Positions 1 to 35,831 of a stretch of 35,831 nt of DNA are shown here, one piece after another. The position numbers were made by a program, and so were the translations under genes. Under the pieces are notes generated by a model. It worked only from the letters and a program-made list of their open reading frames with translations. It had not been told where the DNA came from and did no database searches. Location: positions 1-35,831 of the IMG/VR virus record IMGVR_UViG_3300044707_000156, one strand, 5' to 3'. Position 1 is the stretch's first letter. Every line of letters begins with the position of its first letter. The stretch comes from a virus.

Positions 1-246
1 TTGAGCAGTTTAATCATAGTGGATACCTCCTGCTCCCGATTGCCTTTGTTCATCCCTTCCAATTGGAGCAGTTGAAGATAGTCAATAACTGCCCACTTGC
101 ACCTACCACTCTTGTGTGACTTCTTGATTACTCGTATTGCCTCGTGCAATCCACAAGATGGCTTATGGTACACAAGCAGTTTCTTCTGCTCAATTGTGCC
201 TATGCTCTGCTCCATCTTAATCCTCTCATCTTCCGTTAGCAGTCTC
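1..246. repeat. Terminal direct repeat, left copy (circular assembly overlap)
   Basis: Bases 1-246 match 35586-35831 except for one base (a at 119, c at 35704). The repeat lies inside the helicase gene, which becomes one intact gene when the ends are joined. This is most simply an overlap left by assembly of a circular or circularly permuted molecule. A physical terminal redundancy of exactly this size is less likely because it would split a core gene. Confidence 0.9.
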
Positions 247-1016
247 TTCTTTAGTCTGCCTCCATCAATACTACCATCAGATTGGTTTAGGATTAATCGT
301 TGTGCTAACTGGCTCTTGGACATCTCACAATTGATGTATACACCATACTCATCTGTTGATAGTGCGTGAAAGATTGCCAGTGCAGTCTTCCCCATAGATG
401 GTCTTCCTGCTATCACTATCAACTCATTCTGCCATCCACCAGTAAACTCGTTTATCGAATGTATGCCAGTATCTACACCAATGAGTTTGCCTTGCTTTGC
501 GAATACCTCCTGCTCATAGTATAACTTGCGCTCATCATCCATCAGTTCAGCAGTTGATATCAACTTATCCTCTGTGCTATTAGTATCTATCAACTTGGTT
601 AACTTATCTATGATGCTTGATGCTACCTTGTACCCATCCATATTAGCATCAGAGTTCATCATCTCCTCTGTGATTAGGTTAGGTAGTGTGCGTGATATGT
701 AGGCATCTTTAAGGATTGCTATGTATTCATCTATTGGCTCATTGAATCGCATTGCTCCCATTGCCTCTGCCAGTATCACTACACATCTGCTCTTGATGTC
801 TATGCTAAAGTCTGCTCTTACTCGTTGGGATATTGTCAATCCATTAACTTGCTTGCCTTCCTTAACCATTGTCTCAATGGTAGAGAAGATGGCTCTGTTA
901 TATTCAGAGTTAAAGTGATTGGCAGTAAGACTGGCTATGATATGGCTCGTACTATCGGGATGATTTACCAGTACAGATATCACTGCTACCTCAATCTCAT
1001 TAGTATCTATGCTCAT
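1..1016 (-). CDS. dnaB: DnaB-type replicative helicase, N-terminal part (gene continues across the circle join)
   Basis: Hexameric replicative helicase that unwinds DNA ahead of the fork. Read on the minus strand from the ATG at 1016, this part encodes about 338 residues. An N-terminal DnaB-like helical domain is followed by the RecA-like ATPase core, with Walker A GRPSMGKTALA at residues 204-214. The frame stays open off the left edge and continues in the copy at the right end. Joined on the circle the gene is 1407 nt, 468 residues, a normal DnaB length. The ATG overlaps the stop of the upstream gene in an ATGA, so translation is coupled. The left terminal copy encodes Ser (TCA) at residue 300, the right copy Ala (GCA). 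Family assignment is secure; dependence on host primase and polymerase is inference. Confidence 0.93.
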   Translation of the reverse strand, partial: MSIDTNEIEVAVISVLVNHPDSTSHIIASLTANHFNSEYNRAIFSTIETMVKEGKQVNGLTISQRVRADFSIDIKSRCVVILAEAMGAMRFNEPIDEYIAILKDAYISRTLPNLITEEMMNSDANMDGYKVASSIIDKLTKLIDTNSTEDKLISTAELMDDERKLYYEQEVFAKQGKLIGVDTGIHSINEFTGGWQNELIVIAGRPSMGKTALAIFHALSTDEYGVYINCEMSKSQLAQRLILNQSDGSIDGGRLKKRLLTEDERIKMEQSIGTIEQKKLLVYHKPSCGLHEAIRVIKKSHKSGRCKWAVIDYLQLLQLEGMNKGNREQEVSTMIKLL

Positions 1017-1324
1017 ATGTTTTTGATGCCTTTCGTTACTTCTGCTGCACGTTCTTGCCTTTTCCCATATGATGTGCCTCTCAAGAACGGATTATGCTCC
1101 TGCACCTTCGCTCTTGTCCTTCTGATGGTCTCAACTTGTGGTAGGTCTCCATCTACATACATCTGCAGTAATTCTCTTGCAGACATCTTATCGAATCGTT
1201 CCTGCCCAATTGTCTTCGCCCATATGTTGGCAATCAGTTTGGCATCATTATCCCTCAATTCGGGATACTTAATTAGCCAAGATGTAATCAACTCCTTGGC
1301 ATTGGTGAGTTCGTTTAGTTTCAT
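1013..1324 (-). CDS. Conserved phage replication-region protein of unknown function (103 aa)
   Basis: Small soluble, highly charged, mainly helical protein. The central stretch ETIRRTRAKVQEHNPFLRG resembles a pattern I associate with small phage proteins encoded beside replication genes (PETIRR.R.K.Q..N..LRG). I do not know its biochemical role. It immediately precedes and overlaps the DnaB-type helicase by ATGA, so a helicase-loading or other replisome role is possible but only inferred from position. Its ATG at 1324 lies just downstream of a 17-base element also found before the gene starting at 34498. No membrane segment or signal peptide is visible. Confidence 0.75.
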   Translation of the reverse strand: MKLNELTNAKELITSWLIKYPELRDNDAKLIANIWAKTIGQERFDKMSARELLQMYVDGDLPQVETIRRTRAKVQEHNPFLRGTSYGKRQERAAEVTKGIKNI

Positions 1325-1338
1325 AATTAGTGCAGTTG

Positions 1339-1355
1339 GTAGGATGCTGCTCCCC
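1339..1355 (-). repeat. Intergenic 17-base repeat (copy 1)
   Basis: The minus strand reads GGGGAGCAGCATCCTAC, followed after three bases by CTGCAC and then the start codon of the gene beginning at 1324. The same element, with CTGCAC placed similarly, precedes the gene starting at 34498. Both copies lie in short intergenic gaps upstream of a start codon, which suggests a shared regulatory or leader element. Function unknown. Confidence 0.6.
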
Positions 1356-1367
1356 TTGGTTTGTTAG

Positions 1368-1709
1368 TTATTTTAAGTATGCAATTGAGTTCAATTTGAT
1401 AATTGAATTTTTTGCTGATTCAATCATTTCATCATATGTTGAATATTTTGAATATGCAGAATTTTGATATTCGCTTTCGGTTAATTTCAACTTTTTTTCA
1501 CAATTGTTTAATCTTTGTCCGTGTTCGCCTTTACCAATCAAATCCAAACGACCGAAAAAATATTTTCCGTTAAAAGTACAAGCGACATAATTATTTGATG
1601 ATATACGCTTGGTGATTACATTGTTGTCTTGGTCAAGAACACAATATTCAAATTTTCCGTTTTTTAATTGTGTTTTAGTTAGCGTGTAGTTGTTAAGAGC
1701 AGTGTTCAT
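1368..1709 (-). CDS. Short accessory protein of unknown function (113 aa)
   Basis: Not recognised. The reading frame extends upstream, but the chosen ATG at 1709 sits exactly 7 bases after the repeated TTTAAACAT leader element and downstream of a strong TTG-19-TAnnTTTG promoter, so it is the likely start. The protein is polar and lysine- and asparagine-rich with no transmembrane segment. The middle (CTFNGKYFFGRLDLIGKG) looks like a small beta domain. The gene is visibly more AT-rich and uses more AAA/TTT codons than its neighbours, suggesting later acquisition. It belongs to the set of short genes driven by the same promoter-leader module. Confidence 0.65.
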   Translation of the reverse strand: MNTALNNYTLTKTQLKNGKFEYCVLDQDNNVITKRISSNNYVACTFNGKYFFGRLDLIGKGEHGQRLNNCEKKLKLTESEYQNSAYSKYSTYDEMIESAKNSIIKLNSIAYLK

Positions 1710-1775
1710 AGTGTGTATGTTTAAAGTGTGTGTGTTTTGGTTCAGCAAACATACAACTATATCTTGATTCTGCAA
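1710..1775 (-). promoter_or_regulatory. Promoter-leader module for the gene at 1368-1709
   Basis: On the minus strand a -33 TTG (1775-1773) is followed by a 19-base spacer and a -7 box TATGTTTG (1753-1746), the Bacteroidota primary sigma factor pattern. The repeated leader element TTTAAACAT (1725-1717) then lies 7 bases before the ATG. The spacer holds AATCAA, a variant of the ATTCAA seen in the five sister promoters. Confidence 0.75.
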
Positions 1776-1821
1776 ACTATTTTCAAGATATTTTTAAGTT
1801 ATTTTTAGTTTCCCTTATTTA

Positions 1822-2424
1822 TCAAGCATTCCAAGCACGAGATTTTGGTTCTTCCTTCACTGGTAGTTTAATATCCTGCTTGTTGTTTAGTTGCCATCTT
1901 ACCAATCTTCCCTTGATGCTCCAAGTCTTCTCCAGTTGAAATCTCATTCTACCTTTAGAATCTGCCTCTGACCAATAGATGAAGAACTGCCTCAACATCT
2001 CATCAGAGTATTCACCTCTATGTTTGGCAAGTTCCTGCTTGAATTGATTTGAATCCATCTTCTTATAATTAGGTATATCGTTTACGTTATCGTTTACGTT
2101 ATCGGTTGGATTTGTTGAGTCTTGTTCACTTGTGTTAACACTTGTCAACACTTGTTGACTCTTGTTACGTTTGTCTAATCTCCTTGCTGCACTTACCTTT
2201 CCTGCAATACTTCTTGATTCTACTATGCTCTCATACTTGTCTTTGTCCCTATCAAGATGCACCTTGATTGGATTAAATAGGAAGAACAATGGATGCTCAA
2301 CATCTATGCTATTACCAGTGGTAACATAATCAAATATCAATCTTGTAATCTTGCCTAATTGCTCATCATTGCAATGCTGAAGAGTCTGCCATAGGTCTGT
2401 GTAAAGTAGGAAAGAATTTCTCAT
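1822..2424 (-). CDS. DUF6291-like / replisome-organiser-like protein (200 aa)
   Basis: Probable replication accessory protein. Residues 1-90 (beginning MRNSFLLYTDLWQTLQHCND, with ITRLIFDYVTTG and FFLFNPIKVHLDRDKDKY) resemble the DUF6291 domain found in phage and mobile-element replication proteins. A low-complexity Asn/Asp/Thr-rich linker follows, then a C-terminal domain with a Trp-rich helix (FFIYWSEADSKGRMRFQLEKT), as in DnaD-like or primosomal phage proteins. The 128-base gap upstream carries a promoter and a structured leader (see 2438-2541), so expression may be controlled by RNA structure. Position between nucleases and helicase fits a replication role. Family name from memory; exact function inferred. 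Confidence 0.7.
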   Translation of the reverse strand: MRNSFLLYTDLWQTLQHCNDEQLGKITRLIFDYVTTGNSIDVEHPLFFLFNPIKVHLDRDKDKYESIVESRSIAGKVSAARRLDKRNKSQQVLTSVNTSEQDSTNPTDNVNDNVNDIPNYKKMDSNQFKQELAKHRGEYSDEMLRQFFIYWSEADSKGRMRFQLEKTWSIKGRLVRWQLNNKQDIKLPVKEEPKSRAWNA

Positions 2425-2437
2425 TGGATAAAAAGAA

Positions 2438-2541
2438 TGCCCATCAAAAACTGCAGTGAGAACGATAGGCTATTACCTCTACCTTGCAGCCTCAATGGGC
2501 AATGTTAGAATTTCTTACTATTCGGGTTCTCACATCCGAAT
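2438..2541 (-). promoter_or_regulatory. Structured, pseudoknot-like 5' leader (candidate cis-regulatory RNA)
   Basis: This gap in a tightly packed operon holds interleaved perfect inverted repeats. On the minus strand 5' to 3': ATTCGG (2525-2520 pairs with 2541-2536, a hairpin whose loop contains GTGAGAAC, 2533-2526); TGCCCAT (2501-2495); AGGCT/AGCCT (2492-2488 with 2471-2467); GTTCTCAC (2463-2456), complementary to the first hairpin loop; ATGGGCA (2444-2438), complementary to TGCCCAT, followed by TTCTTTTT. The a-b-a'-b' order implies a pseudoknot or two alternative folds. It starts just downstream of a promoter and ends next to the start codon at 2424. No known riboswitch family was recognised. 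Confidence 0.55.
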
Positions 2542-2544
2542 GTT

Positions 2545-2575
2545 CAAATATACTAAAGATTCAAATACTTGTCAA
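2545..2575 (-). promoter_or_regulatory. Promoter for the structured leader and the gene at 1822-2424
   Basis: The minus strand shows TTG (2575-2573), a 20-base spacer and TATATTTG (2552-2545), matching the Bacteroidota TTG / TAnnTTTG promoter. It overlaps the end of the VRR-NUC gene, and a predicted start site would place the whole structured element in the transcript. Confidence 0.6.
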
Positions 2576-2927
2576 TCTTGGCTATGCAATCATCAAATCC
2601 TACTGCAAACTCTGCTCTATATCCTGCTCTCTCAAGATGTATTAGCATCTCTGATTGCTCGTGCAGATGCTTGTCGCTCATTAGTTGACCATCCATCTTA
2701 TGCACTCGTGCCTTCTTAATCTCCAAGTACAATCCACCATATCCTCCTTTGCACTGGCATATGAACAAGTCGGGATATCCTCTATGGGGATTCATCCCCT
2801 TGTGCTTCCTTGCTTGTCCAAGGCTCATCTTTGTCCCTGCACTAAAGTCGAATCTCCATACCACACTGGGATACTTGATTGCCATAAACTTGGCAATGGC
2901 AAAGTAGATATCAGATTCCTTCGACAT
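2553..2927 (-). CDS. VRR-NUC domain nuclease (124 aa)
   Basis: Single-domain nuclease of the PD-(D/E)XK superfamily, VRR-NUC type, probably a Mg-dependent structure-selective DNA endonuclease. The catalytic pattern is clear: RGYPDLF with P52-D53, then YLEIKKA with E69-x-K71, followed by a Gln/His-rich helix and AGYRAEFAVGFDD, the usual C-terminal strand-helix. Length is typical of stand-alone phage VRR-NUC proteins. It overlaps the preceding 83-residue gene by 17 bases and sits in the replication-recombination operon, next to a second PD-(D/E)XK enzyme. A role in resolving recombination or replication intermediates is inferred. Confidence 0.9.
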   Translation of the reverse strand: MSKESDIYFAIAKFMAIKYPSVVWRFDFSAGTKMSLGQARKHKGMNPHRGYPDLFICQCKGGYGGLYLEIKKARVHKMDGQLMSDKHLHEQSEMLIHLERAGYRAEFAVGFDDCIAKIDKYLNL

Positions 2928-3162
2928 CTTGCAGGAATTCTATGTGTTCCACTACATCACTTCTATCATCAATATCCTCAATGTATACCTTCACTGCTCT
3001 GCGATTCTTGTAGTCCACAAAGATTCTTGAATGCTTGTAGTTAACATACTTACTCCTCTCAAATCCACAAGCAGTAAGATATGCTGCTACATTGCGGATA
3101 TTATGGTGGTAAAGTTCAGTCACGTTACCAAGGTCTTGAAATCTATCTACTAAAGTTGCCAT
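2911..3162 (-). CDS. Hypothetical protein in the recombination operon (83 aa)
   Basis: Not recognised. Small soluble acidic protein with a likely N-terminal helix (VTELYHHNIRNVAAYLTACG) followed by beta strands (KHSRIFVDYKNRRAVKVYIED) and an acidic C-terminal helix. It overlaps the upstream exonuclease gene by 20 bases and the downstream VRR-NUC gene by 17, so all three are probably translated as a coupled group. No metal-binding or catalytic motif is evident; it could be a small partner protein for one of the flanking nucleases, inferred only from context. Confidence 0.7.
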   Translation of the reverse strand: MATLVDRFQDLGNVTELYHHNIRNVAAYLTACGFERSKYVNYKHSRIFVDYKNRRAVKVYIEDIDDRSDVVEHIEFLQDVEGI

Positions 3163-3760
3163 CGAATTGTTCTAAAAAATTACCAATCATTTGTACTGCA
3201 TAGTCCAGTTCATCATCTGAATGTCTGTACAAGAATAAGTCACTGCTTGTGCTGCCTTGCTTCTTTGCTTTTTGAGGGACTCCAATATAGTAAAAATCTC
3301 TTGGACTCCATCCCATAAGCATAGAATACCATACTGCTTGAACGTGATTACAATGCTCTATCATATCCTTGGCAAACTGCTCAATGGTCTTGCACGTTGT
3401 AGTCTTGATGTCCACTATCACCTTGCTCTGATGGTTAACCATATCCATCATCCCCTTGCCCATAATGTGTGCAGTGCTTCCGTCAAGGTATGGTATCACT
3501 ACCTCATCCACCACTATTATCTCCTTCTCCGAACCATTGAATAGTGCCTCAAGCATTGGATGTGAACAGATAGCATTGTAGACATTGTATGCCTCTTTGC
3601 TCATCTCTGATGGGTCTGTCTCAAGTAATTGATGGTGGAATGCAGCACCTTTATCCAGTGCTGCTTTCGTTGCCTTATTCTTGGAGATGTCTCCAGTATA
3701 GAATCTCTTGATTCTTGATGCTGATACTGCAGGATAGTTTATGTATTCCTCTTTGTTCAT
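3143..3760 (-). CDS. PD-(D/E)XK exonuclease, RecE/RecB-like (205 aa)
   Basis: Putative 5'-3' DNA exonuclease for phage recombination. The sequence shows an N-terminal SASRIKRFY helix, GAAFHHQLLE with H42, then GKGMMDMV (D106) and VIVDIKTT (D117-x-K119), followed by QAVWYSML with Gln141. This is the G..H - G..D - D.K - Q..Y signature of RecB/RecE-type nucleases. The length suits the single catalytic domain. It starts inside the stop of the upstream gene (ATGA, 3757-3760). Upstream neighbours include DUF1351-like and SSB-like proteins, the usual companions in an exonuclease-dependent single-strand annealing system. No RecT/Erf-type annealase was recognised. Confidence 0.85.
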   Translation of the reverse strand: MNKEEYINYPAVSASRIKRFYTGDISKNKATKAALDKGAAFHHQLLETDPSEMSKEAYNVYNAICSHPMLEALFNGSEKEIIVVDEVVIPYLDGSTAHIMGKGMMDMVNHQSKVIVDIKTTTCKTIEQFAKDMIEHCNHVQAVWYSMLMGWSPRDFYYIGVPQKAKKQGSTSSDLFLYRHSDDELDYAVQMIGNFLEQFDGNFSR

Positions 3761-4200
3761 ATCTCCTCAAATGTAGTTACTGGTTTATGAATCTTGTATC
3801 CTGCCTTCTTCAGCATAGATACTGCTTGTTCTATGGTCATCACTGGAGCATCTTGGATTGGCAGTTTAAGTTGTGCATTCTGACCAATCTTATACTGCTC
3901 GTTTAACTCTGATGCCTTCTCCATTACTTGAAGAAATGATTTGCGTGAGAATCTTGCTCCACTGCTCCAAGATTTATAGGCAGTATCTCCATAACCTAAT
4001 GACATACTAAACTGCCTACCATTAAGTCCAGTCTTTATCTTTACTCGTTCAAGCATATCAAGTATCTCCTCGTGTTTATACTTGGTGAATGAATAAGCAT
4101 TGCCTCGTTTAAGCACACCATTAATTGCTGCCTTCGATGGCTTCTTGGTCTGACCATTAAGATGGTTCTTGATTGAGATTGTGGGTCTTGTTGTTTCCAT
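3757..4200 (-). CDS. Putative helix-turn-helix DNA-binding protein (147 aa)
   Basis: Probably a DNA-binding protein. An N-terminal basic tail (about residues 1-35, rich in Lys/Asn) precedes a helical domain: KHEEILDMLERVKIKTG, then GRQFSMSLGYGD and TAYKSWSSGARFSRKSFLQV, a spacing like Cro/XRE-type HTH domains where the recognition helix contains KSWSSG. A C-terminal segment (MTIEQAVSMLKKAGYKIHKP) looks like a second small helical motif. It lies between the DUF1351-like protein and the exonuclease, ATGA-coupled to the latter. Whether it is a transcription factor or a recombination accessory cannot be decided from sequence. Confidence 0.6.
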   Translation of the reverse strand: METTRPTISIKNHLNGQTKKPSKAAINGVLKRGNAYSFTKYKHEEILDMLERVKIKTGLNGRQFSMSLGYGDTAYKSWSSGARFSRKSFLQVMEKASELNEQYKIGQNAQLKLPIQDAPVMTIEQAVSMLKKAGYKIHKPVTTFEEI

Positions 4201-4202
4201 TG

Positions 4203-4856
4203 TTATCTGATTGTTTGAGTTTTCTCTTGATAGATTTCAATCCCTGCAATGGCATCCACTCCAAGAGCAGACATTGCCTTTGGCAGTCCTTTGATTAGGT
4301 CTTCGGGATTTAGGTTATTGTGTGCGAATTGAACTGATAGTACCTTAATCCAATCTACCTCTCCAGTGATTCGTGCCTTGGTAGTAGTGCGGATATTCTT
4401 GGTATGGTCACTGGATACTGATGTAGCATATAACTTATCTGTGAATGCTGCCATCACATCTCCTAATGCCATTGCATTGGCTAATGATGCCTCTGCCTCT
4501 GCCTTTAGTTTCGCCTCTGTCTCCTGCTTCTTGCGCTCAAGTTCATTGGCATAATCAAGCATCTTGCGTTTACCTTGCTCCACAAACTGCTTTAGGTATG
4601 CAGTAGTATCTGCTTCAAGTTTCATCAAGTCCTTCTTAAAGGCATCCATTGGAGCAGTTACGTTCTTACGAGCAGTCTCTACCTCTTTGATGGTATCGCT
4701 AACAATCTTGATGTTATCTGCCATCTTATCGTAAGAGTATTTATCAGTTACTGCGACATCAAGCATTGATATCTGTTGTGCATTAAGCACGTTGGTTGAG
4801 TTGATTATTTGATAGAAATCACTAACTGGAATTGCTATCTTTACATTGTTGTTCAT
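4203..4856 (-). CDS. DUF1351-like recombination-associated protein (217 aa)
   Basis: Resembles DUF1351-type phage proteins that accompany exonuclease/SSB recombination modules. A central long helical, coiled-coil-prone region (about residues 50-125, with repeated Lys/Glu such as LERKKQETEAKLKAEAEA) is followed by an Ala-rich segment and a C-terminal domain containing KARITGEVDWIKVL and ending GIEIYQEKTQTIR; the final 'GI.IYEE' style ending is typical of the family. No catalytic residues are apparent. Role probably in binding or organising DNA substrates together with the adjacent SSB-like and exonuclease proteins; inferred from context. Confidence 0.7.
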   Translation of the reverse strand: MNNNVKIAIPVSDFYQIINSTNVLNAQQISMLDVAVTDKYSYDKMADNIKIVSDTIKEVETARKNVTAPMDAFKKDLMKLEADTTAYLKQFVEQGKRKMLDYANELERKKQETEAKLKAEAEASLANAMALGDVMAAFTDKLYATSVSSDHTKNIRTTTKARITGEVDWIKVLSVQFAHNNLNPEDLIKGLPKAMSALGVDAIAGIEIYQEKTQTIR

Positions 4857-4876
4857 TGTGTTTCTCTGATTGAAGA

Positions 4877-4897
4877 GGGGAGGATGTGTGCCTCCCC
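4877..4897. other. Intergenic hairpin GGGGAGG/CCTCCCC without a minus-strand T-tract
   Basis: A perfect 7-bp stem with a 7-base loop lies between the SSB-like and DUF1351-like genes. Its T-run is on the plus-strand side, so it does not look like a minus-strand terminator. It may be an RNA-stabilising or processing hairpin between two cistrons. Confidence 0.5.
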
Positions 4898-4913
4898 TTT
4901 TTTGGTTATTAGA

Positions 4914-5612
4914 TTAGAATGGAGATTTAGATGTAGATGTTGAAAAAGATGAACCAAAGATATCATCCAAGTCTTGTGTAAGAGATGAATCCACTTGGCT
5001 GCGTGATTGCACTGGTTGTGCTTGTGGCAGTACCACTGATGGCTCGTACTTTGGCGCACCTACCAATCTTGCACGATACTCATCAGATTCCATAATTTGA
5101 GTCCTTACGAATTCGGGCAGTTGACTGAATGCATCTTGGTTGTGTGCAGTAGTATCGTAAGACAATGATGGGTTAATCTGTGCAGGACAAGTGATACCTT
5201 TAGGTAGTGGAGAGATGCTCATAATGTTGGCGAATGTCCCTGCATCAGTTACACGATGTGATATGTTGAGCATAGCAGGAAGAGACAATAAATCCATAAT
5301 CTCAAAGTTAGATGCCTCTCTATCTGCCATTGTCTTGCCAATCCAAGACTCAATGAACTTGCGTAGGTTTGCCTTCTCCGACATTGACAATGTCATAGAT
5401 GTACGCACATAGTATGGTTGCGCTCCTTTGGACTCATCGAATACCTCAAGTTCGTTTGGCAGTTCGAACAAGAATTGAATCTTGCGTTTGCGCCCACCAA
5501 ACTTCTTGTCTTCGGTAGTACCTAAATCAATGATTTGGTAGCATCTACCAATGTGCGCTCCTTGTGGAGCAGTCTTCTTTGTGGCATTGCTGCCAGTTGC
5601 ATTTACTTTCAT
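4914..5612 (-). CDS. DUF669-like single-stranded-DNA-binding-type protein (232 aa)
   Basis: Probable phage SSB analogue. After a basic N-terminus there is an OB-fold-like region (GRCYQIIDLGTTEDKKF, KIQFLFELPNELEVF, YYVRTSMTLSMSEKANLRK), then helix and strand elements like the DUF669 family found in phage recombination operons. The C-terminus is acidic and ends DLDDIFGSS...SKSPF, reminiscent of the acidic, phenylalanine-ended tails by which SSB proteins recruit partners. The start codon directly follows a TTTAAACAC leader element. It heads the recombination group with the DUF1351-like and exonuclease genes. Family assignment by pattern, not alignment. Confidence 0.72.
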   Translation of the reverse strand: MKVNATGSNATKKTAPQGAHIGRCYQIIDLGTTEDKKFGGRKRKIQFLFELPNELEVFDESKGAQPYYVRTSMTLSMSEKANLRKFIESWIGKTMADREASNFEIMDLLSLPAMLNISHRVTDAGTFANIMSISPLPKGITCPAQINPSLSYDTTAHNQDAFSQLPEFVRTQIMESDEYRARLVGAPKYEPSVVLPQAQPVQSRSQVDSSLTQDLDDIFGSSFSTSTSKSPF

Positions 5613-5633
5613 AGTGTTTAAAAAATTAAGTGA

Positions 5634-5942
5634 TTAAAGTGATACGAGTGATTGCATTGAGTTGTAGTGCAGATGGTCTGTTACCACTGCGAATTGTGCG
5701 TGAAACTCCTCTGCAGTTAATGGTACATAGAGTAAGGATTCTTGTGGCACACCATAGTCCATTGCTCGGTGGAATTGCCTTGCAAGATTTGCTGCCTTTG
5801 AATCGCATCTCGTGTATAGTCCTTTGAGACATCCATCATTGACTACCATTACCAGTATACCAGTAAGATGGTTGTAGAGGAAGAATTCAGTTCCTGCCCA
5901 GTTCTTGAACAGAGTGCTTGTTGATAGGGATTGTTGCTCCAT
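5634..5942 (-). CDS. Short accessory protein of unknown function (102 aa)
   Basis: Not recognised. Soluble, mixed alpha/beta protein; hydrophobic strand FFLYNHLTGILVMVV near residues 20-35, then a segment with two cysteines (DGCLKGLYTRCD), and helices rich in Ala/Gln. The strand-turn-strand with a helix could be a small nucleic-acid or substrate-binding domain, but nothing diagnostic is visible. It starts downstream of a TTTAAACAT leader variant with 16-base spacing (5967-5959) and is followed by the SSB-like gene, with no terminator between them. Confidence 0.6.
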   Translation of the reverse strand: MEQQSLSTSTLFKNWAGTEFFLYNHLTGILVMVVNDGCLKGLYTRCDSKAANLARQFHRAMDYGVPQESLLYVPLTAEEFHAQFAVVTDHLHYNSMQSLVSL

Positions 5943-5962
5943 ATTGATTGAGTTTAGAATGT

Positions 5963-6187
5963 TTAAATATTAGTGGTTGATACCAGTTCATTGGTCTCTG
6001 CATCTATAACTTCCATCCATACTTTAATGATGGCAGGATAGTCCAATGCCTTGGCTTTGGCATACTTTAGTTCTGATGCATCTGTGTTAGGCACTTCTTG
6101 GTCATAGCCTACCCAATCGTTTTGGGTCTCGTGCCAAATAAGCAGTGCGCCAGTTGATGATAGTGAGATGATTTGAATTGTGTTCAT
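5963..6187 (-). CDS. Short accessory protein of unknown function (74 aa)
   Basis: Not recognised. The start at 6187 (MNTIQIISLSSTGALLIWHE) is chosen because it follows the repeated TTTAAACAT leader. A longer frame upstream would translate through the leader and a terminator hairpin. The short protein has a beta-rich N-half (IQIISLSSTGALLIWHETQ, DWVGYDQEVP) followed by a helix (ELKYAKAKALDYP) and strand; it could be a small double-psi or SH3-like fold but no family is evident. Part of the run of short cassette genes 5.9-6.8 kb. Confidence 0.6.
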   Translation of the reverse strand: MNTIQIISLSSTGALLIWHETQNDWVGYDQEVPNTDASELKYAKAKALDYPAIIKVWMEVIDAETNELVSTTNI

Positions 6188-6208
6188 ATGGTTTAGAGTT
6201 TGAATGTT

Positions 6209-6239
6209 TAAAAAAGATGGGGAGGAATTCACCTCCCCT
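6209..6239 (-). terminator. Intrinsic terminator after the gene at 6247-6549
   Basis: Minus strand: stem GGGGAGG/CCTCCCC (6238-6232 with 6225-6219), then ATCTTTTTT. The T-run merges directly into the TTTAAACAT leader of the next gene, with no promoter in between, so the downstream gene depends on read-through or on processing. Confidence 0.75.
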
Positions 6240-6246
6240 TGGTTGG

Positions 6247-6549
6247 TTAGGCAGGGCAGTTGATTTGTTCGTTAGTCTTGATACCATTCTTGATGCAATA
6301 GTTCATCAGATTGTCATATAACTTACTGCCACTCCAGTTATAAGCATCTAAAGATTTTTCCATCTCTGAATCAATGTCTACTATGATTACCTCATTAAAG
6401 GCAAAATCACAAGTATCAAATCTGCCTTCACAGATTCTACTTGGGATGCTCAATGCTACAAGATTAGAGAGGATTTCTTTTACTTCGAATGTGTGACCAT
6501 TAAGGTAAGACATTCCCGAAGATTTTTTGGTGTTGATGATTGCTTTCAT
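6247..6549 (-). CDS. Short accessory protein of unknown function (100 aa)
   Basis: Not recognised. Begins MKAIINTKKSSGMSYLNG, followed by strands (TFEVKEILSNLVALSIPS) and an acidic middle (VIIVDIDSEMEKSLD), then a C-terminal helix KLYDNLMNYCIKNGIKT. No membrane segment. The ATG lies 16 bases after a TTTAAACAT leader whose extra 9 bases (a second TAAAC unit) match those of the neighbouring gene at 5963-6187, implying that the leader was copied between cassettes. Flanked on both sides by GGGGAGG/CCTCCCC terminators. Confidence 0.6.
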   Translation of the reverse strand: MKAIINTKKSSGMSYLNGHTFEVKEILSNLVALSIPSRICEGRFDTCDFAFNEVIIVDIDSEMEKSLDAYNWSGSKLYDNLMNYCIKNGIKTNEQINCPA

Positions 6550-6570
6550 TTTGTTTAGAGTTTGAATGTT

Positions 6571-6600
6571 TAAAAAAGATGGGGAGGACTACTCCTCCCC
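6571..6600 (-). terminator. Intrinsic terminator after the gene at 6610-6807
   Basis: Minus strand: stem GGGGAGG/CCTCCCC (6600-6594 with 6587-6581) followed by ATCTTTTTT. Almost the same sequence as the terminator at 6209-6239, as if duplicated with the cassette. Confidence 0.75.
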
Positions 6601-6609
6601 TATGGGTTA

Positions 6610-6807
6610 TTACTTGTTGGCTACGAATGAATAAAGTAAACGAAAGAGTTTTTGAGTCTGCTCGTTGTTGTGAAGATTACCAGTTATATACTCACCAGTA
6701 TTCTTATCTAACTCAATGTGTACATTGAAAGAATTAGTGAAGATGTAAGCAGTTGCAGTCTCTGCTACCTTGTAGGTACGCTTGATGATTGTTGGGTTGA
6801 GTTTCAT
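6610..6807 (-). CDS. Short accessory protein of unknown function (65 aa)
   Basis: Not recognised. Start at 6807 (MKLNPTIIKRTYKVAETATA) is set by the leader element 7 bases upstream and a TTG-19-CATCTTTG promoter. Small polar protein with alternating strands (TYKVAETATAYIFTNSF, VHIELDKNTGEYITGNL) and a C-terminal helix (NEQTQKLFRLLYSFVANK). It is the first gene of the 6.8-5.9 kb short-gene series and ends at a strong terminator. Confidence 0.62.
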   Translation of the reverse strand: MKLNPTIIKRTYKVAETATAYIFTNSFNVHIELDKNTGEYITGNLHNNEQTQKLFRLLYSFVANK

Positions 6808-6865
6808 AGGATGAATGTTTAAATGATTAACTCTGCAAAGATGGAAACTTATTTTGAATTGGCAA
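6808..6865 (-). promoter_or_regulatory. Promoter-leader module for the gene at 6610-6807
   Basis: Minus strand TTG (6865-6863), 19-base spacer containing ATTCAAAA, -7 box CATCTTTG (6843-6836; one mismatch to TAnnTTTG), then TTTAAACAT (6823-6815) 7 bases before the ATG. Closely similar over its length to the modules at 16313-16370 and 17009-17063. It sits directly after a terminator. Confidence 0.7.
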
Positions 6866-6877
6866 TGCCTTGTCAAG

Positions 6878-6924
6878 AAAAAAGTGCATTATTTTTTGCA
6901 GTAATTTATAACTGCTTAATAATG
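6878..6924 (-). terminator. Intrinsic terminator after the 229-aa membrane protein gene
   Basis: Minus strand: CATTATT (6924-6918) pairs with AATAATG (6893-6887) with a nested GCAGT/ACTGC stem, followed by CACTTTTTTC. It ends the lysis/membrane operon just before the promoter of the short-gene series. Confidence 0.65.
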
Positions 6925-6937
6925 TGCTTAATAAATT

Positions 6938-7627
6938 TCACTTGGCAGCAAATAACATTAATCCTCCTCCGAAGATTGCACCAAATGCAAACATAAATCC
7001 TTTGGATTCCCACCACTTTCGCTCTTGCCTAATGTAGATATTAGACATACCAGTAATGGACATAGTAGGATTGTCTATGCTCAAACGCACTACCTTATCC
7101 CTTCTGCCCAAAATCTTCGATATAAAGCCATCTCTTGCACTATCTCCCACTGCGTATGTCAAAGTACCATAAGATACAATTGAGTCGATTTGGAGCAGTC
7201 CTAAACGATTAATCCTACCATCTATACTAAACCACTTATCCTTCTTTGAGAATTCCCTTGGCAGTTTAAGATGTGGGAATGAGTCTATGTATACTGGGTC
7301 TGCCAGTTTAATCTCTGTCTTGGTTATGGTCTTGGTCTTTAACTCCACTACTTCTGATGCATCTTTGAGTCTTAATCTCTTCTCTGTCTGTCTTAATCTC
7401 CTAATGGCTGCATCTCTGCTTAACAGATTTACCTTCTGCGAATAGATTAGCACTGAATCATCATACCTCCTCTGTGTGAATGAATCATTCATATTGCTTA
7501 ACTCACTGATGTCATCGTTAAGTATGATATTGGTTTGGCAAGTAGATATCAATGCCATCAGCAGGATAGATATTACCACTGCCATTATTACCTTGGATGG
7601 GTCAAAATTAAATTGGAGAGATGCCAT
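6938..7627 (-). CDS. Two-anchor membrane protein, DUF6549-like, possible lysis/spanin-type (229 aa)
   Basis: Membrane protein with an N-terminal transmembrane segment (about residues 13-29, VIMAVVISILLMALIST), a periplasmic helical/coiled region rich in Arg/Lys/Glu (residues 50-95), a beta-rich part with KKDKWFSIDGRI, and a second hydrophobic segment near the C-terminus (GFMFAFGAIFGGGLMLFAA). This layout, including the 'DKW.S..G' stretch, resembles a family common in Bacteroidota phages that I recall as DUF6549. Encoded downstream of lysozyme and small membrane proteins, so a role in envelope disruption is plausible but inferred. Overlaps the 69-residue gene by 20 bases. Confidence 0.6.
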   Translation of the reverse strand: MASLQFNFDPSKVIMAVVISILLMALISTCQTNIILNDDISELSNMNDSFTQRRYDDSVLIYSQKVNLLSRDAAIRRLRQTEKRLRLKDASEVVELKTKTITKTEIKLADPVYIDSFPHLKLPREFSKKDKWFSIDGRINRLGLLQIDSIVSYGTLTYAVGDSARDGFISKILGRRDKVVRLSIDNPTMSITGMSNIYIRQERKWWESKGFMFAFGAIFGGGLMLFAAK

Positions 7628-7817
7628 TAGAGATGTATAACATTAGTTGGTTAATCCTATCTTGAACTATATGCTGCTGCTTGATGCCTTCCCGAATGAT
7701 TGTAATTGCAATGTGGATAGGCATCCCTCTCTCCAGTACATACAATGCTGCTACCTTTACCAATCGCTCATCACAATCTTCATCTGTCTTTGGTAGGTAT
7801 TTAGCAGCATCTATCAT
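7608..7817 (-). CDS. Hypothetical helical protein (69 aa) coupled to the PAS-HisKA gene
   Basis: Not recognised. Predominantly helical, soluble: KTDEDCDERLVKVAALYVLER, then IHIAITIIREGIKQQHIVQDR and a final short helix. Its ATG overlaps the stop of the PAS-HisKA gene (ATGA, 7814-7817), so the two are translated together, and it overlaps the next membrane-protein gene. A partner for the PAS-HisKA protein is an attractive guess because phosphotransfer and response partners can be small and helical, but no receiver aspartate or HPt signature is visible. Confidence 0.6.
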   Translation of the reverse strand: MIDAAKYLPKTDEDCDERLVKVAALYVLERGMPIHIAITIIREGIKQQHIVQDRINQLMLYISNGISPI

Positions 7818-8380
7818 ATCTGTCTTGCTGCCTTTCGTACCAGTAACTTAATTACCTCATCAAGTCTGCTTACAGAATCATCAATCATTGCCATTAATTC
7901 CTGCTTCTCCTTCTCACTGGCTTGTGTATTATCCTTGAGCATTCGAACCAATCCACCAATAGATGTTAATGGTTGTCTCAATTCGTGCGATAGCATAAAT
8001 CGAAACTCCTCCAAAAGTATCTTCTGCCTCTCGTGTTCGTGGGCAGCAATGGATGTAACATCAATAATCTGCATACCTACAAAATGCAATGAGTCCAAGA
8101 TAGTATAAATATTCCATACGTTATAACGTAACGAACCAGTTTTCTGCTTGGTCTTTGCGTATACTCGTATTGGTTCGGGAGATTTATTCTTGCTCTTATT
8201 GATAGCAGTAATCAAGTCATCCCTATCACTATCTGTGGCAGCAATGTCTGCAATGTTCTTTGGCTTGATATGGCTTATATACTCCTTAAATAAGTCATTG
8301 GATGAGACTATATCTCCATCCTGCGTTGTCACAAGGTAAAAGACATCTATCGAATTGTCCAGTATGTACAACAATGACAT
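7814..8380 (-). CDS. PAS domain + HisKA domain protein without kinase ATPase domain (188 aa)
   Basis: Signal-transduction protein. Residues 1-112 form a PAS-like sensor domain (SIDVFYLVTTQDGDIVSSND near the start; YTILDSLHFVGMQIIDVT at its end). Residues 115-185 form a HisKA dimerisation/phosphoacceptor domain with the H-box FMLSHELRQPLTSI, His132 being the expected phosphorylated residue, followed by the second helix (KQELMAMIDDSVSRLDEVIKLL). The protein ends at 188, so the HATPase_c domain (N, G1, F, G2 boxes) is absent. No membrane segments. It has its own promoter (TATCTTTG four bases before the ATG). Likely roles: an orphan dimerisation partner or decoy phosphoacceptor for a host histidine kinase, or a sensor timing phage gene expression. 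Domain calls are solid; function is inference. Confidence 0.85.
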   Translation of the reverse strand: MSLLYILDNSIDVFYLVTTQDGDIVSSNDLFKEYISHIKPKNIADIAATDSDRDDLITAINKSKNKSPEPIRVYAKTKQKTGSLRYNVWNIYTILDSLHFVGMQIIDVTSIAAHEHERQKILLEEFRFMLSHELRQPLTSIGGLVRMLKDNTQASEKEKQELMAMIDDSVSRLDEVIKLLVRKAARQI

Positions 8381-8384
8381 AAGA

Positions 8385-8415
8385 CAAAGATAGGGATTAT
8401 CTATGCCTTGCTCAA
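8385..8415 (-). promoter_or_regulatory. Leaderless-type promoter of the PAS-HisKA gene
   Basis: Minus strand TTG (8415-8413), 20-base spacer, TATCTTTG (8392-8385), then only four bases to the ATG at 8380. The transcript would begin at or next to the start codon. The same four-base spacing occurs at 15984 and 34241. Confidence 0.6.
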
Positions 8416-8844
8416 TTCCTGCTTCAATTCATTAATCAAGTTTCCCCAATGTGGCACACAATCTACTGCATACTTAATGGTAAGGTAGATGGTGAATATC
8501 AATACTAATCCGTTTACTTGTACATCGTATGACATAGGCACATTCATATTTGGCTCAATACTTACACTATGAGATTGGGTCTGATACGTTGAGTCTTCAG
8601 TTAAAGATACAACATTGTTCTGAATCGTGTCTATGGCTATCTGCTTTGGAGTAACTGGTGTAATGTGATTGACTACATTATGTTCTACCTTATGCGTATC
8701 CACTGCAAGTACATTGGTAGTATCTGCAGGAATTGCACTTGTTGCATTTATTGCACTATCAATCTCAATCTTCTTGGCTACTGGATGATTCTTGCACTTA
8801 CCATAGTAGTAGCATATGATTGTGTCTTTAGGCATCTCGCTCAT
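8401..8844 (-). CDS. Membrane-anchored protein of the lysis region (147 aa)
   Basis: Not recognised at family level. From the ATG at 8844 (MSEMPKDTIICYYYGKCKNH; a second ATG three codons later is possible) the protein has a short Cys-containing N-terminus, a long Thr/Ser/Asn-rich stretch (residues 25-100) and one hydrophobic segment near the C-terminus (LVLIFTIYLTIKYAVDCV) ending in a charged tail. It overlaps the holin-like gene by 17 bases. The topology (one C-terminal anchor, long polar domain) would suit an envelope or lysis accessory protein; this is a positional inference. Confidence 0.6.
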   Translation of the reverse strand: MSEMPKDTIICYYYGKCKNHPVAKKIEIDSAINATSAIPADTTNVLAVDTHKVEHNVVNHITPVTPKQIAIDTIQNNVVSLTEDSTYQTQSHSVSIEPNMNVPMSYDVQVNGLVLIFTIYLTIKYAVDCVPHWGNLINELKQELSKA

Positions 8845-9034
8845 CTTGGTTTGCTTTAGGTATATATCCTGCTGCCAGTAATGCTGCAACAATTCCTGCC
8901 AATGTCTCTACTTCAATCTTCTTTAGGATAAGCATATAGATTGATACCAGTATTGTCAATGAACCAATAGTAGGTCTCCAATGCTTAACAATGATATCAA
9001 CTATCCTTCTTGCTTTAGTAGTCTTCCTTGGCAT
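8828..9034 (-). CDS. Small two-segment membrane protein, holin-like (68 aa)
   Basis: Holin candidate. A basic N-terminus (MPRKTTKARR) is followed by two hydrophobic segments (IGSLTILVSIYMLILKK and LAGIVAALLAAGYIP) and a short charged tail, the size and topology of class II holins and of small holin-like proteins in Bacteroidota phages. The gene directly follows the lysozyme gene, which has no signal peptide and therefore needs a holin to reach the cell wall. Topology prediction and neighbour position support the call; pore formation is not shown by sequence. Confidence 0.65.
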   Translation of the reverse strand: MPRKTTKARRIVDIIVKHWRPTIGSLTILVSIYMLILKKIEVETLAGIVAALLAAGYIPKANQDERDA

Positions 9035-9065
9035 ACCTCAAGATACGTTTATTGAATGCCAGTGT

Positions 9066-9083
9066 TGATGCATCTATGCATCA
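9066..9083. repeat. 18-base palindrome at the lysozyme stop codon
   Basis: TGATGCAT and ATGCATCA flank a 2-base centre; the palindrome includes the lysozyme TGA (9083-9081) and lies just upstream of the holin-like gene. It could be an operator or an RNA hairpin controlling expression of the holin-like gene. Function unknown. Confidence 0.5.
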
Positions 9084-9539
9084 GAAATTACACAATGAGA
9101 AATATAGATTTGCCTCTTCTCGTCTGCGATTGCTTAAACCAGTAAGCACCTTCCCTCCTCCTCTGTTCCACTTGAGAAACTCATCAACTATTGATGGGTC
9201 ATTAGGATTAATCTTTGCCTTCTTGAGCAATGTAGATTTAATCAATGCACCAGTACCTACATTGTATGCGAATGATACCAGTGCATCGAATTGGCATTGG
9301 TTAAGGTTAGGCAGATGCTTATTCACTGCTGCCTCGTATGGCTCAAGTGTAGATAGCAGCAGTTGTGTTGCCTCCTTCTCACCACTTAACTTCTCTCCCA
9401 ATAGCACCTTCTTGCCATTAGAATACTTGGTTGTGCCATATCCAATGGTGACTACAGATGCAGGGCAGAGATATGCAGATAGTCGCAGTCCTTCATACTT
9501 CTTAATTAGATTTAATCCAAGTGAAGATGTGGAGCGCAT
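9081..9539 (-). CDS. GH24 endolysin (phage lysozyme, 152 aa)
   Basis: Peptidoglycan-cleaving muramidase for host lysis. The T4/P22-type catalytic arrangement E-x8-(D/C)-x5-T is present as E16 (KKYEGLRLSAYLC), C25 and T31 (VTIGYGTT), so the middle position is Cys rather than Asp, a known variant in the family. Further GH24 landmarks: NQCQFDALVSFAYNVGTGAL and KVLTGLSNRRREEANLY near the end, typical of the substrate cleft and C-terminal helix. Length is normal. No signal peptide or SAR-type N-terminal helix, so export probably needs the adjacent holin-like protein. It starts two bases before the end of the fibre-like gene region and precedes the lysis-type membrane proteins. Confidence 0.95.
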   Translation of the reverse strand: MRSTSSLGLNLIKKYEGLRLSAYLCPASVVTIGYGTTKYSNGKKVLLGEKLSGEKEATQLLLSTLEPYEAAVNKHLPNLNQCQFDALVSFAYNVGTGALIKSTLLKKAKINPNDPSIVDEFLKWNRGGGKVLTGLSNRRREEANLYFSLCNF

Positions 9540-9541
9540 TA

Positions 9542-10510
9542 TTAAACGTAAAAATAAACATCGATAAATGCACCTTGCAATAATCCATTGGCAGCACCAC
9601 TATTACCCCTTGTAAAAATAGAAACTTGAATTGTAGTTACACTTGTTGCTGCTACTTGTGCCGAAATATGCACTCCAGTATTAGGACTTCCATTTAAAGC
9701 CATAACCTTTACTTTCTGTGGAAGTGGCTGATAACTTAATGGGTCAAATGGAAAGGTGTAGGTTATATGATAATGTCCTACTGATTGATAGGTTATTGCC
9801 TTTGTAATTTGTCCTCCCACAGAACCAATTAATGATTCAAACACGAAATCTTCTGTCGGTGCGCTTGTTCCTACTTGAGTATAACTACAAGAATCAATAA
9901 AATAATATTGTGGTAATGGTGTCCAACATTTTTTATTTAGATTGCCATTCAATCCATTGCTTATGTATGAGCGACCATTCCAAAAATTAATCTGTTGTCC
10001 TGCGTTAGTTGATGATTGTGGATTTCCAATAAGTGAATTGCTATCTATGCTATAAATTACTCTTTGGTCACGAAATGTAATAAAGGATTGCAATATAGGA
10101 CTTGTACTTAACCCAGTATCTACGTTTTTAAGAATCAAATCCCCACCCCTCAAATACAATTCAAGAGTTTCTGAAACGGAAGCATTAAAGAATGTTATTG
10201 TAGAATAATCCGCAGTTCCATCGTTAAATTCCCCACCAAATGAAATTACATTTCCATTGGGGTATGTAAATACAATTCTCGCACCTTTAGTACCTCCTGC
10301 ATCAAAATCCACTACACCAGTTACATTGCCTTGCCCACCAGTTGTAGTACCATCTAAATGAATAAAAGGCAATGCAGTTGATAAGGCAGCAGCAATGGTT
10401 GCTAAATCAACTTGCTTGGATTGCACTCCCGATGCATCCACAACATAGAAGATGTCTGCTAAATCTGCTGCTGATAGAACTGGTAAATCAGTAACTTTTA
10501 CTCCTGCCAT
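9542..10510 (-). CDS. Fibre-like or receptor-binding structural protein (322 aa)
   Basis: Likely virion appendage protein. The N-terminus KVTDLPVLSAADLADIFYVV followed by a Lys-Gln-Val-Asp-Leu segment has the pattern by which many phage tail-fibre and baseplate proteins begin (I/V-TDLP...D.F.VVD). The remainder is Gly/Asn/Ser/Thr-rich beta structure (ARIVFTYPNGNVISFGGEFN, YHITYTFPFDP) consistent with a fibre shaft plus C-terminal receptor-binding or jelly-roll head. Placed after connector genes and before lysozyme. Codon choice looks less biased than in its neighbours, as expected for a host-range gene exchanged between phages. The receptor is unknown. Confidence 0.6.
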   Translation of the reverse strand: MAGVKVTDLPVLSAADLADIFYVVDASGVQSKQVDLATIAAALSTALPFIHLDGTTTGGQGNVTGVVDFDAGGTKGARIVFTYPNGNVISFGGEFNDGTADYSTITFFNASVSETLELYLRGGDLILKNVDTGLSTSPILQSFITFRDQRVIYSIDSNSLIGNPQSSTNAGQQINFWNGRSYISNGLNGNLNKKCWTPLPQYYFIDSCSYTQVGTSAPTEDFVFESLIGSVGGQITKAITYQSVGHYHITYTFPFDPLSYQPLPQKVKVMALNGSPNTGVHISAQVAATSVTTIQVSIFTRGNSGAANGLLQGAFIDVYFYV

Positions 10511-10544
10511 AGTTTCTTGGTTTTGTACAAATTTAATAAATTAA

Positions 10545-11084
10545 TCAACACACATCATAACATCCATCCTCACTAAATGTAGATACTACTACATCAATCT
10601 CTACTGCTACTGCTGCCCATTCCATATTAGGTGGTAGCACACGATTGTCTACTTGATATCCACTTGGCAGCACCTCATATGCTACCACACCAAGAGTCTC
10701 CTTAAATGCAGTATCCCTTCCGCTAACCAATCGCAGTACCTTTGATGCTACCCAATCCACTGCTTCTGCTGAATCGCAAGGGAGATGGCTTTTGCGAACC
10801 ATACAATATGCAGTCAATGTGTACCTCGTATCATAGACAGATTTACAAGCAGCCAATCTGAAACTATCCTGCTTGGTCACTATGGTCTTGCCTCTCCTTG
10901 CCCAAAAGATTGTCCCTTGCTTGGCATCATAATTAGTCACTGGTAGTGCTTGTCCATCTCCAATGTAATAGTAGTATGCTTTCTCCTCCTTATAGAATTC
11001 AGAGATGCCATAGAACTGGTCGAAGATATTACCTTGGTTAATCCTTTGGTTTAGATGCTCAATGATTTGTGTAAGTATGTTCAT
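10545..11084 (-). CDS. Head-tail joining / tail-completion-like protein (179 aa)
   Basis: Probable connector or tail-terminator protein. N-terminal helix (MNILTQIIEHLNQRINQGNI), central strands with YYYYIGDGQALPVTNY and RYTLTAYCMVRK, and a C-terminal alpha/beta part (EWAAVAVEIDVVVSTF) give the size and alpha/beta layout of tail-completion proteins. ATGA-coupled (11081-11084) to the gp10-like protein upstream, and in the right position after the capsid gene. Assignment rests mostly on gene order; two Cys near the C-terminus (EDGCYDVC) may form a metal site or disulfide. Confidence 0.5.
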   Translation of the reverse strand: MNILTQIIEHLNQRINQGNIFDQFYGISEFYKEEKAYYYYIGDGQALPVTNYDAKQGTIFWARRGKTIVTKQDSFRLAACKSVYDTRYTLTAYCMVRKSHLPCDSAEAVDWVASKVLRLVSGRDTAFKETLGVVAYEVLPSGYQVDNRVLPPNMEWAAVAVEIDVVVSTFSEDGCYDVC

Positions 11085-11593
11085 CCTTGATTCATTGCAT
11101 TAGTTATCTGTTCAACTATCTGTTGTGCGTGGTCTTCCAACATCTCTTCCTGCTCCTCTTTTGTTGGCTCAAAGATTATCCCATATCCTCTAAATGATTT
11201 GTATCTTGGATTCACCTCCAATCCAAACTGCAGTCCTTGTGCCTTCTTGAATTCGTTGGGAGGAAGAATGATACCACAAGATAATCCTTCAGTCTCTATA
11301 TCAATATTGATAAAGGCAGAGCGCAAGAATCCAGTTAACTCCAATGGTATTGGTCTCTTCTTCTTCTTCTTCTCGTATTGCGGAGAATAGTCTCCCTTGT
11401 AGTCTCCTCCCCTTCGTGCAGGTCTTGGTATCTTCTGTCCCTCTGTATTTTTATTGCCTCCACTTTTCTCAAAGATACGTTTGAACATTAGCCTCTTCAT
11501 CTCCCGAACTGCAGAATACAAAGGAGTGAACTGGTTCTCCCATTCACCATATAGGTTATCAAGATTGTCTTGTATCTGCTTTGGTGTAGGCAT
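11081..11593 (-). CDS. HK97 gp10-like head-tail connector protein (170 aa)
   Basis: Putative neck protein. The start MPTPKQIQDNLDNLYGEW at 11593 overlaps the upstream stop as TAATG, which decides the start over a longer frame. Features: N-terminal helices, a basic linker with KKKKKRPIPLELTG, a 'TGFLRSAF' helix followed by strands, and an acidic C-terminal helix (KEEQEEMLEDHAQQIVEQI). This progression, including the L.RS.. helix before strands, is like HK97 gp10-type proteins. Gene order capsid - 348 aa - this - tail completion agrees. Confidence moderate because the similarity is at pattern level. Confidence 0.5.
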   Translation of the reverse strand: MPTPKQIQDNLDNLYGEWENQFTPLYSAVREMKRLMFKRIFEKSGGNKNTEGQKIPRPARRGGDYKGDYSPQYEKKKKKRPIPLELTGFLRSAFINIDIETEGLSCGIILPPNEFKKAQGLQFGLEVNPRYKSFRGYGIIFEPTKEEQEEMLEDHAQQIVEQITNAMNQG

Positions 11594-12639
11594 TATGGTA
11601 GAGCAGTTACATACTTTATGTTCTTGCGACAATCCCAACAATGGTTATCATCGGGCAGTCTCATATTTTTAATCAGTGCCTCAATCTCCAAATTATAATT
11701 CTCCATTGCAGTATCCCTTGCTGCTACTATCCCCTCAAAGGCAGGAGCAGTGGCGAATGGCTTACTACCTTTATTGATTGTGATGGTAGTATTCACTCGT
11801 TGATTTGGAGCAATGGTTAGTGCATAGTTGTATATCTCCACTGCAGTTAGGTATGCCAATGGCAATGCCATCAATCCACCTACCGAACACATCCAAGACT
11901 CCCTATCACAATTCACATTGTAGTTTAGTGAAATACCAGTAGTGTACTTGGATGTCTTCGATGATAACACATTAGTACCATCAGTTGTAAGTTCGATACC
12001 AATGGCATCTACGAATGGGCAGATATGTGCCTCTCTCACCTTGCCTCCGCAATCGTAGCAAGCACCTTTCTTTGGGATAAATTTGATGGTATCAACTTGA
12101 GACTCGTAAACGAATGCCAAATCTAACTTCTTCCTCCCTGCCTTAAACTGCTTACCTATGAACTGCTCAATACCTCCTTGTGAGTATGTGATAGTATCAA
12201 TCAGTTTTAGTGTAGTCATATCGAAGACTAATACTGGTACATTTAGATTCGTGTCATCAATGGCAAGATTAATATCAGAGATGTACAGATTAAGGTAGGA
12301 TAGATTGTTTGGGTCTATCTTCAATCTGATTCCACCATACCTTCCTGCTCCCAGTTGAGTCTGCACATTGGAGTAGTCAGTTAGAACTTGTCCAATCCTC
12401 TTACCTTCTATGATTGTATCTGCCTTCATTGCAGGAGTTAATCGCAGCAGTACATCAGATGATAGTTTTCGCCAAGCAAACTGCCTCTTGTCTATGAATA
12501 GGTCTACCCCAGTATCATATTGGTCTGTGATTACTTGACCAAGAAAGGTCTGATTAATGCCTAACTCATCAATGTATAAACCAGTTGATGGTTCGGGAAG
12601 ACTGCACTCCTTTAATCCTAATAGAGATTCAATGCACAT
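11593..12639 (-). CDS. Structural protein following the major capsid gene, cysteine-rich (348 aa)
   Basis: Not recognised at family level; a virion or head-completion protein by position. The ATG at 12639 is preferred to an upstream TTG that would fall inside a -7 promoter box. Middle region contains GACYDCGGKVREAHICP, a likely zinc-binding knuckle, and the C-terminus has HCWDCRKNIK, a second Cys pair. The rest is mixed strands with a hydrophobic helix (MALPLAYLTAVEIYNYAL). A terminator and promoter-like TATCTTTG (12662-12655) separate it from the capsid gene, so it can be transcribed independently. Could be a head-tail adaptor or a decoration protein. Confidence 0.6.
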   Translation of the reverse strand: MCIESLLGLKECSLPEPSTGLYIDELGINQTFLGQVITDQYDTGVDLFIDKRQFAWRKLSSDVLLRLTPAMKADTIIEGKRIGQVLTDYSNVQTQLGAGRYGGIRLKIDPNNLSYLNLYISDINLAIDDTNLNVPVLVFDMTTLKLIDTITYSQGGIEQFIGKQFKAGRKKLDLAFVYESQVDTIKFIPKKGACYDCGGKVREAHICPFVDAIGIELTTDGTNVLSSKTSKYTTGISLNYNVNCDRESWMCSVGGLMALPLAYLTAVEIYNYALTIAPNQRVNTTITINKGSKPFATAPAFEGIVAARDTAMENYNLEIEALIKNMRLPDDNHCWDCRKNIKYVTALP

Positions 12640-12654
12640 CGTGTTTTGTTTTTT

Positions 12655-12662
12655 CAAAGATA
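12655..12662 (-). promoter_or_regulatory. -7-like box before the 348-aa structural gene
   Basis: TATCTTTG on the minus strand, 15 bases before the ATG at 12639 and immediately after a terminator T-run. No TTG at the usual -33 distance, so this is a partial match only. Confidence 0.35.
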
Positions 12663-12689
12663 AAAAAAAGAGGGGATTTTAGTCCCCTC
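12660..12689 (-). terminator. Intrinsic terminator after the major capsid gene
   Basis: Minus strand: stem GAGGGG/CCCCTC (12689-12684 with 12675-12670) followed by eight T. The stop codon of the candidate capsid frameshift extension (12690-12688) abuts the stem, so the open -1 frame fills exactly the space up to the terminator. Confidence 0.85.
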
Positions 12690-12718
12690 ATTCGGTAGTT
12701 AGATTATCTATACCATTC

Positions 12719-12777
12719 TGCTCCAATATGTCCTGCTCATCTTGAGTCAGTAAACCTATTGGAGCATCTATGGGTTT
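12719..12777 (-). other. Candidate programmed -1 frameshift signal at the end of the capsid gene
   Basis: The last sense codons of the capsid gene read GTA AAC CCA TAG. This contains the heptamer A-AAC-CCA (12777-12771) in the X-XXY-YYZ register. Four bases downstream begins a perfect 10-bp inverted repeat TGCTCCAATA (12766-12757) / TATTGGAGCA (12728-12719); its loop holds a nested CTG-a-CTC/GAGCAG stem. A -1 slip would add 27 residues (starting IDAPIGLLTQ, ending DNLTTE) and stop at 12688. Confidence 0.55.
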
Positions 12778-13877
12778 ACGATACTAACGCAATTCACATA
12801 GTTTACACCACTGAACTTATCAGATGCCTCGTAAATGTCGGTAGGTAATGTAACAATCTTACCAGTTGTAGTTAATACAATTGATAGATTACCACAATCA
12901 TCCTTCATTGTCAAGTCAGCAGGTAATCCTGCAGGAGTGAATACCAAAGTCTTGGAGTAATTGCTCCCTGCTACTGGTGTGATTCCTGCATTCCAATCTG
13001 CCAAGTTGAATGATAACCACTGGATTGCTCCTGCAGTTGTTACCAGTGCAGATGTTTGGTCACCTTGCGCTGCTGCCAAACGAGCATCATAGGCGAATCC
13101 AAATCCGTTCTGCTGACTGATGGCAAGTAAGTCAATGCCATATTGAGTGCAGCATCCTGCTTGAACTGCATTGGCATAACGCTGCATTGCAGCACCACCA
13201 AAGGCAATTGGAGAAGATGGATAGTTAGCCATACGAGTTGCTTGTAGGATATCAGCAAGAGCGAATGGATTGAGTTCTGCAGAACCAAGTTCTGTAGCAA
13301 TCTCCAAGCAGTCACCAGTTACAGAGTAGTAACCTTCAACATCAGTTCCCCACTTACCAATCTCTGCTACTGCTTGAGTCGCAGCAGCAGATGCTACCTT
13401 GCGGTCTAACACATCCATCAAACGCATTACAGACTCAAGTACATAACGTGAGTTGTCTTGGCAATGGCGAGCGATATCAGCAGCATTGATTAGTTGAGAT
13501 GCTTGATAGGTATCAGTTACATCCAATGTGTAGGTAGTAGTAGAATCCCCATAGGTATTGGTAGATGTACAAGTGAGGATATCCCCACCTTCTTCTACTT
13601 CCGTCTCGGGCAATCGCTGAATCCATCGTGCTTGGATAGTCTTCAACTTACCTCCACTGGGAGATACTTCTTGGCGAATTAATTTTACGTTTTCGGGAGA
13701 CAACAAGAATTCCAAGAATGGCAATTGCTCACGTTGTCCCACTTCAATAAAGAGTTCCGATAATGACATCTGTACATTAGGACACTCCGATAGTATGCGT
13801 GAAATAGACATAGTTTCAAAATTGTTTGGTTGTTGGATTCGTTTATTAGGCTGAATCCTTCTGCCTACAATTGCCAT
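12768..13877 (-). CDS. Major capsid protein (369 aa; possible 396-aa frameshift form)
   Basis: Assigned as the major shell protein from length, composition and position directly after the scaffold region, with its own promoter-like box and terminator. Notable stretches: PFLEFLLSPENVKLIRQEV near the N-terminus, an 'ARWIQRLPETEVEEGGD' segment, a long Ala-rich helix (VLDRKVASAAATQAVAEIG, spine-helix-like), and a beta-rich C-terminus with LVFTPAGLPADLT. The overall layout (N-arm, helix, mixed domains) fits an HK97-type fold. No prohead protease gene was recognised; the N-terminal arm may be short and unprocessed. A second possible start lies 22 codons in. The 3' end carries a candidate -1 frameshift that would produce a minor extended form, as known for T7 capsid protein 10B. 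Confidence 0.72.
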   Translation of the reverse strand: MAIVGRRIQPNKRIQQPNNFETMSISRILSECPNVQMSLSELFIEVGQREQLPFLEFLLSPENVKLIRQEVSPSGGKLKTIQARWIQRLPETEVEEGGDILTCTSTNTYGDSTTTYTLDVTDTYQASQLINAADIARHCQDNSRYVLESVMRLMDVLDRKVASAAATQAVAEIGKWGTDVEGYYSVTGDCLEIATELGSAELNPFALADILQATRMANYPSSPIAFGGAAMQRYANAVQAGCCTQYGIDLLAISQQNGFGFAYDARLAAAQGDQTSALVTTAGAIQWLSFNLADWNAGITPVAGSNYSKTLVFTPAGLPADLTMKDDCGNLSIVLTTTGKIVTLPTDIYEASDKFSGVNYVNCVSIVNP

Positions 13878-13908
13878 TTAAGTTTGGCGAACTACATCAT
13901 AGATTCTG

Positions 13909-13916
13909 CAAAGATA
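13909..13916 (-). promoter_or_regulatory. -7-like box of the major capsid gene
   Basis: TATCTTTG on the minus strand, about 31 bases before the ATG at 13877 and just after a terminator. A TTG lies only 15 bases upstream instead of 19-20, so the -33 element is weak or activator-dependent, as might suit a late promoter. Confidence 0.45.
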
Positions 13917-13931
13917 AGTAATTTATATAAA

Positions 13932-13960
13932 CAAAAAAAAGAGGGACTCTCATCCCTCTT
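13932..13960 (-). terminator. Intrinsic terminator after the gene at 14002-14286
   Basis: Minus strand: stem AAGAGGGA/TCCCTCTT (13960-13953 with 13946-13939) with a run of T after it. It isolates the short-gene island from the capsid gene. Confidence 0.85.
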
Positions 13961-14001
13961 TAGTCTGCAAATACCAAAACCACTTGGTAATTCAAAGGTA
14001 A

Positions 14002-14286
14002 TTAATCGGGCAATATAAATGTGAATCCTCTCATTCTTTTGGCGCACGAATTTCCGATTGGAAAGCATCCTTGAGATTCTGCACCAGTAAGTTCTTGGCA
14101 GTTTTCATCGGTAACAATGTTAGGATTTACTGCTACCCAGTTAGTGTTCATATGCACATAGGATTTCTCACCTTCTGCCATTGGTTTAAAGCAGCATATA
14201 CATTGATTGCCTAAATGTCCATACTTCTCTTCATTGCGCTCCTTCATTGGAGATTCATAGAGTTCTTTAGTGAGTTGAGTTTTCAT
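14002..14286 (-). CDS. Cysteine-rich short accessory protein, possible zinc-binding (94 aa)
   Basis: Not recognised as a family. Contains QCICCFKPMAEGEK (C-x-C-C) and later ENCQELTGAESQGCFPIGNS then CAKRM, so four or more cysteines could bind zinc; the arrangement resembles small treble-clef-like proteins. Helical N-terminus (KTQLTKELYESPMKERNEEK) and a short hydrophobic C-terminal end. A terminator lies on each side. Its leader has two TCTAAAC-like units rather than the full TTTAAACAT element. Inserted between scaffold and capsid genes, but not obviously structural. Confidence 0.62.
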   Translation of the reverse strand: MKTQLTKELYESPMKERNEEKYGHLGNQCICCFKPMAEGEKSYVHMNTNWVAVNPNIVTDENCQELTGAESQGCFPIGNSCAKRMRGFTFILPD

Positions 14287-14306
14287 TGTGTTTAGAGATT
14301 GAGTTT

Positions 14307-14334
14307 AGAAAAAAGTGGGAGGATTGCTCCTCCC
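14307..14334 (-). terminator. Intrinsic terminator after the gene at 14345-14632
   Basis: Minus strand: GGGAGGA/TCCTCCC (14334-14328 with 14323-14317) then ACTTTTTT. The next gene's leader starts in the T-run, with no promoter between. Confidence 0.8.
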
Positions 14335-14344
14335 ATTATTAAAA

Positions 14345-14632
14345 TTATACAAAGTGTATTTCTTTAGATAGCATTTTATACCTACTATAAATGTTCGGGT
14401 AAATACGGCACTGCTCCCACTCAAAGCGTTTTACTAAATCTGCTTTTTTTACTTCATATTCCTTGTGTACGCAATTACCACCTTGATAATAATGAATATC
14501 ATAATTTCCGTTGTCCAACTCAATGTACTGGAGTTTACTAACTTCATTAGGTTTATAGGAATTATCAACAATTCCGTTTCTTTTGTAAATAGTTACAATG
14601 TAAGCGTCGATGATTTTCTTTTGAGTTTTCAT
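14345..14632 (-). CDS. Short accessory protein of unknown function (95 aa)
   Basis: Not recognised. Lys/Tyr/Asn-rich soluble protein: MKTQKKIIDAYIVTIYKRNG, then KLQYIELDNGNYDIHYYQGG and a C-terminal basic helix with RIYPNIYSRYKMLSKE. Two cysteines only. Noticeably more AT-rich than neighbouring structural genes, suggesting separate acquisition. It has a TTG-19-TACATTTA promoter and a TTTAAACAT leader 7 bases before the ATG, and ends at a terminator, thus a self-contained expression cassette placed within the head-gene cluster. Confidence 0.6.
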   Translation of the reverse strand: MKTQKKIIDAYIVTIYKRNGIVDNSYKPNEVSKLQYIELDNGNYDIHYYQGGNCVHKEYEVKKADLVKRFEWEQCRIYPNIYSRYKMLSKEIHFV

Positions 14633-14697
14633 AGTGTGAATGTTTAAAGAGTGATTGCTTGATGCAGTAAATGTACTACTATCTTTTGAATCTGCAA
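14633..14697 (-). promoter_or_regulatory. Promoter-leader module for the gene at 14345-14632
   Basis: Minus strand TTG (14697-14695), 19-base spacer beginning CAGATTCAAAA, -7 box TACATTTA (14675-14668, last base differs from consensus), TTTAAACAT (14648-14640) 7 bases before the ATG. The upstream TTTTTGATTAGC is shared with the 35.1 kb module. Confidence 0.7.
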
Positions 14698-14761
14698 TAG
14701 CTAATCAAAAATAAATCAAAATATTTTTTACACCATCACTTAACTGGCTATAAATCAGCAC

Positions 14762-14791
14762 AAAAAAAATGGGCAACATCACTGCTGCCCA
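14762..14791 (-). terminator. Intrinsic terminator downstream of the scaffold operon
   Basis: Minus strand: TGGGCA/TGCCCA (14791-14786 with 14775-14770) then eight T. Ends the operon containing the scaffold and 53-aa genes. Confidence 0.85.
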
Positions 14792-14872
14792 ATTCCTAAA
14801 CTATATATGAACGAAACTCAAGACAAAGATAAACAATTATGGCAAATCTATCTTACCAAAGAATGGTATCCT

Positions 14873-15034
14873 TCATATTGTGGCATTGCTCTCCTTGGTT
14901 AGTTTCTTGTCAAGATGATTAAGTATAATCTCTAATGCTTGAGTTAGTTTATCTGCCTTCACCATATCCACTCTTCTGCCTTCCCTCCAATCAGAATGAT
15001 GCTTCAAAACTACATAGGCTTGGTATAATGTCAT
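14873..15034 (-). CDS. Small helical protein coupled to the scaffold gene (53 aa)
   Basis: Short frame found downstream of the scaffold gene: MTLYQAYVVLKHHSDWREGR followed by a Lys/Leu-rich helix (ADKLTQALEIILNHLDKKL). Its ATG overlaps the scaffold stop as ATGA (15031-15034), the same coupling used elsewhere in this genome, which supports it as a real gene. Small basic helical protein of unknown function; similar short proteins of this kind ('VLKHH.WRR......P..L..A....') occur in many Bacteroidota phages and genomes. Followed by a gap and a terminator. Confidence 0.72.
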   Translation of the reverse strand: MTLYQAYVVLKHHSDWREGRRVDMVKADKLTQALEIILNHLDKKLTKESNATI

Positions 15035-15852
15035 TTTGCAAAGAATCGTGGGTTAACTCCTTTGGCTCGTTTCTCAACTCCTCCATCCAATGGTGGGATA
15101 ACTCCTCCTCTTACCAGTGATGGCATAGGCTTTCCTGCGTGAGGATTCTTCTGAATGATTCCTGCCTCTGTTGCCTCCTTCAATAAGACATCAGATAGAT
15201 TCAAGAATGTCCCTGCCTTATCCTTGGATTTTAGTCTCTCACCACTGCTCTTATCTTTAACTACGAATGCACCATCTTCTTCGATATCTAACAAATACTT
15301 GTCAGAGATTGCGCTCTTGAATCCTCGTATGGTAAACTCATTCACAGATGGGTCTAACTTGATGGAGGATAACTCCTTCTCAAAGGTATGGTTAATCTTG
15401 GATGTCTTCTGCTCCTCTGCCATCTTAATCTTGAACTGCTCATACTGGTTGATAGCATCTTGCCTTGCAGTATCTACCTCTGTCACCTTCTTCTCAAGAC
15501 TCTTATACTTCTTCTCCCATTCCCGAACTAAATCCTCACTACCAGTATTTGTGGCTCGTTTCTCCCACTCCTCTCTCTGCTTCTCATACTCTGTCTTGGC
15601 TCGTTCTGATGCAGTGCGAATTACCTCCTCTACTTTCTTATCCTTAAAGTCTTCCTCTGTTAAGGTAATTCCGAATGGCTCAAATGCCTTCCTTGTTACA
15701 TTAGAGATAGTCCCAGTAAGTTTGCCAATCTTGGCACTCATCTCCTTGGACTCAATCCAATTCTCTTGAAATTTCTCCTTTGCTTCCTCTACGTTTTCTG
15801 CTTCGTGTAGGTTGAGGAACTTCATCAGTTCCAATGCTTCTTCTGCTTTCAT
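15031..15852 (-). CDS. Capsid scaffolding-type protein (273 aa)
   Basis: Internal scaffold that directs procapsid assembly, inferred from sequence character and position before the capsid gene. It is strongly acidic/basic with long helical, coiled-coil-prone stretches (about residues 5-50 and 75-155, for example KTEYEKQREEWEKRATNTG and KKYKSLEKKVTEVDTARQD). A C-terminal ordered part follows (DPSVNEFTIRGFKSAISDKY), and the end is Pro/Gly- and Lys/Arg-rich (RGGVIPPLDGG, AKGVNPRFFAK), as in scaffolds that contact the shell through a basic C-terminus. No protease catalytic motif. The start overlaps the upstream 75-residue frame by 101 bases; a later ATG at 15825 is possible. Confidence 0.72.
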   Translation of the reverse strand: MKAEEALELMKFLNLHEAENVEEAKEKFQENWIESKEMSAKIGKLTGTISNVTRKAFEPFGITLTEEDFKDKKVEEVIRTASERAKTEYEKQREEWEKRATNTGSEDLVREWEKKYKSLEKKVTEVDTARQDAINQYEQFKIKMAEEQKTSKINHTFEKELSSIKLDPSVNEFTIRGFKSAISDKYLLDIEEDGAFVVKDKSSGERLKSKDKAGTFLNLSDVLLKEATEAGIIQKNPHAGKPMPSLVRGGVIPPLDGGVEKRAKGVNPRFFAK

Positions 15853-15979
15853 TGTTGTCTATTATTGGTGTATTGATTTGCTTCAATTTTAACTCCCTTG
15901 CTCCCCTCTTAATTAGTTCTTTGGCAAGGATGTCATTGGCTCTTTTGATAGTGCCATCAGATAAGATGTAGAATCTCAT
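15752..15979 (-). CDS. Small basic protein overlapping the scaffold start (75 aa)
   Basis: Not recognised. N-terminal half MRFYILSDGTIKRANDILAK with a following amphipathic helix looks protein-like, while the last 33 residues (Arg/Ser-rich) overlap the scaffold gene in another frame. It has a precise leaderless-type promoter (TACCTTTG four bases before the ATG), which supports translation here. The transcript from this promoter would carry the scaffold gene next. It may act mainly as a translated leader that couples into the scaffold gene. Confidence is moderate because of the long overlap. Confidence 0.5.
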   Translation of the reverse strand: MRFYILSDGTIKRANDILAKELIKRGARELKLKQINTPIIDNNESRRSIGTDEVPQPTRSRKRRGSKGEISRELD

Positions 15980-15983
15980 TGCT

Positions 15984-16014
15984 CAAAGGTAAGTAATTTG
16001 ATTATGCAAATCAA
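15984..16014 (-). promoter_or_regulatory. Leaderless-type promoter of the scaffold operon
   Basis: Minus strand TTG (16014-16012), 20-base spacer, TACCTTTG (15991-15984), four bases to the ATG at 15979. It follows a terminator, so this promoter should drive the 75-aa, scaffold and 53-aa genes. Confidence 0.65.
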
Positions 16015-16045
16015 AACAAAAAAGCCTACTGGTTAGGTAGGCTTT
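16014..16045 (-). terminator. Intrinsic terminator after the gene at 16064-16312
   Basis: Minus strand: AAAGCCTAC/GTAGGCTTT (16045-16037 with 16029-16021) then TTTTG. Nearly identical to the terminator at 16445-16473, suggesting duplication. Confidence 0.85.
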
Positions 16046-16063
16046 AGTTAGATTGTGGATAGG

Positions 16064-16312
16064 TTACTGATTCCTATCTGAACCAAAGAAGATTCTCACT
16101 GCACTGCCTTCGCCAATGCTATGAGACATCTCACTGGTCTCACCAAACTGCTGATTGAAACAAGCATATGCCTTGCCTTTGACATCAATGCCTTTGGCGA
16201 ATATGCAAGTGATTGCTTTCATCTGCCCAAATACATTAGGCAGGATATCCCCTACTTGGAGATTGTCAATTACCTCTTTGGTAATGATGGTTGAAGAAGA
16301 GAAAGAGTTCAT
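16064..16312 (-). CDS. Short accessory protein of unknown function (82 aa)
   Basis: Not recognised. Start MNSFSSSTIITKEVIDNLQV at 16312 is set by the TTTAAACAT leader 7 bases upstream; an in-frame upstream ATG would lie in the promoter. Beta-rich small protein (VGDILPNVFGQMKAITCIFA, then GIDVKGKAYACFNQQFGETS), ending with SAVRIFFGSDRNQ. The beginning 'VGDILP' and repeated Gly turns suggest a small barrel. It has its own promoter and terminator, forming a complete cassette inside the head region. Confidence 0.62.
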   Translation of the reverse strand: MNSFSSSTIITKEVIDNLQVGDILPNVFGQMKAITCIFAKGIDVKGKAYACFNQQFGETSEMSHSIGEGSAVRIFFGSDRNQ

Positions 16313-16370
16313 AAGAGAAATGTTTAAATGATTAACTCTGCAAACATACAACAATGTTTTGAATCTGCAA
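16313..16370 (-). promoter_or_regulatory. Promoter-leader module for the gene at 16064-16312
   Basis: Minus strand TTG (16370-16368), 19-base spacer beginning CAGATTCAAAA, TATGTTTG (16348-16341), TTTAAACAT (16328-16320) 7 bases before the ATG. A full consensus match and the best example of the six-copy module. Confidence 0.82.
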
Positions 16371-16400
16371 TACCTTATCTAAAATAATTTAAAAATATTT

Positions 16401-16422
16401 TTGTAGGATTCTTGTAGGATTC
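16401..16422. repeat. Tandem 11-base duplication
   Basis: TTGTAGGATTC occurs twice in perfect tandem on the plus strand, in the AT-rich gap upstream of the promoter at 16341-16370 and downstream of a terminator. Possible upstream promoter element or replication slippage product. Confidence 0.6.
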
Positions 16423-16444
16423 CTATTCCTCTGATTATCTGCAA

Positions 16445-16473
16445 TAAAAAAAGCCTACTTATTAGGTAGGCTT
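16445..16473 (-). terminator. Intrinsic terminator after the gene at 16492-16713
   Basis: Minus strand: AAGCCTAC/GTAGGCTT (16473-16466 with 16458-16451) then seven T. Sister copy of the terminator at 16014-16045. Confidence 0.85.
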
Positions 16474-16491
16474 TATTCAAGTTAAGGTAGG

Positions 16492-16713
16492 TTACTTATA
16501 GAAGACTCGTTTGATTCGTACTTCATTGATGAGCATCCAGTCTTCATATCCATCTTGGTACACATCTACATCATAGGTAGACTCTATGACATCATATCCT
16601 ACCTTGCGTAACTTGTAGTCTCTTACTTTACCATTAGGCAAGAATGGCATTCCTGCGATTACTGGAGATTTGCTTCTCTTCTTTTCGATTCTCTTGGCAA
16701 TTGGTGAATTCAT
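16492..16713 (-). CDS. Short basic accessory protein of unknown function (73 aa)
   Basis: Not recognised. MNSPIAKRIEKKRSKSPVIA is a strongly basic N-terminus, followed by FLPNGKVRDYKLRKVGYDVI and alternating strands (STYDVDVYQDGYEDWMLINE) with a basic end. Could be a small nucleic-acid-binding protein, from charge alone. The ATG follows TTTAAACAT with exact 7-base spacing, but directly upstream is a terminator (16734-16760) and no promoter, so it depends on read-through from the gene at 16769-17008. Confidence 0.62.
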   Translation of the reverse strand: MNSPIAKRIEKKRSKSPVIAGMPFLPNGKVRDYKLRKVGYDVIESTYDVDVYQDGYEDWMLINEVRIKRVFYK

Positions 16714-16733
16714 TGGATGTATGTTTAAAGGTT

Positions 16734-16760
16734 AGAAAAATTGGGAGGATTGCTCCTCCC
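16734..16760 (-). terminator. Intrinsic terminator after the gene at 16769-17008
   Basis: Minus strand: GGGAGGA/TCCTCCC (16760-16754 with 16749-16743) then AATTTTTC. The loop and stem are the same as at 14307-14334, again suggesting shared cassette origin. The TTTAAACAT leader of the next gene follows within a few bases. Confidence 0.75.
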
Positions 16761-16768
16761 TTGATTGA

Positions 16769-17008
16769 TTACTTGTTGTATCTTGATTCAGTGATTAACA
16801 TTAGTCTCTCACCTTTCCAGTTACTTACCCAAATATGATTGCTTCCTCTTCCACAATCAAATGCTAATACTTTAGATACCACATTGTCTACCTCTGTGTA
16901 TGCCTCTTCTAACCTTGTTAGTCCTTCGATTTTAGCAGATACCATAGAGATTATTGCTGCATTCTCTATTGCGCTTGTGGCAGTTACTTGTTCGATTTTC
17001 GTGTTCAT
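16769..17008 (-). CDS. Short accessory protein of unknown function (79 aa)
   Basis: Not recognised. MNTKIEQVTATSAIENAAII begins a helix continuing through SAKIEGLTRLEEAYTEVDNV, followed by strands with AFDCGRGSNHIWVSNWKGER. The single Cys and the 'SNHIWVSNW' strand are the only distinctive marks. Soluble. First gene of the 17.0-16.1 kb cassette island, with a full consensus promoter and leader, and a terminator after it. Confidence 0.62.
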   Translation of the reverse strand: MNTKIEQVTATSAIENAAIISMVSAKIEGLTRLEEAYTEVDNVVSKVLAFDCGRGSNHIWVSNWKGERLMLITESRYNK

Positions 17009-17063
17009 TGGATGTATGTTTAAAAGTATGTAGCAAATGTATAACCTTTATTTGAATATGCAA
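17009..17063 (-). promoter_or_regulatory. Promoter-leader module for the gene at 16769-17008
   Basis: Minus strand TTG (17063-17061), 19-base spacer with ATTCAAA, TACATTTG (17041-17034), TTTAAACAT (17024-17016) 7 bases before the ATG. Full consensus. It lies in the gap after the minor head gene. Confidence 0.8.
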
Positions 17064-17134
17064 TACCTATTCGAAAATAAATGCAAGTTTTTTTAGAGCG
17101 AATATTTAACTCACTTCAAATCAATCAAATAAAT

Positions 17135-18046
17135 TTACTCGTAGAATCCTTCTGCCTTGGCTCGTGCCTTGATTGTATCGGGTACTTTATTGTCGGGAAC
17201 TGGCACAAGATAGTGCCTACAATTCCATCCACCTACAAAGGTGAATATAGATTTAGAATCAGTGCCATCAATCCTTCCTGCCCAAGTTCCATCTCTGATA
17301 TCACTTATCCCTGCACTATTCTTGCCATCTCCCCACATCTCAATCTCCCTTCTGTGGAATATCTGTCCCTCCCTATGTTGGCAGAATGGTCTTGTGGTAG
17401 GAATCTCCCCACCAAGATACTCATACCATTGGATATTTAACTGCTCATTAACTGCTGCAGAATAACTCCTATCTGCTACTGCTTGAGCAGTTGATGCAGT
17501 AGTTTTGATGTTAGCAAGTAACTTACCATCCAATCCTTCTCCACCAAGTACCAATGGCTTGAGTGCATTCACTGCCTCTCTCAATGGCGCACGAGCAGCA
17601 ATGTTAGATGTTAACTGCTCCAAGAATGGTTGAGTGAATCTTGCATCTAATCCACCACCAAAGAATGTATTGATAGCATTCTGTTTTGAGATGTTCACCA
17701 GTTGTCTTTGAATCTCACTTGGCTCAAATCCTTTTTGAAAGTTCTTGGCTATCTCATCAGTTAACTGCACACCTTCATCAATGGATGATAAGAATGAACG
17801 TACTGCCTCCTTATACTCACTTCCTGCAAGAACTTTCTTTAGTTCTTCAGATATCACTGCAATCCTTCTTATGTTGCCTTCAGTCTGCGATATGTTGCCA
17901 TTGGAATCCACATCCATCTCCTGCAGGATTGGCTCAATTCTCTTCCATATCAATGCTTGAGTCTTGAGTGCAGCAGTCTGTAATTTTTCGGGAACAGACT
18001 CAAATAGTTTTACCTTCTGCTTAACGAGTGAATCAAGCGATGCCAT
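17135..18046 (-). CDS. Minor head / head-morphogenesis protein, MuF-like, with an EF-hand loop (303 aa)
   Basis: Portal-associated minor capsid protein of the Mu gpF / SPP1 gp7 type. The C-terminal third has the usual pattern: PFCQHREGQIFHRREIEMWG, then a Gly-rich turn region and GGWNCRHYLVPV, in which the Cys/His/Arg residues are typical of these proteins. N-terminal helices flank residues 45-56, DVDSNGNISQTE, which fit a canonical 12-residue EF-hand calcium loop at every ligand position (D1, D3, N5, G6, I8, S9, E12). It overlaps the portal gene by 14 bases and is followed by an accessory gene island. Family call good; calcium binding is inference. Confidence 0.82.
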   Translation of the reverse strand: MASLDSLVKQKVKLFESVPEKLQTAALKTQALIWKRIEPILQEMDVDSNGNISQTEGNIRRIAVISEELKKVLAGSEYKEAVRSFLSSIDEGVQLTDEIAKNFQKGFEPSEIQRQLVNISKQNAINTFFGGGLDARFTQPFLEQLTSNIAARAPLREAVNALKPLVLGGEGLDGKLLANIKTTASTAQAVADRSYSAAVNEQLNIQWYEYLGGEIPTTRPFCQHREGQIFHRREIEMWGDGKNSAGISDIRDGTWAGRIDGTDSKSIFTFVGGWNCRHYLVPVPDNKVPDTIKARAKAEGFYE

Positions 18047-19943
18047 TCAACAATTCTTGTTGTGCTTGTTGGATTGGGTCTAACTGCGTCCCTATCTTAT
18101 CAGATGCTAACTGATTCAATGCTGCTATCTGCTCACTCATTGGTAAGTCTATGAATCGTGGAGCATCTTCAGTTGGGATATGATTACGAATCAACTCCAT
18201 TACCAGTTGTGGAGCAGAGTGATGAATCACATCTTGGTACTTCTCTATTGTACCATTGGCAATCCTCACTGCAATATCTGCACTATTCATTAGCAGTAAC
18301 TCATCTGCATTAATAATCAAATCATAGATTGCTGATGTCTCCTCATCTGTGTAGTGTATTGCACGAATGTAATTGTACACATTGCTGAATGTGATAGATG
18401 GAGGGACTCCTGCTTTAACTCCTTCGCTAATGATGGCAAGGTAGTCTGATGGTGTAGAGATATCGAATGATGTAGGATAAACCAAGTTCACTCCACCAAA
18501 ATACTCACCATACCTCATCCTGCCAATGGTCACCAAGCAGAAATTATATATATCAAATAGTTGGTCTGATATAGGCTTTAGGAATGCATACAATGCTCTC
18601 AATTTATTCAGTGAACCAGTAGCAGTGGATGCCTCACCAATACTTCCCGATTCATCGGAAGATGGCAAGTGAAGAATCCTTCTTGCCTTGGTCATCTGCA
18701 TCTCAATCTCACCTCTTAAAAAAGTAAGAGTATCCATTGGAGGAGATACAAACTTGATGTATTCACCACTCAAGTTACCATCTCCATCACTCAATGATGT
18801 CTTTGGCTTGATTAGTAGCAGTCCAGTTGGAGAGAATCGTGAACGTACACCACTACCACTACACGAACCACAAGTACGATATCCTCCATTGATTGTATCG
18901 AATATCTGCCCATCACTACACTTGTTGCCTTCTCTATCTACGAAATCACAAATCTCTCCCAGTGCTACCATATATGGGAATGATGATGTGGCTTTGGATA
19001 TCTGCAAGTACGATTGGTCTAACACTACTTGGTCTAACAATGGGACTGCAGTGATGAATGGAGATTGGAATGCTATCTCGTGACCAATCATCTGTGGCAT
19101 CCCCTTTAGTTTAGTGCAAGGCACATATCCAAGGTTGTGCTGAAAATATAACACTGGTTGCCCAAATGTCATATCCATCTTTTTGCCATACTGCTCAATC
19201 CTATATATGGCAGTATCATCATATAACTCAAGTACGATACCTATCCTCTCATCCTTGTTGCCCACTCGTACCATAGATTTATCATCAGTGATTACGAGAT
19301 AGTATTCACCATACTCTTGTCCCACAATACTCTTGCAGGAATAGTAGTGAGGATATGGCTTGATGAGTTCATTGGATAGGACTACCTCTCCAGTGTCCTC
19401 AATCACTGATGCATCCAAATCTTCGGGTTCTATGGCAATGATACCATTTGCATCAATGAGTTTTAGAGTCGGGAGCATATCCTTCACGAATGCCTCCAAT
19501 GATGTGAACTTCTCTATTTCCTCATTGACATAGGATTGGAATGTATCAGTACCAAAGATTGGTTCAGTCTCTTGGTTGTATCTGATGCTCCAGTTTTGGT
19601 CTGCGAATGCTCTACTTATCGTTGCCTTAAAGTCTTCAAACACTGATAGAGTTGATGGCTTATAGTTGGCTCTGATGTATTGTGCTTGAGCATCACTCTG
19701 ATTTGGCGCACGAACAGATAGGAGATGTTCGGGATATACATCGGGTCTTGTATGTGGCAAGATGCTATCATACATCTTGGCTGCATAGTTGTATCCACTC
19801 CAGTATTCGGGATACTGGCTAACTCCTATCCTCTCCTTTGTGATAGGATTGATTGGATGCTTGGCTGATGCAGTCTCCCAATGCTTGTGTAAGTGAGCAA
19901 ACTTGCCCACAATCTTATTAATCTCCTCTATTGTCAATGCCAT
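18033..19943 (-). CDS. Portal protein with a zinc-ribbon-like insertion (636 aa)
   Basis: Forms the dodecameric portal at the head vertex for DNA entry and exit. Sequence order matches long portal proteins: N-terminal helical wing (residues 1-120), a beta clip/wing part (to about 280), VPLLDQVVLDQSYLQISKAT stem helix (301-320), then FLRGEIEMQMTKARRILHLP, the conserved helix before the crown, and a helical C-terminus ending DPIQQAQQELLNGIA. After the stem helix is a Cys-rich insertion with C332, C342, C358 and C361 in a C-x9-C-x15-C-x2-C spacing, the second pair in CGSCSGSG, like a DnaJ-type zinc knuckle. It precedes the MuF-like gene, as usual. The odd point is that the tail genes lie upstream rather than downstream. 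Confidence 0.88.
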   Translation of the reverse strand: MALTIEEINKIVGKFAHLHKHWETASAKHPINPITKERIGVSQYPEYWSGYNYAAKMYDSILPHTRPDVYPEHLLSVRAPNQSDAQAQYIRANYKPSTLSVFEDFKATISRAFADQNWSIRYNQETEPIFGTDTFQSYVNEEIEKFTSLEAFVKDMLPTLKLIDANGIIAIEPEDLDASVIEDTGEVVLSNELIKPYPHYYSCKSIVGQEYGEYYLVITDDKSMVRVGNKDERIGIVLELYDDTAIYRIEQYGKKMDMTFGQPVLYFQHNLGYVPCTKLKGMPQMIGHEIAFQSPFITAVPLLDQVVLDQSYLQISKATSSFPYMVALGEICDFVDREGNKCSDGQIFDTINGGYRTCGSCSGSGVRSRFSPTGLLLIKPKTSLSDGDGNLSGEYIKFVSPPMDTLTFLRGEIEMQMTKARRILHLPSSDESGSIGEASTATGSLNKLRALYAFLKPISDQLFDIYNFCLVTIGRMRYGEYFGGVNLVYPTSFDISTPSDYLAIISEGVKAGVPPSITFSNVYNYIRAIHYTDEETSAIYDLIINADELLLMNSADIAVRIANGTIEKYQDVIHHSAPQLVMELIRNHIPTEDAPRFIDLPMSEQIAALNQLASDKIGTQLDPIQQAQQELLNGIA

Positions 19944-20018
19944 CTTATGCTATTGATTGAGTTGTAGGTCTATTGATGATGTGTGAACCACACGATTTAG
20001 AACGGCAGAATGTTGTCT

Positions 20019-20687
20019 TCATATGCTTATCAATTTAAGGTATTGAGATTGGAATAATTCAGAGTTATCGAATTGCTTTCGCCACAAGGCAGTTGATTGT
20101 ACTTGCTCATCTTCGATATGCTTAACCAAGCTAACTGGTTGTGCTAACTTAAACATATCAATTCCTTCATTAGCGCAATGCACTGCCAGTTGAATGTCCA
20201 CATAGTTTGGATAGTCTATCTTGGCATCTCGTAGATTCAATACAGATTCATCCCATATAGATAGTCCTACACCAAGCATCTTGCATTGGACATCCTCTTT
20301 GGTCTGCTTAAAGCAATCAATGTTTGATATGCCTTTGCTCCAAGTCCTTGCCTTGGTTACGTTATATCCCCAAAAAGAACAAAATGAATCCTTGTGCCTA
20401 TTAAGTCCTTGCAGTGCTAACTCTACATACTTATCTGATACTACAAAGTCATCATCTATAATTAGATTGATAGCATCTCCAGTATGCTTCAGTCTCTCAA
20501 TGCTGCCTTTGTTGGTCTGATTGTAAACATAGCTTAGTTCTATCCTGCTATTGAATTCGTGCTTGAATCCTTGCAGGATAATCGTGATTAAGTCTGCCTT
20601 GATTGTTTGCCGATTCAATGAATCAATCAAATCTTGTGCGACATTAATACGATTGCGCTGAACTGCTATGTTTACCTCTATGCTCAC
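20019..20687 (-). CDS. Family-2-like glycosyltransferase (222 aa, GTG start)
   Basis: GT-A fold sugar transferase. N-terminus VNIAVQRNRINVAQDLIDSL is followed by strands with ITIILQG, then a helix and NLIIDDDFVVSD, where D78-D79-D80 supply the DxD-type metal/nucleotide-sugar site. The GTG start at 20687 overlaps the methyltransferase stop (GTGA). At 222 residues it is a compact enzyme without membrane segments. Third member of a glycosyltransferase-methyltransferase-glycosyltransferase cassette between tail and portal genes. Acceptor unknown: a virion protein, a surface glycan or a small molecule are all possible. Confidence 0.72.
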   Translation of the reverse strand: MSIEVNIAVQRNRINVAQDLIDSLNRQTIKADLITIILQGFKHEFNSRIELSYVYNQTNKGSIERLKHTGDAINLIIDDDFVVSDKYVELALQGLNRHKDSFCSFWGYNVTKARTWSKGISNIDCFKQTKEDVQCKMLGVGLSIWDESVLNLRDAKIDYPNYVDIQLAVHCANEGIDMFKLAQPVSLVKHIEDEQVQSTALWRKQFDNSELFQSQYLKLISI

Positions 20688-21280
20688 TTTTGGAATATGG
20701 ATAATCCGTTACCTTCGGGAGTCTTGATTGTGATTGATTGGTATCTAAAGGATTTAACGTAACTGGCAAGTTTCTTCATATCGGGAAACTTGATAGTATC
20801 GTGATACACAAGAATACCTCCATTGGTTATTAATCTATCCACAAATCTAAATTCGGGCAGTGCGTGATACCATTCGTGAATAGTATCCACATAGATTAAG
20901 TCATATCCTGCTCTTGGCAAAGATGGGCATACGTTAAGAGATGAACCAGTAATGAACTTATGCCCACTTGCATCCATCAAATCTTTAATATCTTGATGCC
21001 TCAAATCCTCAACATCTACACTGGTAAACTTACCTCCATTATCATTAACTGCATCAATCATAAACTTACTTGTGTATCCTTGAAGAGTTCCAAGTTCAAG
21101 TACATTCACTGCCTTATGGCATTTGATTAAGGCAGCAAGGATACTACCTACCTCTTCTTCTGCTGACCATTCGTGTCTTGTTAATGGCTCAAGAGCATAC
21201 TGCTCAATTGGCTGCTCTGCTGCTGCTTCTGTTGTGGCTACCTTCTTTGGTCTACCTTTCTTTGGTTTATCTGTTGACAT
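20684..21280 (-). CDS. Class I SAM-dependent methyltransferase (198 aa)
   Basis: Small-molecule or sugar O-methyltransferase of the Methyltransf_24-like type rather than a DNA methylase: motif I VNVLELGTLQGYTSKF (residues 59-73), SVDVED (87-92), YDLIYVDTIHEWYHALPEF with the conserved D/H pair (126-144) and GGILVYHDTIKFPD. No DPPY or NPPY motif for base methylation. The N-terminus carries KPKKGRPKKV, an AT-hook-like basic tail, which is unusual for such an enzyme. The ATG at 21280 is preferred to a TTG four codons upstream. It overlaps the first glycosyltransferase by 14 bases and the second by 4. Confidence 0.8.
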   Translation of the reverse strand: MSTDKPKKGRPKKVATTEAAAEQPIEQYALEPLTRHEWSAEEEVGSILAALIKCHKAVNVLELGTLQGYTSKFMIDAVNDNGGKFTSVDVEDLRHQDIKDLMDASGHKFITGSSLNVCPSLPRAGYDLIYVDTIHEWYHALPEFRFVDRLITNGGILVYHDTIKFPDMKKLASYVKSFRYQSITIKTPEGNGLSIFQK

Positions 21281-22190
21281 ACTTGTGTTCAATTATTCGG
21301 TGAATATAGTATTTATGAGTTTTGCCTTCAACTTGATACCAAGATTTAATCAACCTATCTAACCAATCAATGTAGTATCTTGGTGTATATCCCTGCCCAC
21401 CATAGTATCCCATCAGATAATAGTTGGACTGAATCGTGCTAAAATCTAACTCTCGTTTACTGGTTACATAGACAATGTCAGTATCCAGTTCTGCATCCAT
21501 ATCAAGTAGGCACAGAGCAACATTGATATATAACTCATCGGGCTGCCCACCTCCCCATTTAGTTCTTAACTTGTGTAATGGGATTGGATTATTTATAAGT
21601 AGGTCTGATGCCTTGGAGTATAGTGCTTGTGCCTTATCTCCTTTGCGAATAAATTGAGATGATGAATTAGTAGCAATCAATGTTGCATCCTGCGATAGAT
21701 TATAATGCTCCCAAGTTGTATCTGCATATGCCCATAGCATCTCATTAAAATTTCTGCCTTGCTCTATCTTATGCTTACCTACTACTATCGTTTGATAGTC
21801 TTTATCTGAACTTGATAGATGCTTTAGTAATGGCTCAATGTCTTTAAGGCATACTGCATCTACATCCAGTAATAGATTCTCTTGGAATGGCAGCAAATCG
21901 TATACAAGTAGTTTAGCCTTGGCAGGGTCTAACTTCTTATTGGTATATATGTTGGATGATGGTAGGTCTACATAGACATCTATCACATCAGTTAATTCGG
22001 GGCAATAGTATCTTGAATCCTTTGTTAAAGACTCACTGATTAAGGCAATCTGTACTGCCTTGTTAAATCGTTTAATGGAATGGGCAAGATTGTATGCTGC
22101 CCAATAGTATTGTGGCTTACCAAATGCCATAAGCACCACTCCAATTGGAGCAGTGCCTTGGCTTTGATTTGTTGGCTCTTGAGGATTCAT
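21267..22190 (-). CDS. GT8-like / nucleotide-diphospho-sugar transferase (307 aa)
   Basis: Putative glycosyltransferase with a GT-A fold: GVVLMAFGKPQYYWAAYNLA at the N-terminus, VQIALISESL, and the NLLLDVDAVCLKD motif with D109-x-D111 that binds metal and nucleotide sugar. Downstream KWGGGQPDELYINVALCL resembles the acceptor/nucleotide pocket of GT8- and related DUF-type sugar transferases. No signal peptide or membrane anchor. The start overlaps the stop of the preceding tail gene (TAATG at 22190). First gene of the three-gene sugar-modification cassette. Specific donor unknown. Confidence 0.72.
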   Translation of the reverse strand: MNPQEPTNQSQGTAPIGVVLMAFGKPQYYWAAYNLAHSIKRFNKAVQIALISESLTKDSRYYCPELTDVIDVYVDLPSSNIYTNKKLDPAKAKLLVYDLLPFQENLLLDVDAVCLKDIEPLLKHLSSSDKDYQTIVVGKHKIEQGRNFNEMLWAYADTTWEHYNLSQDATLIATNSSSQFIRKGDKAQALYSKASDLLINNPIPLHKLRTKWGGGQPDELYINVALCLLDMDAELDTDIVYVTSKRELDFSTIQSNYYLMGYYGGQGYTPRYYIDWLDRLIKSWYQVEGKTHKYYIHRIIEHKYVNR

Positions 22191-22726
22191 TAGAAGATTC
22201 CTACTGGCGCATTGTATTGGGCAGGAATATTCTTATCTCTCCAAGAAAAAGTTACCTCATATCTCTGCAATTCGTTATTCTGTTCGGGCAGAATAAAGTT
22301 AGCAGATGTAGTGATACCCAAAGGAGGATTAACGTAAATAGTCTTACCGCTATCGCACATATATGCCAATATCCATCCGATTCTACGATTGTTTACATCG
22401 TTCCAAAATTCGTTATTGGTATCGGTTACATTAGCATCAAATAAGGTAGCAGTTCTATCTTCATTAATTCGAATAGGAGTTCCACATCCAATTGGTGAAT
22501 CTACCGTAATTGGTGAACCTGCAGGAAGAGCAAACCTAATATCATCAACTTTAATGGCATCCCCACTTAATAGTAATGCCTCAAGTTCTACTTCTGATGT
22601 TGGGTCTACTAATACTATCCCACATTTACCAATTATAAGGGAGGATACACCACCAAGTTTGTATTCGTTGCAATTGACTAAATCGTGTGGCAATAAGTCA
22701 GAATCGCAATATGATACGCATCCCAT
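22190..22726 (-). CDS. Tail protein, possible tail-tube-like (178 aa)
   Basis: Not firmly recognised; a structural protein by position after two large tail genes. Beta-rich with several Cys: N-terminal CVSYCDSDLLPHDLVNC, then SLIIGKCGIVLVDPTSEVE, a Gly/Pro-rich middle and the end YEVTFSWRDKNIPAQYNAP. The latter resembles the closing strands of tail-tube subunits in Bacteroidota phages, where a 'VTF.W....P' motif is seen. No other gene here is an obvious major tail protein, so this is a candidate. A weak TATATTTG box lies in the 86-base gap upstream. Confidence 0.45.
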   Translation of the reverse strand: MGCVSYCDSDLLPHDLVNCNEYKLGGVSSLIIGKCGIVLVDPTSEVELEALLLSGDAIKVDDIRFALPAGSPITVDSPIGCGTPIRINEDRTATLFDANVTDTNNEFWNDVNNRRIGWILAYMCDSGKTIYVNPPLGITTSANFILPEQNNELQRYEVTFSWRDKNIPAQYNAPVGIF

Positions 22727-22812
22727 AAATTGTAGTATTTGATTGTTACGAGTCGATTACATAGGATGACTCTTTTACTCCTACCATCTATGATGCAGTA
22801 CAAATATAATAA

Positions 22813-24471
22813 TTATTCTTGATACAAGTTAATCAAGTTCTCTGTTACAATCCTCTCATTATCCTCCGCAAGTATGAATGGTTCATCTTGGTTATCCAGT
22901 ATTGATGGTAGGCAATCAGCAGTTACACCAATGCATATGGTCTTCCGTACTAAATCGTTCTTCTTGTACAATTCAATTGTGATTGCTCCCAAATCATCTG
23001 CAGTCTCATATTCAATTGTCGGAAACTCATCTTCTGCAGGAAAATGCAATACACCATTAACATAGCAATTGTCAAAATAAAATACGATTGATAAGAAATC
23101 AAAAACGTATTCGGGCAATCTGCCAAAGTAGTATGATAATTTCTTTTTTCTATCTACATATGATGCACTCCATCTACCACTTGAATATCTGAACAAATCA
23201 GTATCAGTATCATATTGTGCTTGGAATCTCCTACCTTCCAATCTGATAGATGGCAGGAATGAACTGCCATAGAACGATAATCCAAACTGGTCTTCTCCAT
23301 TGCATCCTTCAATCTTGAAGAATCTGCAGGGGTCTGAATAATCTCCAATGGTTATTAGGTCGCTATACTTGTCATATGTTGCCCACTCCTTGTATGCTCT
23401 TAACTGAACTTGACTAACTACAATATCTCCTCCTGCTATTATAGAACTTCCTCTCAATGATATTTTACCACTGCTTGTCGGAATGATGTTAGCAGTATAT
23501 GTTCCTGCACTATTGATTGATGTGAGGTATTGAGTGCCATCAATCCATAATCTTAATATACAATCATTGATGCTATCAACAACAATAGTTATGCTATACT
23601 CCTTGCCTTCACATACCTCAATAATTGATTCAAGTATTGTTACTTCTAATCCATTGTTAAATATGATTTGTGCTTGTCCATTGCCTACAATCCAATTGGA
23701 TGTACCAATATCATATACATTATCCCATCCCACTGGTGGACATCCAATACATAGTCCCCAATCGTTAAAGTAAGGATTGTACATATAATACTGCCCACAA
23801 GTATTTAGGCAATAATCTGCAATGGCTAACCTATAACATCCTTCCTCAAGTTCATAATCTGATAGGTCTATGGCAGCAGTTAGGTATTGGTCTTTGGTAA
23901 TAATGGTTGGGTCTAATACTTGGACTATAGATAGGTCTTGTGCATCTACGATTCCTGCGAATAATGCACCATTGCAGATTGGCACAAACTCATCTAATGT
24001 AACTACTCCAACAAACTCATCTGTAGGTTTTGCTACGAGCAATAAGTCTTGTGTAGGTGAATCAAGAACTGCAGAAATAGCATTAGCCTTTAGGTAAATA
24101 ACGTGAGTCCCTACTGCACTTATCTCTACGAATGTACCATTGGTAAATGCTACTATTAATGTCCCAGTTGAACCTTGGTTGATGGTTATGGTTACACGAT
24201 AGTCCAAGCAGTTTTGGAATTTGGCATAGATGAATCCTGCAAGATTGCCTCCTGCACTATCGGGAAAGGTTATCTCGTTGCCATCTATTGATGTTGATAC
24301 TACAATGGTATCTACCAATCTCAAGTATCCACACTCTCCTGCTTCCAGTTGCCAAAATACTTGGTCATTAAAATCCATCAATTGAGCATAGTCCTTATTG
24401 CATCCATCACATTGTTCGGGCAATTGGCTATCAAAGATAATTGGTTGGTTTGGGATAGATGTATAACTCAT
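22813..24471 (-). CDS. Distal tail structural protein, jelly-roll-like segment (552 aa)
   Basis: Large beta-rich, Gly/Asn/Thr/Ser-rich protein located after the tape measure and the 676-residue protein, where tail-tip and fibre components are expected. The N-terminus (SIPNQPIIFDSQLPEQCDGC) is followed by Cys-containing beta repeats. Around residues 250-360 a region with WDNVYDIGTSNWIVGNG and KISLRGSSIIAGGDIVVSQV resembles a carbohydrate-binding jelly-roll module. The C-terminal part is also strand-rich. The start overlaps the upstream stop (ATGA). Probable host-surface recognition or tail-tip structure; the exact role is inferred. Confidence 0.62.
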   Translation of the reverse strand: MSYTSIPNQPIIFDSQLPEQCDGCNKDYAQLMDFNDQVFWQLEAGECGYLRLVDTIVVSTSIDGNEITFPDSAGGNLAGFIYAKFQNCLDYRVTITINQGSTGTLIVAFTNGTFVEISAVGTHVIYLKANAISAVLDSPTQDLLLVAKPTDEFVGVVTLDEFVPICNGALFAGIVDAQDLSIVQVLDPTIITKDQYLTAAIDLSDYELEEGCYRLAIADYCLNTCGQYYMYNPYFNDWGLCIGCPPVGWDNVYDIGTSNWIVGNGQAQIIFNNGLEVTILESIIEVCEGKEYSITIVVDSINDCILRLWIDGTQYLTSINSAGTYTANIIPTSSGKISLRGSSIIAGGDIVVSQVQLRAYKEWATYDKYSDLITIGDYSDPCRFFKIEGCNGEDQFGLSFYGSSFLPSIRLEGRRFQAQYDTDTDLFRYSSGRWSASYVDRKKKLSYYFGRLPEYVFDFLSIVFYFDNCYVNGVLHFPAEDEFPTIEYETADDLGAITIELYKKNDLVRKTICIGVTADCLPSILDNQDEPFILAEDNERIVTENLINLYQE

Positions 24472-26498
24472 AGTAGTAGTCTGTTTGAACGTAGTTCGAA
24501 TTGTGTATTCTTGCGTATCACTGATTCAATGTTTACAGATTTGATGTATGTTGGCTGCACTGCTAATGCATCATCTCTTCTGCCAATCAAGATTGGTTTT
24601 GATGGCTCTGATGCAATGGAATTAATCTCTGCCATTGATAGTGGTCTGTTAAATTTGTAGATATATGCCTTAACATCATCTATGTTCACTGGCTCTAATT
24701 CCTCATCGGGATTATTAGGATTGATTGGTTGTCCACTTATTGAGACAAAACTATGTCTTGTGTTACCACTCAATACTATGTTATCAAGAATCCTTTGAGT
24801 TAAAGTTGTGTACAGAATAGCAGTAGTAAAGTATACTTCAGCATCAATCCGTATCAAATCTCCTGCATTGCATAAGAATGATGTACTGGCAGGAATAATC
24901 ACATCACTATTACCAGTATCAGTAAACAATGTCCCATAGTATTCCTGCAATTGCACTGCATTAGAATCAAATCTAACAATTCTTGCTCTGCTCTTTCTAA
25001 CTCTTGCTCCAGTCTCTATTGGCTCAAGGAATCCATAAATCAATTCTGTGTCTATGGTATATACTCCTGCATATGGGCAAGTGTATGTCATCCCATCAAA
25101 GAGATTGTTAGGGTCATTGTACTGATTGTTGAATTGGATGAATGTACCAGTAAAAGATGAATATAGATTTGGAACATTTAGGATTGCTTGCCAAACTTGC
25201 AAATCATTATTCACTCGTGCATCCATTATAGTATTTGCAGGATTGAATGGCTGCGTCAAGAAACTGAATAGGCTATTGGGATATCCATTAATCCAATTGG
25301 CACTCACTTGTATGTTACGATAGATGCCATTATACACATCCTGCCCAATGTTATATGGGTCATACTTCTTTGCTCTGTAAAATGCACCTAATGATGGTGT
25401 ATCTCCATACTCTGATTGTACTATAAAGTACGATTCATCATAGGATGCATTGTCAAACCTAACAACATCCTCAATAACATTAGTATCAAAGATTAAATCT
25501 GCTCCCGATAAATTTAAGATATTCGATGTATTGCATTCTCCTACGAATCCAAATGTCTCATCTCTAAATGCTCTGAATGGAGTTTGTGTAAATGTACAAG
25601 CAGTTGAACCACTATCGCATTCTGCTGCCTCCAAGTATGGGTTATTGCCAAACTGAACTGCTGCATACAATTTCGATGTATCAAACTTCATCTCTATGTT
25701 TGGTTGGTCATAGAGATTTGCTGATGCAGTTGATTGGAAAAAGTAACCAATTGGCTCAATCCTTAATAATGGTCTTCCATTGGACTGCCTTTCAAATCCT
25801 AATCCAAGATTTAACTTTAATCTTAATGCGTTGTATAGTTGCTCAAAGTTGGCAATCAACTCAAGTGGAACTGCAGTGCGTAATGATTTACCAATTGTAT
25901 ATACTGGTACATTTGCAGTAACTGGCAATGAGTATTGGAAATAGTTAGACTCAAAATCTATTAAGTCATCACTCATACACGCTACCAAATGCTTGAATAC
26001 ATCATACACTGCATAACCATATGATGGAGTATTTACATATACACCATCTGCAGGATTGTATACTAACAATGGTCTCATAGTTGGTGGAGTGATTTGCTCC
26101 CCATTCTTGGTAGTGGTAAGTCTTAATGAGAATGGAATTGATTTGTTATTGTTAATCTTGGTACTAAATGACTCATCATATAGTTTAGTCTTAACTTGGC
26201 ACTTGTCCAAATAGAACAGAGATTCAGTAACAATTATATATCCCTTAACCAATCTACTCCAAGTACCACTGGTACATTTATACTGCACCTCAACATCTAC
26301 CAATTCACAATATCCATTAACCTTAATCTTGTTATATAGATAAGTAAAGACATCTCCACCAAATGTTAAGTCATTATTGAATGATACTATTCTTGCACCT
26401 ATCGAATCATCCTCTGTAATTGATATCCCAAAATCTTCTGCATTTAATGGTTGTCCCCTATCAAGATTATCAATAAGGAATTTTATCTGTTGTGCCAT
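24468..26498 (-). CDS. Tail hub / distal tail protein (676 aa)
   Basis: Large structural protein following the tape measure, so a candidate tail hub, distal tail or baseplate component. Beta-rich throughout: IKFLIDNLDRGQPLNAEDFG at the N-terminus, then ARIVSFNNDLTFGGDVFTYL, which I associate with Bacteroidota phage tail proteins, a middle domain with RTAVPLELIANFEQLYNALR, and a C-terminal region with many strands and aromatic residues. Overlaps the tape measure gene by 16 bases and is ATGA-coupled to the 552-residue protein. No enzymatic motif is evident. The specific tail function is not resolvable from sequence. Confidence 0.65.
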   Translation of the reverse strand: MAQQIKFLIDNLDRGQPLNAEDFGISITEDDSIGARIVSFNNDLTFGGDVFTYLYNKIKVNGYCELVDVEVQYKCTSGTWSRLVKGYIIVTESLFYLDKCQVKTKLYDESFSTKINNNKSIPFSLRLTTTKNGEQITPPTMRPLLVYNPADGVYVNTPSYGYAVYDVFKHLVACMSDDLIDFESNYFQYSLPVTANVPVYTIGKSLRTAVPLELIANFEQLYNALRLKLNLGLGFERQSNGRPLLRIEPIGYFFQSTASANLYDQPNIEMKFDTSKLYAAVQFGNNPYLEAAECDSGSTACTFTQTPFRAFRDETFGFVGECNTSNILNLSGADLIFDTNVIEDVVRFDNASYDESYFIVQSEYGDTPSLGAFYRAKKYDPYNIGQDVYNGIYRNIQVSANWINGYPNSLFSFLTQPFNPANTIMDARVNNDLQVWQAILNVPNLYSSFTGTFIQFNNQYNDPNNLFDGMTYTCPYAGVYTIDTELIYGFLEPIETGARVRKSRARIVRFDSNAVQLQEYYGTLFTDTGNSDVIIPASTSFLCNAGDLIRIDAEVYFTTAILYTTLTQRILDNIVLSGNTRHSFVSISGQPINPNNPDEELEPVNIDDVKAYIYKFNRPLSMAEINSIASEPSKPILIGRRDDALAVQPTYIKSVNIESVIRKNTQFELRSNRLLL

Positions 26499-29400
26499 TG
26501 ATATCTTTCTTGGTTATCCCCTATGTTAATTACCACATTGCTATTACGCATTGTCTTATTTAACTTATCCAGTTTGCGCTCCATTGATTTGGAATTCAAA
26601 GATGCCTTTACTACTACTGCCTTATCCTTGCTTTTCATTGCATAGTCAATGATTGCAGGTCTAACGTATCTATCATCAATATATTTACGGAATGCTGCAC
26701 TGGATGTATTCATAGCATCCAATGCCCTCCTATGCTGACTGGTAGAATTCTTGTTCATTACAAACTCTCCCTTCTCTGCCTCAATGATAGTACCTCCTGC
26801 CTCGTGACTCTTACCACCTACTATACCTCCCTTCTTGAACTTTGGCAATGGTTGAGATGTAATTACCGCCAATTGTGCAGCACCTAAAAGTCCTGCTGCT
26901 ACTTGGAATGGCAATGCTGCTACACCTAACTGCTCCCCTAATCTAATGATGTAACTGGCAGTATTTACTACTACATTGAATGCTGCCAATGCTCTGTCTA
27001 ACTTGGCTTGTTTTGTCTTCTCTGCTGCTATGGCTGCATTAGTACGTTTCTCCAGTGCAATTCTCTTACGTTGCTTATCTGCCTCCCTTTCGTTAGATGC
27101 ATTGATTTGTTCAAGTTCTTTGGCACTCTGCTCTTGGAATATGGCTATGGCTTGCTCACTTCTTTCTTTGGCAACATCAGCAAACTGGCTAAAGATACTA
27201 CCAAGTTCTTGTGCTACTTCAAGTATATCCTTTATCTCCTCATCTCTTGTCTTCTTGCGCTCATCTCTAATCTCTTTTTGGGTTTGAGCATTAAGTAGTT
27301 TCAATTTAGCATCTTTCTCTTCCTCGCTTATCAATTGCATTTTAGCATCTTTCTCAATCTGCTTCCTTTTTATTTCTGCCTCGTTTTCTATAAGTCTAAT
27401 CCTATCATCAATACTTGCTTGTTCATTTACCTTCAATGTCTCTAATCGCAGATTCTCAATCTCCAAAGATTTAATCGCACCATCTGCTCTAATCTGTGCA
27501 AGTTTACTCTGCCTATCTGCCTCGTTATTTAGTAGGTCTATAGTGAGTTTATCTTGCGCCTCTTGAGTCTGTGCTGCCTCCTTCTTGAGTTCTTCTGCTC
27601 GTAGATTGAATTGCTCATTGGCTATCTTAATCTCTGTCTCTATCGTGAAATCCCCTCTCTTCTGTTGAAGAGTTAATCTTGCCAGTTCAAACTCTGATTG
27701 CTCCTTGGCTGCATTGAATCGGATAGTCTTTAAGTCATTCTGCAATTGCACCTCTGCTGCCTTCTCTGCATTGGCTCTTGCTACTGGGTCTGTTAGTAAT
27801 GATGCATCCTGCTTGGCAAGTTCTGCTCTCTTCTTGGCTAAATCCTCTGCTTGTTTAATCTCAAGTTGTCCTGCTGCTTCAAGATTCTGTAATCTGTTTA
27901 TCTCGTTATCAAGAATCCTCTTCTGCTCCTCTACCAGTATCTTCTGCTTCTCATTGGCTAACTCTGCATCAATACGTTTAATAGTTGCTGCTCGTAGTTT
28001 AGCATCAGTAATGCTCTGCTTGGCATCCAATCTCTGTTGGTCTGCCAAGTTCTCTGCCAATCTTATGCGTTCACCTACTGCCTCATCTTCAGTTAGCAGT
28101 TCTAATCTAATGGTCTCCTCTATTGTCTTGAGTCTGTCTTGTGCTGCTTTCTTCGCTGCTTCAGTTGCCTTCTCTGCTGCCTCCTTGCGTTTATCTGCTG
28201 CCTCCTTTGCTGCTGCCTTATCTGCTTCAAGTTCTGATATCCTTGCTTCAGTTTTGATAGTTTCAATCTTATCTATAGTCTCTTGTTCGATATTAACTAT
28301 CTGTTCATCCCTTGCTGCTAATGCTTTTTGCTTTAATCCTAATCTTGACCTTTCGTCAGCATCAGAATTTTCTTCTGCCTTCTTGAATTCCTCCAAGTAT
28401 CTTTCTTGTGCTTCTGTTAATTTCTTATTCTTATCCTCTTCTGCTTTTACTATTGCATCATCAGTTTCTATCTTACGCACTGATGCATCTATTGCTTCCT
28501 TTGATAGATTCTGCTCTAATCCTTTAAGTCTCTCTGCTGATACTGCTCTTGCACTGGCTGCACTTCTTGCACTGGCTGCTGCCTCATCATTGGCTTGTTT
28601 AAGTCTCTTTAATGATTCAGTAGTCTCATCACTTGAGTCACTTGTAGATATTAACTTCTCAATCAAGAATCCCAATGCTACCACCAATGCTCCTACACCA
28701 GTTGTTACTATGGCTGCTCTAAATGCTTTGGTAGCAGCAGTCGCACCAGTAGTTGCGAATGTATATACTTTCTTGGCAATACTCAAGAATCCAAGTTTGG
28801 CTGCTGCTTGTCCAGTAACTACACTGGCTAACTGCTGCACACCATTGGCAATGGCAGTTACTGCAGTAGTCTTGTTGATGATTTCTTGCAGGTCTTTATT
28901 CTCTTCTCCAAACAATGCTGCTGCTCCTTGAGCAATCTCAAATCCTGCAGTGAGTCCTTGCACTGCTCCCACTGCTGCATCGAACTTAAATGTATCTGAT
29001 GCCAATACTCTTACCCTCTCCCTCGTATCCCCTATTTGGTCTTCAAGTTTGGCTGCACTAAATAATAGTTGCTCAAACTCTGCAGTATTCTCCTTGCCTT
29101 GCTGCTCAAGTTGTGCTAACTCCTGCTTCAATGCTCGTAGTTGTCCAGTTAAAGATTTCTGCTTACCTTCTGTTTCTTCTGTCTGTGCAGAGAATATTGA
29201 CATCTCACGATTCACATCTGCAAGAGATGATTTCACTTGAGATTGGGCAGCAGCATTTTCCTTGTATGCCTTGGACAATCTATTACCACTTGCCAATAAT
29301 GCTATCTGCTCTTGCTCTAATTTCTTCAGTTGGGCAGTTAACTCCTTGGACTCCTTATTGAGATTATCTAAAGCATTCTTAACTTGTTGAGATGAGAATG

Positions 29401-29566
29401 CTGCTGCTATTGTCTTACCAGTATTCTTAAACTGATTATTGATATTAGTCGCAGTCTCCTTGGCACTTGCCTCTAACTCATCGTTGGCTTGGTTGATTTG
29501 ATTAAGAGATGCCTTTAGGTCTGTGGAATCTCCAGTATAAGTTATAAGAACATTAGCCGATGCCAT
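26483..29566 (-). CDS. Tail tape measure protein (1027 aa)
   Basis: Sets tail length and travels with DNA during ejection. The sequence is a long helical protein with dense Glu/Lys/Ala/Gln coiled-coil stretches (about residues 15-190 and 320-860). It has a hydrophobic segment near residues 283-307 (AAIVTTGVGALVVALGFLIEKL) and a second hydrophobic part close to the C-terminus (AGLLGAAQLAVITSQPLP). This is followed by FKKGGIVGGKSHEAGGTIIE and GEFVMNKNS, the 'GG..GG.SH..GG....E.GE.V' ending typical of tape measures. The length predicts a tail of roughly 150 nm using the usual 1.5 Angstrom per residue rule. It follows the frameshifting chaperone genes, the canonical order. Confidence 0.95.
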   Translation of the reverse strand: MASANVLITYTGDSTDLKASLNQINQANDELEASAKETATNINNQFKNTGKTIAAAFSSQQVKNALDNLNKESKELTAQLKKLEQEQIALLASGNRLSKAYKENAAAQSQVKSSLADVNREMSIFSAQTEETEGKQKSLTGQLRALKQELAQLEQQGKENTAEFEQLLFSAAKLEDQIGDTRERVRVLASDTFKFDAAVGAVQGLTAGFEIAQGAAALFGEENKDLQEIINKTTAVTAIANGVQQLASVVTGQAAAKLGFLSIAKKVYTFATTGATAATKAFRAAIVTTGVGALVVALGFLIEKLISTSDSSDETTESLKRLKQANDEAAASARSAASARAVSAERLKGLEQNLSKEAIDASVRKIETDDAIVKAEEDKNKKLTEAQERYLEEFKKAEENSDADERSRLGLKQKALAARDEQIVNIEQETIDKIETIKTEARISELEADKAAAKEAADKRKEAAEKATEAAKKAAQDRLKTIEETIRLELLTEDEAVGERIRLAENLADQQRLDAKQSITDAKLRAATIKRIDAELANEKQKILVEEQKRILDNEINRLQNLEAAGQLEIKQAEDLAKKRAELAKQDASLLTDPVARANAEKAAEVQLQNDLKTIRFNAAKEQSEFELARLTLQQKRGDFTIETEIKIANEQFNLRAEELKKEAAQTQEAQDKLTIDLLNNEADRQSKLAQIRADGAIKSLEIENLRLETLKVNEQASIDDRIRLIENEAEIKRKQIEKDAKMQLISEEEKDAKLKLLNAQTQKEIRDERKKTRDEEIKDILEVAQELGSIFSQFADVAKERSEQAIAIFQEQSAKELEQINASNEREADKQRKRIALEKRTNAAIAAEKTKQAKLDRALAAFNVVVNTASYIIRLGEQLGVAALPFQVAAGLLGAAQLAVITSQPLPKFKKGGIVGGKSHEAGGTIIEAEKGEFVMNKNSTSQHRRALDAMNTSSAAFRKYIDDRYVRPAIIDYAMKSKDKAVVVKASLNSKSMERKLDKLNKTMRNSNVVINIGDNQERYQWHNR

Positions 29567-29783
29567 CCCTTTTAGTTTGCTTTATTGACATTTCAAATTT
29601 AAGCAAATAAGTTGATACATCTCCTCTCATTAATTCATTGAATTCTGATACATTACCTTTGCACAAGTTCATCACTTGGCTTCTGAATTCTTCTTGGATT
29701 TTCTTTGAACGGAATCTTGGTGAGTATTGAGCATAGTTAAACTCTCCATCAGTTTTCTTTGCGCCACTACGTTGTACTCCCAT
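29553..29783 (-). CDS. Tail chaperone second frame (gpT-like; 76 aa if started at its own ATG)
   Basis: Second frame of the presumed tail-assembly chaperone pair, immediately before the tape measure as in lambda G/GT. The frame is open from just before an eight-T run at 29855-29848 to the stop at 29553, so a -1 slip there would fuse about 157 residues of the upstream protein to this frame, making a product of about 257 residues. It also has its own ATG (MGVQRSGAKKTDGEFNYAQ), so separate translation cannot be excluded. Helical and basic; the last part (FNELMRGDVSTYLLKFEMS) looks well ordered. It overlaps the tape measure start by 14 bases. Confidence 0.6.
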   Translation of the reverse strand: MGVQRSGAKKTDGEFNYAQYSPRFRSKKIQEEFRSQVMNLCKGNVSEFNELMRGDVSTYLLKFEMSIKQTKRDGIG

Positions 29784-30325
29784 AAACTCTGCAGTTCTTG
29801 TGGAGACATAGTTAGCAATGGCATTAGTGGACTGATACCCAATTGGGAAAAAAAATCGTGCGATGCCTCCTTACACATCGCATCAAATACTTCAAGTTTA
29901 GATTGGTGGATATCTGAATTAATTATAGTTGGGTCTTCATCATCTCTCACTACCCACACTGCTGCAAAGTTTAGTAGTAGGTCTCTGTGTATAACACTAT
30001 TCTGCCTCTCCCTAATAACGTGAATGTATCCTGCTACCACTGCTGCGTTCTTTGGGTTAGATAGTCCTGCTGCTAATGATTTTTCCATTCCATCCAGTAT
30101 CTGCTCCATCTCACTCCCACTCAATCCACTGCTGATGCGTTCCATCAGTGACAATGCCATACTGAATCTCTCAAGTGGTAGGCTTGTCTCTTTGGGGAAT
30201 CTATAGTACCTATGTCCCTCGTGTTTGAATACCTCAACGAGATTATGCTTTGGATTAGGTTTCTTATTGGAGTGATACCAAGGTAGTCGCTTGGCGAATC
30301 TTGTGAGTGATTGAGTCCAGTTCAT
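29672..30325 (-). CDS. Tail assembly chaperone (gpG-like, 217 aa)
   Basis: Binds and keeps the tape measure soluble during tail assembly, inferred from position and frame structure. Helix-rich protein: LPLERFSMALSLMERISSGL, then LAAGLSNPKNAAVVAGYIHV and a C-terminal region SPQELQSLWEYNVVAQRKLM with a basic end. A T8 run at 29855-29848, in register T-TTT-TTT, lies near codon 157, and the -1 frame after it leads into the 29553-29783 frame. The start at 30325 overlaps the 85-residue gene by 62 bases. In many phages the unshifted protein ends soon after the slip; here it runs another 60 residues, which is unusual. Confidence 0.65.
   Translation of the reverse strand: MNWTQSLTRFAKRLPWYHSNKKPNPKHNLVEVFKHEGHRYYRFPKETSLPLERFSMALSLMERISSGLSGSEMEQILDGMEKSLAAGLSNPKNAAVVAGYIHVIRERQNSVIHRDLLLNFAAVWVVRDDEDPTIINSDIHQSKLEVFDAMCKEASHDFFSQLGISPLMPLLTMSPQELQSLWEYNVVAQRKLMESLTMLNTHQDSVQRKSKKNSEAK
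29848..29855 (-). other. T8 slippery run, candidate -1 frameshift site of the tail chaperone
   Basis: Eight consecutive T on the minus strand, read as GAT TTT TTT TCC in the 217-residue frame. It is followed directly by CCCAATTGGG, a short palindrome. The -1 frame is closed just upstream (TAA) and open downstream to 29553, as required for a shifted fusion product. Transcriptional slippage on the homopolymer is an alternative. Confidence 0.5.
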
Positions 30326-30521
30326 CGTTTACAAATATTAAATTGCCATTGTTCAGCACTATACTGCATTTATCCTCTTCTTGTGCTATGTGTGAGATGC
30401 TATTGATGTTAATGATTATGTCCATCAGTCCTGCCTCCTGCTCTGTCATCGCTCGTAATTCTTCATCATCAGTCTGAATGCCTTTGTACAATATCGCAGA
30501 GCAAGTGATGAATCCGTACAT
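30264..30521 (-). CDS. Small FlbD-like beta protein of the tail operon (85 aa)
   Basis: Not firmly recognised. The C-terminal half (MDIIININSISHIAQEEDKC then SIVLNNGNLIFVNDELDSI) has the alternating strand pattern and 'I..I......V.L.NG..I.V.E....I...I' layout of small FlbD-like proteins. The N-terminal 30 residues are less convincing, and an internal ATG at 30425 may be the true start. The upstream stop is two bases before the first ATG. It overlaps the chaperone gene by 62 bases. Function unknown. Confidence 0.6.
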   Translation of the reverse strand: MYGFITCSAILYKGIQTDDEELRAMTEQEAGLMDIIININSISHIAQEEDKCSIVLNNGNLIFVNDELDSITHKIRQATTLVSLQ

Positions 30522-30522
30522 A

Positions 30523-30717
30523 CTACCAGTAGTTATGTGGGCATTGCTCTTCCTTCACTCGTGTCTTGGCAGGAAGAAAGCATCCACATTCATTGCAGAC
30601 ATTTAGATGCTTGTTGCGATGTTGGCAGTGCATACACACTGGCAGTCTTGTCTCTGATAGTAGGTTTGCCTTCTTATCCGATGTAAGATATAGATACCAT
30701 CCCTTTATGATTGCCAT
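30523..30717 (-). CDS. Small zinc-ribbon protein of the tail operon (64 aa)
   Basis: Compact Cys-rich protein. The ATG at 30717 overlaps the upstream stop as TAATG, which sets the start although earlier in-frame ATGs exist. Cys pattern: RLPVCMHCQHRNKHLNVCNE with a further CGCF, then AKTRVKEEQCPHNYW, i.e. C-x2-C ... C-x2-C-x-C ... C-P, which should bind one or two zinc ions. This C..C / C..CGCF..AKTR...CP...W pattern is common in small proteins of Bacteroidota phages. Function unknown; possibly a virion assembly or nucleic-acid-contacting factor. Confidence 0.75.
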   Translation of the reverse strand: MAIIKGWYLYLTSDKKANLLSETRLPVCMHCQHRNKHLNVCNECGCFLPAKTRVKEEQCPHNYW

Positions 30718-31070
30718 TACCCTTCGCATTCGATACAATCTAATAGATTAATAACTCCAGTCTCTGATGGGTCTATGTTGCTATTGACTACACTAAATGA
30801 TATGCAATCATACTCCTGCTCACAGATTACAAACTTCTCACAAGACATTAGACTAATGGTATATCCTTGCAGTGGGTCTATCTTAATCCCACTGATGGTT
30901 AGCATACCAGTAGCATCAGATTCTGTCGGGAATGATTGGATACGATTGGTTGCATTATGCTTAATGTTTACTTGGTAGGTTGTGCTTGGTGTGACATATC
31001 CAAACGTAATACCACTGGCACAATGGTCTACTATTATTCCCGAATCGAAACAAGGACTACATACACTCAT
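30717..31070 (-). CDS. Small beta-rich cysteine-containing protein after terminase (117 aa)
   Basis: Not recognised. The ATG at 31070 overlaps the terminase stop as ATGA, giving MSVCSPCFDSGIIVDHCASG at the N-terminus. Rest is an Ig-like or carboxypeptidase-regulatory-like beta sandwich by pattern (STTYQVNIKHNATNRIQSF, GMLTISGIKIDPLQGYTISL), with further Cys and a Cys-Glu-Cys-Glu end (LLDCIECEG). Could be a decoration or tail subunit; composition suits an extracellular beta protein. It begins the tail module directly after the packaging genes. Confidence 0.62.
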   Translation of the reverse strand: MSVCSPCFDSGIIVDHCASGITFGYVTPSTTYQVNIKHNATNRIQSFPTESDATGMLTISGIKIDPLQGYTISLMSCEKFVICEQEYDCISFSVVNSNIDPSETGVINLLDCIECEG

Positions 31071-32344
31071 AGGTATCGCTTTAGTATTGCATTTACAAAA
31101 TAACGGAAACAATCTAAATAATCCGCACGTTCAGTTAACTTTCTTCGATTTAGTTTGATGATGCTACCATTGGCATCACATTGCACTTGCTTGGCATCAA
31201 ACACAAATCCCTTACATCTCTTTGAGTTCACCTTGACATCCAATCTCCTCAATGCTGCATTGCAATCAACTCTGCTATTCTCGTGCTTTGGATTGGCAGG
31301 AATGATAAACTGGCTATCTGATAATTTTAGTCTTCTCTTGATTTGTGTATAGGCAGAAGAGTTATCCCTCTGCTGCACACTGCCTCCCTTACCCATAGCA
31401 TCTCCAGTAATCCTAATCAGTCCACTTGGAATGTTCATTGCCTCTACCACATCGCAGAATGCATCTATGCTCCCCTTCTCTATGCTTACCTCGTCCACTA
31501 CTCTTGCACCTCTATGGGTCTCTTGTATGACCAAGGCACAGAGAGGATTAATGTTAAAGTCCACAGAGATGTATGTAGGTATGTTTGGATTGTGTACTGA
31601 TGCATCATCAATATGCTTCTCATCCTGCCATTCGTAGAGGAATGGATTAACCACATCATCCATTACATCCCAATCCCCTTCTACGAATCGGGCATACTGG
31701 ATTGGTGGTAACTCTTTGAGGGACTCAAGATACTCTGCAGGAATGTATGGATTATCGGTAATCTTCGATGGGATGAATGCCCACTTGGTTGGTAGTGTGC
31801 CTTCCTTGAATCTCTCATAGATGATGGTCTTCACCCAGTTGTGAGCAGGATTGCAAGTTGCAAGGCAGATGATTGGTGGTCTACCTTCTGCCTTATTCCA
31901 AGAACCAATCCTCTCTTGTACCTTGTAAAATGTTTGTTCCTGCAGTTCGTTCACCTCATCAAGTCCTGCACCATTCACCTCAAGTCCCTTGAATCTGTTT
32001 AGGTCTTTATCATCATCATATGACTCTGCCATAAAGATAAGTTCTGAACCATTGGCAAACTTAACTACATTGGTCTCCCTATTCCAAGAAGATACATAGT
32101 CTCCCACACCATCTGCCAGTATTGATGCGAATGATGGGAATGTAGTTCGCTTCAAGTCGGGCAGACTCTTACGAATAACTACCCACCTACTACGAGCATA
32201 CTGCAGTGCAAGGTATGTGATGGTTAGCAGTAACCAGTATGTTTTACCTCCTCGTATTGCTCCTCCAAATACTACTACCCTATGGCTACCATCAATGGCT
32301 TGGTAGAATGCTTCAGACTGCCTATCTGTTAACTCAAGTCTCAC
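31067..32344 (-). CDS. terL: Terminase large subunit (425 aa, GTG start)
   Basis: ATP-driven DNA packaging motor with a nuclease that cuts the concatemer. N-terminal ATPase: Walker A GGAIRGGKT (residues 27-35), Walker B and catalytic acid in NGAGLDEVNE (124-133), and coupling motif LATCNPAHNW (161-170). C-terminal RNase H-like nuclease: TYISVDFNINPLC (D262), then VVDEVSIEKG and RITGDAMGKGG (D315) with DYLDCFRYFVN at the end. Length is typical. The GTG start lies within the terminal codons of the small subunit (11-base overlap). Translationally coupled to the 117-residue gene downstream. Confidence 0.96.
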   Translation of the reverse strand: MRLELTDRQSEAFYQAIDGSHRVVVFGGAIRGGKTYWLLLTITYLALQYARSRWVVIRKSLPDLKRTTFPSFASILADGVGDYVSSWNRETNVVKFANGSELIFMAESYDDDKDLNRFKGLEVNGAGLDEVNELQEQTFYKVQERIGSWNKAEGRPPIICLATCNPAHNWVKTIIYERFKEGTLPTKWAFIPSKITDNPYIPAEYLESLKELPPIQYARFVEGDWDVMDDVVNPFLYEWQDEKHIDDASVHNPNIPTYISVDFNINPLCALVIQETHRGARVVDEVSIEKGSIDAFCDVVEAMNIPSGLIRITGDAMGKGGSVQQRDNSSAYTQIKRRLKLSDSQFIIPANPKHENSRVDCNAALRRLDVKVNSKRCKGFVFDAKQVQCDANGSIIKLNRRKLTERADYLDCFRYFVNAILKRYL

Positions 32345-32813
32345 TTGGTGGATTAGTCTCTTGTGGCTTGGTTGTGACTATCACTAATGGTTCAGTAGTC
32401 TTGATAGTATTCTCCCCATTGTTACTCCATCTGCCTCTCTGCCTATTGGCTAACCAGTGCTTTGCAGCAGCAGTATCTGATGGTAGTTCTTTGCGTAACT
32501 TCACCACATCTCCATCTCTTGTTAGTGCCTCCTCTGTGATGGTTACTCCCAATGCTCTCTTGTACATTGCTCGTGCTACCTTGGCATCTGCCTCCTCCCT
32601 CCCCTGCGTTAATGACTCTAAAAATGATGGATGCTGCTCCTTCCATACATTAAGTGTTGACTCATCTATACCAATGATTTTGGCTATCTGCACATCAGTA
32701 AGTCCAAGCAGTGCCATCTCAAATGCTTTCTCATCGTGTGCCTTCTGATACTCCATTGGTCTGCCTAATGGTAACTTTGTTCGCTTGATTGTCTTGTTGC
32801 CTTTCTTGTTCAT
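32334..32813 (-). CDS. terS: Terminase small subunit (159 aa)
   Basis: DNA-recognition subunit of the packaging motor. Basic N-terminus (MNKKGNKTIKRTKLPLGRPM) leads to an HTH region: EKAFEMALLGLTDVQIAKIIGIDESTLNVWKE, a clear helix-turn-helix (AKIIGIDESTLNVW). A central helical oligomerisation part (GREEADAKVARAMYKRALG) and C-terminal ASKHWLA-like segment (AAAKHWLANRQRGRW) are typical of small terminases. It overlaps the large subunit start. The recognised pac or cos site is unknown. Confidence 0.88.
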   Translation of the reverse strand: MNKKGNKTIKRTKLPLGRPMEYQKAHDEKAFEMALLGLTDVQIAKIIGIDESTLNVWKEQHPSFLESLTQGREEADAKVARAMYKRALGVTITEEALTRDGDVVKLRKELPSDTAAAKHWLANRQRGRWSNNGENTIKTTEPLVIVTTKPQETNPPSET

Positions 32814-32817
32814 ATGG

Positions 32818-33126
32818 CTATGATTTGAATATGATGCCTAATGCTTCTGTGTTATCGTTTATCTTCTGAATCTGCTCTTGATTATTATCGTAGTGCCTCT
32901 CTATGCCAAGTCTCTTGATGGTCTTCCACTTGTCTTCTCCACCAGTAAAGTACACCATCAGTTTAGGTATCCCTAATTCTTTGGCTATGGCATACACCTC
33001 ATCAGAGAATCTTTCTTGTCTTGCAGTTATGATGTATACACGATTGTTTGATTTGATTAGTCTCTTGGCTAACTCAAGTCCTGCCTCTGTATCAAGCACA
33101 CCATCTATGTCGAATGATATCTTCAC
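32818..33126 (-). CDS. HAD-superfamily phosphatase-like protein (102 aa, GTG start)
   Basis: Compact haloacid-dehalogenase-fold hydrolase, probably a nucleotide or small-molecule phosphatase. Motif I is KISFDIDGVLD (D6 nucleophile, D8 acid/base), and motif II is RVYIITARQERF (T in 'ITAR'). A Lys (EDKWKTIKRLG) and the C-terminal HYDNNQEQI give the remaining motifs in reduced form, as in other short phage HAD proteins. The GTG start overlaps the preceding 47-residue gene stop (GTGA). It lies between accessory genes and the terminase pair. Substrate unknown; nucleotide pool or cap-like phosphate removal is inference. Confidence 0.85.
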   Translation of the reverse strand: MKISFDIDGVLDTEAGLELAKRLIKSNNRVYIITARQERFSDEVYAIAKELGIPKLMVYFTGGEDKWKTIKRLGIERHYDNNQEQIQKINDNTEALGIIFKS

Positions 33127-33266
33127 TTCTTGCTCCTTGCCTTGCGATACTTGTCTGCCTCTGCATATGCAATGGCTATTGCTTGCTCTTGGCTATATCC
33201 CTCACTTATTAGTTTGCGGATATTCATCTGTATGATTTGGTAGGAATCTCCTTGGAATAATGGCAT
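33123..33266 (-). CDS. Small conserved phage protein (47 aa)
   Basis: Very short gene from ATG 33266 (MPLFQGDSYQIIQMNIRKLI, then SEGYSQEQAIAIAYAEADKY and a basic end). The 'NI..LI.EGY...QA.AIA......' pattern matches a small phage-encoded protein type seen widely in tailed phages, so I believe it is real despite its size. It sits between the 128-residue gene (four bases after its stop) and the HAD gene, with GTGA coupling to the latter. Helix-turn-helix-like hairpin by shape; function unknown. Confidence 0.75.
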   Translation of the reverse strand: MPLFQGDSYQIIQMNIRKLISEGYSQEQAIAIAYAEADKYRKARSKK

Positions 33267-33270
33267 ATGT

Positions 33271-33657
33271 CTATGATTCTTGATTCAAATTTACGAAAGA
33301 TTCCAATACCAATGAGTTTTGGTAGGAGTTGATATGGTGACCAAGTTTGATTAGTTCTTGGTACTGGCTTGGATAGATGATTATGTTTTGGAGTTTAGAT
33401 GCTGCAAATGCCTTCACTGCATATATGTCATTACCATCTCTATCTGAATAGGTCTGTATCATACCTAACTTAAACTCCATACCTTCGAAATCTACCAACA
33501 TCTTCTCTGATGCAATGTACTTGGATAGTTTACTGGTAGGTATTGCTATGGCTATATCATACTCCAGTCCTGCGTGAGTTAGGTATCCAAAGTAGTATTC
33601 CTTGTCTTCCTTCATCTTGGACTCAACAAAGAATCCTGCTCGTAGTCTTGTTGTCAT
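33271..33657 (-). CDS. Hypothetical protein upstream of terminase (128 aa)
   Basis: Not recognised. Mixed alpha/beta soluble protein: MTTRLRAGFFVESKMKEDKE, strands AIAIPTSKLSKYIASEKMLV, and FKLGMIQTYSDRDGNDIYAV with following helix, ending with a Tyr/Asn-rich tail. No Cys pair, no membrane segment. ATGA-coupled to the 127-residue gene (33654-33657). Both are in the run of accessory genes immediately upstream of packaging genes. Confidence 0.7.
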   Translation of the reverse strand: MTTRLRAGFFVESKMKEDKEYYFGYLTHAGLEYDIAIAIPTSKLSKYIASEKMLVDFEGMEFKLGMIQTYSDRDGNDIYAVKAFAASKLQNIIIYPSQYQELIKLGHHINSYQNSLVLESFVNLNQES

Positions 33658-34037
33658 AGTTGGTATGTGTCTATTCGTTTCTTCACCATATCAATGAATC
33701 TCTCCATCATTGATGCATAGTATGAGTTAAAGTCTTGATGTCCCTCGTTATTGTGTTCGAATAGTACATATAGGCTTGAGCGCAATCTCTGTGATGGAGT
33801 TTTGCCTCCTAACTCTGCTGCATCAATCTTGAGTGAGTTAAGCATCTCCTCATCGTTGTAACTGAACTGCTCACCTTTAAATGCCATCACACCAATACCA
33901 CCTATCCATTGAGACATTAGTTCTGTCATCTGTGCAGGAGATAGTTCTTGTGTGCCTATAACTACCCTAATGGTCTTATCCTTCCTTGTTGCTACTGATT
34001 CAATGGCACAAGGTATGGTTAGTAGTTTAGCATCCAT
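33654..34037 (-). CDS. Hypothetical protein in the accessory run (127 aa)
   Basis: Not recognised. Begins MDAKLLTIPCAIESVATRKD with strands TIRVVIGTQELSPAQMTELM, followed by helices (DEEMLNSLKIDAAELGGKTP; LRSSLYVLFEHNNEG) and a basic C-terminal helix (MMERFIDMVKKRIDTYQL). Helical C-terminus with alternating charges suggests protein-protein contacts. It overlaps the 69-residue DNA-binding-like gene by 11 bases and is coupled to the 128-residue gene, so the three form one translational unit. Confidence 0.7.
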   Translation of the reverse strand: MDAKLLTIPCAIESVATRKDKTIRVVIGTQELSPAQMTELMSQWIGGIGVMAFKGEQFSYNDEEMLNSLKIDAAELGGKTPSQRLRSSLYVLFEHNNEGHQDFNSYYASMMERFIDMVKKRIDTYQL

Positions 34038-34236
34038 ATTCTGATTCTTGTCTCTTTGATTGAACTGGTTTCTTGAGTTTGTTTAGGTAGTCCTTCACCA
34101 TTACTCTGATTAGTTCTTTATGACTCACTGGCACTCTGAACGTGATATTGGTAGTCACCTCTTCGTACAATGGCTTCTTCCCTGCTCCCTCTCTCCTGCC
34201 TCCCCAGTTATTGGTTGTCTTCTGTTGTGTTTTCAT
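34027..34236 (-). CDS. Small ribbon-helix-helix-like DNA-binding protein (69 aa)
   Basis: Probable DNA-binding regulator. NWGGRREGAGKKPLYEEVTT has the GG-R-x-GAGRKP tail that introduces many small phage and mobile-element RHH proteins, followed by a strand NITFRVPVSHKELIRVMVKD and a helix, the RHH order. Length is typical. The promoter region before the ATG (TATATTTG four bases upstream) is overlapped by a perfect 19-base palindrome (34246-34264), so autoregulation is plausible. It heads the accessory operon that leads to the terminase genes. Confidence 0.65.
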   Translation of the reverse strand: MKTQQKTTNNWGGRREGAGKKPLYEEVTTNITFRVPVSHKELIRVMVKDYLNKLKKPVQSKRQESEYGC

Positions 34237-34240
34237 TGTG

Positions 34241-34264
34241 CAAATATAATCAAGTTTTGATTAT
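34241..34264 (-). promoter_or_regulatory. Leaderless-type -7 box overlapped by a palindromic operator candidate
   Basis: Minus strand TATATTTG (34248-34241), four bases before the ATG at 34236. The palindrome ATAATCAA-3 nt-TTGATTAT spans 34246-34264 and overlaps the -7 box. No clear -33 TTG at the usual distance, so an activator or weak promoter is possible. A site for the RHH-like protein itself is the simplest guess. Confidence 0.5.
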
Positions 34265-34498
34265 GTTGTGCAGTTCAATCCCTCTTTTTTTAAGGAGAAT
34301 CAACCATTCATAACATCGAATCAAGTAAGTTCTGTAGACTCCAGTGCCTCGTTCTGCACTGGTAAGTTGGAGTGCATAGGACTGATGTGTAGCAGTGGTA
34401 GAGTGATAGGTAGTATGCCCATCTACTATTGATGCCTCCAGTGGCATCTTGGTAGTCATATACTCTATTGTCTTCTGCTCTATCTCTTGGTGTGTCAT
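34250..34498 (-). CDS. Short accessory protein of unknown function (82 aa)
   Basis: Not recognised. Start MTHQEIEQKTIEYMTTKMPL at 34498 follows the second copy of the 17-base intergenic element; longer in-frame starts upstream would run through it. Helical N-terminus, then TTYHSTTATHQSYALQLTSA and a C-terminal helix WLILLKKRGIELHNIIKT. Several His/Thr residues but no metal motif. Its 3' end overlaps the palindrome and promoter of the next gene. Confidence 0.58.
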   Translation of the reverse strand: MTHQEIEQKTIEYMTTKMPLEASIVDGHTTYHSTTATHQSYALQLTSAERGTGVYRTYLIRCYEWLILLKKRGIELHNIIKT

Positions 34499-34509
34499 TG
34501 TTGTGCAGT

Positions 34510-34526
34510 GTAGGATGCTGCTCCCC
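34510..34526 (-). repeat. Intergenic 17-base repeat (copy 2)
   Basis: Same GGGGAGCAGCATCCTAC as at 1339-1355, again followed by CTGCAC and shortly after by a start codon (34498). Located between the zinc-finger gene and the 82-residue gene. Confidence 0.6.
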
Positions 34527-34533
34527 ATATCTA

Positions 34534-35109
34534 TTACTTGGCTGCTAACTTTATTGATTCTGCAATGTATGATTTTAAAACACCTCTCTGAATTCCAGTA
34601 CCTCCACAATCAAAGCATACACCTTCTGCATAGTGCATAAATTGAGGAATGATTCCTCTACCACTGCACTTGCCACAAGAGCAATAACCATACTTTCCAA
34701 ATTCTGATGGAGCAAGAAAGTCTCCTTTCCCTTTAAGAATAGATATCAACTTGGCTACACGAATCATAATTTGATTAATGTCTAAACTTGAATTATCTAT
34801 ATTAATAACATACTTATCTCCAAAAGGAGTTCTCTCACTTCTTGTCTTTGCAACAAAGTCTCCATTAAATGTTCTGCCAAATAAGGTTACTTGATAAGCA
34901 GTACATCTGCGTTTACCATCTTTTGAATCATACCAAAATGCCCAATTCGAATTTGAATCATTGTATTTATCTGCGTGACAGAATTTAATTGATAATACTC
35001 CTGCGTCAAGAAGGAGATTTAAGTTGCGTATTGCACGTTCACGATTAGTGCCTTGGTTCTTGTATCCTGCTTCATTTAGCAATTGGATGATAGTGTTTTG
35101 AGTTGCCAT
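34534..35109 (-). CDS. Protein with DnaJ-type zinc motifs (191 aa)
   Basis: Unidentified zinc protein. The ATG at 35109 (MATQNTIIQLLNEAGYKNQG) sits 7 bases after the TTTAAACAT leader and downstream of a TTG-19-GATATTTG promoter; the longer frame upstream would pass through the promoter. N-terminal domain is winged-helix-like (helix, REERAIRNLNLLLDAGVL-type region, then strands). C-terminal region has CSCGKCSGRG followed by CFDCGGTG, two CxxCxGxG units like those of DnaJ, expected to bind zinc. It is the first gene after the helicase on the circle. DNA binding is inferred from the N-terminal fold pattern. Confidence 0.68.
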   Translation of the reverse strand: MATQNTIIQLLNEAGYKNQGTNRERAIRNLNLLLDAGVLSIKFCHADKYNDSNSNWAFWYDSKDGKRRCTAYQVTLFGRTFNGDFVAKTRSERTPFGDKYVINIDNSSLDINQIMIRVAKLISILKGKGDFLAPSEFGKYGYCSCGKCSGRGIIPQFMHYAEGVCFDCGGTGIQRGVLKSYIAESIKLAAK

Positions 35110-35166
35110 AGTGTAAATGTTTAAAGTTTGATTCAGCAAATATCGAAATACTTTTTGAATCCGCAA
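35110..35166 (-). promoter_or_regulatory. Promoter-leader module for the gene at 34534-35109
   Basis: Minus strand TTG (35166-35164), 19-base spacer with ATTCAAAA, GATATTTG (35144-35137; one mismatch), TTTAAACAT (35125-35117) 7 bases before the ATG. It lies just downstream of the helicase stop. Confidence 0.72.
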
Positions 35167-35194
35167 GCACTTATCAAAAATAATTTTATTTTTT

Positions 35195-35831
35195 TTAGAA
35201 TGGCTTATCTGAATCAGTCTCAAACCAAGACGAGACTGGCATTCTCACTGGTTTGTCTATTGTTGATTGATTGAATACTGGCTTGGGATTATCATCGTAA
35301 AAATTACTCATAGTTGGATTGTGCCTAAACTTAACCATACCTACTGCACCTTGCCTATGCTTCTCAAATAGATAGAATATTTCATTGGTATAGTCCTGCC
35401 CATTATCATCTTGCAGTTTGTAGTATGCAGGTCTCCATATGAACACTACACTATCTGCAGTCTGCTCAATCTCTCCCGACTCTCGTAAGTCTGCAAGGAT
35501 TGGCATCTTGGTACTTCTCTTCTCTACCTCCCTTGATAGTTGGGATAGCAGGATTATAGGTATGCCCAAGTCCAGTTGGCATCTCTTGAGCAGTTTAATC
35601 ATAGTGGATACCTCCTGCTCCCGATTGCCTTTGTTCATCCCTTCCAATTGGAGCAGTTGAAGATAGTCAATAACTGCCCACTTGCACCTACCACTCTTGT
35701 GTGCCTTCTTGATTACTCGTATTGCCTCGTGCAATCCACAAGATGGCTTATGGTACACAAGCAGTTTCTTCTGCTCAATTGTGCCTATGCTCTGCTCCAT
35801 CTTAATCCTCTCATCTTCCGTTAGCAGTCTC
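35195..35831 (-). CDS. dnaB: DnaB-type replicative helicase, C-terminal part (joins the part at 1-1016)
   Basis: C-terminal ATPase core of the helicase that begins at 1016 and crosses the circle join. Visible motifs: AVIDYLQLLQLEG (Walker B region), LDLGIPIILLSQLSREVEKR with the sensor/H3 Gln and following Arg-rich DNA-binding loop, and a C-terminal part with LRESGEIEQTADSVVFIWRP including the E..Q...D.V..I..P pattern conserved in DnaB. The tail after YDDNPKP is Ser/Thr-rich. Bases 35586-35831 repeat 1-246, with one change (Ala versus Ser at residue 300). Confidence 0.93.
   Translation of the reverse strand, partial: RLLTEDERIKMEQSIGTIEQKKLLVYHKPSCGLHEAIRVIKKAHKSGRCKWAVIDYLQLLQLEGMNKGNREQEVSTMIKLLKRCQLDLGIPIILLSQLSREVEKRSTKMPILADLRESGEIEQTADSVVFIWRPAYYKLQDDNGQDYTNEIFYLFEKHRQGAVGMVKFRHNPTMSNFYDDNPKPVFNQSTIDKPVRMPVSSWFETDSDKPF
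35586..35831. repeat. Terminal direct repeat, right copy
   Basis: Matches bases 1-246 except at 35704 (c here, a at 119). See the left copy for interpretation. Confidence 0.9.

Follow-up and report, generated by a model that had tools for sequence, protein, structure and literature searches.

A conserved slip site, a covarying stem and a short acidic −1 frame extension point to programmed frameshifting at the end of a probable major capsid gene in a group of related phages

The stretch of viral DNA analyzed here, 35,831 nt of IMG/VR record IMGVR_UViG_3300044707_000156 (hereafter the window), carries on its minus strand a probable major capsid gene at 12768-13811 that ends in the codons GTA AAC CCA TAG, with the 0-frame stop TAG at 12770-12768. 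The open reading frame had been taken to begin at 13877 (369 aa), but this is an upstream ATG; nearly all relatives begin MSISRI at the position matching the ATG at 13811, so the start likely lies there and the product has 347 aa. One intrinsic terminator lies 5′ of the gene at 13938-13961 (−), so that the gene is probably transcribed as a separate unit, and another follows the region described below at 12670-12689 (−). Rfam and tRNA scans of the whole window gave no match.

The initial annotation called this gene a capsid gene, an identity that we consider probable from gene order and conservation and to which homology and fold searches added no match. The gene is preceded by a portal gene (phrog_7376), a gene weakly resembling SPP1 gp7 / minor capsid 2-like proteins and one for a coiled-coil-like protein, and is followed by small virion-type genes; among the virion genes compared it is the most conserved, with a median of 84% across 28 relatives. 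Searches with the protein against Pfam, PHROGs and NCBIfam returned nothing significant and a PDB search returned no match, while AlphaFold models of the protein from 30 and 29 relatives reached pLDDT values of 31 and 34; Foldseek on the second model found no match, as expected from a model of this quality. These negative searches and poor models would also suit a genuine frameshift in a gene that is not the major capsid gene, encoding for instance a minor head or decoration protein. We regard this as rather improbable given the size of the gene, its position 3′ of the portal, minor-head-like and coiled-coil genes, the terminators on both flanks and its rank in conservation. The capsid of Flavobacterium phage 11b was considered as a relative and rejected, as profile comparison shows no similarity.

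At the 3′ end of the gene, the heptamer A_AAC_CCA lies in the X_XXY_YYZ register at 12777-12771 (−) directly before the stop, as the initial annotation had read it. Four nucleotides past the heptamer begins a stem of 10 bp, whose 5′ arm (TGCTCCAATA, 12757-12766, minus strand) and 3′ arm (TATTGGAGCA, 12719-12728, minus strand) are fully complementary, in keeping with the perfect inverted repeat described earlier, and the nested stem placed in its loop also folds, with energies from −22.5 to −28.2 kcal/mol according to which stretch is folded. The −1 frame (12688-12771, minus strand) reads through 27 codons (IDAPIGLLTQDEQDILEQNGIDNLTTE) before its stop and fills the gap exactly as claimed, its TGA at 12690-12688 abutting the terminator stem at 12689-12670. 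No other X_XXY_YYZ heptamer on either strand of the window is followed at 3-9 nt by a perfect 10-bp stem; the separate frequencies (0.0028 heptamers per base and 14 stems in 71,502 positions) predict about 0.04 such combinations. Transcriptional slippage was rejected because no long A or T run is present at the site.

We then turned to about 200 relatives in IMG/VR, uncultured freshwater phages whose capsid genes, de-duplicated on their last 900 nt plus 60 nt downstream, yielded 116 distinct ends. No capsid or portal relatives were found in phage records or in a bacterial genome collection, where inspection of the matching regions revealed chance matches only. The best terminase match is Flavobacterium phage 11b at 32% identity, which makes a Bacteroidota host likely. 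The extension is present in 89 of the 116 ends, every time in the −1 frame and never in frame. Counted from the K-P of the slip site, it mostly has a length of 28 or 29 residues (for example KPVIGSVGLLSQADEDLLTQDGLDNLTTQ), with a few ends showing an altered junction, and the 28-aa and 29-aa groups differ in length by exactly one codon. Within this stretch the −1 frame has a pN/pS of 0.29 in the 29-aa group and 0.33 in the 28-aa group, compared with 0.92-0.94 and 1.82-1.83 in the other two frames; these are raw pairwise proportions that ignore shared ancestry, so that the contrast between frames is what counts. This contrast indicates that purifying, coding-type selection acts on the −1 frame only. 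The initial annotation had proposed a C-terminally extended capsid form produced by frameshifting and had named loss of the frame or stem from close relatives as the observation that would speak against it; with frame, peptide, heptamer and stem kept in 89 of 116 relatives, the proposal is supported.

Two other readings of the conserved stretch were weighed against these patterns. An untranslated RNA element, serving 3′ end protection or regulation and leaving the open frame as a by-product, would agree with a conserved stem just 5′ of a terminator, but is made highly improbable by the low pN/pS that the −1 frame retains beyond the stem, in its final 9 codons (0.31 and 0.16), by the unconstrained other frames and by the one-codon difference between the two groups. 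We give equally little credence to separate translation of the extension, unfused to the capsid protein, by re-initiation past the stop: although the stop overlaps the downstream frame as it does in coupled genes, no ATG, GTG or TTG is common to the start of the −1 frame, where the conserved codons are GTA/ATA and ATC/ATA and ATG occurs in some sequences only. Moreover, conservation starts at the slip site, and both slip site and stem are kept.

The stem itself shows extensive compensatory change. Among the 54 sequences of the 29-aa group, the 10 stem pairs are formed in 98.3% of cells, 55 cells are altered on both sides (G-C to C-G in 15 sequences and C-G to U-A in 15, for example), registers slid along the sequence pair only 23-46%, and no shuffle matched the observed covariation score. 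The 28-aa group (15 sequences) has 17 pairs, formed in 97.3% of cells, with 16 double-change cells. The distance from heptamer to stem is 4 nt in the window, 5 nt in most relatives and 6 nt in the 28-aa group. Collectively, these comparisons indicate that a downstream structure is maintained by covariation at a spacing suitable for −1 frameshifting. Separately, CCRU at the slip site (12770-12773) can pair with 12713-12716 (−), 3′ of the stem, in a helix of 4 pairs, 98% of whose cells are formed in the 29-aa group; this helix is unproven since the sequences vary little there, and it could occlude the slip site.

Conservation at the slip site is similarly pronounced. CCCA or CCCG occupies this position in 89/89 extension-bearing ends, and A_AAC_CCR is in register in 86/89 ends with the extension versus 4/27 without it, A_AAC_CCG being commoner than A_AAC_CCA among these relatives. 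The proline codon CCT makes up 50% at other sites of the gene and is never used at the slip site, and in heptamer-bearing ends A precedes AAC with the Val codon GTA and the Ala codon GCA alike. Ends lacking the extension mostly read AAATCC, TAACCC, TAATCC, TAACTC or AAACGC at this position. A small number of ends depart from this pattern: three (L059, L065 and L191) have the heptamer at the stop yet no extension, a fourth (L116) has it slightly upstream of the stop and likewise no extension, three (L025, L030 and L032) carry the extension behind GTC CCG TAA, with no AAA, and eight extension-bearing ends have a sense codon between AAACCCR and the stop. The last two sets suggest that neither the AAA half of the heptamer nor an adjoining stop is strictly needed for the slip.

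We propose, with high confidence and from sequence comparison, that programmed −1 frameshifting takes place as ribosomes translate the final codons of this probable major capsid gene, and that it would yield a minor, C-terminally extended virion protein. When AAC occupies the P site and CCR the A site, the ribosome would shift one base backward onto AAA CCC, most likely through simultaneous re-pairing of the Asn tRNA and the Pro tRNA, while being held in place by the stem that starts 4-6 nt downstream. Ribosomes that do not slip would terminate at the 0-frame stop and release the 347-aa protein (37.3 kDa), whereas those that do would add the 27-residue acidic extension to give a 374-aa form (40.3 kDa). 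The long form is presumably the minority product, and both forms would enter the virion, with the extension acting as an optional surface or assembly tag.

An identical extension would result if a single tRNA slipped, namely if, once CCR had been decoded and the stop was next, the peptidyl-tRNA-Pro moved back onto CCC within the P site, the AAA part being secondary. Agreeing with this are the invariant CCCR, the stop directly after it in most ends, the three relatives that lack AAA, and the +1 shifts at proline codons beside a stop or pseudoknot in Listeria phages (PMC5009743). It would also be favored by the behavior of A_AAC_CCA in E. coli, which tells against the tandem slip: this heptamer is among the 3 of 64 that failed to shift even when paired with a strong pseudoknot (PMC4066793); either the host of these phages differs or the context of stop and stem matters. 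The eight ends with an intervening sense codon argue against a single-tRNA slip, as do the retention of AAA in 86/89 ends over Val as well as Ala codons and the 4-6 nt spacing, which fits slippage with CCR in the A site. We therefore consider it unlikely as the sole route, and favor the tandem slip, to which a stop-assisted proline slip may contribute in view of the three relatives without AAA and the eight with a sense codon before the stop.

Comparison of closely related phages suggests how the extension is acquired and lost. The remaining 27 of the 116 ends lack both extension and stem, and mostly the heptamer as well. On a tree built from the capsid gene minus its end, presence of the extension switches 11 times, at least 8 of them on supported branches, and across 8 independent pairs the heptamer changes along with the extension in 5.7 on average and never in the opposite way. 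Sister phages differ by a clean replacement of about 70 nt, comprising stem and extension, with about 14 nt in otherwise collinear genomes; the sequence flanking the swap is mostly 82-97% identical across kilobases, falling to 76% for the most distant pair, and the terminator follows the swap site in sisters of both kinds. These sequence data indicate that stem and extension are gained or lost as one unit, usually together with the heptamer. A search for a partner gene tracking the extension across 29 genomes (16 with and 13 without) and about 2000 ORFs found nothing convincing, the top candidates resembling antisense or short spurious ORFs.

Deeper relatives, reached through the tail protein, have capsids 69-74% identical to that of the window. 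Two of them (L430 and L431) carry an extension of the same type as the window and two (L432 and L433) a shifted version of it (VIGSVSILQENGEGILSQDGTDITTEGS in L432), with AAACCCG, stop and a stem retained in all four. Three further genomes keep AAACCCG TAA and follow it with an unrelated extension (for example VNPDLPISKQFQDGFDFQFQSGEDYDFQ) that has its own stem. This −1 frame extension, of the FQDGFDFQFQSGEDYDFQ type, lies at 3041-3133 in L482, 2536-2628 in L487 and 3041-3133 in L489, and its pN/pS is 0.18 across three sequences only. These genomes appear to reflect exchange of the cassette behind the same slip site.

We also asked what the extension peptide resembles. In the window it is acidic, with a pI of about 4 and no K or R. 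The mass spectrometry peptide suggested in the initial annotation therefore needs adjusting, as trypsin would release a single 42-residue junction peptide, FSGVNYVNCVSIVNPIDAPIGLLTQDEQDILEQNGIDNLTTE. Queried against Pfam, PHROGs, the PDB and phage records, the extension gave no real match and one chance-level PHROG hit, and at 26-28 residues with no family match it is not Ig-like. When the extension was searched for elsewhere in 30 genomes, each matching genome gave a single match and genomes classed as lacking the extension gave none, with one extension-bearing record (G006) falling below the threshold of this search.

The leucine-rich repeats of the extension (LLxQ...LLTQ...NL) resemble the C-terminus of a 552-aa probable tail protein (22813-24471, minus strand; for example FLLTQAEDRILTQDNVNLYQE), a C-terminus that in the window is encoded in frame at 22816-22878 (−; FILAEDNERIVTENLINLYQE). 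Shuffling gave p values from <0.001 to 0.015 with the best tail sequence chosen each time, and BLASTP of the window pair gave no match, so we treat the likeness only as a lead. Nearly every genome checked has this tail-protein C-terminus, whether it carries the capsid extension or not. In L379-L428, too, the tail protein ends in a leucine/glutamine repeat (for example FILAQDGDRLLTQSNVNLYQQ) that is similar to the capsid extension. As a working guess, the extension would serve at the surface or in assembly as a tag whose dose is set by frameshifting. Elsewhere in the window, two overlapping ORFs at 29672-30521 (−) lie immediately 5′ of the tape measure gene, where a tail chaperone frameshift pair is usually found, and CCCAAAG heptamers occur in this region at 30196 and 30056.

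Several phages are known to extend their capsid proteins by frameshifting. In T7 (gene 10A/10B) and T3, a −1 shift near the end of the capsid gene produces a longer minor form (PMC5009743, PMC4283147); the arrangement predicted here from sequence is alike in direction and position, but no sequence relation to these phages was found, A_AAC_CCR adjoins the stop here and is followed by a covarying stem, and the T3 tail is an Ig-like domain whereas the tail here has 26-28 residues. Privateer and other phiEco32-like podophages also use capsid gene frameshifts, with the longer form detected in virions by mass spectrometry (PMC7881722); their slip sequence is GGGAAAG rather than the AAACCCR predicted here from comparison alone. 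Capsid frameshifting is likewise described as −1 in Lactobacillus phage A2 and Listeria phages A118 and A500 and as +1 in PSA, where the shift uses a proline codon immediately before a pseudoknot (PMC5009743). The shift in PSA runs in the other direction and the A2 tail is Ig-like, whereas a −1 shift into a non-Ig tail is predicted here, and the phage groups differ. Ig-like domains on phage virion proteins are often reached by frameshifting (PMC5009743), and the extension resembles them as an optional, movable C-terminal module, but it is only 26-28 residues long and acidic, and phages gain, lose or swap it along with its stem while the slip site stays constant. Relative to the capsid frameshifts in the open-licence literature, the phage group, the heptamer, the very short non-Ig tail and the cassette turnover are new.

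These findings add to the few groups in which capsid frameshifting is known one whose capsid has no match in 50,697 phage records. They also offer comparative evidence of a kind that is rare for isolated phages, as slip site, stem and peptide come and go together at least 8 times, and near-identical phages with and without the tail make its function testable by comparison. Tentatively, and with somewhat less than even confidence, we suggest that the constant A_AAC_CCR serves as a landing place for a swappable stem and short acidic tail, that the host, probably a member of the Bacteroidota, shifts efficiently on this heptamer although it is inert in E. coli, and that the tail, one type of which resembles the tail-protein C-terminus, may act as a tag common to virion proteins and be placed on the capsid at a dose set by the ribosome. 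The slip-site rules established in E. coli may not apply in the host of these phages, with consequences for searches for frameshifting in other bacteria.
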